47,430 nt of DNA, from positions 1 to 47,430 of the forward strand of contig DUBW01000004.1 in the NCBI GenBank assembly GCA_012960135.1, given 5' to 3'. The notes beneath the pieces are model-generated. The model had not been told where the DNA came from. It was given only the letters and a program-made list of their open reading frames with translations, and did not search any database. Source of the DNA: Methyloprofundus sp. (lineage in GTDB: Bacteria; Pseudomonadota; Gammaproteobacteria; Methylococcales; Methylomonadaceae). Of this stretch, positions 1 through 47,430 are shown piece after piece. Position 1 is the stretch's first letter. The number at the start of each line of letters is the position of its first letter. A program made the translations under genes and the position numbers.

Positions 1-134
1 CATTAAAATGATAACTCGACCAAGGATATTCAGCAGGATCGTTGACCATCCCCCGCCCGAACTGGATTCAACTCGATATATCGGCTACACGTTAACAGAT
101 AGTTCTCGCTATCAAGCAGTGTGGCTTTAAAAGC
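1..134 (-). pseudogene. REP-associated tyrosine transposase (Y1_Tnp) fragment, broken and cut by the window edge
   Basis: Read on the minus strand, this stretch gives a peptide with YLLTCSRYIELNPVRAG, the RYIELNPVRA signature of IS200-like/RAYT transposases. After a one-base frame change it continues as MVNDPAEYPWSSYHF, the next conserved block of that family. Upstream of about position 134 the reading frame meets a stop and similarity is lost, so the N-terminal half with the HUH motif is absent. The C-terminus lies beyond the window. RAYT proteins mobilise REP-type hairpins, and a perfect 24-26 bp palindrome lies directly upstream at 148..173. I read this as a decayed copy; no function is expected. 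Confidence 0.7.
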
Positions 135-159
135 CTACAGGAATACTTGACCATTACAG
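124..159 (+). repeat. 36-bp dispersed repeat, copy A
   Basis: This copy reads GCTTTAAAAGCCTACAGG, then eight variable bases, then ACCATTACAG. Copies B (44572..44607) and C (26888..26922, inverted) share the GCT-x-AAAA-x-CCTACAGG block and the ACCATT-x-CAG block at the same spacing. The family is unnamed here; it is seen directly in the sequence. Confidence 0.6.
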
Positions 160-173
160 GACTGTAATGGTCA
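148..173. repeat. Perfect palindrome (REP-like hairpin)
   Basis: The arms TGACCATTACAG and CTGTAATGGTCA flank a two-base centre. It lies next to the RAYT fragment and overlaps one copy of a 36-bp repeat that recurs at 26888 and 44572. It could be a REP-type target hairpin. The rest of the interval up to 413 is AT-rich and shows no gene. Confidence 0.6.
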
Positions 174-413
174 GTTAAACAAAGCTAACATTCAGGTTGC
201 CATAGATAATTTGCATAGTGGGACAGTTTCTCTATCTAATCCTGAGCCTAAAAATATATTTCCTAAACCCTGCAAGCCCTTATTTTAATCTTATCTTTTT
301 TTACTGTCCTTATGCGCCAGTGCCGATGATTCAGTTTTTTAAAGCCTTCTTAGTGCAATTTAAAATTGTTCGCGATGTCCGCTAATAGCAAAACATATTA
401 GGTTAAATTTTTG

Positions 414-2504
414 TCATTTTACCGAGTACTGTTCCATCAGTTTATTTTGCACACGAAAAACATCATCTTCAGGTACACACTGCACATAACTACCATCACT
501 TTGCATAAGCCAGGCCTGGGAATTATCTTGTAAATAACAGTCCAGATCATCTAAAATTCGCTGTTTTAAGCGTTTACTTTCAATAGGAAAACCAACCTCC
601 ACCCGCCTAAACATATTACGGCTCATTAAGTCCGCACTGGATGCAAAAACCTCTTGATTTCCGCCATTTTCAAACATATACACCCGGGTATGTTCTAGGT
701 AACGACCAATGATCGAACGTACTTCAATATTATCGGAAACACCTTTGATACCTGGCTTTAATGAGCAGATCCCGCGCACAATCAGCTTCACTTCAACACC
801 TGCCTGGGATGCTCTATAGAGTGCTTGCATCGCTTTGCTTTCGACCACAGAATTGACTTTGAAAACAATTTTCGCGGCTTCGCCTTTTTTGGCAAAATCA
901 ATTTCCCGCTCAATTTTAACAATCAGTCCCTTATGCAAGGTAAATGGCGATTGCAGTAATTTATTTAGCTTGGTGACTTTGCCTAGGCTGGTTAACTGGA
1001 CAAATATCTTTCTTACATCTTCGCCAATTTCTTTGCTCGAGGAAAACAAGCCATAATCTGTATAGAACTGCGCCGTCTTCGGGTGATAGTTTCCTGTCCC
1101 TAAATGCACATAGTCCTTAAATTTCTTGCCTTCTTTGCGTACTACCAAGCACATTTTGGCATGTGTCTTGAAACCTACAACGCCATACACGACATTCACC
1201 GCCGCATCTTGCAATTTTGCCGCCAGGGTAATATTGGCTTTTTCATCAAAGCGAGCACGTAGTTCAATCACCACAGTCACTTCTTTCCCACCTCTTGCCG
1301 CTTTCAGCAAGGCGTTAATAATCGGCGAGTCGGAGCTGGTTCGGTACAAGGTCTGCTTAATCGCCAATACATCTGGGTCTACCGCCGCCTGACGTATAAA
1401 TTCTACCACCGGAGAAAAAGACTCATAGGGGTGATGGAGCAATATATCCTGCTTTTTAATGGCCTCAAAGTAATTCTTATTCCTTGCCAGTTGTGCGGGT
1501 ATCGAAGCTTTATAAGGTGTAAACTTTAAATCCGGACGCTCAACCAGCTCATAAATCTCTTGTACTCGACTCAGGTTCACCGGCCCATCTACTAAAAAAA
1601 CCTGATCATCAGTAATACCAAAGCGCGCAGCTAAAAAGTTGACCGTGTCATCAACACACTTACCATCAATTTCCAGACGCACTTCGTCGCCATAGTTACG
1701 CATCGCTAATTCGCCTTCTACCGCGTTCAGCAAATCATCAATTGCATCATCATCAACATACAGATCACTATTGCGAGTAACTCGGAACTGGTGGCAATAC
1801 TTGACCGACATGCCATTAAATAGCTCATCAATAAAGGCATGAATAATCGAGGATAAAAATACAAAATCATGCTCACCGCCCCCTGTTTCCTCACTAGGTA
1901 AGGGAATAATTCTCGGTAAAGCTCTGGGCGCCTGTAAAATAGCACGGCCACTATTCCGGCCAAAGGCATCTTTGCCGGTTAAGAAAATAATAAAGTTTAA
2001 ACTCTTATTTAATATGCGTGGAAATGGGTGCGCTGAATCCAGTCCAACGGGTGTTAATATGGGCTGCAACTCTTCATGAAAAAACTTCTTCAGCCATTGT
2101 CTTTGTTTATCAGTCCAATCATCCCGGCGAATAAAGCGAATATCTTGCTCCGCCAATTGAGGAATCATCAAGTCATGTAGAACCCGATATTGCTCACTGA
2201 CTAATTCATGCGCTTTAACACTTATCGCTTGCAATTGTTCGCGTGCATTCAAACCATCGCACGCCGTTACATGGGGATCTATTTCTGCGATCTGAATGAC
2301 GCTGGCAACTCTGACTTCATAAAATTCATCCAGATTAGAGCATGATATACATAAGTAATTTAAGCGTTCTAATAATGGAATATTCTCATCTTTTGCCTGC
2401 GCCAGCACACGATCATTAAACTCTAACAGACTAAGTTCTCTGTTGTAATATAAAGATGGCTCACTTAAATCAATATCCTCTAGCTCTTGTTTATTTTCAG
2501 CCAT
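414..2504 (-). CDS. ppk1: Polyphosphate kinase 1
   Basis: It reversibly transfers the terminal phosphate of ATP to inorganic polyphosphate, giving storage and stress roles; the enzyme is peripheral to the membrane. The 696-residue length fits the PPK1 family (E. coli 688). The N-terminal domain opens with the typical NRELSLLEFNDRVL block near residue 21. The catalytic C1/C2 region has HHPYESFSPVVEF near 360, KQTLYRTSSDSPII near 385 and the VGFKTHAKM block, whose histidine near 448 matches the autophosphorylated His435 of E. coli. HLGTGNYHP follows. The gene is transcribed alone, with the PLP-enzyme gene upstream on the same strand 72 bases away. No ppx is next to it. The reading is confident. 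Confidence 0.96.
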   Translation of the reverse strand: MAENKQELEDIDLSEPSLYYNRELSLLEFNDRVLAQAKDENIPLLERLNYLCISCSNLDEFYEVRVASVIQIAEIDPHVTACDGLNAREQLQAISVKAHELVSEQYRVLHDLMIPQLAEQDIRFIRRDDWTDKQRQWLKKFFHEELQPILTPVGLDSAHPFPRILNKSLNFIIFLTGKDAFGRNSGRAILQAPRALPRIIPLPSEETGGGEHDFVFLSSIIHAFIDELFNGMSVKYCHQFRVTRNSDLYVDDDAIDDLLNAVEGELAMRNYGDEVRLEIDGKCVDDTVNFLAARFGITDDQVFLVDGPVNLSRVQEIYELVERPDLKFTPYKASIPAQLARNKNYFEAIKKQDILLHHPYESFSPVVEFIRQAAVDPDVLAIKQTLYRTSSDSPIINALLKAARGGKEVTVVIELRARFDEKANITLAAKLQDAAVNVVYGVVGFKTHAKMCLVVRKEGKKFKDYVHLGTGNYHPKTAQFYTDYGLFSSSKEIGEDVRKIFVQLTSLGKVTKLNKLLQSPFTLHKGLIVKIEREIDFAKKGEAAKIVFKVNSVVESKAMQALYRASQAGVEVKLIVRGICSLKPGIKGVSDNIEVRSIIGRYLEHTRVYMFENGGNQEVFASSADLMSRNMFRRVEVGFPIESKRLKQRILDDLDCYLQDNSQAWLMQSDGSYVQCVPEDDVFRVQNKLMEQYSVK

Positions 2505-2576
2505 CGTTTTATTTACTCTTTTCTATTATCCTGGGAAATCGGTTATTTCTAGTTTCTAGGAATATTTAAGTTTAGT

Positions 2577-3500
2577 CTAATCCGCTCTGGGTATAAATCC
2601 TCGGTTTCCTTGTAACCCGCCGGTATGAAGAGCAATTATTTTTTGCCCTGGCTTAAAATACCCTTTTCTTATTAAGTCATAAATTCCATACAGCATTTTA
2701 CCAGTATACACAGGCTCTAATTTAATACTATGTGTGCACTCAAACTGGTGTATAAAAGATAGCAAGTCGGGGTTTATTTTTGCAAAACCACCAAAGTGGT
2801 ATTGTAAATGAATAAACCAATCCGAATCATGAGAGTCTCTGGATTTCAAAAAATTCTCCACCTCATCAATTAAAAAGCCAGCCCCCTTTAAAGCAGAAAA
2901 ACCAAGCACGCGCCTGTTTTCATCAGCGGCTCCGATAAGCCCTGCCATAGTGGTTGCGGTCCCGCAGGGCACACACAACACATCATAGTCTAGCTCAATT
3001 TCATCAACTAGCTCAGCAACGCCCTGTAATGCTAGATCTAAAGCACCTCCTTCAGGTAACCAATACTCTCCGTGCTGTATGCCAGGTAGGTCGTTATGTT
3101 GTTTGTAGGTTCGAAGCTGACGATATTCACTACGCGAGACAAACTCTAAGTCCATCCCCCATTCCTGCATATCTTTTAAGCTTGGACTCAATACTTTGGG
3201 CCGTTCACCTCTGATTTTTCCTAGCGTTTTTATACCCAGATTGTTTCCGACATACGCCAGGGCATGTAAATGATTAGAATAAGCGCCACCCATGGAAATA
3301 ATCTTCTGGGTATTTAAAGCTAAGGCGTGCTGCAGAATATATTGTAATTTACGCCATTTATTGCCCGAAATAACCGGGTGTAATAAATCATCGCGTTTTA
3401 GCCAAAGTTCTATCCCCTGCTCTTTTATAAATGGCTCTTCAATTTTTGCTAATACTGACACAGCCATTTGTTGATTTAGTTCAATAAGCTGTTGAATCAT
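2577..3500 (-). CDS. PLP-dependent enzyme of the ACC deaminase/D-cysteine desulfhydrase family
   Basis: It is a fold-type II pyridoxal-phosphate enzyme of 307 residues. The cofactor lysine is expected in SGNKWRKLQYIL (Lys48), followed by the substrate-loop SMGGAYSNHLHALA around 90-103 and the phosphate-binding glycine-rich CGTATTMAGLIGA near 179-191. ACC deaminase opens 1-aminocyclopropane-1-carboxylate, while D-cysteine desulfhydrase releases pyruvate, H2S and ammonia. The two cannot be separated by eye, and many gammaproteobacterial members annotated as the deaminase act on D-cysteine. The upstream side has a plausible GGGGAA ribosome site. The neighbour ppk1 gives no functional clue. Confidence 0.85.
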   Translation of the reverse strand: MIQQLIELNQQMAVSVLAKIEEPFIKEQGIELWLKRDDLLHPVISGNKWRKLQYILQHALALNTQKIISMGGAYSNHLHALAYVGNNLGIKTLGKIRGERPKVLSPSLKDMQEWGMDLEFVSRSEYRQLRTYKQHNDLPGIQHGEYWLPEGGALDLALQGVAELVDEIELDYDVLCVPCGTATTMAGLIGAADENRRVLGFSALKGAGFLIDEVENFLKSRDSHDSDWFIHLQYHFGGFAKINPDLLSFIHQFECTHSIKLEPVYTGKMLYGIYDLIRKGYFKPGQKIIALHTGGLQGNRGFIPRAD

Positions 3501-3756
3501 TTTCCCCTTACTTACGTTAACCTAAAGAATAAGGTATCTGGAAACACACATCATCCATCCGTGCTGGTCTTTTTGTTTATCATAAGCACTGTAGAAATAG
3601 TTCCGTAGCCAGGCATGCGACTTTTACTACAGCACTGATGACAAATAAAAACCCTGCCCAAATATTGGATGGTTATTTAGTTCCAGGTGCCTAAAAGATA
3701 TTAACATGGATAGAGCCAAGCTTGCTTAAGCACTGTATAAGAACCCTATCTCAGGC
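3501..3756. other. Intergenic region without a recognisable gene
   Basis: About 250 AT-rich bases between the PLP enzyme and the terminator at 3757. No open frame with a recognisable product, tRNA or strong repeat is visible. It presumably holds the promoter of the minus-strand PLP-enzyme/ppk1 pair. Confidence 0.4.
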
Positions 3757-3793
3757 AAAAAAAAGCCCCCTATACCTAATTGATATGGGGGGC
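3757..3793 (-). terminator. Rho-independent terminator after the 51-residue membrane protein gene
   Basis: On the minus strand a GC-rich stem (GCCCCCC against GGGGGC, with a short AT extension) is followed by eight T. It sits about 95 bases after the stop codon of the small gene at 3888..4043, which supports that gene being transcribed as its own unit. Confidence 0.75.
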
Positions 3794-3887
3794 AAAATAA
3801 AGAGCACTTAGGACCTTCTACACGAGGAAGCATGTAAATTTTAAATCTAAATCATATTTATGCTTAAATCCAGCACTTGAATAAAGT

Positions 3888-4043
3888 CTATACATTGGTT
3901 AACAAGGGCCTTGCTGCAATATTACTTAAAACAGTTGCACTGGCAAACAATACCGTTGATATAATAAACTGACCTGAGATAAAGCCCCAAAGTCCGGCAA
4001 TAAACAAAGTCGCCGTAGTTATGCCTTTATTAAGATTGGTCAT
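3888..4043 (-). CDS. Small hydrophobic protein, 51 residues, unknown function
   Basis: The peptide starts MTNLNKGITTATLFIAGLWG and is hydrophobic from about residue 10 to 44, enough for one long or two short membrane segments. It has no charged residue between Lys6 and Arg45. An AGGAT ribosome site lies eight bases before the ATG, and a clear terminator lies downstream on the same strand. These three signs together make a real small gene likely although the family is not recognised. Neighbours are an unknown plus-strand ORF, divergent from it, and the PLP enzyme. I infer an inner-membrane small protein; no role can be given. Confidence 0.55.
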   Translation of the reverse strand: MTNLNKGITTATLFIAGLWGFISGQFIISTVLFASATVLSNIAARPLLTNV

Positions 4044-4186
4044 GTAAATATCCTGTAAAATAAGCTCTGAAAAGTGCTATACATTTCACCTTTCATTTGC
4101 TGGCTATTTTACATGTGCTAAACAAAACAACAATACACCAGTTTTTGAACTAATTATTTTCAATATAGAAACAAAAGAAGCCCGCT

Positions 4187-4627
4187 ATGTTAGAAGAAGA
4201 ACTCAGCCTCACCCTGGAAGAAAAAACGACGGATGCCTACGAAAAACTTATCGACAATATGCCTTCGATAGGTATTATCAGTCGCAAGAAAAGGATTAAA
4301 GGCTATATAGAAATCACCGAAATTGCACAATACATGATTACTAGTGAAGAAATTACAGATGATAGCGCATTCTATATTTTCTCTATTATGATGCGCAAAT
4401 GCTCTAATTTTAACAAAGCCACGATGATGACCGCGCTTAGTCTAGAATCCATAGGGGAAGCCGTATTTTCACCGATAGGTTTAAAATTTATCATAGAAGT
4501 ACGCCGCACGCTAAACTTACCTACTACGCAGCATAGCAATGATGAAGCTACAGTCATTGAGGAAAAATTGATTAATGATGGCGAAGACCAGCCTAATCTC
4601 CCGCCTGACACACAGCAACGGGATTAA
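4187..4627 (+). CDS. Hypothetical protein, 146 residues
   Basis: No family is recognised. The product is soluble and acidic, with a Glu/Asp-rich start (MLEEELSLTLEEK) and an acidic, proline-containing tail after residue 120. The middle, around residues 30-115, alternates basic and hydrophobic stretches and could form a small helical domain. There is no signal peptide or membrane segment. The start is preceded by a weak AAG ribosome site. It is divergent from the 51-residue membrane protein and about 250 bases upstream of fabI. It has its own intergenic spaces on both sides, so it is probably monocistronic. Confidence 0.6.
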   Translation: MLEEELSLTLEEKTTDAYEKLIDNMPSIGIISRKKRIKGYIEITEIAQYMITSEEITDDSAFYIFSIMMRKCSNFNKATMMTALSLESIGEAVFSPIGLKFIIEVRRTLNLPTTQHSNDEATVIEEKLINDGEDQPNLPPDTQQRD

Positions 4628-4883
4628 AACTGGACTTCTCAATACAGCTCATAGATACTTAACTAATGACCGTGCACGAAATAATTTAAGCAACTGACTT
4701 GCCTCTTTATCCGTCTTCTGTGCTGCAGAAACAGTTACGTAGCTAGCTAGCTATGCTGCTGTTTCTACGCCCCTGTATCAAGAACTGGGCAGGCTTTGAA
4801 TGCGAATAAACCCTGCGCCAGATGCTCAACTTATTCCGTACGCGTTCCTAACCATACTTATAACACTCACTGGAGAAACAAAA

Positions 4884-5666
4884 ATGGGATTTATGCAAGG
4901 CAAACGCGTATTAATTGTTGGCTTAGCCAGCAATCGTTCAATTGCTTGGGGTATTGCGAAGGCAATGTACCGTGAGGGCGCTGAACTCGCCTTTACTTTT
5001 CAAAATGAAAAACTACAGGGCCGCGTCGAGAAAATGGCGGCAGAATGCGATTCTAATATTACCATTGAGTGCGATGTCAGCAGTGACGAGCAAATCGACA
5101 AGGTATTTACTGAATTAGGCAAGCAGTGGGATGGCCTGGATTGTATCGTACACTCCGTTGCCTTTGCACCAAGAGAAGCGCTAGACGGTGATTTTGTTGC
5201 CGCAACAACACGCGAAAACTTCAGAATTGCCCACGATATTAGCTCTTACAGCTTTACCGCTTTAGCCAGTGCAGGGCGAGAAATGATGGCGGGCCGAAAT
5301 GGCTCATTACTAACGCTTAGCTATCTAGGCGCTGAACGTGCAATTCCGAACTATAATGTGATGGGGGTTGCCAAAGCGAGCCTGGAAGCAAACGTCCGCT
5401 ATATGGCGGTTGCATTAGGTGCTGAAGGAATACGGGTGAATGCTGTGTCTGCAGGACCTATTAAAACATTAGCGTCGGCCGGCATTAACAACTTCAAGTC
5501 AATGCTAAGCAAAGCAGCTGACACTGCACCATTAAAGAAAAACGTGACTATCGATGAAGTCGGCAATGTCGCTGCTTTTCTTTGCTCTGATCTAGCTTCT
5601 GGTGTGACTGGCGAGATCACTTATGTAGACTGTGGTTACAATATTGCAGGGATTGCCGCTTCCTGA
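4884..5666 (+). CDS. fabI: Enoyl-[acyl-carrier-protein] reductase (NADH)
   Basis: It catalyses the last reduction of each type II fatty-acid elongation cycle, trans-2-enoyl-ACP to acyl-ACP, in the cytosol. It has the FabI-type SDR fold: the N-terminal NAD site [15 protein letters not shown] (residues 13-27), [10 protein letters not shown] near 92, and the catalytic Tyr-x6-Lys pair in [21 protein letters not shown]. The open frame extends 28 codons further upstream. I choose the ATG at 4884 because the family begins MGF-x-GKR-x-LI-x-G and a CTGGAG ribosome site lies eleven bases before it. That gives 260 residues, the normal length. An imperfect hairpin with arms CAGAAACAG and CTGTTTCT lies upstream at about 4727-4769. 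It is followed by convergent apbC. Confidence 0.95.
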
Positions 5667-5673
5667 AAACTCA

Positions 5674-5739
5674 TGTAGAGCGGGCTTCAATCCGCTACTT
5701 TGAATCGCCAATAGCGGACTAAACAAAGTCCGCTCTACA
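5674..5739. repeat. Inverted repeat between convergent fabI and apbC (REP-like, possible bidirectional terminator)
   Basis: The arms TGTAGAGCGG and CCGCTCTACA flank a further nested repeat of CCGCTA/TAGCGG. The element fills nearly the whole 79-base gap between the two stop codons. There is no T-tract, so a REP-type element or a processing/stalling hairpin fits better than a classic terminator. Confidence 0.65.
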
Positions 5740-5745
5740 CGTGTT

Positions 5746-6837
5746 TTATGTATTCTGCACTACAATATTAGGGAATTTACTACTATAATCCTTACTTTTC
5801 AGCGCTAATTTAGCAGCCATCTTGCGCGCAATTTCTTTGTAAATTTCAGTCGGTCTGCCATCTGGGTCAGAAACAACGGTTGGCCTGCCAGAATCGGCGA
5901 ATTCGCGTATGTGTATATCTAAAGGTAGAGATCCTAATAATTCAATATTATTTTTCTCAGCCATTGCCATTCCTCCCCCCGAGCCAAAAATAGCTTCCTC
6001 ATGACCACATTCGCTACAAATATGCATACTCATATTTTCTACAATGCCTAATACAGGCACATTCACTTTTTCAAACATACCCAAGCCACGCTGAGCATCG
6101 ATCAAAGCAATATCCTGAGGAGTAGTCACGATTACAGCGCCGCTGACCGGAATTTGCTGTGACAGTGTTAACTGGATATCGCCTGTGCCCGGTGGTAAAT
6201 CAACAATCAGATAATCTACATCTGACCAGTTTGTATCATTTAATAACTGCTGTAGGGCATTAGTTACCATAGGCCCCCGCCATATCATCGGCTGATCAGG
6301 CTCGATTAAATAACCTATGGAGATCGTCTGAATACCATAGGATACTTTAGGCATCATGGTCTTATTATCCTGGCTATCAGGATAGCCCGATAAACCGAGC
6401 ATGGTCGGAATACTGGGTCCATAAATATCAGCATCTAGAATTCCTACACTGGCTCCTTCTGCTGCTAAGGCTAAGGCCAGATTGACCGAAGTAGTTGACT
6501 TACCTACCCCCCCTTTCCCCGAAGCTACAGCGATAATATTTTTGATATTATTAATCGGTTTGAGTGAGTTTTGCACACCATGAGCAACGATATTAACGCT
6601 AATATGAACGTCAACAGAACTGACACCCTCCAGCGCTTTTATCTGTTCGGTAATTTGCTGCTTGAAGCCAGCAATAAAACTTTTTGCCGGATAGCCTAAT
6701 TCAATATCAACTTGCACACGTCCATCTTGCACAGTTATTGACTTTACTGACTGCGCACTGACTAAATCGGTTGCTAAATTAGGGTCTATAATATTTTTTA
6801 AGAGGTTTTCTATATCTGCTTTTTCAATCATCGACAT
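5746..6837 (-). CDS. apbC: Mrp/ApbC-type iron-sulfur cluster carrier ATPase
   Basis: It is a P-loop NTPase of the Mrp/NBP35 family, which holds and hands over [4Fe-4S] clusters to target enzymes. An N-terminal MIP18/DUF59 domain spans residues 1-85. The deviant Walker A GKGGVGKSTT is at 107-116, and SDVDYLIVDLPPGTGD carries the switch region. The cluster-binding CxxC is in HICSECGHEEAIFGSGGG near 270. At 363 residues it has the full domain set. It is divergent from metG across 177 bases, an arrangement common in gammaproteobacteria. Possible clients in this window include lipoyl synthase. Confidence 0.93.
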   Translation of the reverse strand: MSMIEKADIENLLKNIIDPNLATDLVSAQSVKSITVQDGRVQVDIELGYPAKSFIAGFKQQITEQIKALEGVSSVDVHISVNIVAHGVQNSLKPINNIKNIIAVASGKGGVGKSTTSVNLALALAAEGASVGILDADIYGPSIPTMLGLSGYPDSQDNKTMMPKVSYGIQTISIGYLIEPDQPMIWRGPMVTNALQQLLNDTNWSDVDYLIVDLPPGTGDIQLTLSQQIPVSGAVIVTTPQDIALIDAQRGLGMFEKVNVPVLGIVENMSMHICSECGHEEAIFGSGGGMAMAEKNNIELLGSLPLDIHIREFADSGRPTVVSDPDGRPTEIYKEIARKMAAKLALKSKDYSSKFPNIVVQNT

Positions 6838-7014
6838 TTTAGCTACTCCATAGCAGCAGTGTTAAAATAAGTTAATAACCAAGTATTTTACTTGGCTATT
6901 GCCTGACTTTCTAGTTTCCTATTCAAAACCAGATTTCTGGTCGGAATAATATAGTATTTTGTGCCATAATAGTGAGTTATTTTAGCCGCCCATCCCAAGC
7001 AGACTTTAATCTTT

Positions 7015-9033
7015 ATGTCAGATCGTAAAATTCTCATTACCAGCGCACTGCCTTATGCTAATGGCCCTATCCATCTTGGCCATTTAGTTGAATATATACA
7101 AACTGACATTTGGTCTCGCTTTCAAAAACAACGCGGTAACCAATGCTATTATGTTTGTGCCGATGATACACATGGCACGCCTATTATGCTAAAAGCTGAC
7201 CGTGAGGGAATTAAACCTGAAGATTTAATTGCCCAGGTAGGCCAGGAACATTTGTCTGACTTTAACGAGTTCAACATACAATTTGATAATTACCACAGCA
7301 CGCATTCGGCAGAAAATAAACATTTTTCCAGCTTGATATATGAGCGCCTGCGTGACGAGGGTCATATTACTTCACGTAGCATCACCCAAGCATACGACCC
7401 GGTGAAGGAGATGTTTTTACCGGACCGGTTTATTAAAGGCGATTGCCCGAAATGTGATGCCAAAGAACAATATGGTGATAACTGTGAGGTGTGCGGAGCG
7501 ACTTACTCCCACACAGAATTAAAAAATGCAATCTCTGCTGTTTCAGGCGAAAAACCGATAGAAAAAGACTCAGTACACTACTTTTTCAAGCTTGCTGATT
7601 TTAATGACATGTTAAAAACATGGACTACGACTGAAGGCCATTTACAAACAGAAGTCAGCAATAAGCTTGCCGAGTGGCTGGAAGATGGATTGAAGGAATG
7701 GGATATTTCCCGCGATGCGCCTTATTTTGGATTCGAAATACCAGATGCACCCGGCAAATATTTTTATGTCTGGCTGGATGCTCCCATTGGCTATATGGCA
7801 AGTTTTAAAAACTTCTGCACCAAACAAAACCTGGACTTCGATGAGTTCTGGGCAAAAGATAGCAACACCGAGCTATATCATTTTATCGGCAAAGACATCA
7901 TCTATTTTCATGCCTTATTCTGGCCAGCTATGCTTAACGGTGCAGGCTTTAGAACCCCGAGTGCGGTCTTTGCTCATGGTTTCTTAACTGTTAATGGCGA
8001 AAAAATGTCTAAGTCACGCGGGACTTTTATTAAAGCCCGGACTTATTTAGACCACTTAAACCCTGAATATCTGCGTTACTATTTTGCGGCTAAGCTGAGT
8101 GCTGGTGTCGACGATATTGACTTGAACTTTGAGGATTTTAGCCAACGGGTCAATTCTGATTTAGTAGGTAAGGTTGTTAATATTGCCAGCCGTTGTAGCG
8201 GCTTTATTAAAAAACGCTTTGACGGTCAATTATCTGCTCATTGCTCGGAGCCTGAATTATTCCAGCAATTTATAGTAGCAAATGAGGAAATAGCTGCTTT
8301 ATATGAAGCTCGTGAATATGGTAAAGCGATGCGGGAAATCATGGCACTAGCAGATAAGGCCAATCAATATATTGATGAGAAAAAGCCCTGGCTGATCGCT
8401 AAAGAAGAAGGTAAAGATCAAGAGTTGCACGATATTTGCTCCATGGGTATTAACCTGTTTCGCTTACTAATTGCTTACTTAAAACCCGTACTCCCCCAGC
8501 TGGCCTTAGAAAGTGAAGATTTCTTAAATATTCCTGAGCAAGTTTGGCCTAGTGCGAGCGAACCTTTAACCAACCATATTATTAAGCCCTTTAAAGCATT
8601 AATGACGCGTGTTGATGAGACTAAAGTTGCCGCTATTGTAGAAGAGTCTAAAGAAAACCTGGCAAAAATTAGCGAACTCGCTGTAAAAAAGTTTGAGCCT
8701 ATCAGTGATGAAATCGAATTTGATGATTTTGCAAAAATTGATTTCCGCATCGCTAAAATCATTAAGGCCGAGCACGTTAAAGGTGCTGATAAATTATTAC
8801 AGTTAACTGTCGATATAGGCGATGAAACTCGCAATGTGTTTGCTGGAATAAAGTCAGCTTATAACCCCGAGGATTTACAAGGCAAATTAACCGTTGTTGT
8901 CGCTAACTTAAAACCCCGAAAGATGAAGTTTGGCATATCTGAAGGTATGGTGCTGGCGGCAGGACCTGGTGGCAAGGATTTATGGGTATTGCACCCTGAT
9001 GATGGAGCCGTTGCCGGGATGCGGGTTAAATAA
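7015..9033 (+). CDS. metG: Methionyl-tRNA synthetase
   Basis: This class I aminoacyl-tRNA synthetase charges tRNA-Met. The HIGH box is HLGH at residues 20-23, and the KMSKS loop is intact at about 330-334. Two zinc-knuckle pairs are present (CPKC near 145, CEVC near 158), which marks the MetG1 type. The C-terminal 100 or so residues (from about [15 protein letters not shown]) form the EMAP II-like tRNA-binding/dimerisation domain. The length of 672 fits E. coli MetG (677). It is transcribed alone and ends before a bidirectional terminator shared with tal. Confidence 0.97.
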
Positions 9034-9145
9034 TTTCCCAGAATAAAAGTGTAACTTGACAAGACTCAATACCAACGAGGCCTGTCGGGTTACTTCAACT
9101 CAATCTCACTTGACAACCTAACCCAGCCCCACATTTATTTTAAGC

Positions 9146-9175
9146 AAAAAAAAGGCCTACAAAGTAGGCCTTTTT
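9146..9175. terminator. Bidirectional rho-independent terminator between metG and tal
   Basis: The stem GGCCTAC-AAA-GTAGGCC is flanked by eight A on one side and five T on the other, so it can end transcripts from both convergent genes. Confidence 0.9.
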
Positions 9176-9195
9176 CTTAACAAGCGTAATAAATA

Positions 9196-10179
9196 TTAAG
9201 CTTCTATTTCAGCAAGACGACCTGCTAATAACTCTTCTAAAACGACCAGTGCTTTTTCGAAGCCCTGAATACCTTCAGTCAGTTTTTCAGTTGCCATAGG
9301 GTTTGCAGCATGCATTCTATCAAATGTTGCTTTATCAACATTGATTTCAGTTATATCCATACCTTGCGCTTTAGCAGCATCTAATTTAACTGGCAAGTTA
9401 CCTTCAGTAGATTGTAATTCATCTAATAATCCTGGAGAGATTGTTAGTAAATCACAGCCTGCTAATTCAGTAATTTCACCAATATTACGAAAGCTTGCAC
9501 CCATTACTTCAGTTGTAAAACCGAATTTTTTGTAATAGTTGAAAATTTCAGTCACAGAAACAACGCCTGGATCTTCAGCTGGCTCGTATGAATCACGACC
9601 ACTATCTTTTTTGTACCAGTCAAGAATACGTCCGACAAAAGGAGAGATCAAAGTAATGCCATTTTCAGCACATGCGATTGCTTGATGTAAACCAAATACC
9701 AACGTTAAATTAGTATGGATACCTTCTTCTTCAAGTACTTTAGCAGCCTGAATTCCTTCCCATGTTGCAGCAACTTTAATCAGGATACGCTTACGGTCAA
9801 CACCTGCAGTTTCATACTGTGCGATTAAATCACGACCTTTAGCAATCGTAGCATCAGTATCATAAGATAAACGCGCATCAACTTCAGTAGAAACACGACC
9901 AGGTACGATTTCTAGAATTTTTAACCCGAAAGATACAGCTAAACGGTCAAATGCTAATCCTGCTACTTCTGTAGTAGAAGCAGACGCACCTAATGTAGTA
10001 CGCGCTGCGGTTAATGTATCATCAACAATAGCCTGATATTGTGGCATTTGCGCTGCAGCGGTAATCAATGAAGGATTAGTCGTTGCATCACGCGGTGTAA
10101 ATTTTTCAATTGCACCGATATCACCGGTGTCAGAAACAGCAACAGTTACTGCTTTAAGTTGGTCTAAATAATTAGCCAT
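9196..10179 (-). CDS. tal: Transaldolase
   Basis: It transfers a dihydroxyacetone unit between sugar phosphates through a Schiff base, and in RuMP organisms it helps regenerate ribulose 5-phosphate. The N-terminal DATTNPSLI motif is at residues 31-39, and the Schiff-base lysine lies in [11 protein letters not shown] (Lys135, matching E. coli TalB Lys132). The length of 327 is that of the TalA/B class. It is preceded by an AAGGT ribosome site and a 160-base leader containing a 9-bp inverted repeat. It lies on the same strand as tkt, hxlB and hxlA but is separated from them by two unknown genes and a 0.5-kb gap, so it likely has its own promoter. Confidence 0.96.
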
Positions 10180-10216
10180 TGTAAGGTACCTTTATAGATT
10201 GTATTTAAATAAAATA

Positions 10217-10242
10217 AGTTATCACTCTTTACTGTGATAACT
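10217..10242. promoter_or_regulatory. Inverted repeat upstream of tal (operator or leader hairpin)
   Basis: The arms AGTTATCAC and GTGATAACT are perfect complements around an eight-base centre, about 40-65 bases before the tal start codon on the minus strand. The position suits either a regulator binding site or an mRNA leader hairpin. It has no T-tract. Confidence 0.5.
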
Positions 10243-10340
10243 GATACTGATTAGATTGGAAAATCTGGGCCATTTACGAAATCTATTGCGATTTCATCCC
10301 GGATAACATACTCTTGATGAATGTTGTATTGTTTAAAAAA

Positions 10341-10503
10341 TGTAACTACTCAGCGTGTTTTTTAAAAATAAAATGGCTGGAGGAGAGTAGGACGGGCAAA
10401 ACGCAGCATACCTATCAACAATTGTTTAGATGGGCACGTAAACTTTTCCCATCCTACTTAAATATCAAAGTATTACGATATTAAAATACGCTGAGTAGTT
10501 ACA
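10341..10503. mobile_element. 163-bp MITE-like element with IS66-type ends
   Basis: Terminal inverted repeats start TGTAACTACTCAGCG on the left and end CGCTGAGTAGTTACA on the right, a perfect 15-bp match. There is no coding capacity inside. The right end is the same as that following an IS66 transposase remnant at 41473..41487. The left 80 bases match the fragment at 45321..45406. I infer an internally deleted derivative of an IS66-family element. No exact flanking duplication was seen. Confidence 0.7.
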
Positions 10504-10553
10504 AAAAATAAGCTAAACAACAGCGGCCAAAACACTAAGCCGGAGAAGATAAA

Positions 10554-10667
10554 TCTGCTTTGCTTAATTGCACTGTAAATTAAGCAAAGCAGACTTGAAT
10601 ATATGACATCGCTTTGTATTGTAATTATTACTTTCGGCTTATGGGCTAAAAGTAATAATTACAAAGC
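10554..10667. repeat. Two tandem long hairpins downstream of the motif-array genes
   Basis: The first hairpin (10554..10593) has a perfect 16-bp stem, TCTGCTTTGCTTAATT with its complement. The second (10610..10667) pairs CGCTTT/AAAGCG and a 14-bp block around GTAATTATTACTTT, with a five-base bulge. They lie 35-150 bases after the stop codon of the minus-strand gene at 10702. No clear T-tract follows. They could stabilise or end that transcript, or be the ends of a short mobile element. Confidence 0.65.
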
Positions 10668-10701
10668 GAATTTATCCCGTAAGAACTACACGATAAATTG
10701 T

Positions 10702-11361
10702 TTAGGCAACTACCTGTTTTTCTGCAACGGCTTGTTTAGCAATATACTTTGCAACGCTACTGGTCAAAATTGTAGGTCTGCTTTCTAAGTATTTAGTCAC
10801 ACTTGATGGTGGAATAATAACAACTTCAGGCTTATTTTTATCGGCTAGAGATTTATTAATCACATATCTATCAACACTGCTTACCTGAGCATCTGCACGG
10901 TTAAATAAATATCGTGCAACACCTGTTAAAACAGGCTTATTCTCAACCACAGTTGATAAATATTTAGCTACGCCGGTAAGAGCTACCTTTGCTTCTTGAG
11001 CATCTCTTATGACTTGTTCCTGATGCTCAACATATCTGGCCACACCACTTAATTCTTCATTTTCTGCACTCATCAAGCTCTCCTCTATTTTTCTTAGTTC
11101 TATTGCTTCATTGATACGGGCATTTATCACGTCCTTCTCAGCACTAGTTAACTCTATCGAGTTAGCATTGTGAGTACTGATATACTCAGCAACACCACTT
11201 ACTTTTTTTGTGTAACTACCTTGCCCAACAGGCTTATCGCTTTGAGTTTGTATATACTTAGCTACACCTGTTAAACCCTCATCTGAAGATGAGGATATTT
11301 CATCACGATAGATATTTTGACTAGTTTGTTTACTGGAAAAAATACCAGATAAAAATCCCAT
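10702..11361 (-). CDS. Cytosolic protein with eight SGVAKYL-type motifs, unknown function
   Basis: No known family is recognised. The 219-residue product starts MGFLSGIFSSK and has no signal peptide. It carries eight octamers of the form hydrophobic-[TS]-[GS]-V-x-[KRE]-Y-[ILV] at about residues 30, 54, 104, 128, 145, 160, 185 and 200; examples are LTGVAKYI, LSGVARYV and SSVAKYI. Spacers are 8-43 residues, polar and variable, with one probable helix at 70-100. The upstream gene, four bases away, has four copies of the same motif, and a GAGGG ribosome site lies in that junction, so the two are co-transcribed. Regularly spaced short motifs on a flexible chain suggest multivalent binding to a partner, as in linker or scaffold proteins. 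This is inference. Confidence 0.8.
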   Translation of the reverse strand: MGFLSGIFSSKQTSQNIYRDEISSSSDEGLTGVAKYIQTQSDKPVGQGSYTKKVSGVAEYISTHNANSIELTSAEKDVINARINEAIELRKIEESLMSAENEELSGVARYVEHQEQVIRDAQEAKVALTGVAKYLSTVVENKPVLTGVARYLFNRADAQVSSVDRYVINKSLADKNKPEVVIIPPSSVTKYLESRPTILTSSVAKYIAKQAVAEKQVVA

Positions 11362-11365
11362 TCAA

Positions 11366-12076
11366 TTACCCTCGCTTTTGGTTACGCATATATTTTTCTA
11401 CACCCGTTACATTTTCAGAAGCTGCTTTTTTTGCGGCTACAACTCTTCTTGCAACATACTTTGCAACACCCGACTTAGGTGCAGTCTGGTTTGCTTCTAA
11501 ATATTTATCAACACTAGAAAGTTTAGGTACTTTATTCTGTAGGTATTTAGCTACGCCACTTACACCATCAGCATTACGAAAACCTCCAGAATTTGTCTGT
11601 CTTCTAACGCCAGCAGTCTTTTTAGGCTTAGCAGACCCATTAGCTTGTTTACTATAAAGAAAACCTGCAACGCCTAAAACAACGATAGCAAACAATGGAT
11701 TCATTGACGAATCTTCAGCACTCGCAGTTTCTGCACTACTTTCTGTTACTGCTGCAGTAGCAGTCGATTTTCTTGTAAAAGCCGATTTATTAGCTTCTGA
11801 TCCAGTCTTATGTTTGTAATCTTCATCGATATACAATACTTCTGGCTGAAAAGTCGCTGCAGGATAACTTGCATCTGGCTTTGCTTTGTTACTGCTCGAA
11901 GAGCTTGCAGAACTAGATGATCCTGAACTTTGATGCTGATAGCTTTCATCTTGATAAACAACTTTGGGTTGAAAATCAGACGCTGGGTATTGAGTACCTG
12001 CTGTCACGAAAGGACTAGCTAATAACAAGGCAGCAAATATGCCTTTTTGTACATTATTTTTTTTCACGCAATTCAC
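11366..12076 (-). CDS. Membrane-anchored protein with four SGVAKYL-type motifs, unknown function
   Basis: The 236-residue product has an N-terminal hydrophobic export segment (residues 11-27, ending VTAG). Two tandem 20-residue repeats beginning YPASDFQPKVVY (30) and YPAATFQPEVLY (71) are separated by a serine-rich linker. A membrane segment lies at about 126-142 (NPLFAIVVLGVAGFLYS), followed by a basic tail. The tail holds four motifs: VSGVAKYL (172), LSSVDKYL (186), KSGVAKYV (201) and VTGVEKYM (223). With a cleaved signal, the repeats face the periplasm and the motif tail faces the cytosol. It lies between tkt and the eight-motif gene on the same strand. A membrane tether for the same binding partner is my inference; no family name is known to me. 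Confidence 0.8.
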   Translation of the reverse strand: MNCVKKNNVQKGIFAALLLASPFVTAGTQYPASDFQPKVVYQDESYQHQSSGSSSSASSSSSNKAKPDASYPAATFQPEVLYIDEDYKHKTGSEANKSAFTRKSTATAAVTESSAETASAEDSSMNPLFAIVVLGVAGFLYSKQANGSAKPKKTAGVRRQTNSGGFRNADGVSGVAKYLQNKVPKLSSVDKYLEANQTAPKSGVAKYVARRVVAAKKAASENVTGVEKYMRNQKRG

Positions 12077-12092
12077 CTATAGGTAGTAAGAA

Positions 12093-12134
12093 TCGAATAA
12101 GCCACGGACTGAGTATAACTAATCCGTGGCTATT
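12093..12134 (-). terminator. Hairpin between tkt and the motif-array genes
   Basis: The stem GAATA-x-GCCACGGA pairs with TCCGTGGC-x-ATTC, leaving a 14-base loop. It lies about 32-73 bases after the tkt stop on the minus strand. The T-tract is weak, so it may attenuate rather than fully end transcription into the following pair. Confidence 0.55.
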
Positions 12135-12165
12135 CGTAAACTTGGAACTGTATCTTAACTTTAGA

Positions 12166-14151
12166 CTACACTACTTCTTTTACAGTCTTAACTACATTAT
12201 CAACTGTGAAGCCAAAATGTTCCATCAATACACCACCTGGCGCAGACTCACCAAATGTATCGATACCAACAACAGCGCCATCTAAACCAACATACTTACG
12301 CCAGAAATCAGTCACACCAGCTTCAATAGCAATACGTTTTACGCCTGGCGTTAATACGCTATCTTTATAAGCCTGATCTTGGCGATCAAACACATTAGTC
12401 GATGGCATAGAAACAACGCGTACATGGATGCCTTCAGCAGCTAATACTTCTTGTGCTTTAGCAGCTAAATCAAGTTCAGAACCTGTGCCAATAATGATAG
12501 CTACAGCACTGCCTTTAGCTTCTGATAACACATAGCCACCTTTGCGTATTGCAGCAAAATCCGCCGTATCATGTTTACGCCCAGGAATTCCCTGACGACT
12601 AAGCACTAAGCTAGAAGGTCCATCCATACGCTCAACAGCAGCAATCCAGGCAACAGCAACCTCTGTAGAATCAGCAGGACGCCAGACATCCATATTAGGG
12701 ATGTAACGCATTGCCGATGTATTTTCAATAGGCTGATGAGTAGGACCGTCTTCACCCTGACCGATAGAGTCATGAGTTAATACAGCAATCGTACGAATTT
12801 TCATCAATGCAGCCATGCGGAACGCACTTTTTGCATAGTCAGAGAACATATGGAATGTGCCGCCGAATGGAATTAATCCACCGTGTAATGACATGCCGTT
12901 CATGATTGCGTACATACCAAATTCACGTACACCATAAGAGATGTAATTACCTGGCTTTTTACCATCAACATGCGTGAAACTATCACAACTAGTTAAGTTA
13001 GAACCTGTTAAATCTGCAGAACCACCTAAAAACTCAGGTAATAAAGGAGCTAATGCTGCGATTGTTTTTTGTGAAGCCTGACGTGATGCTAAGTTAGCCG
13101 CAGCGTCATTAGTTTCAGCAATTATTGCATCGGTTGCTGCTTTCCAGTTAGCCGGTAAGTCACCCGCCATACGCCGTGTAAATTCTGCCGCTTCTGCAGG
13201 AAAGTCTTTAGCATAGGCTGCAAATTTTGCATCCCAGCTTTTTTCAGCTACTGCACCTTTTGCCTTGCCATCCCAACCTGCATAAACATTTGCAGGAATT
13301 TCGAACGGAGCCGACTCCCAGCCTAACTCTTTACGTGTTAATGCAACTTCTTCATCACCCAAAGCCGCACCATGACAAGCATGGCTACCGCTTTTATTAG
13401 GTGAACCAAAACCGATAATTGTTTTACAGCAAATTAATGAAGGCTTATCTGTTACTTTTTTAGATTCTTCAATGGCTGCATTAATTGCGTCAGCATCATG
13501 ACCATCAACAGAGATTACATGCCACTGATAAGCTTCGAAACGCTTAACCGTATCATCTGTGTACCAGGCATCAATATGCCCATCAATTGAGATGTTATTG
13601 TCATCCCAAAAAGCAATTAATTTACCTAATCCCCATGTACCAGCTAAAGAACAAGCTTCATGAGAAACGCCTTCCATCAAACAACCATCACCTAAAAATA
13701 CATAAGTGTTATGGTCTACGATGTCATGCCCTGGCTTATTGAATTCGTTTGCCATTAGCTTTTCAGCCATTGCGAAACCAACTCCATTGCTGATGCCTTG
13801 GCCTAGAGGACCTGTGGTTGTTTCAATACCAGGTGCATATCTATACTCAGGGTGACCCGCACATTGTGAGTGTAGTTGACGAAATGATTTTAATTGGTCC
13901 ATTGGCAGGTTGTAACCTGTCAGATGTAACAACGAATAAATCAACATTGAGCCGTGACCATTGGATAAAACAAAACGGTCACGATCTGCCCATTCAGGAT
14001 TCGTCGGGTTATGTTGCATGTGGTCATTCCACAATACTTCGGCTATATCAGCCATACCCATTGGTGCACCAGGATGACCTGATTTTGCTTTTTGAACAGC
14101 ATCCATGCTTAAAGCGCGTATGGCGTTCGCAAGTTCTCTACGCGAAGACAT
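12166..14151 (-). CDS. tkt: Transketolase
   Basis: This thiamine-diphosphate enzyme moves two-carbon ketol units between sugar phosphates. In the RuMP cycle it rebuilds pentose phosphates for formaldehyde fixation. The N-terminal [17 protein letters not shown] block is at residues 26-42 and the ThDP motif GDG...N in [19 protein letters not shown] near 154. The Pyr and C-terminal domains follow, with [17 protein letters not shown] near 460. An open frame extends 15 codons further. I place the start at 14151 because [20 protein letters not shown] is the family start and a CTGGAG site lies seven bases before it. That gives 661 residues. A terminator separates it from upstream hxlB. Confidence 0.96.
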
Positions 14152-14186
14152 ATAGTTCTCCAGAGTTTTATAAATTATTAAACGAA

Positions 14187-14217
14187 AAATAGACATGAGT
14201 TTTCGTCATGTCTATTT
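14187..14217 (-). promoter_or_regulatory. Hairpin in the tkt leader
   Basis: The arms AAATAGACATGA and TCATGTCTATTT are perfect 12-bp complements around a seven-base loop. On the minus strand the hairpin is followed by a short T-rich run and then the tkt ribosome site. It could be a second terminator for hxlB readthrough or a control element for tkt. Confidence 0.55.
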
Positions 14218-14236
14218 GTGTGATTCTCGCTAGCAG

Positions 14237-14266
14237 TAAAAAAAACGAGCGGCAAAAGCCACTCGT
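14237..14266 (-). terminator. Rho-independent terminator after hxlB
   Basis: On the minus strand the stem AACGAGTGGC-TTTT-GCCGCTCGTT is followed by eight T. It directly follows the hxlB stop at 14275, so hxlA-hxlB forms a unit separate from tkt. Confidence 0.9.
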
Positions 14267-14274
14267 TTATTGTG

Positions 14275-14820
14275 CTATTCCATGTTGGCGTGCCTTTCTC
14301 TCATTTTTTCTTCTGGAATTTCTTTTTTCCAGATAAGATGCGAGATAACAGATTCCAAGAAGCATAAGGTAGATAGTTCAAAAACGGTCCCCATCGGCAT
14401 GCCCTTCACTGTTTTATACAGATCTTGCTTACCAATTTGGAACACACCATCAGCTAGATCACCAATGGTTGATTCCGCTTTTGAACAAATCAGGACAATT
14501 TTTGCACCCACGCTTTTTGCTTTATTAGTAAATGCAACTAATTGCTCTGTTTCCCCTGAGCCAGAGATGATGATTAACAAATCACCTTCTTTAATGCTGG
14601 GAGTAACAATTTCGCCTACCATACTAACGTCGTAGCCACTGTGCATTAATCGCATACCCAGAAAGTTCCCGACTAGTTTGGAACGACCGGCGCCTGAGAT
14701 AAATATCCGCCTGGCACCGTCAAACATGTCTGTCATTTGTTCTGCGTACGAAAGATCAGTTGCATCAAGAATCTCTGAAATCTTATTGACGACCAAGTTT
14801 TGATGGTCTTGTTGCCACAT
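14275..14820 (-). CDS. hxlB: 6-phospho-3-hexuloisomerase
   Basis: It converts D-arabino-3-hexulose 6-phosphate to fructose 6-phosphate, the second RuMP step. It is a single SIS-domain protein of 181 residues, normal for the family. FISGAGRSKLVGNFLGMRLMH (near residue 38) and IISGSGETEQLVAF (near 85) form the two sugar-phosphate loops, and the C-terminal HANME tail matches known HxlB/Phi proteins. It lies 14 bases after hxlA with a GCGGAG ribosome site at the end of hxlA, so it is co-transcribed. A strong terminator follows. Confidence 0.95.
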   Translation of the reverse strand: MWQQDHQNLVVNKISEILDATDLSYAEQMTDMFDGARRIFISGAGRSKLVGNFLGMRLMHSGYDVSMVGEIVTPSIKEGDLLIIISGSGETEQLVAFTNKAKSVGAKIVLICSKAESTIGDLADGVFQIGKQDLYKTVKGMPMGTVFELSTLCFLESVISHLIWKKEIPEEKMRERHANME

Positions 14821-14834
14821 ATTGTTGCTCCGCT

Positions 14835-15476
14835 TTATGCTGCGTCTACTAATTCACGTAGTTCACGAGCAGAATCAGCAGGAGAATCAGCTCCGTAGAT
14901 AGCTGCACCAACAACGATGATATCTGCGCCTGCGCGAACTACATCTTGAATTGTAGATGAGTTAATACCACCAGCAACAGAAACACGAACGTTTAAACCT
15001 AGGTTAGCAATCATTGCTAAATCATCAAAAGGTGTGTCGCCAGCTGCCTGAGCGTCAAGTCCAGTGTGTACGCCAACGATTTGTGCGCCTGCTTCTGCAC
15101 ATGCTAGTGCACATGCTGCTTTGTCGCCTACGTTGATTAAGTCAATTTGCGCTTCTGCACCAGTAGCATTTGCTGCACTCACTACACCAGCACAAGTTGC
15201 TAAACCTGAAACACCTAGTACAGTACATATGTCTGCGCCTGCCTCATAGAAAGGAGCGGCTTCATATGCACCAGCATCCATTGTTTTTAGGTCAACTAGT
15301 AGTAAATGATTTGGGAATCTAGCTCTTAGTTCTGTTACTAAGTTGATACCATTGTGTTTGATACATGGTGTACCGATTTCGAAGATATCAACAGAATCTG
15401 CAACTTGCTCAGCAAGTGCTACAGTTGCGTCGAAATCTAAAGAATCTAATGCCATCTGAATTAATGGTGTTGCCAT
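14835..15476 (-). CDS. hxlA: 3-hexulose-6-phosphate synthase
   Basis: It fixes formaldehyde onto ribulose 5-phosphate, the entry reaction of the RuMP cycle. It belongs to the orotidine-5-phosphate decarboxylase superfamily, with 213 residues. The metal/substrate block LLVDLKTMDAG (Asp62, Lys64, Asp67) and the C-terminal phosphate-binding VAGGIN and GADIIVVGAAI segments are present. The start has a GGAG site nine bases upstream. Codon use is strikingly regular and resembles that of tkt, tal and hxlB, as expected for highly expressed genes. A possible promoter lies at 15537..15566. Confidence 0.97.
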   Translation of the reverse strand: MATPLIQMALDSLDFDATVALAEQVADSVDIFEIGTPCIKHNGINLVTELRARFPNHLLLVDLKTMDAGAYEAAPFYEAGADICTVLGVSGLATCAGVVSAANATGAEAQIDLINVGDKAACALACAEAGAQIVGVHTGLDAQAAGDTPFDDLAMIANLGLNVRVSVAGGINSSTIQDVVRAGADIIVVGAAIYGADSPADSARELRELVDAA

Positions 15477-15536
15477 GTTATGTACTCCGATTTAGTTATA
15501 ATTTTGTTACGTATTTTTATTTTTTATGCGGACAAG

Positions 15537-15566
15537 ACTTTAAATCAGAAAGCAGTCTAATGTCAA
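15537..15566 (-). promoter_or_regulatory. Candidate sigma-70 promoter of hxlA-hxlB
   Basis: On the minus strand a perfect TTGACA (15561-15566) is followed after 18 bases by TAAAGT (15537-15542), matching four of six -10 bases. The predicted start lies about 50 bases before the hxlA ATG. The rest of the 290-base gap shows no gene. Confidence 0.4.
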
Positions 15567-15765
15567 ATTCTAAAATCTGCATTAAAGCGTCAACTGACTT
15601 CCAGTTACTCTATTCGCACCCCTTTTTAAGCTTTGCTTAAGCTATTTACCCACTGTTTCAATTTATTCTTCTTGTTTATAAACAGTTAGTCACAATATTT
15701 ATCTCATGATAAATATTGAAATATTTTATAAAAAATTCAGCATTTGAAGAAACTTTCCATTTTCT

Positions 15766-16359
15766 TCAATTATTTTCGTTAGCGTAATCTATATATTCAA
15801 AAACGGTGACCACTTTTTCCACGCCTGAAACTTTTTGCGCTGCTTTTGCAGCTGCATCCCCTTCTTCTTCATGTACAAGCCCCATCAGAAAAACCGTTTT
15901 ATTTTCGCTAACAACCTTAACCCGGGTTGCGTCAAAGCCTGGTTTATCCTTTATTTCAGCTATCGCATCCTTGGCCTTAATAGTCAATAAAAAATCCTCA
16001 CTACGTGATTGCAGTGTCGACAGAGGACCTACTAACATTTCGTTATGAACTAATTTTACCCCAGAAATAATCCTAACATTAGCAATTATTATTTCGCGTA
16101 TATCTTCTGTTTCTGCTTCACCGGTAAGTAACACTTTACCATTATAAGAAGTAATATTAAAGTGTGATTTATCTTTTATCTCATCCAGACCATGCAACTC
16201 TATAATAGCACTGTCTTCGATTTTCTCATCCAGAGTAATGGCAGCACTATCCCGCCTATCATGCAAAAAGGAAAGCCCGGTCAATTCCGCCAGACCTTGA
16301 CCCACACTACTACAAGCAGTGAGCGTTATGATATAAATAAGTAACAAACTTTGTTTCAT
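15766..16359 (-). CDS. dolP: BON-domain outer-membrane lipoprotein (DolP/YraP-like)
   Basis: This is an envelope-integrity lipoprotein of 197 residues. The signal peptide ends in LTAC with lipidated Cys16. Two BON domains follow at about residues 60-120 and 130-190, the second with the conserved GLV-x-EE and VEKVVTVFEYI pattern. E. coli DolP binds anionic phospholipids at division sites. The gene overlaps the preceding diaA-like gene by four bases and is the last of the lpoA-yraN-diaA-dolP operon, the same order as in E. coli. It is slightly longer at the N-terminus than E. coli DolP (191). Confidence 0.9.
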   Translation of the reverse strand: MKQSLLLIYIITLTACSSVGQGLAELTGLSFLHDRRDSAAITLDEKIEDSAIIELHGLDEIKDKSHFNITSYNGKVLLTGEAETEDIREIIIANVRIISGVKLVHNEMLVGPLSTLQSRSEDFLLTIKAKDAIAEIKDKPGFDATRVKVVSENKTVFLMGLVHEEEGDAAAKAAQKVSGVEKVVTVFEYIDYANENN

Positions 16360-16952
16360 ATTGATGAATTACCAAAAAGTTGATTGTCTACTAACTCACA
16401 CAAACAATGAGTAATTAAAAGATGTCCCTCATGAATTCTTTGCGCAGACTGGCTTGGCACACTGACGCAAACATCCGCCTCATGCAATAGCGCAGGCAAT
16501 GTTGTCTCGTTTTCTCCAACCAGCAAAATAACCGGTATTTGCTTATCATGAGCAGCATTGATTAACTTTACCAGATTAACAGCGCTACCCTCGATACTAA
16601 AAATCAGCAACACATCGCCGGCCTGCCCTAATGCACGTAATTGCTTGGCAAAAATATCATCATAATGCTGAGTATTTGCAATGGAAGTAATCATTTGCAC
16701 ATCACTTACCAATGATATAGCTGGTAAAGAAGGGCGCGCACGCTCATAGCCATTGATCATAATAGCAGTAAAATATTGCACGCTAGAGACAGAAGCCGCG
16801 TTACCACAACTTAAAATCTTCTTATCTGCCAGTAGTGCATGCACTATTTGTTGTACGGCAAACTCGATATCATCAATTAACTCATCCGCAATCAATTGTT
16901 GCGTATGAATACTTTCCATAACCTGCTGCTCGATATTATTTTTCAAACTCAT
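16356..16952 (-). CDS. diaA: SIS-domain protein, DiaA/GmhA-like
   Basis: It is a 198-residue SIS-fold protein in the position of diaA, which in E. coli binds DnaA and promotes initiation. The related GmhA isomerises sedoheptulose 7-phosphate. The N-terminal helix and VQQIVHALLADKKILSCGN (near residue 45) fit the family. However, the usual GNGGSAADAQHF reads GNAASVSSVQYF here, and the STSGNSPN loop reads SIEGSAVN, so the sugar-phosphate pocket looks altered. Together with the genomic position this favours a structural DiaA role over isomerase activity. It overlaps dolP by four bases and lies four bases after yraN. Confidence 0.8.
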   Translation of the reverse strand: MSLKNNIEQQVMESIHTQQLIADELIDDIEFAVQQIVHALLADKKILSCGNAASVSSVQYFTAIMINGYERARPSLPAISLVSDVQMITSIANTQHYDDIFAKQLRALGQAGDVLLIFSIEGSAVNLVKLINAAHDKQIPVILLVGENETTLPALLHEADVCVSVPSQSAQRIHEGHLLITHCLCELVDNQLFGNSSI

Positions 16953-16956
16953 ACTC

Positions 16957-17310
16957 TTAAAATGCGCTTTTAATCCACTCAGGTGGAATATCTCCGGTTA
17001 TCGCTAATACATCAAAACGGATTGGCTGATTTATTTTATAGGTCATTATATAGTGTTTAGTTGCCGCGACAATACGCGCCCGTTTATTTGCCGTGATACT
17101 TTCTACTGCACTACCATAACGCGCATTTTTTCTATAGCGCACTTCTACGATAATTAATGTATTGTGCTCCTGCATTAGCAAATCCAGCTCACCCCAGCGA
17201 CACCTATAGTTACGCGTCACTAGCTGCAATCCTTGATCAAGAAGGAAATCCAAAGCCAGGTCTTCGTATTGCTTGCCGCGCTGCGTGGCACTCGCGCCCT
17301 TTCCTGTCAT
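16957..17310 (-). CDS. yraN: YraN (UPF0102) family nuclease-like protein
   Basis: It is a small PD-(D/E)XK-type protein of 117 residues. The opening GKQYEDLALDFLLDQGL, the block NYRCRWGELDLLMQEHNTLIIVEVRYRKNARYG (with GELD and the E-V-[KR] motif) and the end RFDVLAI are all family hallmarks. The biological role is unsettled; a Holliday-junction-resolvase-like fold has been proposed. The open frame extends 45 codons upstream into lpoA. I start at the ATG at 17310, one base after the lpoA stop, because family proteins begin just before the RG-x-x-YEDLA motif. It is translationally coupled in the lpoA operon. Confidence 0.9.
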   Translation of the reverse strand: MTGKGASATQRGKQYEDLALDFLLDQGLQLVTRNYRCRWGELDLLMQEHNTLIIVEVRYRKNARYGSAVESITANKRARIVAATKHYIMTYKINQPIRFDVLAITGDIPPEWIKSAF

Positions 17311-17311
17311 T

Positions 17312-19237
17312 TTATAAGGTGTTTCCCGAGAAAATATCTCTGTTTTGAATTTCCTTTTCCGGCTCCTCAGCCATTTGAATGAGAGTCGCCTCTCCATTCT
17401 TAAATTTGGCGCATACCAACTGTCGCGCAATACGATTATACTCATTCAGCAGTAAATCACCTGTTGCGCCATAATACGGTATCGTTGCCAGATCATTAAT
17501 ATTAGCTACCACAGCATAAGCATCGATACCAAAAGCAATCAGGCTTAAATATCTTTGTGGAAACTGCTCTCGAATATCTTGCAGAGATGACATACTTAAA
17601 TCTCCCTGATAGGATTCTTCGAATAACCAGGGAATAGTACAGAAACTGATACCTTCTAGGTCCATGTCTTTATTCTTATCCGCGTAACCCGAATAGACTT
17701 TTGCCAAACCATACACAGCAACGGATCCAGCACGATTATGATAAAAATGCGGATTAATTAAGCGCGCATTTTTATCACTAGCGGCTAGGAAAATTACATC
17801 AATATCCTGCCTCCGCCTAGGCTGGTACTCGACTATACCAATGACTTTCTGTAATTGCTGAAACCTTGCTCGACTCTCATTAACACTCAACATGCCTCTT
17901 ACCGGAAAGCTATAATCCTTCGCTTTCTGATCAAAGGTTTGCACTTGCAAAATATTGCCACCCGAAGCCTCCCATGCATGCTGCAAATACTGACTCATCC
18001 GCTGACCATCTGCTGTACGCGGAGCAAGAATAATTGCATTCTTATGCCCGGCCAAACCAGCCTGTTGTACAGCCTGCTGCACTTCATCGATGGGGCTTAA
18101 CGCAAACTGATACAAATTTGATTTTACCAGCCCTTCTACATAATTCAGCGCTATAACAGGCACACTTAAGTCATTGCGCTCTGCCAGTTCTTTAATATAT
18201 TTTTTATTCAGTGGGCCTATAACCAACTGCGCACCGTCAGCAACTGCCTTTCGATATATTGTTGAAATATGCGCTTGCTGCGTATCATAAAAGCGAACAT
18301 CAGGTCTCGATCCGGCATGTTCTTGCCGGTTATAAGCCGCAACAAACCCTGCTTTTATTGCGGCAGCATAAGAGCCATAAGGACCAGATTCTGGCAAAAA
18401 CACTGCTATCATGCTGATATTAGACAATTTAAAACCAGACACCAGAAAATACCCGGAAGAAATAAGTGTTTGCCCTGGATGCTCGGGGTATTGGCTTGCC
18501 CAACCATTGAAAGCTTGCTGCCGCTCCCCCCCGCTCGGATAAGTCCGCCTAGTTTCTTCTAATGCTAACCATCCAGAATAAACAATGGATGTTTGCGGCT
18601 CCTGAAGCTGCTGCTCTAGCGTTTGCTCTGACATTAAGCTTAACAGCTCTAAAATTGCGCCATTATTACTCTGCTTTTTCTGCTCTGAGTGCAAATATAA
18701 ATCCAGCTTAATTCTTGCATACACACTATTAACAAACTCTCCGGCTAGTGCGTATGCAAAAGCGCTCATTTCATAATACTGCGCTTTTTCAGAACGCTCC
18801 AGAGAAGACACTGAAACACCTTTCAAGTGGTCTAAAGCCAACTCAGCATTCGCTGAATTTAAATCTAATTGTGCATACATTAGATTTAGTTGATTACTCT
18901 GTTTGCCGGTTAATTTTTCTACAACTATTAAATTCAGGTTCTTTCTTGCCTGATCATCCCGCGGTATTTTTAAAAATGCCTGCGCAGCCTTTAAGCGTAA
19001 AATATCCTGTCGTGCTGACGGTTGCTGCGCAAGACGCTGATACAAAAGAGCAGCATCGCCATAGTGATCCCGCTCAAATAACTTTCCGGCCCTGCGCTCC
19101 TCAGCGCCTGCCTTACTTGCAGCAGACCCATACCAATCATTCTGTAAAGCACAGCCTGACATTATCAGCAAGACACTGAGCAAGGATAATTTTATAATAT
19201 CCTGACTTTTAAGTATTAGCTTTGTATAATATTCCAT
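17312..19237 (-). CDS. lpoA: Penicillin-binding protein activator lipoprotein
   Basis: This outer-membrane lipoprotein activates the peptidoglycan synthase PBP1A. The signal peptide has a lipobox LLIMSGC with Cys29. An N-terminal TPR-like part (residues 45-260) precedes a periplasmic-binding-protein-like LppC domain (280-625, beginning ISMIAVFLPESGPYGSYAAAIKAGF). The length of 641 is near E. coli LpoA (678). It is divergent from rsmI, as in E. coli, and heads the operon with yraN, diaA and dolP. Confidence 0.92.
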   Translation of the reverse strand: MEYYTKLILKSQDIIKLSLLSVLLIMSGCALQNDWYGSAASKAGAEERRAGKLFERDHYGDAALLYQRLAQQPSARQDILRLKAAQAFLKIPRDDQARKNLNLIVVEKLTGKQSNQLNLMYAQLDLNSANAELALDHLKGVSVSSLERSEKAQYYEMSAFAYALAGEFVNSVYARIKLDLYLHSEQKKQSNNGAILELLSLMSEQTLEQQLQEPQTSIVYSGWLALEETRRTYPSGGERQQAFNGWASQYPEHPGQTLISSGYFLVSGFKLSNISMIAVFLPESGPYGSYAAAIKAGFVAAYNRQEHAGSRPDVRFYDTQQAHISTIYRKAVADGAQLVIGPLNKKYIKELAERNDLSVPVIALNYVEGLVKSNLYQFALSPIDEVQQAVQQAGLAGHKNAIILAPRTADGQRMSQYLQHAWEASGGNILQVQTFDQKAKDYSFPVRGMLSVNESRARFQQLQKVIGIVEYQPRRRQDIDVIFLAASDKNARLINPHFYHNRAGSVAVYGLAKVYSGYADKNKDMDLEGISFCTIPWLFEESYQGDLSMSSLQDIREQFPQRYLSLIAFGIDAYAVVANINDLATIPYYGATGDLLLNEYNRIARQLVCAKFKNGEATLIQMAEEPEKEIQNRDIFSGNTL

Positions 19238-19336
19238 AAATACTACAATTCAGTTACATTCGGTAAAAAATCTTTATTCAGTCTCGATTGCTCGAAGTAT
19301 ACTATTAAGCCACCACTTTCACTTCAGGACTCTAAT

Positions 19337-20194
19337 ATGCCTAACCAGCATGGCAAATTATATGTTGTTGCAACCCCAATCGGCAATTTAGCTGATTTTA
19401 GTAACCGGGCTATCGAAACATTACAGCAGGTCGATCTCATCTGCGCAGAAGATACCCGACATGCGCGGCCCCTGTTACAACATCATGGCATTACAACACA
19501 TTGCATCGCACTTCATCAACACAACGAGCAACAAAAAGCAGAAGGCTTAATCCAGAAAATTAAGCAAGGAATATCTATTGCTATTATTTCTGATGCAGGC
19601 ACCCCTCTGATAAGTGACCCTGGCATGCCGGTCGTAGCTTTAGCCCAAGCAGCGGGAATCAAGGTATCTCCAATACCGGGTGCATGCGCCTTGATAGCTG
19701 CGTTATGTGCATCAGGACTGGGCGTTACCCGATTTTCATTCTTAGGCTTTTTACCTCGTACCTCTAGCGCACGAATTAGCCTGTTTAAAGAACAGAAGAA
19801 CAATTCTGCAACCTGGGTATTCTATGAGTCCTGTCACCGCATAGATGTGTGCCTTAAGGACCTTGCCAGTGTACTGCCGGCAAGCCATGAGATAGCAATA
19901 GCCCGCGAAATAACAAAATTACACGAAACCATCGTAAAATCCAGCATACAGGAAATGCTAACTCTGTTTGCACAAGATAGTAATATGCAACGCGGTGAAT
20001 TAGTCGTCATGGTTTCTGCTGCAAAGATAGAAAAAAAACCTGACGCATTAAATGAACAGCAATTAAATACACTTAAAATTCTCTTAACAGAATGCTCTAT
20101 AAAGACAGCGGTGAAACTAACTGCAGAGCTAACAGGTCTGCGCAAAAAATTAGTCTATCAAACAGCTTTAGAATTATCAGATATTCGGAAATAA
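19337..20194 (+). CDS. rsmI: 16S rRNA (cytidine(1402)-2'-O)-methyltransferase
   Basis: It methylates the ribose of C1402 in the ribosomal decoding centre using SAM. It is a tetrapyrrole-methylase-fold protein of 285 residues. LYVVATPIGNLADFSNRA (residues 8-25), LICAEDTRHARPLLQHHGI (near 35), IAIISDAGTPLISDPG (near 80) and VTRFSFLGFLPR are all diagnostic. It is divergent from lpoA across 99 bases, with a TTCAGGAC site before the ATG. RNase P RNA follows 111 bases later, an order also known in Pseudomonas. Confidence 0.95.
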   Translation: MPNQHGKLYVVATPIGNLADFSNRAIETLQQVDLICAEDTRHARPLLQHHGITTHCIALHQHNEQQKAEGLIQKIKQGISIAIISDAGTPLISDPGMPVVALAQAAGIKVSPIPGACALIAALCASGLGVTRFSFLGFLPRTSSARISLFKEQKNNSATWVFYESCHRIDVCLKDLASVLPASHEIAIAREITKLHETIVKSSIQEMLTLFAQDSNMQRGELVVMVSAAKIEKKPDALNEQQLNTLKILLTECSIKTAVKLTAELTGLRKKLVYQTALELSDIRK

Positions 20195-20293
20195 TTCCTT
20201 TTCTCCTTATACTGATTCAAGGACTTGCAAGCCATATTAAGAAAATCAAGCCCCCAGACTATGACTTGACCTTTATAAGCTGTAAAAATCAGC

Positions 20294-20299
20294 TATAAT
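20294..20299 (+). promoter_or_regulatory. -10 box of the RNase P RNA promoter
   Basis: A perfect TATAAT lies seven bases before the predicted 5' end of the RNA. TTGACC at 20266 is 22 bases away, too far for a standard spacing, so the -35 element is probably weak or different. Confidence 0.55.
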
Positions 20300-20305
20300 A
20301 AGGCT

Positions 20306-20672
20306 AGAGTTGGTCAGGCAGTCGCTTTATTACCTGGAAACGAGTAATACAGAGGAAAGTCCGGGCTCCAAAGGGCAAGGTACCAGATAACATCTGGGAG
20401 GCGTGAGCCTACGGAAAGTGCAGCAGAAAATAAACCGCCCTTCACCTACAATCTTTGATTCTAGGTGAAGGGTAAGGGTGAAATGGTGCGGTAAGAGCGC
20501 ACCGCGTGACTGGTAACAGGAGCGGCATGGTAAACCCTACCTGGAGCAAGATCAAATAGAGGAGCAGACGCGCGGCCCGCGCGGCTCCTGGGTAGATCGC
20601 TTGAGCCATAAGGTAACTTATGGCCTAGATGAATGACTGTCCAAGACAAAACCCGGCTTATCGACCAACTCT
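20306..20672 (+). ncRNA. rnpB: RNase P RNA (bacterial class A)
   Basis: This is the catalytic RNA that removes 5' leaders from tRNA precursors. The outer helix pairs AGAGTTGGTC (20306) with GACCAACTCT (20663). The conserved core is present: GAGGAAAGTCCGGGCTCC near 20351, GAAAGTGCAGCAGAAA near 20414, and the 3' part with GGTAACTTATGG and CAAAACCCGGCTTA. The length of about 367 bases is normal. A GC-rich stretch near 20570 corresponds to a peripheral helix. Confidence 0.97.
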
Positions 20673-20812
20673 AACTAAATTAAGAGAAAATAACATTTGC
20701 AAAAATATTTATTTCTTCCCTTGCTTGCATCCTTTTTTGACTAGGCATCATTCAGCAATACTGAAGTCACAGGAAGTTACTTTTCAAGGTATGAAATAAG
20801 CTACTTTTACTT

Positions 20813-21470
20813 ATGATAAACAACACCCCGCAAAGCCCTGAAGAAACAGCCGCAATAGCCGAGTTACTGACGCCATGTCATGTTCACAGCCATACATCAA
20901 ACGACAGTCGCACATGCGACAGGGCTATAAAAGCGATTGCTTACATCATATAGTTGAAGCCTCAGTAAGCTGAGCGCCGAAAATGATGAAGGTCACAAAC
21001 TTATCCTCGCTTATTTAAACAAGAAGCATTTTATCGGTGAGATTGGGGGGATTTAAAGCCTCAGGAGATAGGCAGATGACCGTTAAATCTCGCGTCGCAT
21101 GTAAACTCGCCGCAATCAGTTACGTGCACCTGCACGAAGTGTTGCACAAAGAACCAGCCCACCAGGCAGCCTACATCCTTTCCCATCTTGGTGAACAACT
21201 CGCCTGCGGGCTATTAACTACCAGCAGAAAATATTGCGACCTGGCTTTTATGGATGTTGACGGGTGGCTTGCACGCGCTTTATTGTGCTTAACCATAGAG
21301 CCCACTTCATTTCTTACTCAGACGGCACCCAATTACACACAACACACCAGGAAATCAGCCATATTGTAAGCTGCTCAAGAGAAATTATCGGTCGCATCCT
21401 GAAAGAAATGGAAGACAAGCAGTTAATTTCCGCTCACGGTAAAACCATCGTTGTTTTTGGCACCCGCTAA
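20813..21470 (+). pseudogene. crp: Crp/Vfr-type cAMP receptor protein, decayed by several frameshifts
   Basis: Three frames together rebuild a CRP-like protein. The N-terminus reads LLTPCHVHSHTSNDS (compare FLSHCHIHKYPSKST of E. coli). Then, in another frame, come ENDEGHKLILAYLNKKHFIG, CKLAAISYVHLHEVLHKEP and [19 protein letters not shown]. Finally, in a third frame, come [20 protein letters not shown] and [16 protein letters not shown], nearly identical to the CRP recognition helix and C-terminus. At least three frame changes and internal stops rule out a working product. Similarity over the whole length shows a recent loss. It stands between rnpB and lipA. Confidence 0.88.
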
Positions 21471-21486
21471 TGTAACTATCTAACGT

Positions 21487-22452
21487 TCAGTCAGCTAACA
21501 ATTCTCGTGCCTGCTCATCAGCATGATACGATGAACGCACCATTGGCCCACTGGCAACCTGCTTAAAGCCCATTTGTTTCGCTAACAGCGCATATTCATC
21601 AAACTCTTGGGGGGTAATGTAACGCTGCACAGCTAAATGGTCAGTACTCGGCTGCAAATATTGTCCGAGAGTCAATATAGAGCACTGATGCTCACGCAAG
21701 TCCCTCATTACCTCAAGGACTTCTTCTTTAGTCTCACCAATCCCTAACATGAGTCCGGATTTAGTCGGAACTTCTGGTAACACTTGATGATGTGCCTTTA
21801 GTAAATCGAGTGACTGCTGGTAGTTAGCGCCGGGTCTCGCCTGTTTATACAGGCGTGGAATCGTTTCCAGATTATGATTAAATATATCAACAGGACTGGT
21901 CTGCAATTGTTCTAATGCAACAGACACACGCCCTCTGAAATCTGGCACCAATACTTCTATTTTAGTGACCGGTGATTGCTTACGAATCGCGTTAACACAT
22001 GCGACAAAATGGCCAGCACCACCATCTCTTAAATCATCACGGTCAACGGATGTAATGACCACATATTTAAGTGCCAGGTCTTTAATCGTTTTAGCCAGGT
22101 TGATCGGCTCATCCACATCTAGGGGCTCTGGTTTTCCATGCGCGACATCACAAAAAGGGCAGCGCCTGGTACAAAGATCGCCCATAATCATAAAAGTCGC
22201 GGTACCTAGACTAAAGCATTCATTTAAATTAGGACAGGCCGCTTCTTCACAAACACTGTGCAACTTATTTTCACGTAAGATTTTTTTGATACGAACCACA
22301 TCTTCATTACCGGTTAATTTAATCCGGATCCAGTCAGGTTTACGCAAAACCGTATCACTGGGCACTACCTTTACTGGAATTCTGGATAATTTTTCTGCAT
22401 TGCGTTGATGCGTTCCGGGAGTTGTACGAGATGGCGCCTGAATGGTGGACAT
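21487..22452 (-). CDS. lipA: Lipoyl synthase
   Basis: This radical-SAM enzyme inserts two sulfurs into protein-bound octanoyl groups for pyruvate and 2-oxoglutarate dehydrogenases and the glycine cleavage system. Both cluster sites are intact: the auxiliary [12 protein letters not shown] (near residue 68) and the radical-SAM CTRRCPFC (near 94). The C-terminal [16 protein letters not shown] block completes it. The length of 321 equals E. coli LipA. lipB is not adjacent. It is convergent with the crp pseudogene, 16 bases away, and lies 41 bases after the STAS-like gene on the same strand. Confidence 0.96.
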
Positions 22453-22493
22453 AAATAGAAAATAAAAAACTAAAAAGTTGCTGAGTAAGTTAT

Positions 22494-22874
22494 CTATTCC
22501 TGCAACCAGGTCAATGCCTGCTGAGAATCTTCGAAATATTTAACTTCGCCTGAAATAAACCATGAACCTATTTTTGCCGTGTACTCCTGCCACTTTTTAT
22601 TACCAAAAATAGCGATCTTACTAAATTCATTGCCATGTTTTAAACCTAACTGAAAATCATCCCATGCAGCTCTTAACTCCCAGCCTTCTAACTCAGATCC
22701 GTCAATAAAGGCTTTAATTTCAGGATCATCAACACCCTCGAGAGCCGAATCTATCATCGGGTTAATTTTTAAATAATCTTCATGGGTAAGTTTACCCGTT
22801 GCTTTTAAGGATAGAAAAAAATCGTCACCTATTCTTTCTATCCCAATTGATAAGCCATGCCTTACCGTGCTCAT
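22494..22874 (-). CDS. SpoIIAA/STAS-like protein (DUF3478)
   Basis: It is a 126-residue soluble protein with the SpoIIAA-like (STAS-fold) pattern. It opens with [35 protein letters not shown], continues with [34 protein letters not shown] and ends in [39 protein letters not shown]. Family members are common in proteobacteria and their role is not settled; lipid or protein binding has been suggested. A GGAAAGGA ribosome site precedes the ATG. A 14-bp perfect palindrome, CTGGTTTAAACCAG, lies about 32 bases before the start and could be an operator. Confidence 0.82.
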
Positions 22875-22906
22875 ATTCCTTTCCTTTGTTGAGTCGCGTC
22901 ATAATA

Positions 22907-22920
22907 CTGGTTTAAACCAG
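22907..22920. promoter_or_regulatory. Palindrome upstream of the STAS-like gene
   Basis: CTGGTTTAAACCAG is a perfect 14-bp palindrome 33-46 bases before the start codon, a typical place for a repressor site. Confidence 0.35.
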
Positions 22921-23101
22921 GTATATGATCAACTAACTGATTAAAATATCGCCGAGATTTTACGCTCCCGGACTCTCCTGACTCATAGCAGGCATATGCT
23001 CTGAGCCTGCGCAGAAGCACTTAATAGTAGTGAATTTATTACTATAAATTTTTATCTAGAAGATAAGTCCCTTATTACACTATACCTTGAAACAACTAAC
23101 A

Positions 23102-23224
23102 TTAATGCACAATACCAATCACCAGTGCTGTCATGGCTAAAAACAAAACCAACTTGTCCCCAACCATTCTATCAATAACGTAGAGACCATAAAGAGTTGT
23201 TAGTATATAAATTAATTCAGTCAT
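23102..23224 (-). CDS. Small membrane protein, 40 residues, unknown function
   Basis: The peptide begins MTELIYILTTLYGLYVIDRM and ends LAMTALVIGIVH. It has two short hydrophobic stretches (residues 4-17 and 26-39) around a charged loop (DRMVGDK), so it may be a small hairpin-like membrane protein. A GAGGA ribosome site lies eight bases before the ATG. No family is recognised. The surrounding 0.7 kb (22875-23597) is otherwise empty apart from the palindrome at 22907 and a possible structured element at 23437. The call rests on the ribosome site and composition only. Confidence 0.45.
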   Translation of the reverse strand: MTELIYILTTLYGLYVIDRMVGDKLVLFLAMTALVIGIVH

Positions 23225-23436
23225 GTCCAATCCTCGTGAAACTTTTAATTATCTTTTAAACAGCTATGCGCCATTGCTTGGGCGCTACAAATGATACTCT
23301 GTGGCACCTTAATCCAGTACTTGGCATATTAGCATAAGTAAAAAGCCTAAGAGACAAAATTTCTTAAGTATTTGACTGTTGATCGACTTGTAATCTATGA
23401 TCACATGGGCCTGATAATAGTTCAGGTCTATAAATC

Positions 23437-23500
23437 AATAGCTTCGGCATAAAAAGAGCGGAAGGCAAGACGGACTGGACTCCGTCAGAATAAAGCTATT
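23437..23500 (+). other. Possible structured RNA or hairpin upstream of the exported protein gene
   Basis: The outer arms AATAGCT and AGCTATT are perfect complements enclosing a second stem, GACGGA-x-TCCGTC. The element lies about 100-160 bases before the gene at 23598. It does not match any riboswitch class I know. It could also be a small terminator-like or regulatory hairpin. Confidence 0.3.
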
Positions 23501-23597
23501 CGGCCAAATCAATATTGAATTTCTATTCAATTTCATTACATGCAGACACCATTCTGATATTTAGAATACTAATGCCTGTATTTTAAGAGGGTATAAC

Positions 23598-24308
23598 ATG
23601 AAAAATTTTTCTTTAACTTTTAAGGTTCCGCAACACTACAACACCGTTATTCATTCAATAAAACCACAGCATAATACTGCAAGCAGGCACAAAAATGGCC
23701 TGGGCTTTTGTTCTGGCATACCTAGTTTAATAACTGACAAGTCCCACGCATTATTATCCATTATCTTCCTGGCCCTGATCCTACCCTTGACCGCACATGC
23801 GCATAGAGGTGCGAAAGGCGAGGTGGATACCTGTCGAATATCCGTCGGCAAAGAAGTCATTCACTTTTCCGCCTACACACCTACTCTTTCAGGCGGCAAA
23901 AGCTTTTGTCAGATCATTCCAGAAATAGGCCCAACCGACCTGGTAATTGATTACGAAGGCAAAAACCTGCGTCATACCACCGTTGAATTTGAGGTAACGA
24001 AAGAGCCGGCGGGAACTCGCGTGTATTACCATAGCCCTGAGCAAATTACTAAAGGCACCATCGATGCTAAAGTTGACTTTACCCAGTATGGAGCCAGCGA
24101 TTATCTACTTCATGTTACCGTGCTTAACCAGGGAGAAACGATCGATTCGCATCTGCCTTTTTCTGTCGGCATAGAACAAGCGGAAAGCGCTATACCGAAT
24201 AAAATCCTGGTTCCCATTATTATCATCTTTATTATCTTTTCGGTAATGTTCTACATATCCAAAACCAATAAAAAAGAGCCGCCATCAGCGAATGGTTCAG
24301 AAGAGTAA
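23598..24308 (+). CDS. Exported, C-terminally membrane-anchored protein; predicted mature N-terminal histidine
   Basis: The family is not recognised. The 236-residue product has an unusually long N-region (about 50 residues), a hydrophobic export segment (residues 51-66) and a predicted cut after TAHA that would leave HRGAKGEVDTC as the mature start. A beta-rich ectodomain of about 130 residues with two cysteines (in DTCRISVG and SFCQIIPEIG) follows. A membrane helix (about 199-221, ILVPIIIIFIIFSVMFYIS) and a short polar tail complete it. The ATG is fixed by a GAGGGT site six bases upstream. The topology, signal-ectodomain-single helix, resembles periplasmic metal-handling proteins such as PmoD/CopC-like partners of methanotrophs, but no pmo genes are nearby. 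The copper idea is speculation. Confidence 0.72.
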   Translation: MKNFSLTFKVPQHYNTVIHSIKPQHNTASRHKNGLGFCSGIPSLITDKSHALLSIIFLALILPLTAHAHRGAKGEVDTCRISVGKEVIHFSAYTPTLSGGKSFCQIIPEIGPTDLVIDYEGKNLRHTTVEFEVTKEPAGTRVYYHSPEQITKGTIDAKVDFTQYGASDYLLHVTVLNQGETIDSHLPFSVGIEQAESAIPNKILVPIIIIFIIFSVMFYISKTNKKEPPSANGSEE

Positions 24309-24387
24309 CGCTCAAGCAACTATGCTGGAACAGTCTTTAGCTACGAAACAAATTACTTTCAGAAAAGGCCGCTCCAGCTTTCTAGCA

Positions 24388-24828
24388 TCAACCAACCCGA
24401 GGCCTTGCCTGCTTAACCGTCAATTCGCCTCGACTATCATCATCCGTTTCAGTAATTTTAAATTCTATATCAATGGCAAAATTATTATCGCCCTGATAAA
24501 TGTTTTTAAAATGCTGGTGAATAATGCGTAGATTATCACGCAAATATTCATTTTCACTCAGCACATTCCCCACCGGGGCAGGTGCATCGTAGACAGTGTC
24601 AATATTAGAATGACTGATAAACTGAGTTCCCCATGCATAGCCACTGATCGATGCAGCCAAGCGAGTAATGATAAATTCGTCTGGTATCGAATTAATTAAG
24701 CCACACTCTGCTTCAATCGGCTCTGGATTACTGATGGATATCTCGCCATATTGTGCATTACTGGAGTTAAATGACCTACTCGGTGATACGGTCACGTTGG
24801 TTACAAAAACCATCGAGCACCTACACAA
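24388..24828 (-). pseudogene. C-terminal fragment of a PEP/pyruvate-binding (PPDK/PEP synthase N-terminal) domain
   Basis: The frame reads AWGTQFISHSNIDTVYDAPAPVGNVL, then FAIDIEFKIT and ends TVKQARPRVG. The final IEFK...KQARP segment is the closing strand of the PEP/pyruvate-binding domain (PF01326 type). The ATP-grasp N-terminal part and the phosphohistidine and PEP-utilising domains are missing. The upstream side continues for about 20 codons in the same frame (VWGQVARLVQKRS-like) and then breaks down. I read a truncated remnant that is probably not functional. No other part of the enzyme is found in the window. Confidence 0.6.
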
Positions 24829-25231
24829 ACTCCTTTTTTGTACAAGCCTTGCAACTTGACCCCAAAACTCTAAGACTAGAGACTCAATAAGTCAATGAGA
24901 TACACATGAATTCATGCTATAAATGAACCCCTAAACTTTAGTTACTTACAGGCAGTTGAGAGACTGTTTGTTGTCGAAAATCAAATAACATCTTGACTTT
25001 GTGCCTTGGAATTCCTACTCTGTTTTTCCTTCGCTGCCAACCATGGAGAGCGAACGCGAGAGCTGGTAGCCCCCAGAAGGCATAGGGGCGTAGGTGGAGA
25101 CAAAAAAAGGCATTCCGAAACGCCGTACAATCATTTGAAGGAGTGTTACGAAGCCAGCGCCGAGTTTACGATGGTAGTGGTGTAGTGGCACGTACGCAGG
25201 ACGTCTGAGGCGCCGAAGGCATTAGCGGTCG
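24829..25231. other. Gene-free, relatively GC-rich stretch
   Basis: Apart from the decayed upstream end of the PEP-synthase fragment, no product is recognisable. From about 25000 the composition becomes more GC-rich than its surroundings and the sequence holds many short inverted words. Together with the next element it makes a block of roughly 450 bases of unknown, possibly transferred or mobile, non-coding DNA. Confidence 0.4.
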
Positions 25232-25383
25232 CGTTAAGTTTTTGCTGCTTGCTTGGGCTGGGATGCCCAAAACAAGCCTACAACGCGGCAAAAGCTTAAC
25301 GGGACTGATTAAAACCTACGATGCCCTATCGCTATCAGGAACTAAAAATCTTCACTTCGCTTAAGCTCCGTTTCCAAGATTTT
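25232..25383. repeat. Two large imperfect palindromes in a non-coding block
   Basis: The first palindrome (25232..25301) has outer arms CGTTAAGTTTTTGC and GCAAAAGCTTAACG, with inner GGGC/GCCC pairing (GCTTGGGC with GCCCAAAACAAGC). The second (25345..25383) has arms AAAATCTT and AAGATTTT around a 23-base centre. Their ends resemble integron core boxes, but in the wrong order. They may be part of a folded non-coding element or the remains of a transposon. Confidence 0.5.
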
Positions 25384-25647
25384 CAGCGTCTTCGGTGGCA
25401 GGGTAGGCCGCATTCAACTGCGTCATAGGAGGAGTAAAAAAAGGATTTCATTTATGGATTATAATGTCAAAGGCAAGAAGTGCCATGGTAGTACTAGGGC
25501 TCAGAGTATGAGAGATCAGAATAATTAGGGTTTATCATAGGCGCTTCCAATTGGAGCGCGTTATTTTGGCTTACGGCTTGGTTTGTTAGAATGTCACTTC
25601 GTTATCAGGCATTATATTGTTAAATTACCCTTACCCCCACACCCAAA

Positions 25648-26694
25648 ATGAGTTCATTGATTATGCCAGTCGCTTCTCTACTAAATACTGCTTTAGCTAA
25701 ACGTGCTTATCTTATTGATCAACTAAGTAGTCCAACTACACCCACTACAGGTTCATCAAAAACTGATTGCTTTCGTGTTTTTCATGGCACGGTTGATGGA
25801 GTAAATGGTCTTAATATTGATCGTTATGGTGATGCTTGGTTAATTCAAACCTTTCATAAAACGCTTTCTGAACAAGAAGTTGAGGCCATTCACAAAGAAT
25901 TATTAGCGATAGCTGATTTGCCGATCGTGTATAACGACCGTTCTAATAAAAACTCGCGCATTATTAATAAACTCGATGCTGAAACTGAAGCTTATGCGCG
26001 ATCAGAAAAAGTGATTTCTGAGAATGACATTTTATTTACTAGTAAATTACGTCATGAAGGGCAAGATCCACTATTGTTTTTGGATATGCGTATTGGTCGA
26101 GAGTTTGTAAAAGCAAACAGCCATAAAAAAAGTGTGCTGAATTTATTTGCATATACTTGTGGCATTGGAACCGCTGCTGCTGTCGGTGGTGCTAAACGAG
26201 TCGTTAATGTTGATTTCTCATCTTTTGCTTTAGCAGCAGGGCGAAAAAATGCGGAATTAAATGGGGTTGAATCGGTGTGTCAGTTTATACATAGTGATGC
26301 CTTTCCAGCGCTACGCCAATTAGCAGGCCTTAAAGTTACTAGCCGTAACAAAAAAAAACTCCCAAGTTATCCTAGAATGTCAGCGTCGCAGTTTGATCTT
26401 GTATTTTTAGACCCGCCTCGGTTCGCTAAAAGTGCTTTTGGTACAGTTGATTTAATTAATGATTATCAAAGCTTATTTAAACCTGCGGTATTAGCGACGA
26501 AGCCAGGGGGTAAGATTATTTCCTGTAACAATGTCGCGAAGGTTGATAGAGAAACTTGGTTCAATAGCTTAGTACGTTGTGTTGAAAAACAGGGGAGTTC
26601 AGTCAGTGAGGCGACTTGGTTAGATTGCCACCAAGACTTCCCTTCATTTGATGATAACCATCCCTTGAAAATAGTGTCATTAACCATAACGTAA
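25648..26694 (+). CDS. Class I SAM-dependent methyltransferase, RlmI-like, without a PUA domain
   Basis: It is probably an RNA methyltransferase of 348 residues. The central part matches the RlmI/RlmKL family: CFRVFHGTVDGVNGLNIDRYGDAWLIQ (residues 43-69), VLNLFAYTCGIGTAAAVGGAKRVVNVDFS as the SAM-binding motif near 167-195, and FDLVFLDPPRFAKSAFG near 250 with the catalytic-region D-P-P. RlmI itself has an N-terminal PUA domain; here only about 40 residues precede the central domain, so the target may differ. Another in-frame ATG lies 15 bases downstream. The gene is flanked by remnants on both sides. Confidence 0.82.
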   Translation: MSSLIMPVASLLNTALAKRAYLIDQLSSPTTPTTGSSKTDCFRVFHGTVDGVNGLNIDRYGDAWLIQTFHKTLSEQEVEAIHKELLAIADLPIVYNDRSNKNSRIINKLDAETEAYARSEKVISENDILFTSKLRHEGQDPLLFLDMRIGREFVKANSHKKSVLNLFAYTCGIGTAAAVGGAKRVVNVDFSSFALAAGRKNAELNGVESVCQFIHSDAFPALRQLAGLKVTSRNKKKLPSYPRMSASQFDLVFLDPPRFAKSAFGTVDLINDYQSLFKPAVLATKPGGKIISCNNVAKVDRETWFNSLVRCVEKQGSSVSEATWLDCHQDFPSFDDNHPLKIVSLTIT

Positions 26695-27138
26695 TGACAC
26701 TAAAAGTGAATATTAAAAAGAGACAACACCTTGCTATGGCGTAGGTTTTAAAAACGTTAGCCAAATCTTAAGTGTTTTTACCGAAAAGCGTTGGGATTAG
26801 AATAAAAGGGGGCAGTACCCATTAATATTTTAAACAGCCAATAAGTGGGGGGCATTGAGCTTATCTCATTATACTTTACTCGCTAACCTGTAATGGTTTA
26901 ATAAACCTGTAGGGTTTTCAGCGTCAGCTGGCCAACTAAACCTCGCTAAAAAGTAATTATTTAAACAACTCAATGAACAGAAAAAAGGCTGATTTTTAGA
27001 GTTGGTTTAATGCTGCGGTTCAGACTCATTTATTAATTGGAAAATACTCAGATAAACCGTGTGTTTTTCTTTCACAAACGAGCTTAACTGAGTGAAACAA
27101 ATTTCTTGAAACTTTATAGAAGTGATTAGCAAGCTAAA
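26695..27138. other. Intergenic region with no recognisable gene
   Basis: About 440 AT-rich bases between the RlmI-like gene and the broken methyltransferase. The only structure I see is repeat copy C at 26888..26922. No tRNA or convincing small ORF was found. Confidence 0.5.
26888..26922 (-). repeat. 36-bp dispersed repeat, copy C
   Basis: On the minus strand it reads GCTGAAAACCCTACAGG, then TTTATTAA, then ACCATTACAG. The spacer TTTATTAA is identical to that of copy B at 44572, which supports a real repeat family. Confidence 0.6.
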
Positions 27139-27963
27139 TTATTGGCTGTTTCCAGCATTAATGATGATTGCTGCTGTGGGTAGATACCAATATAATTTAT
27201 CCCCTTGCTCGACACATCCTCCATGGACATATTGAATAATATCTGTTTGTAGCCAGCTTGGAAGACTGTTAAATTCAATTTGCATACAGAAAGAAATGAA
27301 CTCTGCCAGTTGTGGCCTAGCATCGACTTCAAATAGACCGGTAATATCTATAGGTGCAGGAAGCAAGGTTATTTCCGGCTCTATTCCATACTGTCTTAAG
27401 CCAATGATGACCTCATGAATACTGATGGCATTATTTTGTAGCATAGGGCTAGTGCGTTCTATATAAGGCTCAAAAAGTGGGAACATGGCATGAACACCAT
27501 AGGGGGCCACCAATAAAAGCAAGCACTATTCCATTTTCTGTTATTAGCTTCGAGGCATGTTGCATGGTTAATGCAGGGGCTGGCATCCAGTACAAACTAT
27601 GGGAAAAAAGAGCAATGTCGTATTTTTCCGGTAATGCTGTATCAGCAGTAAACGAGCTGTTATAAAGTGTATTTTCAATATTCAGTTTAGTGACTGATGC
27701 CGCTAGATCTTTAAATGGCTTTCATTCGGTTCAAAGGCAGTGTAATGACTTGGTTTAAAGTCAATACGCCTCATCCATTCTTTTAGCATATGCCCTGTCC
27801 CGGCACCGATATCAAGTATGTTAAACCCTTGTTTTAGTTTTTCATTGGTACAGCTTGATAATTTATCCAGCATTAAGGGGTATTCCAAGGAATGCTCGAC
27901 AAATACTGCGAAAGTTTCTGCATAGCGTTGAGGTGTCAAAGAGGGGGCCAGTGTTTTTTTCAT
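27139..27963 (-). pseudogene. Class I SAM-dependent methyltransferase broken by two frameshifts
   Basis: Three consecutive frames rebuild one protein of about 275 residues. The first (27963 downward) has NILDIGAGTGHMLKEW, a clear SAM-binding motif I, and TAFEPNESHLK. The second holds EKYDIALFSHSLYWMPAPAL and KLITENGIVLAFIGG. The third runs from VAPYGVHAMFPLFEPYIER to the end at 27139. The frame changes fall near 27710 (in a run of T) and near 27510 (in a run of C), so base-calling errors are possible as well as true decay. Its substrate is unknown. Confidence 0.75.
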
Positions 27964-28225
27964 GATTTTTACGCTATAGATTTAGAAAGCTTAAACTATT
28001 ATTAAAAGAATGATGATAGCTGCTTGATGAAGTACTTCATTTCATGTGAATGGATTATAGATTTTCTTATATGTCCTGAATTCAAGTCATGAGTGCATAA
28101 CCCAATAAATTTTTAATATCTAGCCCAGTTAATTCTTCAAATCCATATAAGATAGAAACAAGGTACAAAAAAAAACAAGGAATGTGCGGCCGGGCAAGGT
28201 CGTTAATTCCAGCGGGTGAAAACGT
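27964..28225. other. Intergenic region with no recognisable gene
   Basis: AT-rich and without a convincing ORF, RNA gene or promoter pair. It separates the broken methyltransferase from the transposon remnants. Confidence 0.4.
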
Positions 28226-28282
28226 AATAGGAGACAGACCACGTTTATTTATAGCCCATTGAATAGTGGTCTGTTCCCTATT
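28226..28282. repeat. RAYT/REP-type inverted repeat
   Basis: The arms AATAGGAGACAGACCAC and GTGGTCTGTTCCCTATT are 17-bp complements with one small internal mismatch. The words AATAGG-x-ACAGACCAC and GTGGTCTGT-x-CCCTATT are a familiar end type of REP-associated (IS200-like) elements in proteobacteria. It abuts the cut end of the ISL3 fragment. Confidence 0.6.
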
Positions 28283-28309
28283 CTTTACCGTGACTTGTTC
28301 CTCTGGAGC

Positions 28310-28748
28310 ACCTTTTTTTCAGGTGTTTCTGAATACAGTCCAGACACGTTGCAGGTTGATACCTAGCATCTCGGCGACATAATTCACTGGCATTTCTCGC
28401 TCAATCAAGGCCATTGAAAACGCCTCAAACAAGAGGCTGAAGCCACTACCAGCGACGTGTCCATGAGACGTAAATCGTCATCACTTTGCCTTCTGATGTT
28501 TTTATGCGTGGTACCGCGCAATGCAAAAAAGTAGTGCTCAAAAAAATTAAATATTGCTATTCTCGCTCCACTTTATCATGCACCGGACAGGGTACACCGG
28601 TCTCATCGGGGAATCGTACCCCTGCAGGAAAATCTAACTGTATATGGAGTTCTTTTGATTTGGGTTCGCCGGAAACAAATAAAATATCTTTCACTTGCCA
28701 AGGAGCTTGTTGACCAAGGGCCATGCTAAATAAAGTGGCACTATTCAT
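28310..28748 (-). pseudogene. ISL3-family transposase, N-terminal part only, frameshifted
   Basis: The minus strand starts MNSATLFSMALGQQAPWQVK and reaches FPDETGVPCPVHDKVERE, matching the N-terminal zinc-ribbon region of ISL3 transposases. After a stop, other frames give FLHCAVPRIKTSEGKV and then ALIEREMPVNYVAEMLGI, the following helix-turn-helix block. The DDE catalytic part is absent. The remnant ends at a RAYT-type inverted repeat, suggesting that a later event removed the rest. Confidence 0.78.
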
Positions 28749-28922
28749 CTTTGTATTATCGTATTACCCATTAAGATTTATATAGAGCCAAATTTAATAA
28801 CTCTAAACGGGATAACATACATTTATTACATGATAATCAGATATAGATCATACTCAGTCCTTCAGTTTCTAAGCAAAAAGAAAGTTATTTGCTCAATTTA
28901 GATTAAGCTACTATCTTCAACC

Positions 28923-29270
28923 TTACTGCTTAATAATTTCTACCGAATCGACATCAATCTGGATTGAAAACCAGTCATTGTCAACTTCTCCCTTGATTTT
29001 TATCAGGGTCTCTGGCGTGATCGTTATTCCCCGGAGCTTTTTATCATCAATCTCAACTTTAATCTCTCCGGTCTTATCCTTAAACAGATACTCCTCTTTG
29101 CCGGTTTTTTTCACCAAATAACCCTCAAGAATAACCTCATCATCGTCATCCAGGTCATTAATTGAGTTGACTGGGACTGCACTTAATGTAGTTCCAGGCC
29201 CTTCAAAGCCTGCAAAGCTAATGGCTGAAAATACTAAAATCATTGTCAGTATGGCTAATTTGATATACAT
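28923..29270 (-). CDS. YgiW/YdeI-family periplasmic OB-fold (BOF) protein
   Basis: It is a 115-residue exported protein with a signal peptide ending near SFAG (residue 20-21). The bacterial OB-fold follows with its signature DDDEVILEGYLVKKTGKEEYLFKDKTGEIKVEIDDKKLRG (about 41-80) and IKIKGEVDNDWFSIQIDVDSVEII. Relatives are linked to stress and cation or antimicrobial-peptide tolerance. A GGAG ribosome site precedes it. It lies 18 bases after dbpA on the same strand and may be co-transcribed with it, which is more likely chance than function. Confidence 0.87.
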   Translation of the reverse strand: MYIKLAILTMILVFSAISFAGFEGPGTTLSAVPVNSINDLDDDDEVILEGYLVKKTGKEEYLFKDKTGEIKVEIDDKKLRGITITPETLIKIKGEVDNDWFSIQIDVDSVEIIKQ

Positions 29271-29288
29271 AAAACTCTCCTTTATTGA

Positions 29289-30671
29289 TTAAATAATTTT
29301 ACGTGCACGGACGCTACGTCCTTTTACTTTACCATTTGTGAAATACTTAAGCACCTGACTTAGTGCAGAGCGCTCGACTGCAACATAACTGGAAATATCA
29401 AATATATCAATTTTCCCAATCTGTGATCCTGACAAACCGGCATCGCCTGTTAATGCACCTAATAAATCACCTGGGCGAATTTTGTTTTTTCGGCCACTAT
29501 CTAGCTGTATGGTCACCATCGGCGCTTGCAGGGTAAAGCCTGGATTAGGCTGTAAAGACTCGCCTGTATCGCATCGACTGGGTTTGTTCTGGAAGGTCTC
29601 AATAGCCTTGACCCGCAGGTGTTCCTGTTCAGTGAACAGGCTCAGCGCTATACCTGTTTCTCCTGCCCGACCGGTACGACCAATCCGGTGTACATAAATT
29701 TCAGGGTCATGCGGCAATTCAAAGTTAATTACTGCTTGTAAGGATTTAATATCCAGACCACGCGCCGCTAGATCGGTCGCAACCAGTACCGGGCAACTAT
29801 GGTTAGTGAATCGAACCAGCACCTGGTCACGTTCACGCTGTTCCAGATCGCCATGTATAGCCAGGGCTTCAATCTGGTGTTCCTGTAGATAGCGCGCCAC
29901 TTCATCACATTGTATTTTGGTATGACAAAAGACCAGAGCCGTCTCTGGCTGATAGTGTTCAAACAAGCCTAACAATGCATTTTTGCGCTGCTGGTTTTTA
30001 ACCTGGTAAAAGGTTTGTTCGATAACTGTATCGTGATGTTCTGCCTCGACAGAAACTGTAACTGGCTCCTGCAATATGGTCCGACACATCTTAGTGATCA
30101 GGTCGGGATAGGTTGCGGAAAAGAGTAGAGTTTGACGTGCTTTGGGAGTCTCGGCAATAATCTCGGTGATCACATCCAGAAAGCCCATATCCAGCATTCT
30201 ATCAGCCTCATCCAACACCAGTGTATTAACACCTGTCAGTATTAAAGTCCCTCTAGTTAAATGATCTTGAATCCGCCCCGGTGTACCCACAGCGATATGC
30301 GCCCCATGTTCCAATGAGCCTTTTTGCGCTGCGAAAGGTTTTCCGCCACAGAGCAATACCAGCTTGATATTCGGCGTACTTCGCGCCAGCTTACGTAGTT
30401 CTTTACCGACTTGATCAGCCAGTTCGCGTGTTGGGCAGAGTACCAGTGCCTGTACCCCAAAAAAACGCGGATTAATCTTCTGTAATAAGCCGATGCCAAA
30501 GGTTGCTGTTTTACCACTGCCGGTTTTTGCCTTGGCAATTAGGTCCTTACCTTGCAATACATGCGGTAAGCCCTGCGCTTGTATAGCGGTCATTTTTTTA
30601 TAACCGAGCGAATCCAGATTAGCAACAAATGCGCTAGAAATGGGAAGAGAAGAAAAACTGTTGCTGGTCAT
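29289..30671 (-). CDS. dbpA: ATP-dependent RNA helicase DbpA
   Basis: This DEAD-box helicase assists assembly of the large ribosomal subunit and is stimulated by 23S rRNA helix 92. The Q-motif (KKMTAIQAQGLPHVL), Walker A AKTGSGKTATFG (residues 47-58), VLDEADRMLDMGF near 150, the SAT motif and HRIGRTGRAG near 327 are all present. The C-terminal about 75 residues form the DbpA RNA-binding domain (RPGDLLGALTGDAGL...IG-x-I-x-I). The length of 460 matches E. coli DbpA (457). Confidence 0.95.
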   Translation of the reverse strand: MTSNSFSSLPISSAFVANLDSLGYKKMTAIQAQGLPHVLQGKDLIAKAKTGSGKTATFGIGLLQKINPRFFGVQALVLCPTRELADQVGKELRKLARSTPNIKLVLLCGGKPFAAQKGSLEHGAHIAVGTPGRIQDHLTRGTLILTGVNTLVLDEADRMLDMGFLDVITEIIAETPKARQTLLFSATYPDLITKMCRTILQEPVTVSVEAEHHDTVIEQTFYQVKNQQRKNALLGLFEHYQPETALVFCHTKIQCDEVARYLQEHQIEALAIHGDLEQRERDQVLVRFTNHSCPVLVATDLAARGLDIKSLQAVINFELPHDPEIYVHRIGRTGRAGETGIALSLFTEQEHLRVKAIETFQNKPSRCDTGESLQPNPGFTLQAPMVTIQLDSGRKNKIRPGDLLGALTGDAGLSGSQIGKIDIFDISSYVAVERSALSQVLKYFTNGKVKGRSVRARKII

Positions 30672-30920
30672 AATAATTTCCTATTATATCTGGAAAATTT
30701 GATGATTATAGCAGAGCCCAGAGCAAGCCCTTTGAATAGAAACGTTAACGGGAATAGGAGAGGGTAAACCAACACCGCAATTCACTTTCTGGATTAACCT
30801 TGTTTTCACCATGAAGGCACTGAAGGTAGCATATTCTGAACTAGACGGATAAAAGTTTACTCACCTGCAATAAACAACTTAAGCAACTTGGAAGCGGGGT
30901 CTTCATGGTAAACCTTAAAA

Positions 30921-33278
30921 TCAGCTAACAGGGCGAGCTACAGCAAGCGATAATGTTTCAGGTGCCAGGCAATGTTTATCATTACAGGCTTGTAATTGAA
31001 CCTGTACGTTGATGATCTGCTTGTCTTTTAGTGTATCAGGGAGATTCACCTGCACGTTAAGCTTATCTTCATATAAAGCTAATTTCTGCTGGCCAAAACT
31101 GAGCTTCTTAAGCATGGCAGGTGGATAAGTAACTCTTTCTAGCTGACCATCGGACAGACTGATTTTAGTAGGGATAAGCGACGCTTGTAATGGATTACTA
31201 GCATTAATATGCCAGCCTGGTTTAAGCTGCATATGCACAATCAATTGATTATCCTCAGTACGCTTTGCTCTCACCGTCACCGCGCCTTTGGCAGCATACT
31301 GCACGCTACCCGTTTGTGTACTATTTAATAGTGCGGCGGCGGAGAGCATGTGCGTATAGCTGGTCGGCTGTTGTTTGATTTTAGCTGAAAAGGACGCCAG
31401 CGCAGTAGCGGCTTTGTCCGGGTAGTCGAGGTTTGCCGTGCGTCTGGATAATCGTGCTAACACTGATAATGCGACGGCATTCGCCGATGGTGTGGCATTA
31501 TCTTCTAGCTCTTTAGGTCGCACCATCATGGACTGGGTTGCCGATTGACTATTCATAAAAAAGCCGTAGTCTGATTTATCCCAGAACTGCTGGGTCATAA
31601 TATTGGTTAATTGCTCCGCTTTATCCAGCCATTGCTGATCCCCAGTTTGATCGTAGAGTTTAATTAAAGCACTGGCAAAATAAGCATAGTCCTGCTGATT
31701 GCCACTAACGGAAGAGCTGCCCTGCCAATAAATACGCCAGAGTTCGCCCGAGGCTTGTCTATTGGTTTGCCATAACCAGTTAGCCGTTTGCGTAGCAGCT
31801 TGCAAATAAGCGGGCTCCTGCAATACTTCTGCTGCGAGTACCAAACTTTCCAATATCATCGCATTCCATGCGGTGATTATTTTGTCATCGCGCAATGGCG
31901 GAACACGTTGCTCCCGCGTTTGTTTTAATAGCTTTCTGATTTGCTCAACTTCAAGGAGCACTATTGGTAAAGAGATAGCATGTTTTTCTGCATATTCTTC
32001 CAGGCTAACGGGGAGATGTAATATCGTGTGCCCCTCAAAATTTCCGGATGCCGTCACAGCATATAAATCAATCGCTCTGTTAGCCAGCTTGGGCGGTAAT
32101 GCTGATTTTATTTCCGCTGGAGTCCAGACAAAAAACTTACCCTCGACGCCATTGCTGTCTGCATCTGTCGCTGAATAAAATCCGCCCTCTTTAGAGCGCA
32201 TATCACTAAGTACGTAATCTATAGTTTGCCGTGCAATACGCGCATATTCGGCTTTGCCGGTTAACTGATAGGCGAGCAAATAGGTCTCAGCTAATTGCGC
32301 CTGGTTATATAACATTTTTTCAAAGTGCGGTACCAGCCACTGCATGTCGGTCGAATAACGATGAAAACCACCACCTACCTGATCATAAATACCCCCTTGC
32401 GCCATAGCTAACAAGCTGGTTTCAACCACTGCCAGCGCCTTAACATCACCAAAGCGCTGATAGTTATCGAGCAAGAAGATTAATAATGGCTCATTGGGAA
32501 ATTTCATTTTTTGCCCAAATCCACCGTATTTTCGATCTTGTACACTTTCTAATTGTTGTGCCGTCTGCTGTAATAATTTCAGGTCCAGGCTCTGGCTTTT
32601 CTGCCTGGTCGAACTACTCTTAGCAACGGCTGTAGCTACTTCATCCGCACGTTTTAAAACCTGTGCATTCTGCTGTTGCCAGACTTCATTGACGCGTAGT
32701 AATAATTTTTTAAATGGCTCTGGAGGGAAATAACTATCACCTAAAAAAGTTTTCCCCTCTGGCGTTAAAAAGCTGGACATCGGCCAACCTCCGCGTCCAG
32801 TTAATAATGTCACCGCTTCCATATACACGGCATCGATATCGGGGCGGCGCTCTCGATCTACTTTGATAGCGATAAAGTATTGGTTCAAAACCGCAGCAAT
32901 CGCGGGATTATCAAAACTCTCTTCCTCCATCACATGACACCAGTGACAAGTGGAATAGCCGATGGATAAAAAGACGGGTTTATTTTCACGTTTAGCCTTG
33001 GCAAATGCCTTGTCACCCCAGGTATACCAGTGCACCGGATTATGCGCATGCTGAATTAAATAGGGGGAATCCTGGAGAATTAGCTGATTAACATACGCAG
33101 GTTGCCCATTTTCTAGTAGATTCGCAGTACGCGCCTGGTAGTTTTTACCTTTAGCTATAACCGCAGCCTGTAATTGCTCTGCTTTTTCGGCTGGGTAGTA
33201 TTGTATTTCTGCGGCATTACAGCTGTTATAAGTCATACTGGCAATGAATACTATTGTCTTAAATCCGTTTGGAAACAT
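30921..33278 (-). CDS. Exported DUF255 thioredoxin-domain protein with a C-terminal DsbD-alpha-like domain
   Basis: The first 22 or so residues look like an export signal. A thioredoxin-like DUF255 domain follows (about 70-190) with [14 protein letters not shown] and the redox site [14 protein letters not shown]. An alpha/alpha-toroid, glycosidase-like region (about 230-650) comes next, as in YyaL/SPATA20 proteins. Unlike usual members of about 690 residues, this one has 785. Its last 115 or so residues ([10 protein letters not shown] near 695; [15 protein letters not shown] near 765) resemble the N-terminal domain of the thiol:disulfide interchange protein DsbD. That points to periplasmic thiol chemistry. 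The substrate is unknown. It is probably monocistronic. Confidence 0.85.
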
Positions 33279-33713
33279 GCAAGGTACCTTAATAATATAT
33301 TTATCTGTGTAGTTTTGTATTTATCCACTTCTAGCTTCTACGCTTAAATAGATACGCAACAAAACTACAATCAGCAACTCAGGAAAAACACAGTGAAGTA
33401 AAGACTATCACTAAACTGCGCGTTATTAATTTTCACGTAACCCCATAAATAAAAGCCCCGTATTTATTTAACTTAACAGGCTATATACGTTATAATCTGC
33501 GGTCAAAATTTGAGTTTACACTCATTTATCGGTATTGCAGTCAAAAATAAACAGTAATGTAATAATAACGTGCTAAAGCACTTTCCTACATCTGGATAAT
33601 TTTCCCATTATCATTACTGGATTATTGATATCTGGGATAGGCACCTTTATCTCAATCAGCCTTTACACTCGATAAATCATGTTACCAATATTCGACATTC
33701 GGAGAATTCATTA
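33279..33713. other. Divergent intergenic region
   Basis: About 435 AT-rich bases separate the DUF255 gene from the plus-strand group. A perfect TATAAT is at 33491..33496 with only a weak -35 (TTTAAC, 18 bases upstream), so a promoter with a long leader of about 215 bases is possible. A GGAGAATT ribosome site lies before the ATG at 33714. No small gene is seen. Confidence 0.4.
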
Positions 33714-34730
33714 ATGCGTTTTTTAATTTCCTACCCGCAAACTAATTGGGATTATGCCAAATTTCGTTTAAACCGTATCATCAAAGGCAAAGACAAATCA
33801 AATGATGTGTTTACTGGCTCTCCCGGCGGTAAAATACAGCTTTTGGAACAGCTAGAACCGATGGGTAAATTTCGCCTACTGGATGAGATCTATCCAACCA
33901 AGCCTTTTGGCATGGAATATGTCGCTGGCGAAGGACTCTACTTTCTTACCGGCTTGCCTTGTTGCGTTGATGGCACACCGGGAGACGAGCATATACTGAG
34001 ACTCAATGATCAAGGTGAAATAGACCTGGTAATAAAGCACCCTTTGTTTTCACAATTACGCTCTTTGCGCCGTACTAAAAATGGCTTATTAGTTACCTCT
34101 AGTGGCATCGATGCGATTCTGGAAGTTGATTTACAGGGCGAAATTATCTGGTCCTGGTTTGGTACCGAACAAGGATATTCAACCAAATATGGCGGTGGTG
34201 AGCGTACTATTGATCATGAGATTGATCATCGTAACTTATGCTACCCGGGTCGCTTACAAACGACCCATTTGAATTCTGCTATCGTTGACCCTTATGATGA
34301 CAGTAAAATTCTAACTATCTTGTTCTATCAGGGCAAGGTAGCGCGTATTGATAGAGAATCACTGCAACTGGATCATGTTATTGAAAACCTGAACGGTGCG
34401 CATCATATCCGCCCGCATTCCAAAGGCTATATCCTGGCAAACTCGCGTAAAGGAGAAGCCCGCGTCTACGACCGGGAATTTAACTTACTTGAGACTATAG
34501 TAGGTACTAGTCCTTTGTTTCCAGTGAAATGGGTACAAGACACGATAGAACTTCCTTCTGGCTCTCACTTAATTGCCGATTGTAATTCGTTTAATTTGCG
34601 TGAGCGTAACAACGCAGGTAACGAACGAAAATTTAATACCCAGATGCCTAATCGAATTTTCCAGATTGAGCCAGTGAGTGATGACTTTACGTTTAATAAG
34701 CTTGCTCACAGTCACTTTAGCCAAGATTAA
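33714..34730 (+). CDS. Beta-propeller-like protein, possibly arylsulfotransferase-related, unknown function
   Basis: The 338-residue product lacks a signal peptide. Repeating units such as HILRLNDQGEIDLVI, AILEVDLQGEIIWSWFG, KVARIDRESLQLDHVI and EARVYDREFNLLETI look like blades of a propeller, each ending in a short turn and an acidic residue. RLQTTHLNSAIVDPYDDSKIL recalls the His-containing strands of arylsulfotransferase-like propellers, but the similarity is slight. Cys83 and Cys84 sit together in GLPCCVDG. It is six bases upstream of the barrel gene and surely co-transcribed with it. The start follows a GGAG site. Confidence 0.65.
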   Translation: MRFLISYPQTNWDYAKFRLNRIIKGKDKSNDVFTGSPGGKIQLLEQLEPMGKFRLLDEIYPTKPFGMEYVAGEGLYFLTGLPCCVDGTPGDEHILRLNDQGEIDLVIKHPLFSQLRSLRRTKNGLLVTSSGIDAILEVDLQGEIIWSWFGTEQGYSTKYGGGERTIDHEIDHRNLCYPGRLQTTHLNSAIVDPYDDSKILTILFYQGKVARIDRESLQLDHVIENLNGAHHIRPHSKGYILANSRKGEARVYDREFNLLETIVGTSPLFPVKWVQDTIELPSGSHLIADCNSFNLRERNNAGNERKFNTQMPNRIFQIEPVSDDFTFNKLAHSHFSQD

Positions 34731-34736
34731 TTTTCT

Positions 34737-35606
34737 ATGGCCTATATTTTCCTGTTGTTCGCATCCCTAATTTCATTTTCTGCCTTGGCATATGATGAGA
34801 TTCCACCCACTCTAGCCGAATGGCAAAGAGCAGCACAAAATCCGTTAAGCCCTAATTTTAGCTTACCGCTTGAATACAAATTTCATGGTGGCGCAACTGC
34901 TGGTGATGTACATGTGGGAAGCTTTGCTCCCATCATGCCAATCAAATTCGATGGCTGGAATATTATTAACCAGCTGACCTTAAACTTTATGGGAACGCCT
35001 GGTGATATAACCGGCATTAGAGGAATACCACAACCTTATACGGGCGATGGCCACGGTGGTAGTGATGGTGATGCTGCAGGCTTAGCCGATACTTTCTTTA
35101 CCAGTTATATCTCACCAGTAATTAACGATGAATTTTCACTTGGCTTAGGTGCTACCTTTGTATTTCCCACCGACGAACCATCGCGTGAACTGGGTAGCGG
35201 TAAGATCAGCATGGGACCGGCTGTGATGTTGGTTTACCAGACCCCTGAAAGCTGGACACTCAGCCTGCAGGCACAACAGATATGGTCAGTTATTGGTAGC
35301 AATGGTAGAGATAAAGTCAGTCAAATGATTGTCAATCCTACTATTAATTATAATTTGCCAGATGGCTGGTATTTACTATCCGATATGGAAGTTATTGCCA
35401 ATTGGGAGTTATCGTCTAACCAACGCTGGACCGTACCAATCGGAGCCGGAGTAGGTAAAGTATTTGCCTTAGGCAAGAATGCTATCGATACCCGAATAGA
35501 AGGTTATTATAATGTAGTCACACCAGGCTATAATTCATCCAATGGATTCTCAGGCCCCAGCTGGTCTATCGGCGCCTCTTTCAGCTTTATTTTTGGTGAA
35601 CTTTAG
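34737..35606 (+). CDS. Outer-membrane beta-barrel-like protein, unknown substrate
   Basis: This is an exported protein of 289 residues with a signal peptide ending in ALA (about residue 18). It is rich in amphipathic strands: SLGLGATFVFPTDEP, ISMGPAVMLVYQTPESWTLSLQAQQIWSVIG and GWYLLSDMEVIANWEL. It ends SWSIGASFSFIFGEL, close to the terminal aromatic pattern of barrels. The overall look is like the MetA-pathway-of-phenol-degradation transporter family, which I cannot confirm by eye. The glycine- and aspartate-rich GDGHGGSDGDAAG near residue 105 may be an external loop. It follows the propeller-like gene by six bases. Confidence 0.65.
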   Translation: MAYIFLLFASLISFSALAYDEIPPTLAEWQRAAQNPLSPNFSLPLEYKFHGGATAGDVHVGSFAPIMPIKFDGWNIINQLTLNFMGTPGDITGIRGIPQPYTGDGHGGSDGDAAGLADTFFTSYISPVINDEFSLGLGATFVFPTDEPSRELGSGKISMGPAVMLVYQTPESWTLSLQAQQIWSVIGSNGRDKVSQMIVNPTINYNLPDGWYLLSDMEVIANWELSSNQRWTVPIGAGVGKVFALGKNAIDTRIEGYYNVVTPGYNSSNGFSGPSWSIGASFSFIFGEL

Positions 35607-35726
35607 TAACTTTTTTAAAGCGCAGTTGTTCTGCCTGCGTTTTAAACGAACGATAAACCCGCCCCACATTCATCTAAATTCTTCTCAGCTAGCTCCTTTT
35701 TTTTAAAATACGCTTAAGATACCTAC

Positions 35727-36509
35727 ATGAAAGCGTATCCACTGACACTAGGAGCTCTTCAGGAATTAATAAACCACCCCAGACATATGTGGCTTATCCG
35801 CATTTCTTTATGCTTTATTGTCCTGATGATCGCCGTTTATTTAGTCACTGATCCGGTATTACAAAAAACCAGTTATCACTTATTGGCAGATAACAGGTCA
35901 TGGCTATTGATCCCCAACTTTTCAGATGTTATCAGTAATATACCCTTTGCGATTATCGGTTGGCTCGGACTTCTTTTTTGCTTAAGCAACCGCAACGACA
36001 CATCGCTCTCATGGCAAATTTACTTTATGGGGCTTATTCTGGTTGCCGCAGGTTCCAGCTATTACCACTGGAATCCTAATAATCAAACCTTGGTCTGGGA
36101 TCGCCTGCCGATGACTATCTGTTTTATGAGCCTGTTTGTGGCGCTACTAGGTGAGCACATTTCTTTTCAATATGAAAAGATCATGTTACCCGCCAGTCTA
36201 TTACTCGGCGTTTTCAGTGTTATCTACTGGCAATACACAGGGGACCTGCGTTTTTACGGTCTTGTTCAATTCGGAACTTTAGCAGCCATCCCGCTTATTC
36301 TCTTGCTTTATAGAAGTAAGTACACGCAGCGCCATTATCTGATCTATGGCATGGTTTGTTATGGTCTTGCCAAAATGATGGAACTAAACGATAGCCGCAT
36401 TTTCGAACTTACTAGCGGATTAATTAGCGGACACACGGCTAAGCATCTGTTTGCTGCAGCCGCGAGTTATTATATTTATCTCATGTTAAATAAACGTCAG
36501 GCATATTAA
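35727..36509 (+). CDS. Multi-pass membrane hydrolase of the ceramidase-like (CREST) superfamily
   Basis: The 260-residue product has about seven hydrophobic segments. Conserved metal-site residues are visible: NFSDVISNIPFAIIG (Asp, near residue 74), GSSYYHWNPNNQTLVWDRLPMTICF (Ser and His, near 110; WDRLPM) and SGHTAKHLFAA (two His, near 232-236). This Ser-Asp-His3 set is the signature of alkaline ceramidases and relatives. A bacterial role in lipid amide hydrolysis is possible but unproven. A 120-base gap with a T-rich stretch separates it from the barrel gene, so co-transcription is uncertain. Confidence 0.78.
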   Translation: MKAYPLTLGALQELINHPRHMWLIRISLCFIVLMIAVYLVTDPVLQKTSYHLLADNRSWLLIPNFSDVISNIPFAIIGWLGLLFCLSNRNDTSLSWQIYFMGLILVAAGSSYYHWNPNNQTLVWDRLPMTICFMSLFVALLGEHISFQYEKIMLPASLLLGVFSVIYWQYTGDLRFYGLVQFGTLAAIPLILLLYRSKYTQRHYLIYGMVCYGLAKMMELNDSRIFELTSGLISGHTAKHLFAAAASYYIYLMLNKRQAY

Positions 36510-36535
36510 TACCGTAGGGCGGCGCTTTAGCCATG

Positions 36536-37114
36536 TCATGAAGAGAGTACTAACTCATTCTTGTCAGTGTGCTCGAAAGTGTTTCCATAAATATCGACCA
36601 TGGTTGTTTGCGTGTAGGATAGCTTGCCATTACCCACTGCAATACTCTGACTGAATGTGGTGGTACGTGCATTTCCGGCCATAAATGGCGACTGAATAAT
36701 CCCCCAATCCACATCATCTGCCTGAGCTGTCACCTCAATAATGACCTCCCCGGTTGGCGCTTTACTCCCGCTATATCGCCCGCCGGCAAGTACGCAGACA
36801 CCTCGTGGAATTGATAGAGAATGCATCATAAGCTGTCTTGCTACATCCCACATCCAGTACCCCGTTTGATCGTGAAATACACCATCATTCGATTTTTGTT
36901 TAACGATTTGACGGTAATAGATTGCTGCCAATACCTGAGTTTCAGCATTGGTGATATTCCCACAGGCTGAATATTCGATGGTTTCATAATAAGGGTTGTT
37001 TTCTGTCCCTTCTGGATCAGGTGCTATATCAAGCCCTTTATCACCTTGCCAGGTGCCAATTAATCCCGTTAACGGCCCATAATCTGCTTCTGTTGAAATA
37101 GTTGATTCACTCAT
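36536..37114 (-). CDS. Heme-binding beta-barrel protein of the nitrobindin/THAP4-like (FABP-like) family
   Basis: It is a 192-residue soluble protein. The opening PLTGLIGTWQGDKGLDIAP is the GTW-x-G signature of this family (residues 14-32). A run of beta strands follows, with FHDQTGYWMWDVARQLMMHSLSIPRGVCVLAGG around 105-137 and a C-terminal strand pair. Nitrobindins hold ferric heme through a near-C-terminal histidine. Here His184 (in FEHTDKNELVL) is the candidate, so heme binding is plausible but not shown. An AAGGAG site precedes the start. It is convergent with the ceramidase-like gene. Confidence 0.75.
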   Translation of the reverse strand: MSESTISTEADYGPLTGLIGTWQGDKGLDIAPDPEGTENNPYYETIEYSACGNITNAETQVLAAIYYRQIVKQKSNDGVFHDQTGYWMWDVARQLMMHSLSIPRGVCVLAGGRYSGSKAPTGEVIIEVTAQADDVDWGIIQSPFMAGNARTTTFSQSIAVGNGKLSYTQTTMVDIYGNTFEHTDKNELVLSS

Positions 37115-37165
37115 AGCATCTCCTTATAGTTAAAGTTATATTGCGCTCATCTACCTTGAGCAAGT

Positions 37166-38923
37166 CTAACTCAAGTCATCCAGAAACTCACCTTGCTGAT
37201 GCTGCCACATTTGAAAATACCGTCCTTCACGTTTCAATAGCTGCTGATGCGTTCCCTGCTCTATAATTCGCCCTTGCTCCAGAACAATAATTCTATCCAT
37301 GCGTAAGATAGTAGATAAGCGATGGGCAATAACCAGCGCGGTTTTATTTTTTAGCAATTCAAAAATAGCTACCTGAACCTGTTGTTCGGTTAAGGAATCC
37401 AGTGCGCTGGTTGCTTCATCTAACACTACGATCGGCGCATCCTCCAAAAATGCACGGGCAATGGCTATGCGCTGCTTCTCACCTCCAGATAACTTAACGC
37501 CTCGCTCGCCTACCTGAGTCTCAAATTGCTGCGGTAATTGCTGAATAAACTCCAGACTCTGGGCTTTTGCCGCAATCGCGTGTAATTGGGCATCAGGCAC
37601 ATCAGCGCCCATAGTGATATTATCACGTACTGAGCGATGAAATAATTCGGGCTGCTGTGGAATAAGCGATATTTGCTGGCGCAATGAAGCCAGAGTAAAA
37701 TCCTGACTGTCAATATCATCAAACTGAATCGACCCGCTTTGCGCATCAATAAACCTGAACAATAATCGTGTCAAAGAAGACTTGCCAGAACCTGATTGCC
37801 CGACCAGCGCCACCTTTTCCCCAGCCTTGATATGCAGAGAAAAATCCTCAAACAAAGGTTTATGCCCCAGATAAGCAAAGTTGATACTCTTAAAACTAAT
37901 CTTTCCTAGAGAAATTTTCTGCGCTTTAGCCTGTGGAGTGTCCACTTCCAGATTCGTGTTTTTAAACACCTCACTCATCTCCATCGCATCAGCCAATGCC
38001 GTAAAGAAATTGCGTAAATTACGCCCGAATTCCCACAGACGCTGAATCAACATTAATAGAATGGACTGAAATAATACAAATTCCCCCACCTGGAAATTAC
38101 CCGTTTTCCATTTACCAATCATCAAATACATTAACAATAGCTCAATGGCAAAGATCATCAATCCTTGTACAGCAAAAGAAATAAACATTAAAACCCAAGC
38201 TATTTTCTTGCGTTGATAGACATTATCAGAAGCCTGATCAATACGTTGCTGTTCGATATCTTCCAGGACAAAACTTTTAACGATAAAGATATTGCTGATC
38301 GCATCTGAATAAACACCGCTTACTTTAGAATCTGCTTTGGCAACAACTTCGTCAAATCTTAGCTTCCACCAGGAAAAGCCAATATTCCAGATCAGGTATA
38401 TAACGACCCAGGCAAGAAAATACAGGCCAAATTCCGGCTGCTGTTGATAAAAAAGAATAAAGGCTATGCTAATAGCTAGAATGTTTTGAAAGAGCTGAAA
38501 CAGACACCAGTCCATGATAATTTCAAAAGACCGGGAAAAGCGGTTCGCTTGTTTAATCAGACTACCGGAGAAACTGTTTTCAAAGAAAATATATTGCTGC
38601 TTTTTTAACACATCAAAACAGCGCTTTTCAAGCAGGCTGACACCCCCTCCATCGACCGGGATAATACCAATTTCCAGCACCCGCCAGGATAACCAGACAC
38701 CGGCATAAAATACAGCAATCAGAAACAGATTATGCAGCATCATGGTATGTGTTGCAGGAGAATAGTCAGCCGCTAGCCCATTCGCAATATTCTGATATAA
38801 AACGGGCACATAAAAATCCAGTATCGTCGCGCTACTGAGTCCGATAATACACAGCAAGAAATACCATTTTTTCTGCCAGACGACCTTGCTGTACTCTCTA
38901 AAAATAATAGACATCTTTAACAA
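37166..38923 (-). CDS. ABC-type exporter, fused permease and ATPase
   Basis: This half-size transporter of 585 residues acts as a homodimer in the inner membrane. Six membrane segments occupy residues 15-315. The ATPase domain has Walker A GQSGSGKSSL near 375, the Q-loop, signature LSGGEKQRIAIARAF near 475, Walker B IVVLDEATSALD and the H-loop AHRLSTI. It resembles the MsbA/multidrug/lipid class. The substrate cannot be told from sequence. The upstream ATG at 38923 lies two codons before another ATG (MLKMSII); either could be used. It follows the tusA-like gene by 21 bases. Confidence 0.9.
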   Translation of the reverse strand: MLKMSIIFREYSKVVWQKKWYFLLCIIGLSSATILDFYVPVLYQNIANGLAADYSPATHTMMLHNLFLIAVFYAGVWLSWRVLEIGIIPVDGGGVSLLEKRCFDVLKKQQYIFFENSFSGSLIKQANRFSRSFEIIMDWCLFQLFQNILAISIAFILFYQQQPEFGLYFLAWVVIYLIWNIGFSWWKLRFDEVVAKADSKVSGVYSDAISNIFIVKSFVLEDIEQQRIDQASDNVYQRKKIAWVLMFISFAVQGLMIFAIELLLMYLMIGKWKTGNFQVGEFVLFQSILLMLIQRLWEFGRNLRNFFTALADAMEMSEVFKNTNLEVDTPQAKAQKISLGKISFKSINFAYLGHKPLFEDFSLHIKAGEKVALVGQSGSGKSSLTRLLFRFIDAQSGSIQFDDIDSQDFTLASLRQQISLIPQQPELFHRSVRDNITMGADVPDAQLHAIAAKAQSLEFIQQLPQQFETQVGERGVKLSGGEKQRIAIARAFLEDAPIVVLDEATSALDSLTEQQVQVAIFELLKNKTALVIAHRLSTILRMDRIIVLEQGRIIEQGTHQQLLKREGRYFQMWQHQQGEFLDDLS

Positions 38924-38944
38924 TACAGTAGAACCAAAAGCAGA

Positions 38945-39175
38945 TTACTTTTTACGTACATAAAAAATCTGTTGATCATCTTCTCGAATGTATTCGATAA
39001 TTTCATGACCTGTTTGTTCACTATAAACGCCAAAATCCAGATGCGCGGCCGGGTCAGTGGCAATGACCCGCACAACCTCACCAGACTGCATTTCTTTCAA
39101 GGCTTTTTTTAGGCGTAATAAGGGTAAAGGACAGTGTAAGCCAGCCGCATCTACTTCAATATTAAATTCAATCAT
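38945..39175 (-). CDS. TusA-family sulfur carrier protein
   Basis: It is a 76-residue SirA/TusA-fold protein. The reactive cysteine is Cys15 in LHCPLPLLRLKKAL, the family CP-x-P motif. VRVIATDPAAHLDFGVYSEQTGHEII fits the rest of the fold. Such proteins pass persulfide sulfur to tRNA thiolation, molybdenum cofactor or sulfur-oxidation systems. Which one is meant here is open. It lies directly upstream of the ABC exporter gene, and a transcription unit of both is likely. Confidence 0.88.
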   Translation of the reverse strand: MIEFNIEVDAAGLHCPLPLLRLKKALKEMQSGEVVRVIATDPAAHLDFGVYSEQTGHEIIEYIREDDQQIFYVRKK

Positions 39176-39387
39176 TCTAATTTTAAATTTTCTACATCAT
39201 GCTTTATAAAGAGCGCATATAATAGCACTACACTGACAATCTGCGCTGCCAATTTAAGACAGAAAAAGACGAGTAAAAACCAACAGCTTCGCTAAAACGA
39301 ATTCACATGGCCCTGAGAATTATTCATATCGCACAACAATATAACCAATTTGTGTGAAGCTAAAATACATAAAGACTGGTTACCTGC

Positions 39388-39554
39388 CTAGGAGGCTGTC
39401 CGAGAATAGAAGCCGTCGCGAGGAAAAGCCCTTTTGAGTCAGTTTTTTCGAACATTTGAGGCGAATAGTTGCGCTCTTTAACGAAAATGTTCGGGAAAAA
39501 TGGCCAAAAGGGATTTTTCCGTAGTAGGTTCTCTATTCTTGGACAGCCTCCTAG
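39388..39554. mobile_element. 159-bp MITE of IS5 type with CTAG target duplication
   Basis: The element (39392..39550) begins GAGGCTGTCCGAGAATAGA and ends TCTATTCTTGGACAGCCTC, near-perfect 19-bp inverted ends with one mismatch. It is bordered on both sides by CTAG, the YTAR-type duplication of the IS5 group. Inner arms CGAACATTT and AAATGTTCG pair as well. It contains no transposase. An 81-codon open frame across it is a by-product of the palindrome, not a gene. Confidence 0.85.
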
Positions 39555-39617
39555 ACATTCATAACTGCAAAACTCGTTACTAACAGCCAAACTCAAGAAA
39601 GACACCCATACATCCCA

Positions 39618-41015
39618 ATGGAATATTTCCCTTTATTTATTGATTTAAAAAACAAAAACTGCCTGGTCGTTGGAGCTGGTGATATAGCCTCGCGAAAAAT
39701 TGAATTACTTGCTAAAGCTGGGGCAAACATCACCGTGATAGCGCCTGAAATAAGTAATAGCGTTAGTCAATTAGCCGCAAATAATCCAAATATAGACATC
39801 CTGCAGAGAAAATTTAGTCCTGATGATATTGTGCAACAGCGCCTGATTATTTCTGCGACTAATCAAGCTGATGTTAATATTCTGGTGGCGGCAACAGCTG
39901 ATAAAGGCAATATACCGGTTAATGTTGTTGATAACCCCGCCTTATGTAGCTTTATTGTACCGGCAATTATTGACCGTTCACCGGTAATTGCGGCTGTTTC
40001 TTCAGGGGGAGCATCACCCGTACTCGCACGTATATTACGCGCAAAACTAGAAAGCCTTATCCCACCTACTTTTGGCAGAATGGCTAAACTGGCTGAAAAA
40101 TATCGGGCACTGGTTAAGGAAAACGTTAACCCTCCTGCACAACGCCGTATTTTCTGGGAAAAAATACTGCAAGGGTCAATCGCTGAGCTATTCTATTCCG
40201 GTAAAGAAGCCGAAGCTGAAGCGCGCCTTAAAGATGCGATATTTAATACCTCTGAGCAACTCGACAATACCGGAGAAGTCTATTTAGTGGGTGCGGGTCC
40301 TGGCGATGCTGACTTACTCACTTTTCGTGCATTGCGCCTGATGCAGCAAGCCGATGTAGTCGTCTATGACCGCCTGGTATCTGATGAGATTATGGAGCTG
40401 GTGCGCCGCGATGCGGAGAAAATATATGTTGGCAAACAACGTGATAATCATAGCCTGGCGCAGGAATCTATTAATGAATTACTAGCCCGCCTGGCAAAAG
40501 AAGGTAAACGCGTGGTGCGTTTAAAAGGTGGAGATCCCTTTATTTTCGGCCGCGGTGGCGAAGAACTTGAAACGCTGGTCGAGCAAAATATTAATTTTCA
40601 GGTTGTACCGGGTATCACTGCCGCCTCAGGCTGTGCAACTTACGCAGGTATTCCCCTTACCCACAGAGATCATGCGCAATCATGCACCTTTGTAACCGGT
40701 CATTTAAAAAATAATATCGTTAATCTAAACTGGCAGCAGCTAGCCGCTCCCGGACAAACCATTGTTATTTATATGGGGCTGCTCGGTCTGGAGATAATTT
40801 GTCAGTCGCTGATTCAGCATGGCGCTGCAGCTAATTTACCCATTGCCCTGATTCAGCAGGGTACGACACATAACCAGAGAGTAATTACCGGAACACTAGG
40901 CACTATGTCCGCAAAGCTTAAACGCCATAATGTTCATGCGCCGACCTTATTTATTATTGGCACGGTAGTGTCATTACACGACACACTGAAATGGTTTCAA
41001 CCAGATGAAGCGTAG
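39618..41015 (+). CDS. cysG: Siroheme synthase (precorrin-2 dehydrogenase/ferrochelatase and uroporphyrinogen-III methyltransferase)
   Basis: This trifunctional enzyme makes siroheme for sulfite and nitrite reductases. The N-terminal CysGB part has the NAD site VVGAGDIASRKIELL (residues 16-30) and SSGGASPVLARILR near 127. The C-terminal CysGA methyltransferase (from about 218) has VYLVGAGPGDADLLTFRALRLM, VYDRLVSDEI, VRLKGGDPFIFGRGGEE and GITAASGCATYAGIPLTHR. The length of 465 matches E. coli (457). The MITE inserted just upstream ends 63 bases before the ATG and may sit within its promoter. Confidence 0.96.
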   Translation: MEYFPLFIDLKNKNCLVVGAGDIASRKIELLAKAGANITVIAPEISNSVSQLAANNPNIDILQRKFSPDDIVQQRLIISATNQADVNILVAATADKGNIPVNVVDNPALCSFIVPAIIDRSPVIAAVSSGGASPVLARILRAKLESLIPPTFGRMAKLAEKYRALVKENVNPPAQRRIFWEKILQGSIAELFYSGKEAEAEARLKDAIFNTSEQLDNTGEVYLVGAGPGDADLLTFRALRLMQQADVVVYDRLVSDEIMELVRRDAEKIYVGKQRDNHSLAQESINELLARLAKEGKRVVRLKGGDPFIFGRGGEELETLVEQNINFQVVPGITAASGCATYAGIPLTHRDHAQSCTFVTGHLKNNIVNLNWQQLAAPGQTIVIYMGLLGLEIICQSLIQHGAAANLPIALIQQGTTHNQRVITGTLGTMSAKLKRHNVHAPTLFIIGTVVSLHDTLKWFQPDEA

Positions 41016-41214
41016 AGCTGACTTCAGGCCGCTACGCTATATCACAACTATAGTAGACTAGAAGTTATGCCCTTGTGCCTGTTTAAAAGAAAACAACAAA
41101 ATAAACCCTCATTCCTAAAGGCGCCATTCAGCTAATAATTATACGTCACCTGCTGATTACGAAATGCTGCCAAAAGCTGCGTAATTTTGTGTCCATAAAA
41201 ATGTTGACACATCA

Positions 41215-41451
41215 GACGTGCTGCGCTTTATGATAAATTCCTACGTACCCTTTACCAATAATGCCGCTGAAAATTCGATTCGTATGACCAAAGTTCAATA
41301 GAACATATCGGGCCGCTTTCGCAGCACCCAGGGTGCCGAGGTCTTTTGTCGTGTCAGAGGTTATTTATCAACTTGCCGTAAACAAGGTCTAAGTGCAACT
41401 CAGGCAATGACGCTAGTCTTTGAGGCGAAGTTGCCTGGAGTTGCTTTATAA
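41215..41451 (+). pseudogene. IS66-family transposase C-terminal fragment with an internal stop
   Basis: The frame gives DVLRFMINSYVPFTNNAAEN then SIRMTKVQ, a stop, and NISGRFRSTQGAEVFCRVRG with YLSTCRKQGLSATQAM. The NN-x-AE-x-x-IR and SGxFRS-x-x-GAE blocks are the C-terminal core of IS66 TnpC. The rest of the gene is missing. A 15-bp end, CGCTGAGTAGTTACA, follows at 41473. Confidence 0.85.
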
Positions 41452-41472
41452 TTTCATTGAACTACACAGCTT

Positions 41473-41487
41473 CGCTGAGTAGTTACA
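41473..41487 (+). repeat. Right inverted end of the IS66-type element
   Basis: CGCTGAGTAGTTACA lies 21 bases after the transposase remnant and is identical to the right end of the 163-bp element at 10341..10503. Confidence 0.75.
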
Positions 41488-41626
41488 CAAAAACTAACAA
41501 TAATAGTTGAAAAACATGTCAAAACTCTCTATGATTTACCAGTTAAATTTTTCTAGACTATGTCTGACTGAATTATTCAATAAAAAGGCGTAGTTGTTTT
41601 ATTAATACCGAGAGGGAAAGATCAGA

Positions 41627-41959
41627 ATGAAAAAAATACTATTAGCTGTTTCTACAGTTGCTCTACTAGGTTTAAGCGCCCAAGCATCAGCAGGGGACTT
41701 AAAAGTAGGTAAAAAAATCTATGATCGCGCATTTGGTCGTGGTTGTGGCGCCTGTCATGATATTGCTTCTAATCCACAATTAGTTGCACTGATTAAGTCA
41801 GGTGACCTTACAAAAGCAAGCTTTTCTACTACTTTGAAAGAAGGTAAAAACGGAATGCCTAAAGCAGTGGTTGCTATCATGGAAGTTGGTCCAGTTAAAA
41901 AAGCAGGTCTTAGTGAAGATGAAGCTATTGATGCTGTATGGAGCTACCTGTCTCAATAA
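41627..41959 (+). CDS. Small periplasmic cytochrome c
   Basis: It is a single-heme c-type cytochrome of 110 residues with a signal peptide (cut about ASAG, residues 21-23). The heme site is Cys40-Gly-Ala-Cys43-His44. Met77 in EGKNGMPKAV is the likely sixth ligand. It would carry electrons in the periplasm; in methylotrophs such small cytochromes can serve oxidases or methanol dehydrogenase chains, but this gene has no partner nearby. A strong GAGGG-x-AAAGA site lies upstream, and a terminator shared with the convergent gene follows. Confidence 0.92.
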   Translation: MKKILLAVSTVALLGLSAQASAGDLKVGKKIYDRAFGRGCGACHDIASNPQLVALIKSGDLTKASFSTTLKEGKNGMPKAVVAIMEVGPVKKAGLSEDEAIDAVWSYLSQ

Positions 41960-41977
41960 GCTCTTAGTAATAGATAC

Positions 41978-42016
41978 AAAAAAGCCGTTTCAGGTTTTTC
42001 CTGGAACGGCTTTTTT
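41978..42016. terminator. Bidirectional terminator after the cytochrome c gene
   Basis: The stem AAAAAAGCCGTT-x-CAGG pairs with CCTG-x-AACGGCTTTTTT around a five-base loop. It can serve the cytochrome gene and the convergent membrane-protein gene. Confidence 0.9.
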
Positions 42017-42047
42017 ATGTCTGGAAGACTGGCTGAGATTAAAAATC

Positions 42048-42680
42048 CTAGGATATTTTTTGCTGCTTATCTGAGCTATGTTCTAGAAGATATTGCCTGC
42101 GCACCCAGACACCGCCAATCACTGCAAGCATCAGTCCACACGAAGTAATCAGAAGACTCACTAAGCCTTTAAGCTGCGAGACCTGCTCAGCTAAAGCGGT
42201 GGTTTCCACATTTTTGGTGGGTTGCTGCAAATATTTCTGTACTATCAATCGCCCCGCCCCAGTTTCAGAGTAGGTTTTTAAAACCACTAAATCATCATGC
42301 AAAGCACGGATCGTATCCAGACCCGTCTCGGAAATCGTCCCGTTATGTAAAGATTTTTCTAAAATCTTTAGCTTACTTTCGATAGAGCCGCTAACCAAGC
42401 CCACTAATTGCGATTTTAAAGCATCGACCTCGGCGGATAAAACAGGGTTCATCTGCACGTCATATAACTCGGCAGCTTTTACCGCAACAGCTGGCTGTTT
42501 GATGGTAATTTCCTCAGGCATTAGTAGCATACCCATATAAATAACGGCTAGCATCAAACCTATAATCATAGCCAATACTAACCGGTTCATTTTCAGCACA
42601 CTTAACTGTGTCGCTGAATTTAGAACGGCCAAATTACGCACTGATTTATTCTTCTTATTATTTTTGCGTAAGTTGCTCAT
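42048..42680 (-). CDS. Membrane protein of unknown function
   Basis: The family is not recognised. I start at the ATG at 42680 (MSNLRKNNKKNKSVRN) rather than 17 codons upstream, because an AGG lies about ten bases before it and the basic start is a natural cytosolic tail. The 210-residue product has a membrane helix near residues 34-54 (VLAMIIGLMLAVIYMGMLL), a mainly helical region of about 125 residues and a second helix near 180-195. The middle region, with SQLVGLVSGSIESKLKILEKSLHNGTISETGL, may form a coiled coil in the periplasm. It follows argG at 105 bases but is separated from it by a terminator. Confidence 0.6.
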   Translation of the reverse strand: MSNLRKNNKKNKSVRNLAVLNSATQLSVLKMNRLVLAMIIGLMLAVIYMGMLLMPEEITIKQPAVAVKAAELYDVQMNPVLSAEVDALKSQLVGLVSGSIESKLKILEKSLHNGTISETGLDTIRALHDDLVVLKTYSETGAGRLIVQKYLQQPTKNVETTALAEQVSQLKGLVSLLITSCGLMLAVIGGVWVRRQYLLEHSSDKQQKIS

Positions 42681-42737
42681 TAAACCAAACCTATTCCCCT
42701 TTAAACAATTGCTAACCTTGTCATTATACAAGTTTGG

Positions 42738-42779
42738 AAAAAAAAATCCCGTTCCCTTTGAAACGCGGCGGGATTTTTT
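42738..42779 (-). terminator. Rho-independent terminator after argG
   Basis: On the minus strand a TCCCG/CGGGA stem with further G-C pairing is followed by nine T. It lies 7 bases after the argG stop. Confidence 0.8.
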
Positions 42780-42785
42780 ACAAAA

Positions 42786-43997
42786 CTATTTTAGTCGTTT
42801 GGCTGCAATACGCATTCTTAAAGCATTTAACTTAATAAATCCTTCCGCGTCTTGCTGGTTATAAGCGCCACCATCATCCTCAAAAGTAGCAATCGCTTCA
42901 TCAAATAAACTATCCGTATCAGAAACACGGCCGACAACATCAACATTCCCCTTATAAAGCTTCAAGCTCACTTTGCCGTTAACGGTTAACTGCGACTGAT
43001 CAATCATCGTCTGTAGCATCTGTCGCTCTGGACTCCACCAGTAACCGTTATAAATCATAGTAGCGTAACGAGGCATTAATTCATCTTTTAGATGCGCGAC
43101 CTCACGATCCAGAGTCAATGATTCTATCGCCCTATGCGCACGCATCATAATAGTACCACCTGGCGTTTCATAACAGCCGCGCGCTTTCATACCGACATAA
43201 CGATTTTCCACTATATCTAAGCGGCCGATACCATTATCGCCACCGACTTTATTTAATTTCTCCAGCACTTCGGCAGGCGAATGCGGCACACCATCTATCG
43301 CAACTATATCGCCTTTAGCATAGGTCAATTCTACATATGTAGGGATATCAGGCGCATTTTCTGGCGACACACTCCAGCGCCACATATCTTGCTCTGGCTC
43401 ACTCCACGGATCTTCTAAAATCCCGCCTTCGTAAGAGATATGTAATAAATTGGCATCCATAGAATAAGGCGAAGCCTTTCCTTTCTTCATTTCCACTGGA
43501 ATACCATGCTTCTCGGCATAAGCTAACAATTTCTGTCTGGAATTTAAATCCCATTCGCGCCACGGCGCAATCACCTTAATATCAGGTCGTAAAGCATAAG
43601 CACCCAGCTCAAAGCGCACCTGGTCATTCCCCTTGCCCGTCGCGCCATGCGAAATAGCATCCGCCCCCGTTTCATTGGCAATATCAATTAAACGCTTGGA
43701 AATAAGCGGACGGGCAATTGCCGTACCCAATAAATATTCCCCTTCATAGATAGTGTTCGCTCGAAACATAGGAAAGACAAAATCACGTACAAATTCTTCG
43801 CGCATATCATCGATATAAATTTCTTTTATACCCAAAGATTTAGCCTTTTCACGTGCCGGTTCGACTTCCTCTCCCTGTCCTAAATCTGCTGTAAATGTCA
43901 CTACCTCACAAGAATACTCATCTTGCAACCACTTCAAAATAACTGAAGTATCTAACCCACCCGAATAAGCTAAAACTACCTTTTTGATCTCTGACAT
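42786..43997 (-). CDS. argG: Argininosuccinate synthase
   Basis: It joins citrulline and aspartate with ATP in arginine synthesis. The N-terminal PP-loop [15 protein letters not shown] is at residues 9-23; [16 protein letters not shown] near 115 and [22 protein letters not shown] near 175 are family blocks. The length of 403 is that of the short (type 1) ArgG. It is transcribed alone. The ATG follows a weak ribosome site. It is divergent from the tRNA-Phe gene. Confidence 0.96.
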
Positions 43998-44180
43998 TGT
44001 GTCCGAACTCTAAATAAATGAAAATTTATCAATTATACTATAAATAACACCCCGTTCAGTTTTATAATTCCTTACCCGGCAACATATCACAAACCAATTA
44101 ATAATACCCGAGTGATCTATATAAAATAACTTATTAATCAATAAGATAGAATCATTACTTTAAAATATGATCAAAAAGTG

Positions 44181-44209
44181 TTGACGGTAACAGGGATAGC
44201 TGGAATAAT
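44181..44209 (+). promoter_or_regulatory. Candidate promoter of the tRNA-Phe gene
   Basis: TTGACG (44181-44186) is followed after 17 bases by AATAAT (44204-44209). Both match five of six consensus bases, and the predicted start is about ten bases before the tRNA. Confidence 0.6.
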
Positions 44210-44225
44210 AGCCGTTCTTTAGCGA

Positions 44226-44301
<76 letters not shown>

Positions 44302-44320
44302 CGCTAAAGCTAAATAAAAT

Positions 44321-44356
44321 AAAGGCTGTAGAGGTTTTCTTCTACGGCCTTTTTTT
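44321..44356 (+). terminator. Terminator after tRNA-Phe
   Basis: The stem AAAGGC-x-GTAGA pairs with TCTAC-x-GCCTTT and is followed by a run of seven T, 20 bases after the tRNA. Confidence 0.85.
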
Positions 44357-44421
44357 ATGCCTAAAATCTGCCTCTGTCAATTTCCGGTCGGGTTAACCCT
44401 TCATAAACATCTATCAGCTAA

Positions 44422-44577
44422 ATGATCCCTAGCACCAAAATTCCCCATACCATTCTGAAATTTGGAAAAGCGCTATTTCTAAGCCTACCCAAAGACCACT
44501 CTAAAGAAGAACTCGAAGCAGTTATCGGGTATATTACACCCGTGCAAAAAAGACAAAGTTTACTCAATGTGGCTTAA
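44422..44577 (+). CDS. Short ORF (51 residues), uncertain; may be a remnant
   Basis: The peptide begins MIPSTKIPHTILKFGKALFL and includes DHSKEELEAVIGYITPVQKR. It is well mixed in composition and could be the tail of a lost gene. There is no strong ribosome site. It ends inside repeat copy B, which starts within the final codons (NVA, stop). No family is recognised. The 44357-44421 stretch holds nothing else. Confidence 0.25.
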   Translation: MIPSTKIPHTILKFGKALFLSLPKDHSKEELEAVIGYITPVQKRQSLLNVA

Positions 44578-44607
44578 AAAGCCTACAGGTTTATTAAACC
44601 ATTTCAG
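44572..44607 (+). repeat. 36-bp dispersed repeat, copy B
   Basis: GCTTAAAAAGCCTACAGG, TTTATTAA and ACCATTTCAG occur in the same order and spacing as in copies A and C. Confidence 0.6.
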
Positions 44608-44718
44608 ATGAAGAAGGTTCTTAACAAATGTGTAGATGAAAAGTAAGCTATTAATATAGTTCGGCAGTAAAATGCAGTTTCCTATTTGCATACATTCAAT
44701 TTATATAGATATTTGCCT

Positions 44719-45246
44719 ATGGCTATAAGCTCAACAATCAATAAAGTCTCTCTTAATATTGCAGATATGGATCGGCATTATTACCAAACTCATGCTTTAA
44801 CAGTGGCGCAACACCCTTCGGAAAGAGACTTTCGTTTTATGGTGCGGCTAATAGCGTTTATGGCGAATGCTAGTGAGCAGCTTTGCTTTACTAAAGGGTT
44901 AAGTAGCGATGATGAACCTGAGCTCTGGCAAAAGACACTCACTGATGACATTGATCTATGGATTGATTTAGGACAGCCCGATGAAAAAAGGATTCGTAAA
45001 GCGTGTGGACGTGCTAAGCAAGTGATTATCTACACTTATGATATACGCAAGGCAAAGGTCTGGTGGCAACAACAGCAAGATAAATTAAAACGCTTTAGTA
45101 ATATTAAAGTTTTTCATATTAATGCACTCGGTGTGGACTCCTTGGTTAAACGTAATATGCAATTGCAATGCAATATACAGGATGGAGAAATCTACTTGAA
45201 TGATGAGAATTCTAGCCATACCATTACTCTGGACAGGTTTAGATAA
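44719..45246 (+). CDS. yaeQ: YaeQ family protein
   Basis: It is a restriction-endonuclease-fold protein of unsettled role, linked in E. coli to hemolysin-expression suppression of RfaH defects. The 175 residues from MAISSTINKVSLNIADMDRHYYQ match the YaeQ pattern throughout: HPSERDFRFMVRLIAFM, LCFTKGLSSDDEPELWQK, IDLWIDLGQPDEKRIRKAC and VWWQQQQDKLKRFSNIKVF. The open frame starts 11 codons earlier. I chose 44719 because family proteins begin MA-x-x-x-TI-x-K. No strong ribosome site is seen. Confidence 0.93.
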   Translation: MAISSTINKVSLNIADMDRHYYQTHALTVAQHPSERDFRFMVRLIAFMANASEQLCFTKGLSSDDEPELWQKTLTDDIDLWIDLGQPDEKRIRKACGRAKQVIIYTYDIRKAKVWWQQQQDKLKRFSNIKVFHINALGVDSLVKRNMQLQCNIQDGEIYLNDENSSHTITLDRFR

Positions 45247-45320
45247 TGAAAAAGCTGGCACATTGTGACCATGGAGGGCGTCTGAGAGTAACTTAATCAT
45301 TATCGAAATCAAGTTTAAAT

Positions 45321-45406
45321 TGTAACTACTCAGCGTGTTTTTATATAGCCATCAAATGGCTGCAAGAGAGTAAGCTGGGCAAAACGTAGTATGCCCATCA
45401 TCAATT
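45321..45406 (+). repeat. Left-end fragment of the IS66-type element
   Basis: It starts TGTAACTACTCAGCGTG and stays similar to the left half of the 163-bp element at 10341 for about 85 bases (shared words ATGGCTG, GAGAGTA, GGGCAAAACG, TATCAACAATT versus CATCATCAATT). No right end is seen nearby, so it is a solo remnant between yaeQ and the sigma-54 regulator. Confidence 0.65.
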
Positions 45407-45426
45407 AAATCGGCAACTGAATATAG

Positions 45427-46999
45427 CTATTTTCTGTATTCAGCTGGATTAATATGATATTTCTTGAGCTTGTTATAAACAGTCTCAGCACGAGTCGAGA
45501 TCTCCATGCAGCTGGCTATTTGTTTAATATCACCATGATACTGGCCCAAGGAAACTTGCAAAAATGCCTGTTCAACTTTTGCAAGCGCCTGTTCTTTTTG
45601 CTGTTTCCAGTCGATAGTTTTACTGCTGGATTCTCCCGCATCCAGTTTTAGTTCTGTTATAACCGTTCCCGTGGTAAATAATACACTACGCTCTAGGGTA
45701 TTCTCCAGCTCGCGTACATTGCCCAGCCACTGATGGGCATGGATTTTCTGCATCACTGCGCTACTAACCGAGTTCACTGACTTATTATGCTTTTCACTCT
45801 TCCGTTTTAAAATTAAATCAACTAAGGCAGGCAAGTCTTCCGATCTTTCGATTAGGGGCGGTATTTCCAGGTTAACGACATTGACGCGGTAGTACAAATC
45901 TTTACGAAATTCTCCTTGTCCTACCTTATCCAGCAAAACTACGTTGGTCGCAGAAATAAGGCGCACATCGACATGTATTGCCAGTTTTCCTCCGACTCTT
46001 TCTAGTTCGTTTTCCTGAATTACTCTAAGTAAGCGTGTCTGTGCTGCGGATGATAACGAGTCGACTTCATCGAGAAATAATGTGCCGCCCTCAGCTCTTT
46101 CAAAAACGCCCTGGTGAACTTCAATTGCACCGGTAAACGCACCTTTTTCATGGCCGAATATAGCGCTTTCCATTAAGCTTTCAGCGATAGCACCGCAATT
46201 GATGGGTACAAAAGCTTTATGACTCCGTTCGCTCATGGCGTGTATGGCGCGTGCGACCAGTTCTTTACCAACAACCCGTTTGGCCTTGAATCAATATGGT
46301 AGCTGATGTCGGGGCTATCATTTCTATAGCTTCCAATACTTTTTTCATGCCTTTTGAATTAGCAATAATCACGGGGGGCTGGTTTTTTTTGAGATGCGGG
46401 GCACTCTGTTTACGCCAGATTTTCAGCATGCTTTCTTCAATCCGAGTCTGTAGTGCTGCAAAAGTCTGCTCGCTTTTGGCGTCATTTTTATTGTCCCGGT
46501 ACTCTACTCCCGGCTTGCTTTTTGCAGTCTCGGGGTTGAGATGAATATAAACTTCACAGCAGCCATCCTGCCGGGCAATGCTCTTGGCAATTTCTACTTT
46601 GGCATAGCCAAAATTACGGGCGGCTATGCCACCAAAGACGCTGGAGGTCATCATGCATAATTCGGGGGAATTGACTACTTTTTCACCGAAAGGGCAGCTA
46701 CTGTTATAAACGGCGATACTCTCCTGGTTACTCAATGATAGTGAGAAATTGCCGCCAATATTATTTTTAAGTCCTAGAATTAATTCAATATAACTTTCTA
46801 TATTTAGATTTTCCTTTTTGTTGCCGTGCTCAGTTCGATAAACTTCTTCAAAAAAACAGCCAGCAGTCAAGGCGATATGTTCAATTAACTGTTGAGAATG
46901 CTGACTTCCAAGCTGTTCACTGGCGTGCATCAGTTCAATAATAAAGGTTTGCAGAAAAGCAATCGGAGTTAAGTTGGAAAGAGAATTAGCGGTTATCAT
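45427..46999 (-). pseudogene. Sigma-54-dependent activator with a methanogen-output-like sensor, frameshifted in Walker A
   Basis: The two open frames 46265..46999 and 45427..46236 are one gene. The first encodes a sensor domain of about 190 residues whose core (SCPFGEKVVNSPELCMMTSSVFGG, IAARNFGYAKVEIAKS) is the pattern I associate with the methanogen output domain. The second part has the AAA+ GAFTGA loop, Walker B LFLDEVDSL, sensor regions and a Fis-type C-terminal helix-turn-helix (ISTRAETVYNKLKKYHIN). Between them the ATP loop should read Q-T-G-x-G-K-E-L, but the DNA ACGGGTTGTTGGTAAAGAAC has one base too many and ends in TGCW-stop. Restoring one base joins the frames cleanly. It is a real frameshift or a sequence error. 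Confidence 0.85.
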
Positions 47000-47237
47000 G
47001 ATTCCATTTAAATATGCAGTTTACTTTCAGTTATTGAGCCATAACTTCACGCTGTAAGTAAATGAAAATCATAAGTCTTTGTTTTATAGAGATGGTAAAA
47101 GTGGTATGGAAGGTGCCATTACTAACAACTATGGCAAGAATAACTCATAAGTTTGTTTAAGGTACAAGTGAAGATAATGAGGTTTCAATGCATGATCACT
47201 GAAAAGCTACTATTAGGCTTGCATCCATAAAGTGCAT
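47000..47237. other. Intergenic region with no recognisable gene
   Basis: An AT-rich gap between the divergent sigma-54 activator and the broken edge gene. It would contain the activator promoter. No RNA gene or repeat is seen. Confidence 0.4.
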
Positions 47238-47430
47238 ATGTCGCCAGGACGGGTAGTCGTAATCGCGTACCTATCCTGGATGTATTAAAAGAGACGTTTC
47301 CTAAAGAGCCCGCCCGGATACTTGAAATAGCCAGTGGTAGAGGTATGCACATCAACTACTTTGTTCCCCATTTTGAGCCTTTATATTTTTACCCATCTGG
47401 CAAAGATATGGATGTTTTTGACAATATCAA
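47238..47430 (+). pseudogene. DUF938-type SAM-dependent methyltransferase, 5' frameshift, cut by the window edge
   Basis: One frame reads SRNRVPILDVLKETFPKEPA, then RILEIASGRGMHINYFVPHF, and then ends at the window edge. That fits the DUF938 family start (ERN-x-x-PIL-x-VL...VLEIASG-x-G-x-H). The family N-terminus MSP lies at 47238 in a different frame (two bases out of step), so the 5' end is frameshifted or uses another start. The frame cannot be judged further without the missing 3' part. Confidence 0.55.

Follow-up and report, generated by a model that had tools for sequence, protein, structure and literature searches.

Two adjacent genes in a RuMP (formaldehyde-fixation) gene cluster of Methyloprofundus sp. 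encode proteins, P1 and P2, that carry eight and four copies of one short motif, and we lean towards the view that the pair is a multivalent scaffold for RuMP enzymes. This view is built on the anatomy of the two proteins, the conservation of the motif, the linkage of the genes to RuMP genes and their co-occurrence with hxlA, all of which are observed directly. The enzyme binding it supposes is putative.

Results

Gene cluster and protein anatomy

The minus strand of the window (the whole stretch of DNA that was analysed, 47,430 nucleotides) reads hxlA-hxlB-tkt-P2-P1-tal, as judged from open reading frames, with the enzymes named from sequence. The 3-hexulose-6-phosphate synthase gene hxlA (14835..15476), whose product also matches the PDB entries 3f4w and 3ajx (hexulose-6-phosphate synthase), is followed by hxlB for 6-phospho-3-hexuloisomerase (14275..14820), tkt for transketolase (12166..14196), P2 (11366..12076), P1 (10702..11361) and tal for transaldolase (9196..10179). 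For tkt and tal, relatives have homologous neighbours. P1 and P2 are four bases apart, and 89 bases separate tkt from the P2 start as annotated; this interval (12077-12165) contains an eight-pair stem, GCCACGGA...TCCGTGGC. The P2 start is most likely GTG at 12067 rather than 12076, because the sequence AGGTG precedes it by six bases and several homologues begin at this point. The terminator scan gave 10 sites versus 4.8 in shuffles; terminator-like sites were predicted between hxlB and tkt and before tal, so we do not claim the cluster as one transcript. The promoter scan found 8 sites versus 19.2 in shuffles.

P1 has 219 residues, and its eight octamers span residues 30-208, with cores [TS][GS]Vx[KRE]Y[ILVM] starting at residues 31, 55, 105, 129, 146, 161, 186 and 201. 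In P2 (236 residues as annotated), four such cores start at residues 173, 187, 202 and 224 of the C-terminal tail. The mean motif count in 20,000 composition-preserving shuffles was 0.002 for P1 and 0.001 for P2, and the maximum was 1. The two reading frames of the preliminary description, with their octamers and their place between tkt and tal near hxlA-hxlB, are thus real features of the minus strand. So is the anatomy it gave for P2, read from the sequence with a probable sidedness: a signal peptide MKKNNVQKGIFAALLLASPFVTAG (11996..12067, minus strand; by eye from the sequence and the 25-row alignment A1), two repeats YPASDFQPKVVYQDESYQH (11933..11989, minus strand) and YPAATFQPEVLYIDEDYKH (11810..11866, minus strand) that would face the periplasm, a single membrane helix at residues 126-142 (11651..11701, minus strand; a hydrophobic stretch by eye, with a model helix at 127-142), and a presumably cytosolic tail with the four octamers (11366..11566, minus strand). 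The repeats have the form YPA..F.P.V.Y, and their key residues are invariant or nearly so in A1. P2 is therefore predicted to be membrane-attached. Elsewhere in the window genome (G000:C91:27845-28111; L128, L169 9840-10232) we noted a small, motif-free and probably secreted protein with three P2-type repeats YPAxxFxPK, adjoining an ABC-transporter ATPase gene. In two f4 genomes (L119 8963-9820; L200 8996-9748 and 15740-16405) the P2 start and the motif tail are apparently out of frame, which may reflect frameshifts or sequence errors.

Conservation is concentrated in the motif. In P1, residues invariant across five close relatives make up 80% of core positions versus 37% of the others; in P2 the figures are 75% and 36%. 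V and Y of the cores never vary. The rule used for finding motifs itself fixes V and Y/F and can miss copies, but in the 25-row alignment as well three P2 motifs have invariant V and Y columns. Over the 483 copies that the rule finds, the commonest form is [LV][TS]GV[AES][KR]Y[LVIM]x[KNR][QKR]. The repeated core described earlier is real, but its first position is not strictly hydrophobic: P, T and K are present in the window, and L, V and A are merely the commonest elsewhere. Under the same rule, and subject to missed copies, motifs are spaced by 13-124 residues in P1, where 20 residues is the commonest spacing (92 cases), and by 12-29 residues in P2; arrays of relatives hold 2-18 copies. Several near-identical short motifs on variable linkers, as expected of a scaffold, are thus found here in eight and four copies. 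P1 had also been called soluble. This fits the N-terminus of the window P1, which was not scored as a hydrophobic amphipathic helix (best hydrophobic moments were 0.42-0.57, and the best stretch of the window P1 is not hydrophobic), but several P1 relatives open with a hydrophobic stretch.

Structure models and family matches

AlphaFold models, built from alignments of only five close rows and mostly of low confidence, had a mean pLDDT of 54.8 and a pTM of 0.22 for P1, and of 50.9 and 0.18 for P2. Helices covered seven of the eight motifs in P1 and all four in P2, and helix 73-126 of P1 had good confidence in part. Both chains are predicted to be largely disordered, with which the low-confidence models are consistent, and the motifs are predicted to be helical stickers. 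We found no compact fold with a regular repeat length (spacing 12-124, pTM 0.22 and 0.18); an ordinary folded repeat domain, which the preliminary description had named as an outcome that would speak against it, is not supported, given the variable spacing and the poor predicted fold.

Neither protein matched a Pfam or NCBIfam family above the cut-off, no family of CsoS2, EPYC1 or PYCO1 was among the matches, and the best PDB sequence match of P1 was insignificant (E 0.49). Diatom pyrenoid component 2 (PF25195) appeared weakly in four of nine proteins scanned (E 0.005-0.053). It scored 17.7 bits at most, where the curated cut-off is 70, was found in none of the ten proteins of a second scan, and was absent from the window proteins; we ascribe it to chance or composition. 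Among ten relatives scanned, U1snRNP70_N (PF12220) exceeded its cut-off in L104, L098 and L107, and ATP_synth_reg (PF14960) did so in L104, with none or one stretch passing alone; neither family occurs in the window proteins. Together with a zein match, these were read as driven by repeats or composition.

Distribution and co-occurrence with hxlA

The relatives found that bear a name are two methanotrophic symbionts from Bathymodiolus gills and two MAGs of Methyloprofundus. With the single P1 sequence as query, 129 of 201 sampled genomes from the order gave matches. P2 matched in 199 of 201 sampled genomes of the family, including all 159 of good quality, where the weakest matches (E near 1e-4) need not be full relatives. 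The 25-row P2 profile matched in 169 of 201 genomes of the order, a figure that is not a count of motif arrays because the profile also catches motif-free forms. hxlA was found in 172 of the 201. When the lists were compared by eye, 165 genomes had both, four had a P2 match without an hxlA hit (G164, G170, G009 and G046), seven had hxlA only and 25 had neither; the four, and the seven among the 172, count against the scaffold.

In a class-wide sample of 321 genomes, arrays (tail profile A4) occurred in five and hxlA in six, and every array genome is among those with hxlA. The one left over, G532, has no array, and its hxlA is only distant (36% identity). No genome of this sample without hxlA had an array at E 0.001. 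The proposed co-occurrence of motif and hxlA therefore holds in all five array genomes; these are not five independent events, because only two lineages are represented. At the DNA level, a motif pattern searched in the window's own genome gave 41 matches versus 43 for the reversed control and hence is not selective.

Linkage to RuMP genes in relatives

For selected P1, P2 and tail hits we retrieved the surrounding sequence and mapped RuMP genes on these loci by blastp and tblastn. With an array defined as two or more motifs, the counted set comprised 115 arrays in 71 genomes, leaving out the f10 kinase loci and the loci of motif-free P2 relatives. For 108 of the 115, a RuMP gene (hxlA, hxlB, tkt, tal or aldolase) is at most 1.5 kb away, and the nearest one is always on the strand of the array; each of the 71 genomes has at least one such array. 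The expectation that the motif would lie near RuMP genes in other genomes thus stands. A 109th array (L124) has a tkt fragment 0.7 kb away, where the contig ends. No RuMP gene is near the other six (L181, L199, L202, L203, L204 and L206).

The order hxlA-hxlB-tkt-P2-(P1)-tal is common to the genera of family f1 that were fetched, wherever the piece is long enough. At the f4 loci read, the P2 relative adjoins hxlA or lies between tkt and hxlA, except in G011 (L205), which reads hxlA-hxlB-tkt-array-tal. Extra clusters come with their own motif gene in L099, L104, L106, L114, L126 and L178. L114 reads hxlA-hxlB-tkt-P1 twice and then hxlA-hxlB-tkt-P2, L099 reads hxlA-hxlB-tkt-P1 once, and L104, L106 and L126 read hxlA-tkt-P1. 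The genes are thus linked to, and co-occur with, the gene of a possible client, as those of a scaffold should be; which of the linked genes would encode that client is considered in the Discussion.

Motif-free relatives and the HxlA tree

We read P2 relatives from seven f6 genomes and from one f2 genome, and none of their tails has the motif. The four f6 genes seen in context, 71-95% alike, adjoin a mutS-like gene (named by reading), and the f2 gene is not by RuMP genes. Nine f6 hxlA loci (about 3-4 kb each) contained no array. One f6 genome, G018, has a motif-bearing P2 with P1 (L135), but this locus differs from that of the f3 genome G002 (L136) at only 2 of 3657 bases, and the pair is probably a cross-contamination between bins.

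An HxlA tree was built from 87 rows, 17 of which come from no-array loci. Of these 17, 16 fall on one side of a branch with support 91/93, just under the tool's mark. That side consists of f6 and part of f4, and the array-bearing rows, including those of f10, are on the other. The exception, L217, is a no-array row with a very long branch. From this split, the motif genes seem to follow the type of HxlA rather than the family.

Residue 58 of HxlA is Leu in all 44 array-bearing Methylococcales rows and in all 29 f10 copies adjoining a motif gene, Lys in all 19 second f10 copies that cover the site (nine do not), and Leu in two of 18 rows from no-array loci. Of 68 testable sites, five differ between the f10 copies and four separate the other groups, which by our arithmetic puts the odds of one chance coincidence at about 0.3. 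We take residue 58 as a lead to a candidate docking site and not as evidence of one. No motif-like 7-mers were found inside the HxlA, HxlB, Tkt and Tal matches.

A second family and motifs outside RuMP clusters

Two of the five array genomes of the class sample belong to family f10, outside the order, which we take to be perhaps Methylophaga-like bacteria from its gene content. The tail profile matched in 53 of 57 f10 genomes, in some of them only in a chemosensory kinase. Of 30 f10 RuMP loci (L196, L197 and L228-L255), 27 read hxlA-motif gene-tal; of the other three, one is truncated where its contig ends, and in two the rule finds at most one motif. The small motif protein has 91-187 residues where read, often with an N-terminus like GFFASICSFFKGLFSS. 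Among the 33 loci of the f10 search, a P2-like reading frame occurs in L227 alone, which we excluded as a contig of Methylococcales type, from a bin with 5% contamination. Because the f10 RuMP genes are accompanied by a P1-like protein only, a tether to methane-oxidation membranes is not the function shared by all arrays.

The motif also occurs in f10 chemosensory kinases, called ChpA/PilL-type from their domain layout. All ten that were read (L198 5745-11852, L256-L263 and L265), picked because the profile hit there, carry two to six copies by the strict rule and three to six by a looser one, in forms such as TGVERYL and TSVERYI. Hpt, HATPase, CheW and receiver domains were found in the three scanned by Pfam. 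An eleventh f10 region, L264, has no such kinase. The likeness of motif variants between f10 P1 and kinase was weak over six pairs (181 of 5000 shuffles were as close); the clearest match is TSVERYI in both proteins of G284. Co-variation between P1 and P2 was not seen in 23 pairs (1513 of 5000 shuffles were as close).

Among Methylococcales proteins, three that lie away from RuMP genes (L199 9478-10374, L204 4779-5555 and L206 4942-5772) combine motif copies with a Cys-containing C-terminal domain that is possibly zinc-binding, and a 129-residue motif protein (L203 5527-5916) adjoins a SulP-like transporter gene. The kinases and these unlinked proteins suggest either that other proteins are recruited to the same assembly or that the motif serves a common non-RuMP hub.

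Discussion

The scaffold we favour would work as follows. Each octamer would be a short helix-forming sticker, capped by T/S and with V, Y and L/I together on a single hydrophobic face, and the variable polar linkers would be disordered spacers. P1, with eight stickers here and up to 18 elsewhere, would cross-link copies of a RuMP enzyme, most likely HxlA, and P2 would anchor this assembly in the inner membrane, the sticker tail lying inside and the two YPA..F.P.V.Y repeats outside. Formaldehyde is toxic and arises on the periplasmic side, and such an assembly would hold it near the enzyme that traps it. A particulate hexulose phosphate synthase was reportedly seen in Methylococcus in old enzymology. 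Of this model, the binding, the client, the topology, the clustering or condensation, the membrane site and the benefit to the cell are all our interpretation. HxlA is the favoured client because no untruncated RuMP-linked cluster without hxlA was found; it is preferred over the other enzymes because L104, L106 and L126 lack hxlB and tal, and tkt was not found in the 20-kb f10 pieces L196 and L197.

The anatomy and the linkage thus speak for the RuMP scaffold anticipated in the preliminary description. Against a purely RuMP role stand the motif in f10 kinases and the six arrays without a RuMP gene nearby, and the P2 tether is missing at f10 RuMP loci. A wider version, which we put forward only tentatively, is a natural formaldehyde-fixing condensate or metabolon of gammaproteobacterial RuMP methylotrophs, in which the sticker [TS]GVx[KR]Y[LI] on the scaffold, the membrane tether and the f10 kinase organise HxlA and its partners at the membrane; it may link carbon assimilation to movement.

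The same facts could be read in other ways. The octamer might dock on a common non-RuMP hub, for example a polar or membrane landmark protein, so that P1, P2 and the f10 kinase share a place in the cell. The shared motif style of f10 P1 and kinase, clearest in the TSVERYI of both G284 proteins, and the arrays outside RuMP clusters in G008, G029, G004 and G011 agree with this, but a general hub would not predict that no genome of the 321 has an array without hxlA at E 0.001, and nearly all fetched P1 and P2 loci are linked to hxlA, tkt or tal; we regard such a hub as unlikely. Still less probable, in our judgement, is that P1 and P2 self-associate through their octamers and shape membranes (e.g. 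intracytoplasmic ones) with no metabolic enzyme bound. In its favour, the P2 sequence is that of a membrane protein, the N-termini of several P1 relatives are hydrophobic, and PYCO1 is described, in the part of the source available, as self-associating through aromatic stickers (PMC10288592). Membrane shaping would leave unexplained both the linkage to RuMP genes and the f10 P1-like protein between hxlA and tal at loci that have no P2.

It is very improbable that the repeats form one folded solenoid or coiled domain of an enzyme subunit or cluster regulator. The 92 spacings of 20 residues and the partly confident helix 73-126 of P1 would suit a solenoid, but not the spread of spacings in P1 and P2, the pTM values of 0.22 and 0.18 or the range of 2-18 copies, and no family was found for the window proteins. 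The arrays might also be a formaldehyde buffer or sensor, if their Lys/Arg-Tyr pairs were to react with this substrate of the pathway; Tyr stands beside Lys or Arg in nearly every copy. That reading leaves the conserved V, G and final hydrophobic residue without a role, and we think it hardly credible. A scaffold for RuMP enzymes accounts best, in our opinion, for the data.

We found neither the motif nor a natural RuMP scaffold described in the open-access literature, most subscription papers being outside the search. The genome paper of Methylococcus capsulatus, in the portion available, reports a 5,267-bp RuMP duplication and names no such motif gene there. A GVARYL string in the accessible text of PMC7750189 is a chance occurrence in an ABC transporter. 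If the scaffold is real, a core pathway of methane-consuming bacteria runs in an unnamed scaffolded assembly, whose genes lie inside a well-studied methylotrophy cluster, and a pyrenoid-like design exists in bacteria for a pathway other than CO2 fixation. It would explain, in a way that can be tested, how these cells cope with a toxic intermediate. It would also offer a ready-made part for engineered methanol use, where formaldehyde near Hps is a recognised aim according to the part of a review available (PMC8879981).

That review credits artificial Mdh-Hps-Phi fusions with improved formaldehyde channelling. Hps-Phi and Mdh-Hps-Phi fusions and artificial complexes share with our scaffold the goal of keeping formaldehyde close to Hps (PMC8879981, available part), but they are fused or engineered, whereas we propose a natural, non-covalent assembly. 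CsoS2 of the alpha-carboxysome, as far as the accessible text describes it, is a bacterial disordered linker of an enzyme assembly (PMC13159521), as proposed for P1 and P2; it differs in that no CsoS2 family is among the Pfam matches of the window proteins. The layout also resembles that of PYCO1 and EPYC1, the Rubisco linkers of diatoms and green algae, which likewise carry repeated short helical stickers on a disordered chain. In the available part of PMC10288592, the KWSP stickers of PYCO1 are helical and other pyrenoid proteins contain variants of the EPYC1 sticker, much as the motif of P1 and P2 recurs in several proteins. The likeness is one of layout and description, with no kinship seen. 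The differences are that those linkers serve Rubisco and ours would serve the RuMP pathway, that one partner here is a membrane protein, and that binding and phase separation here are putative.
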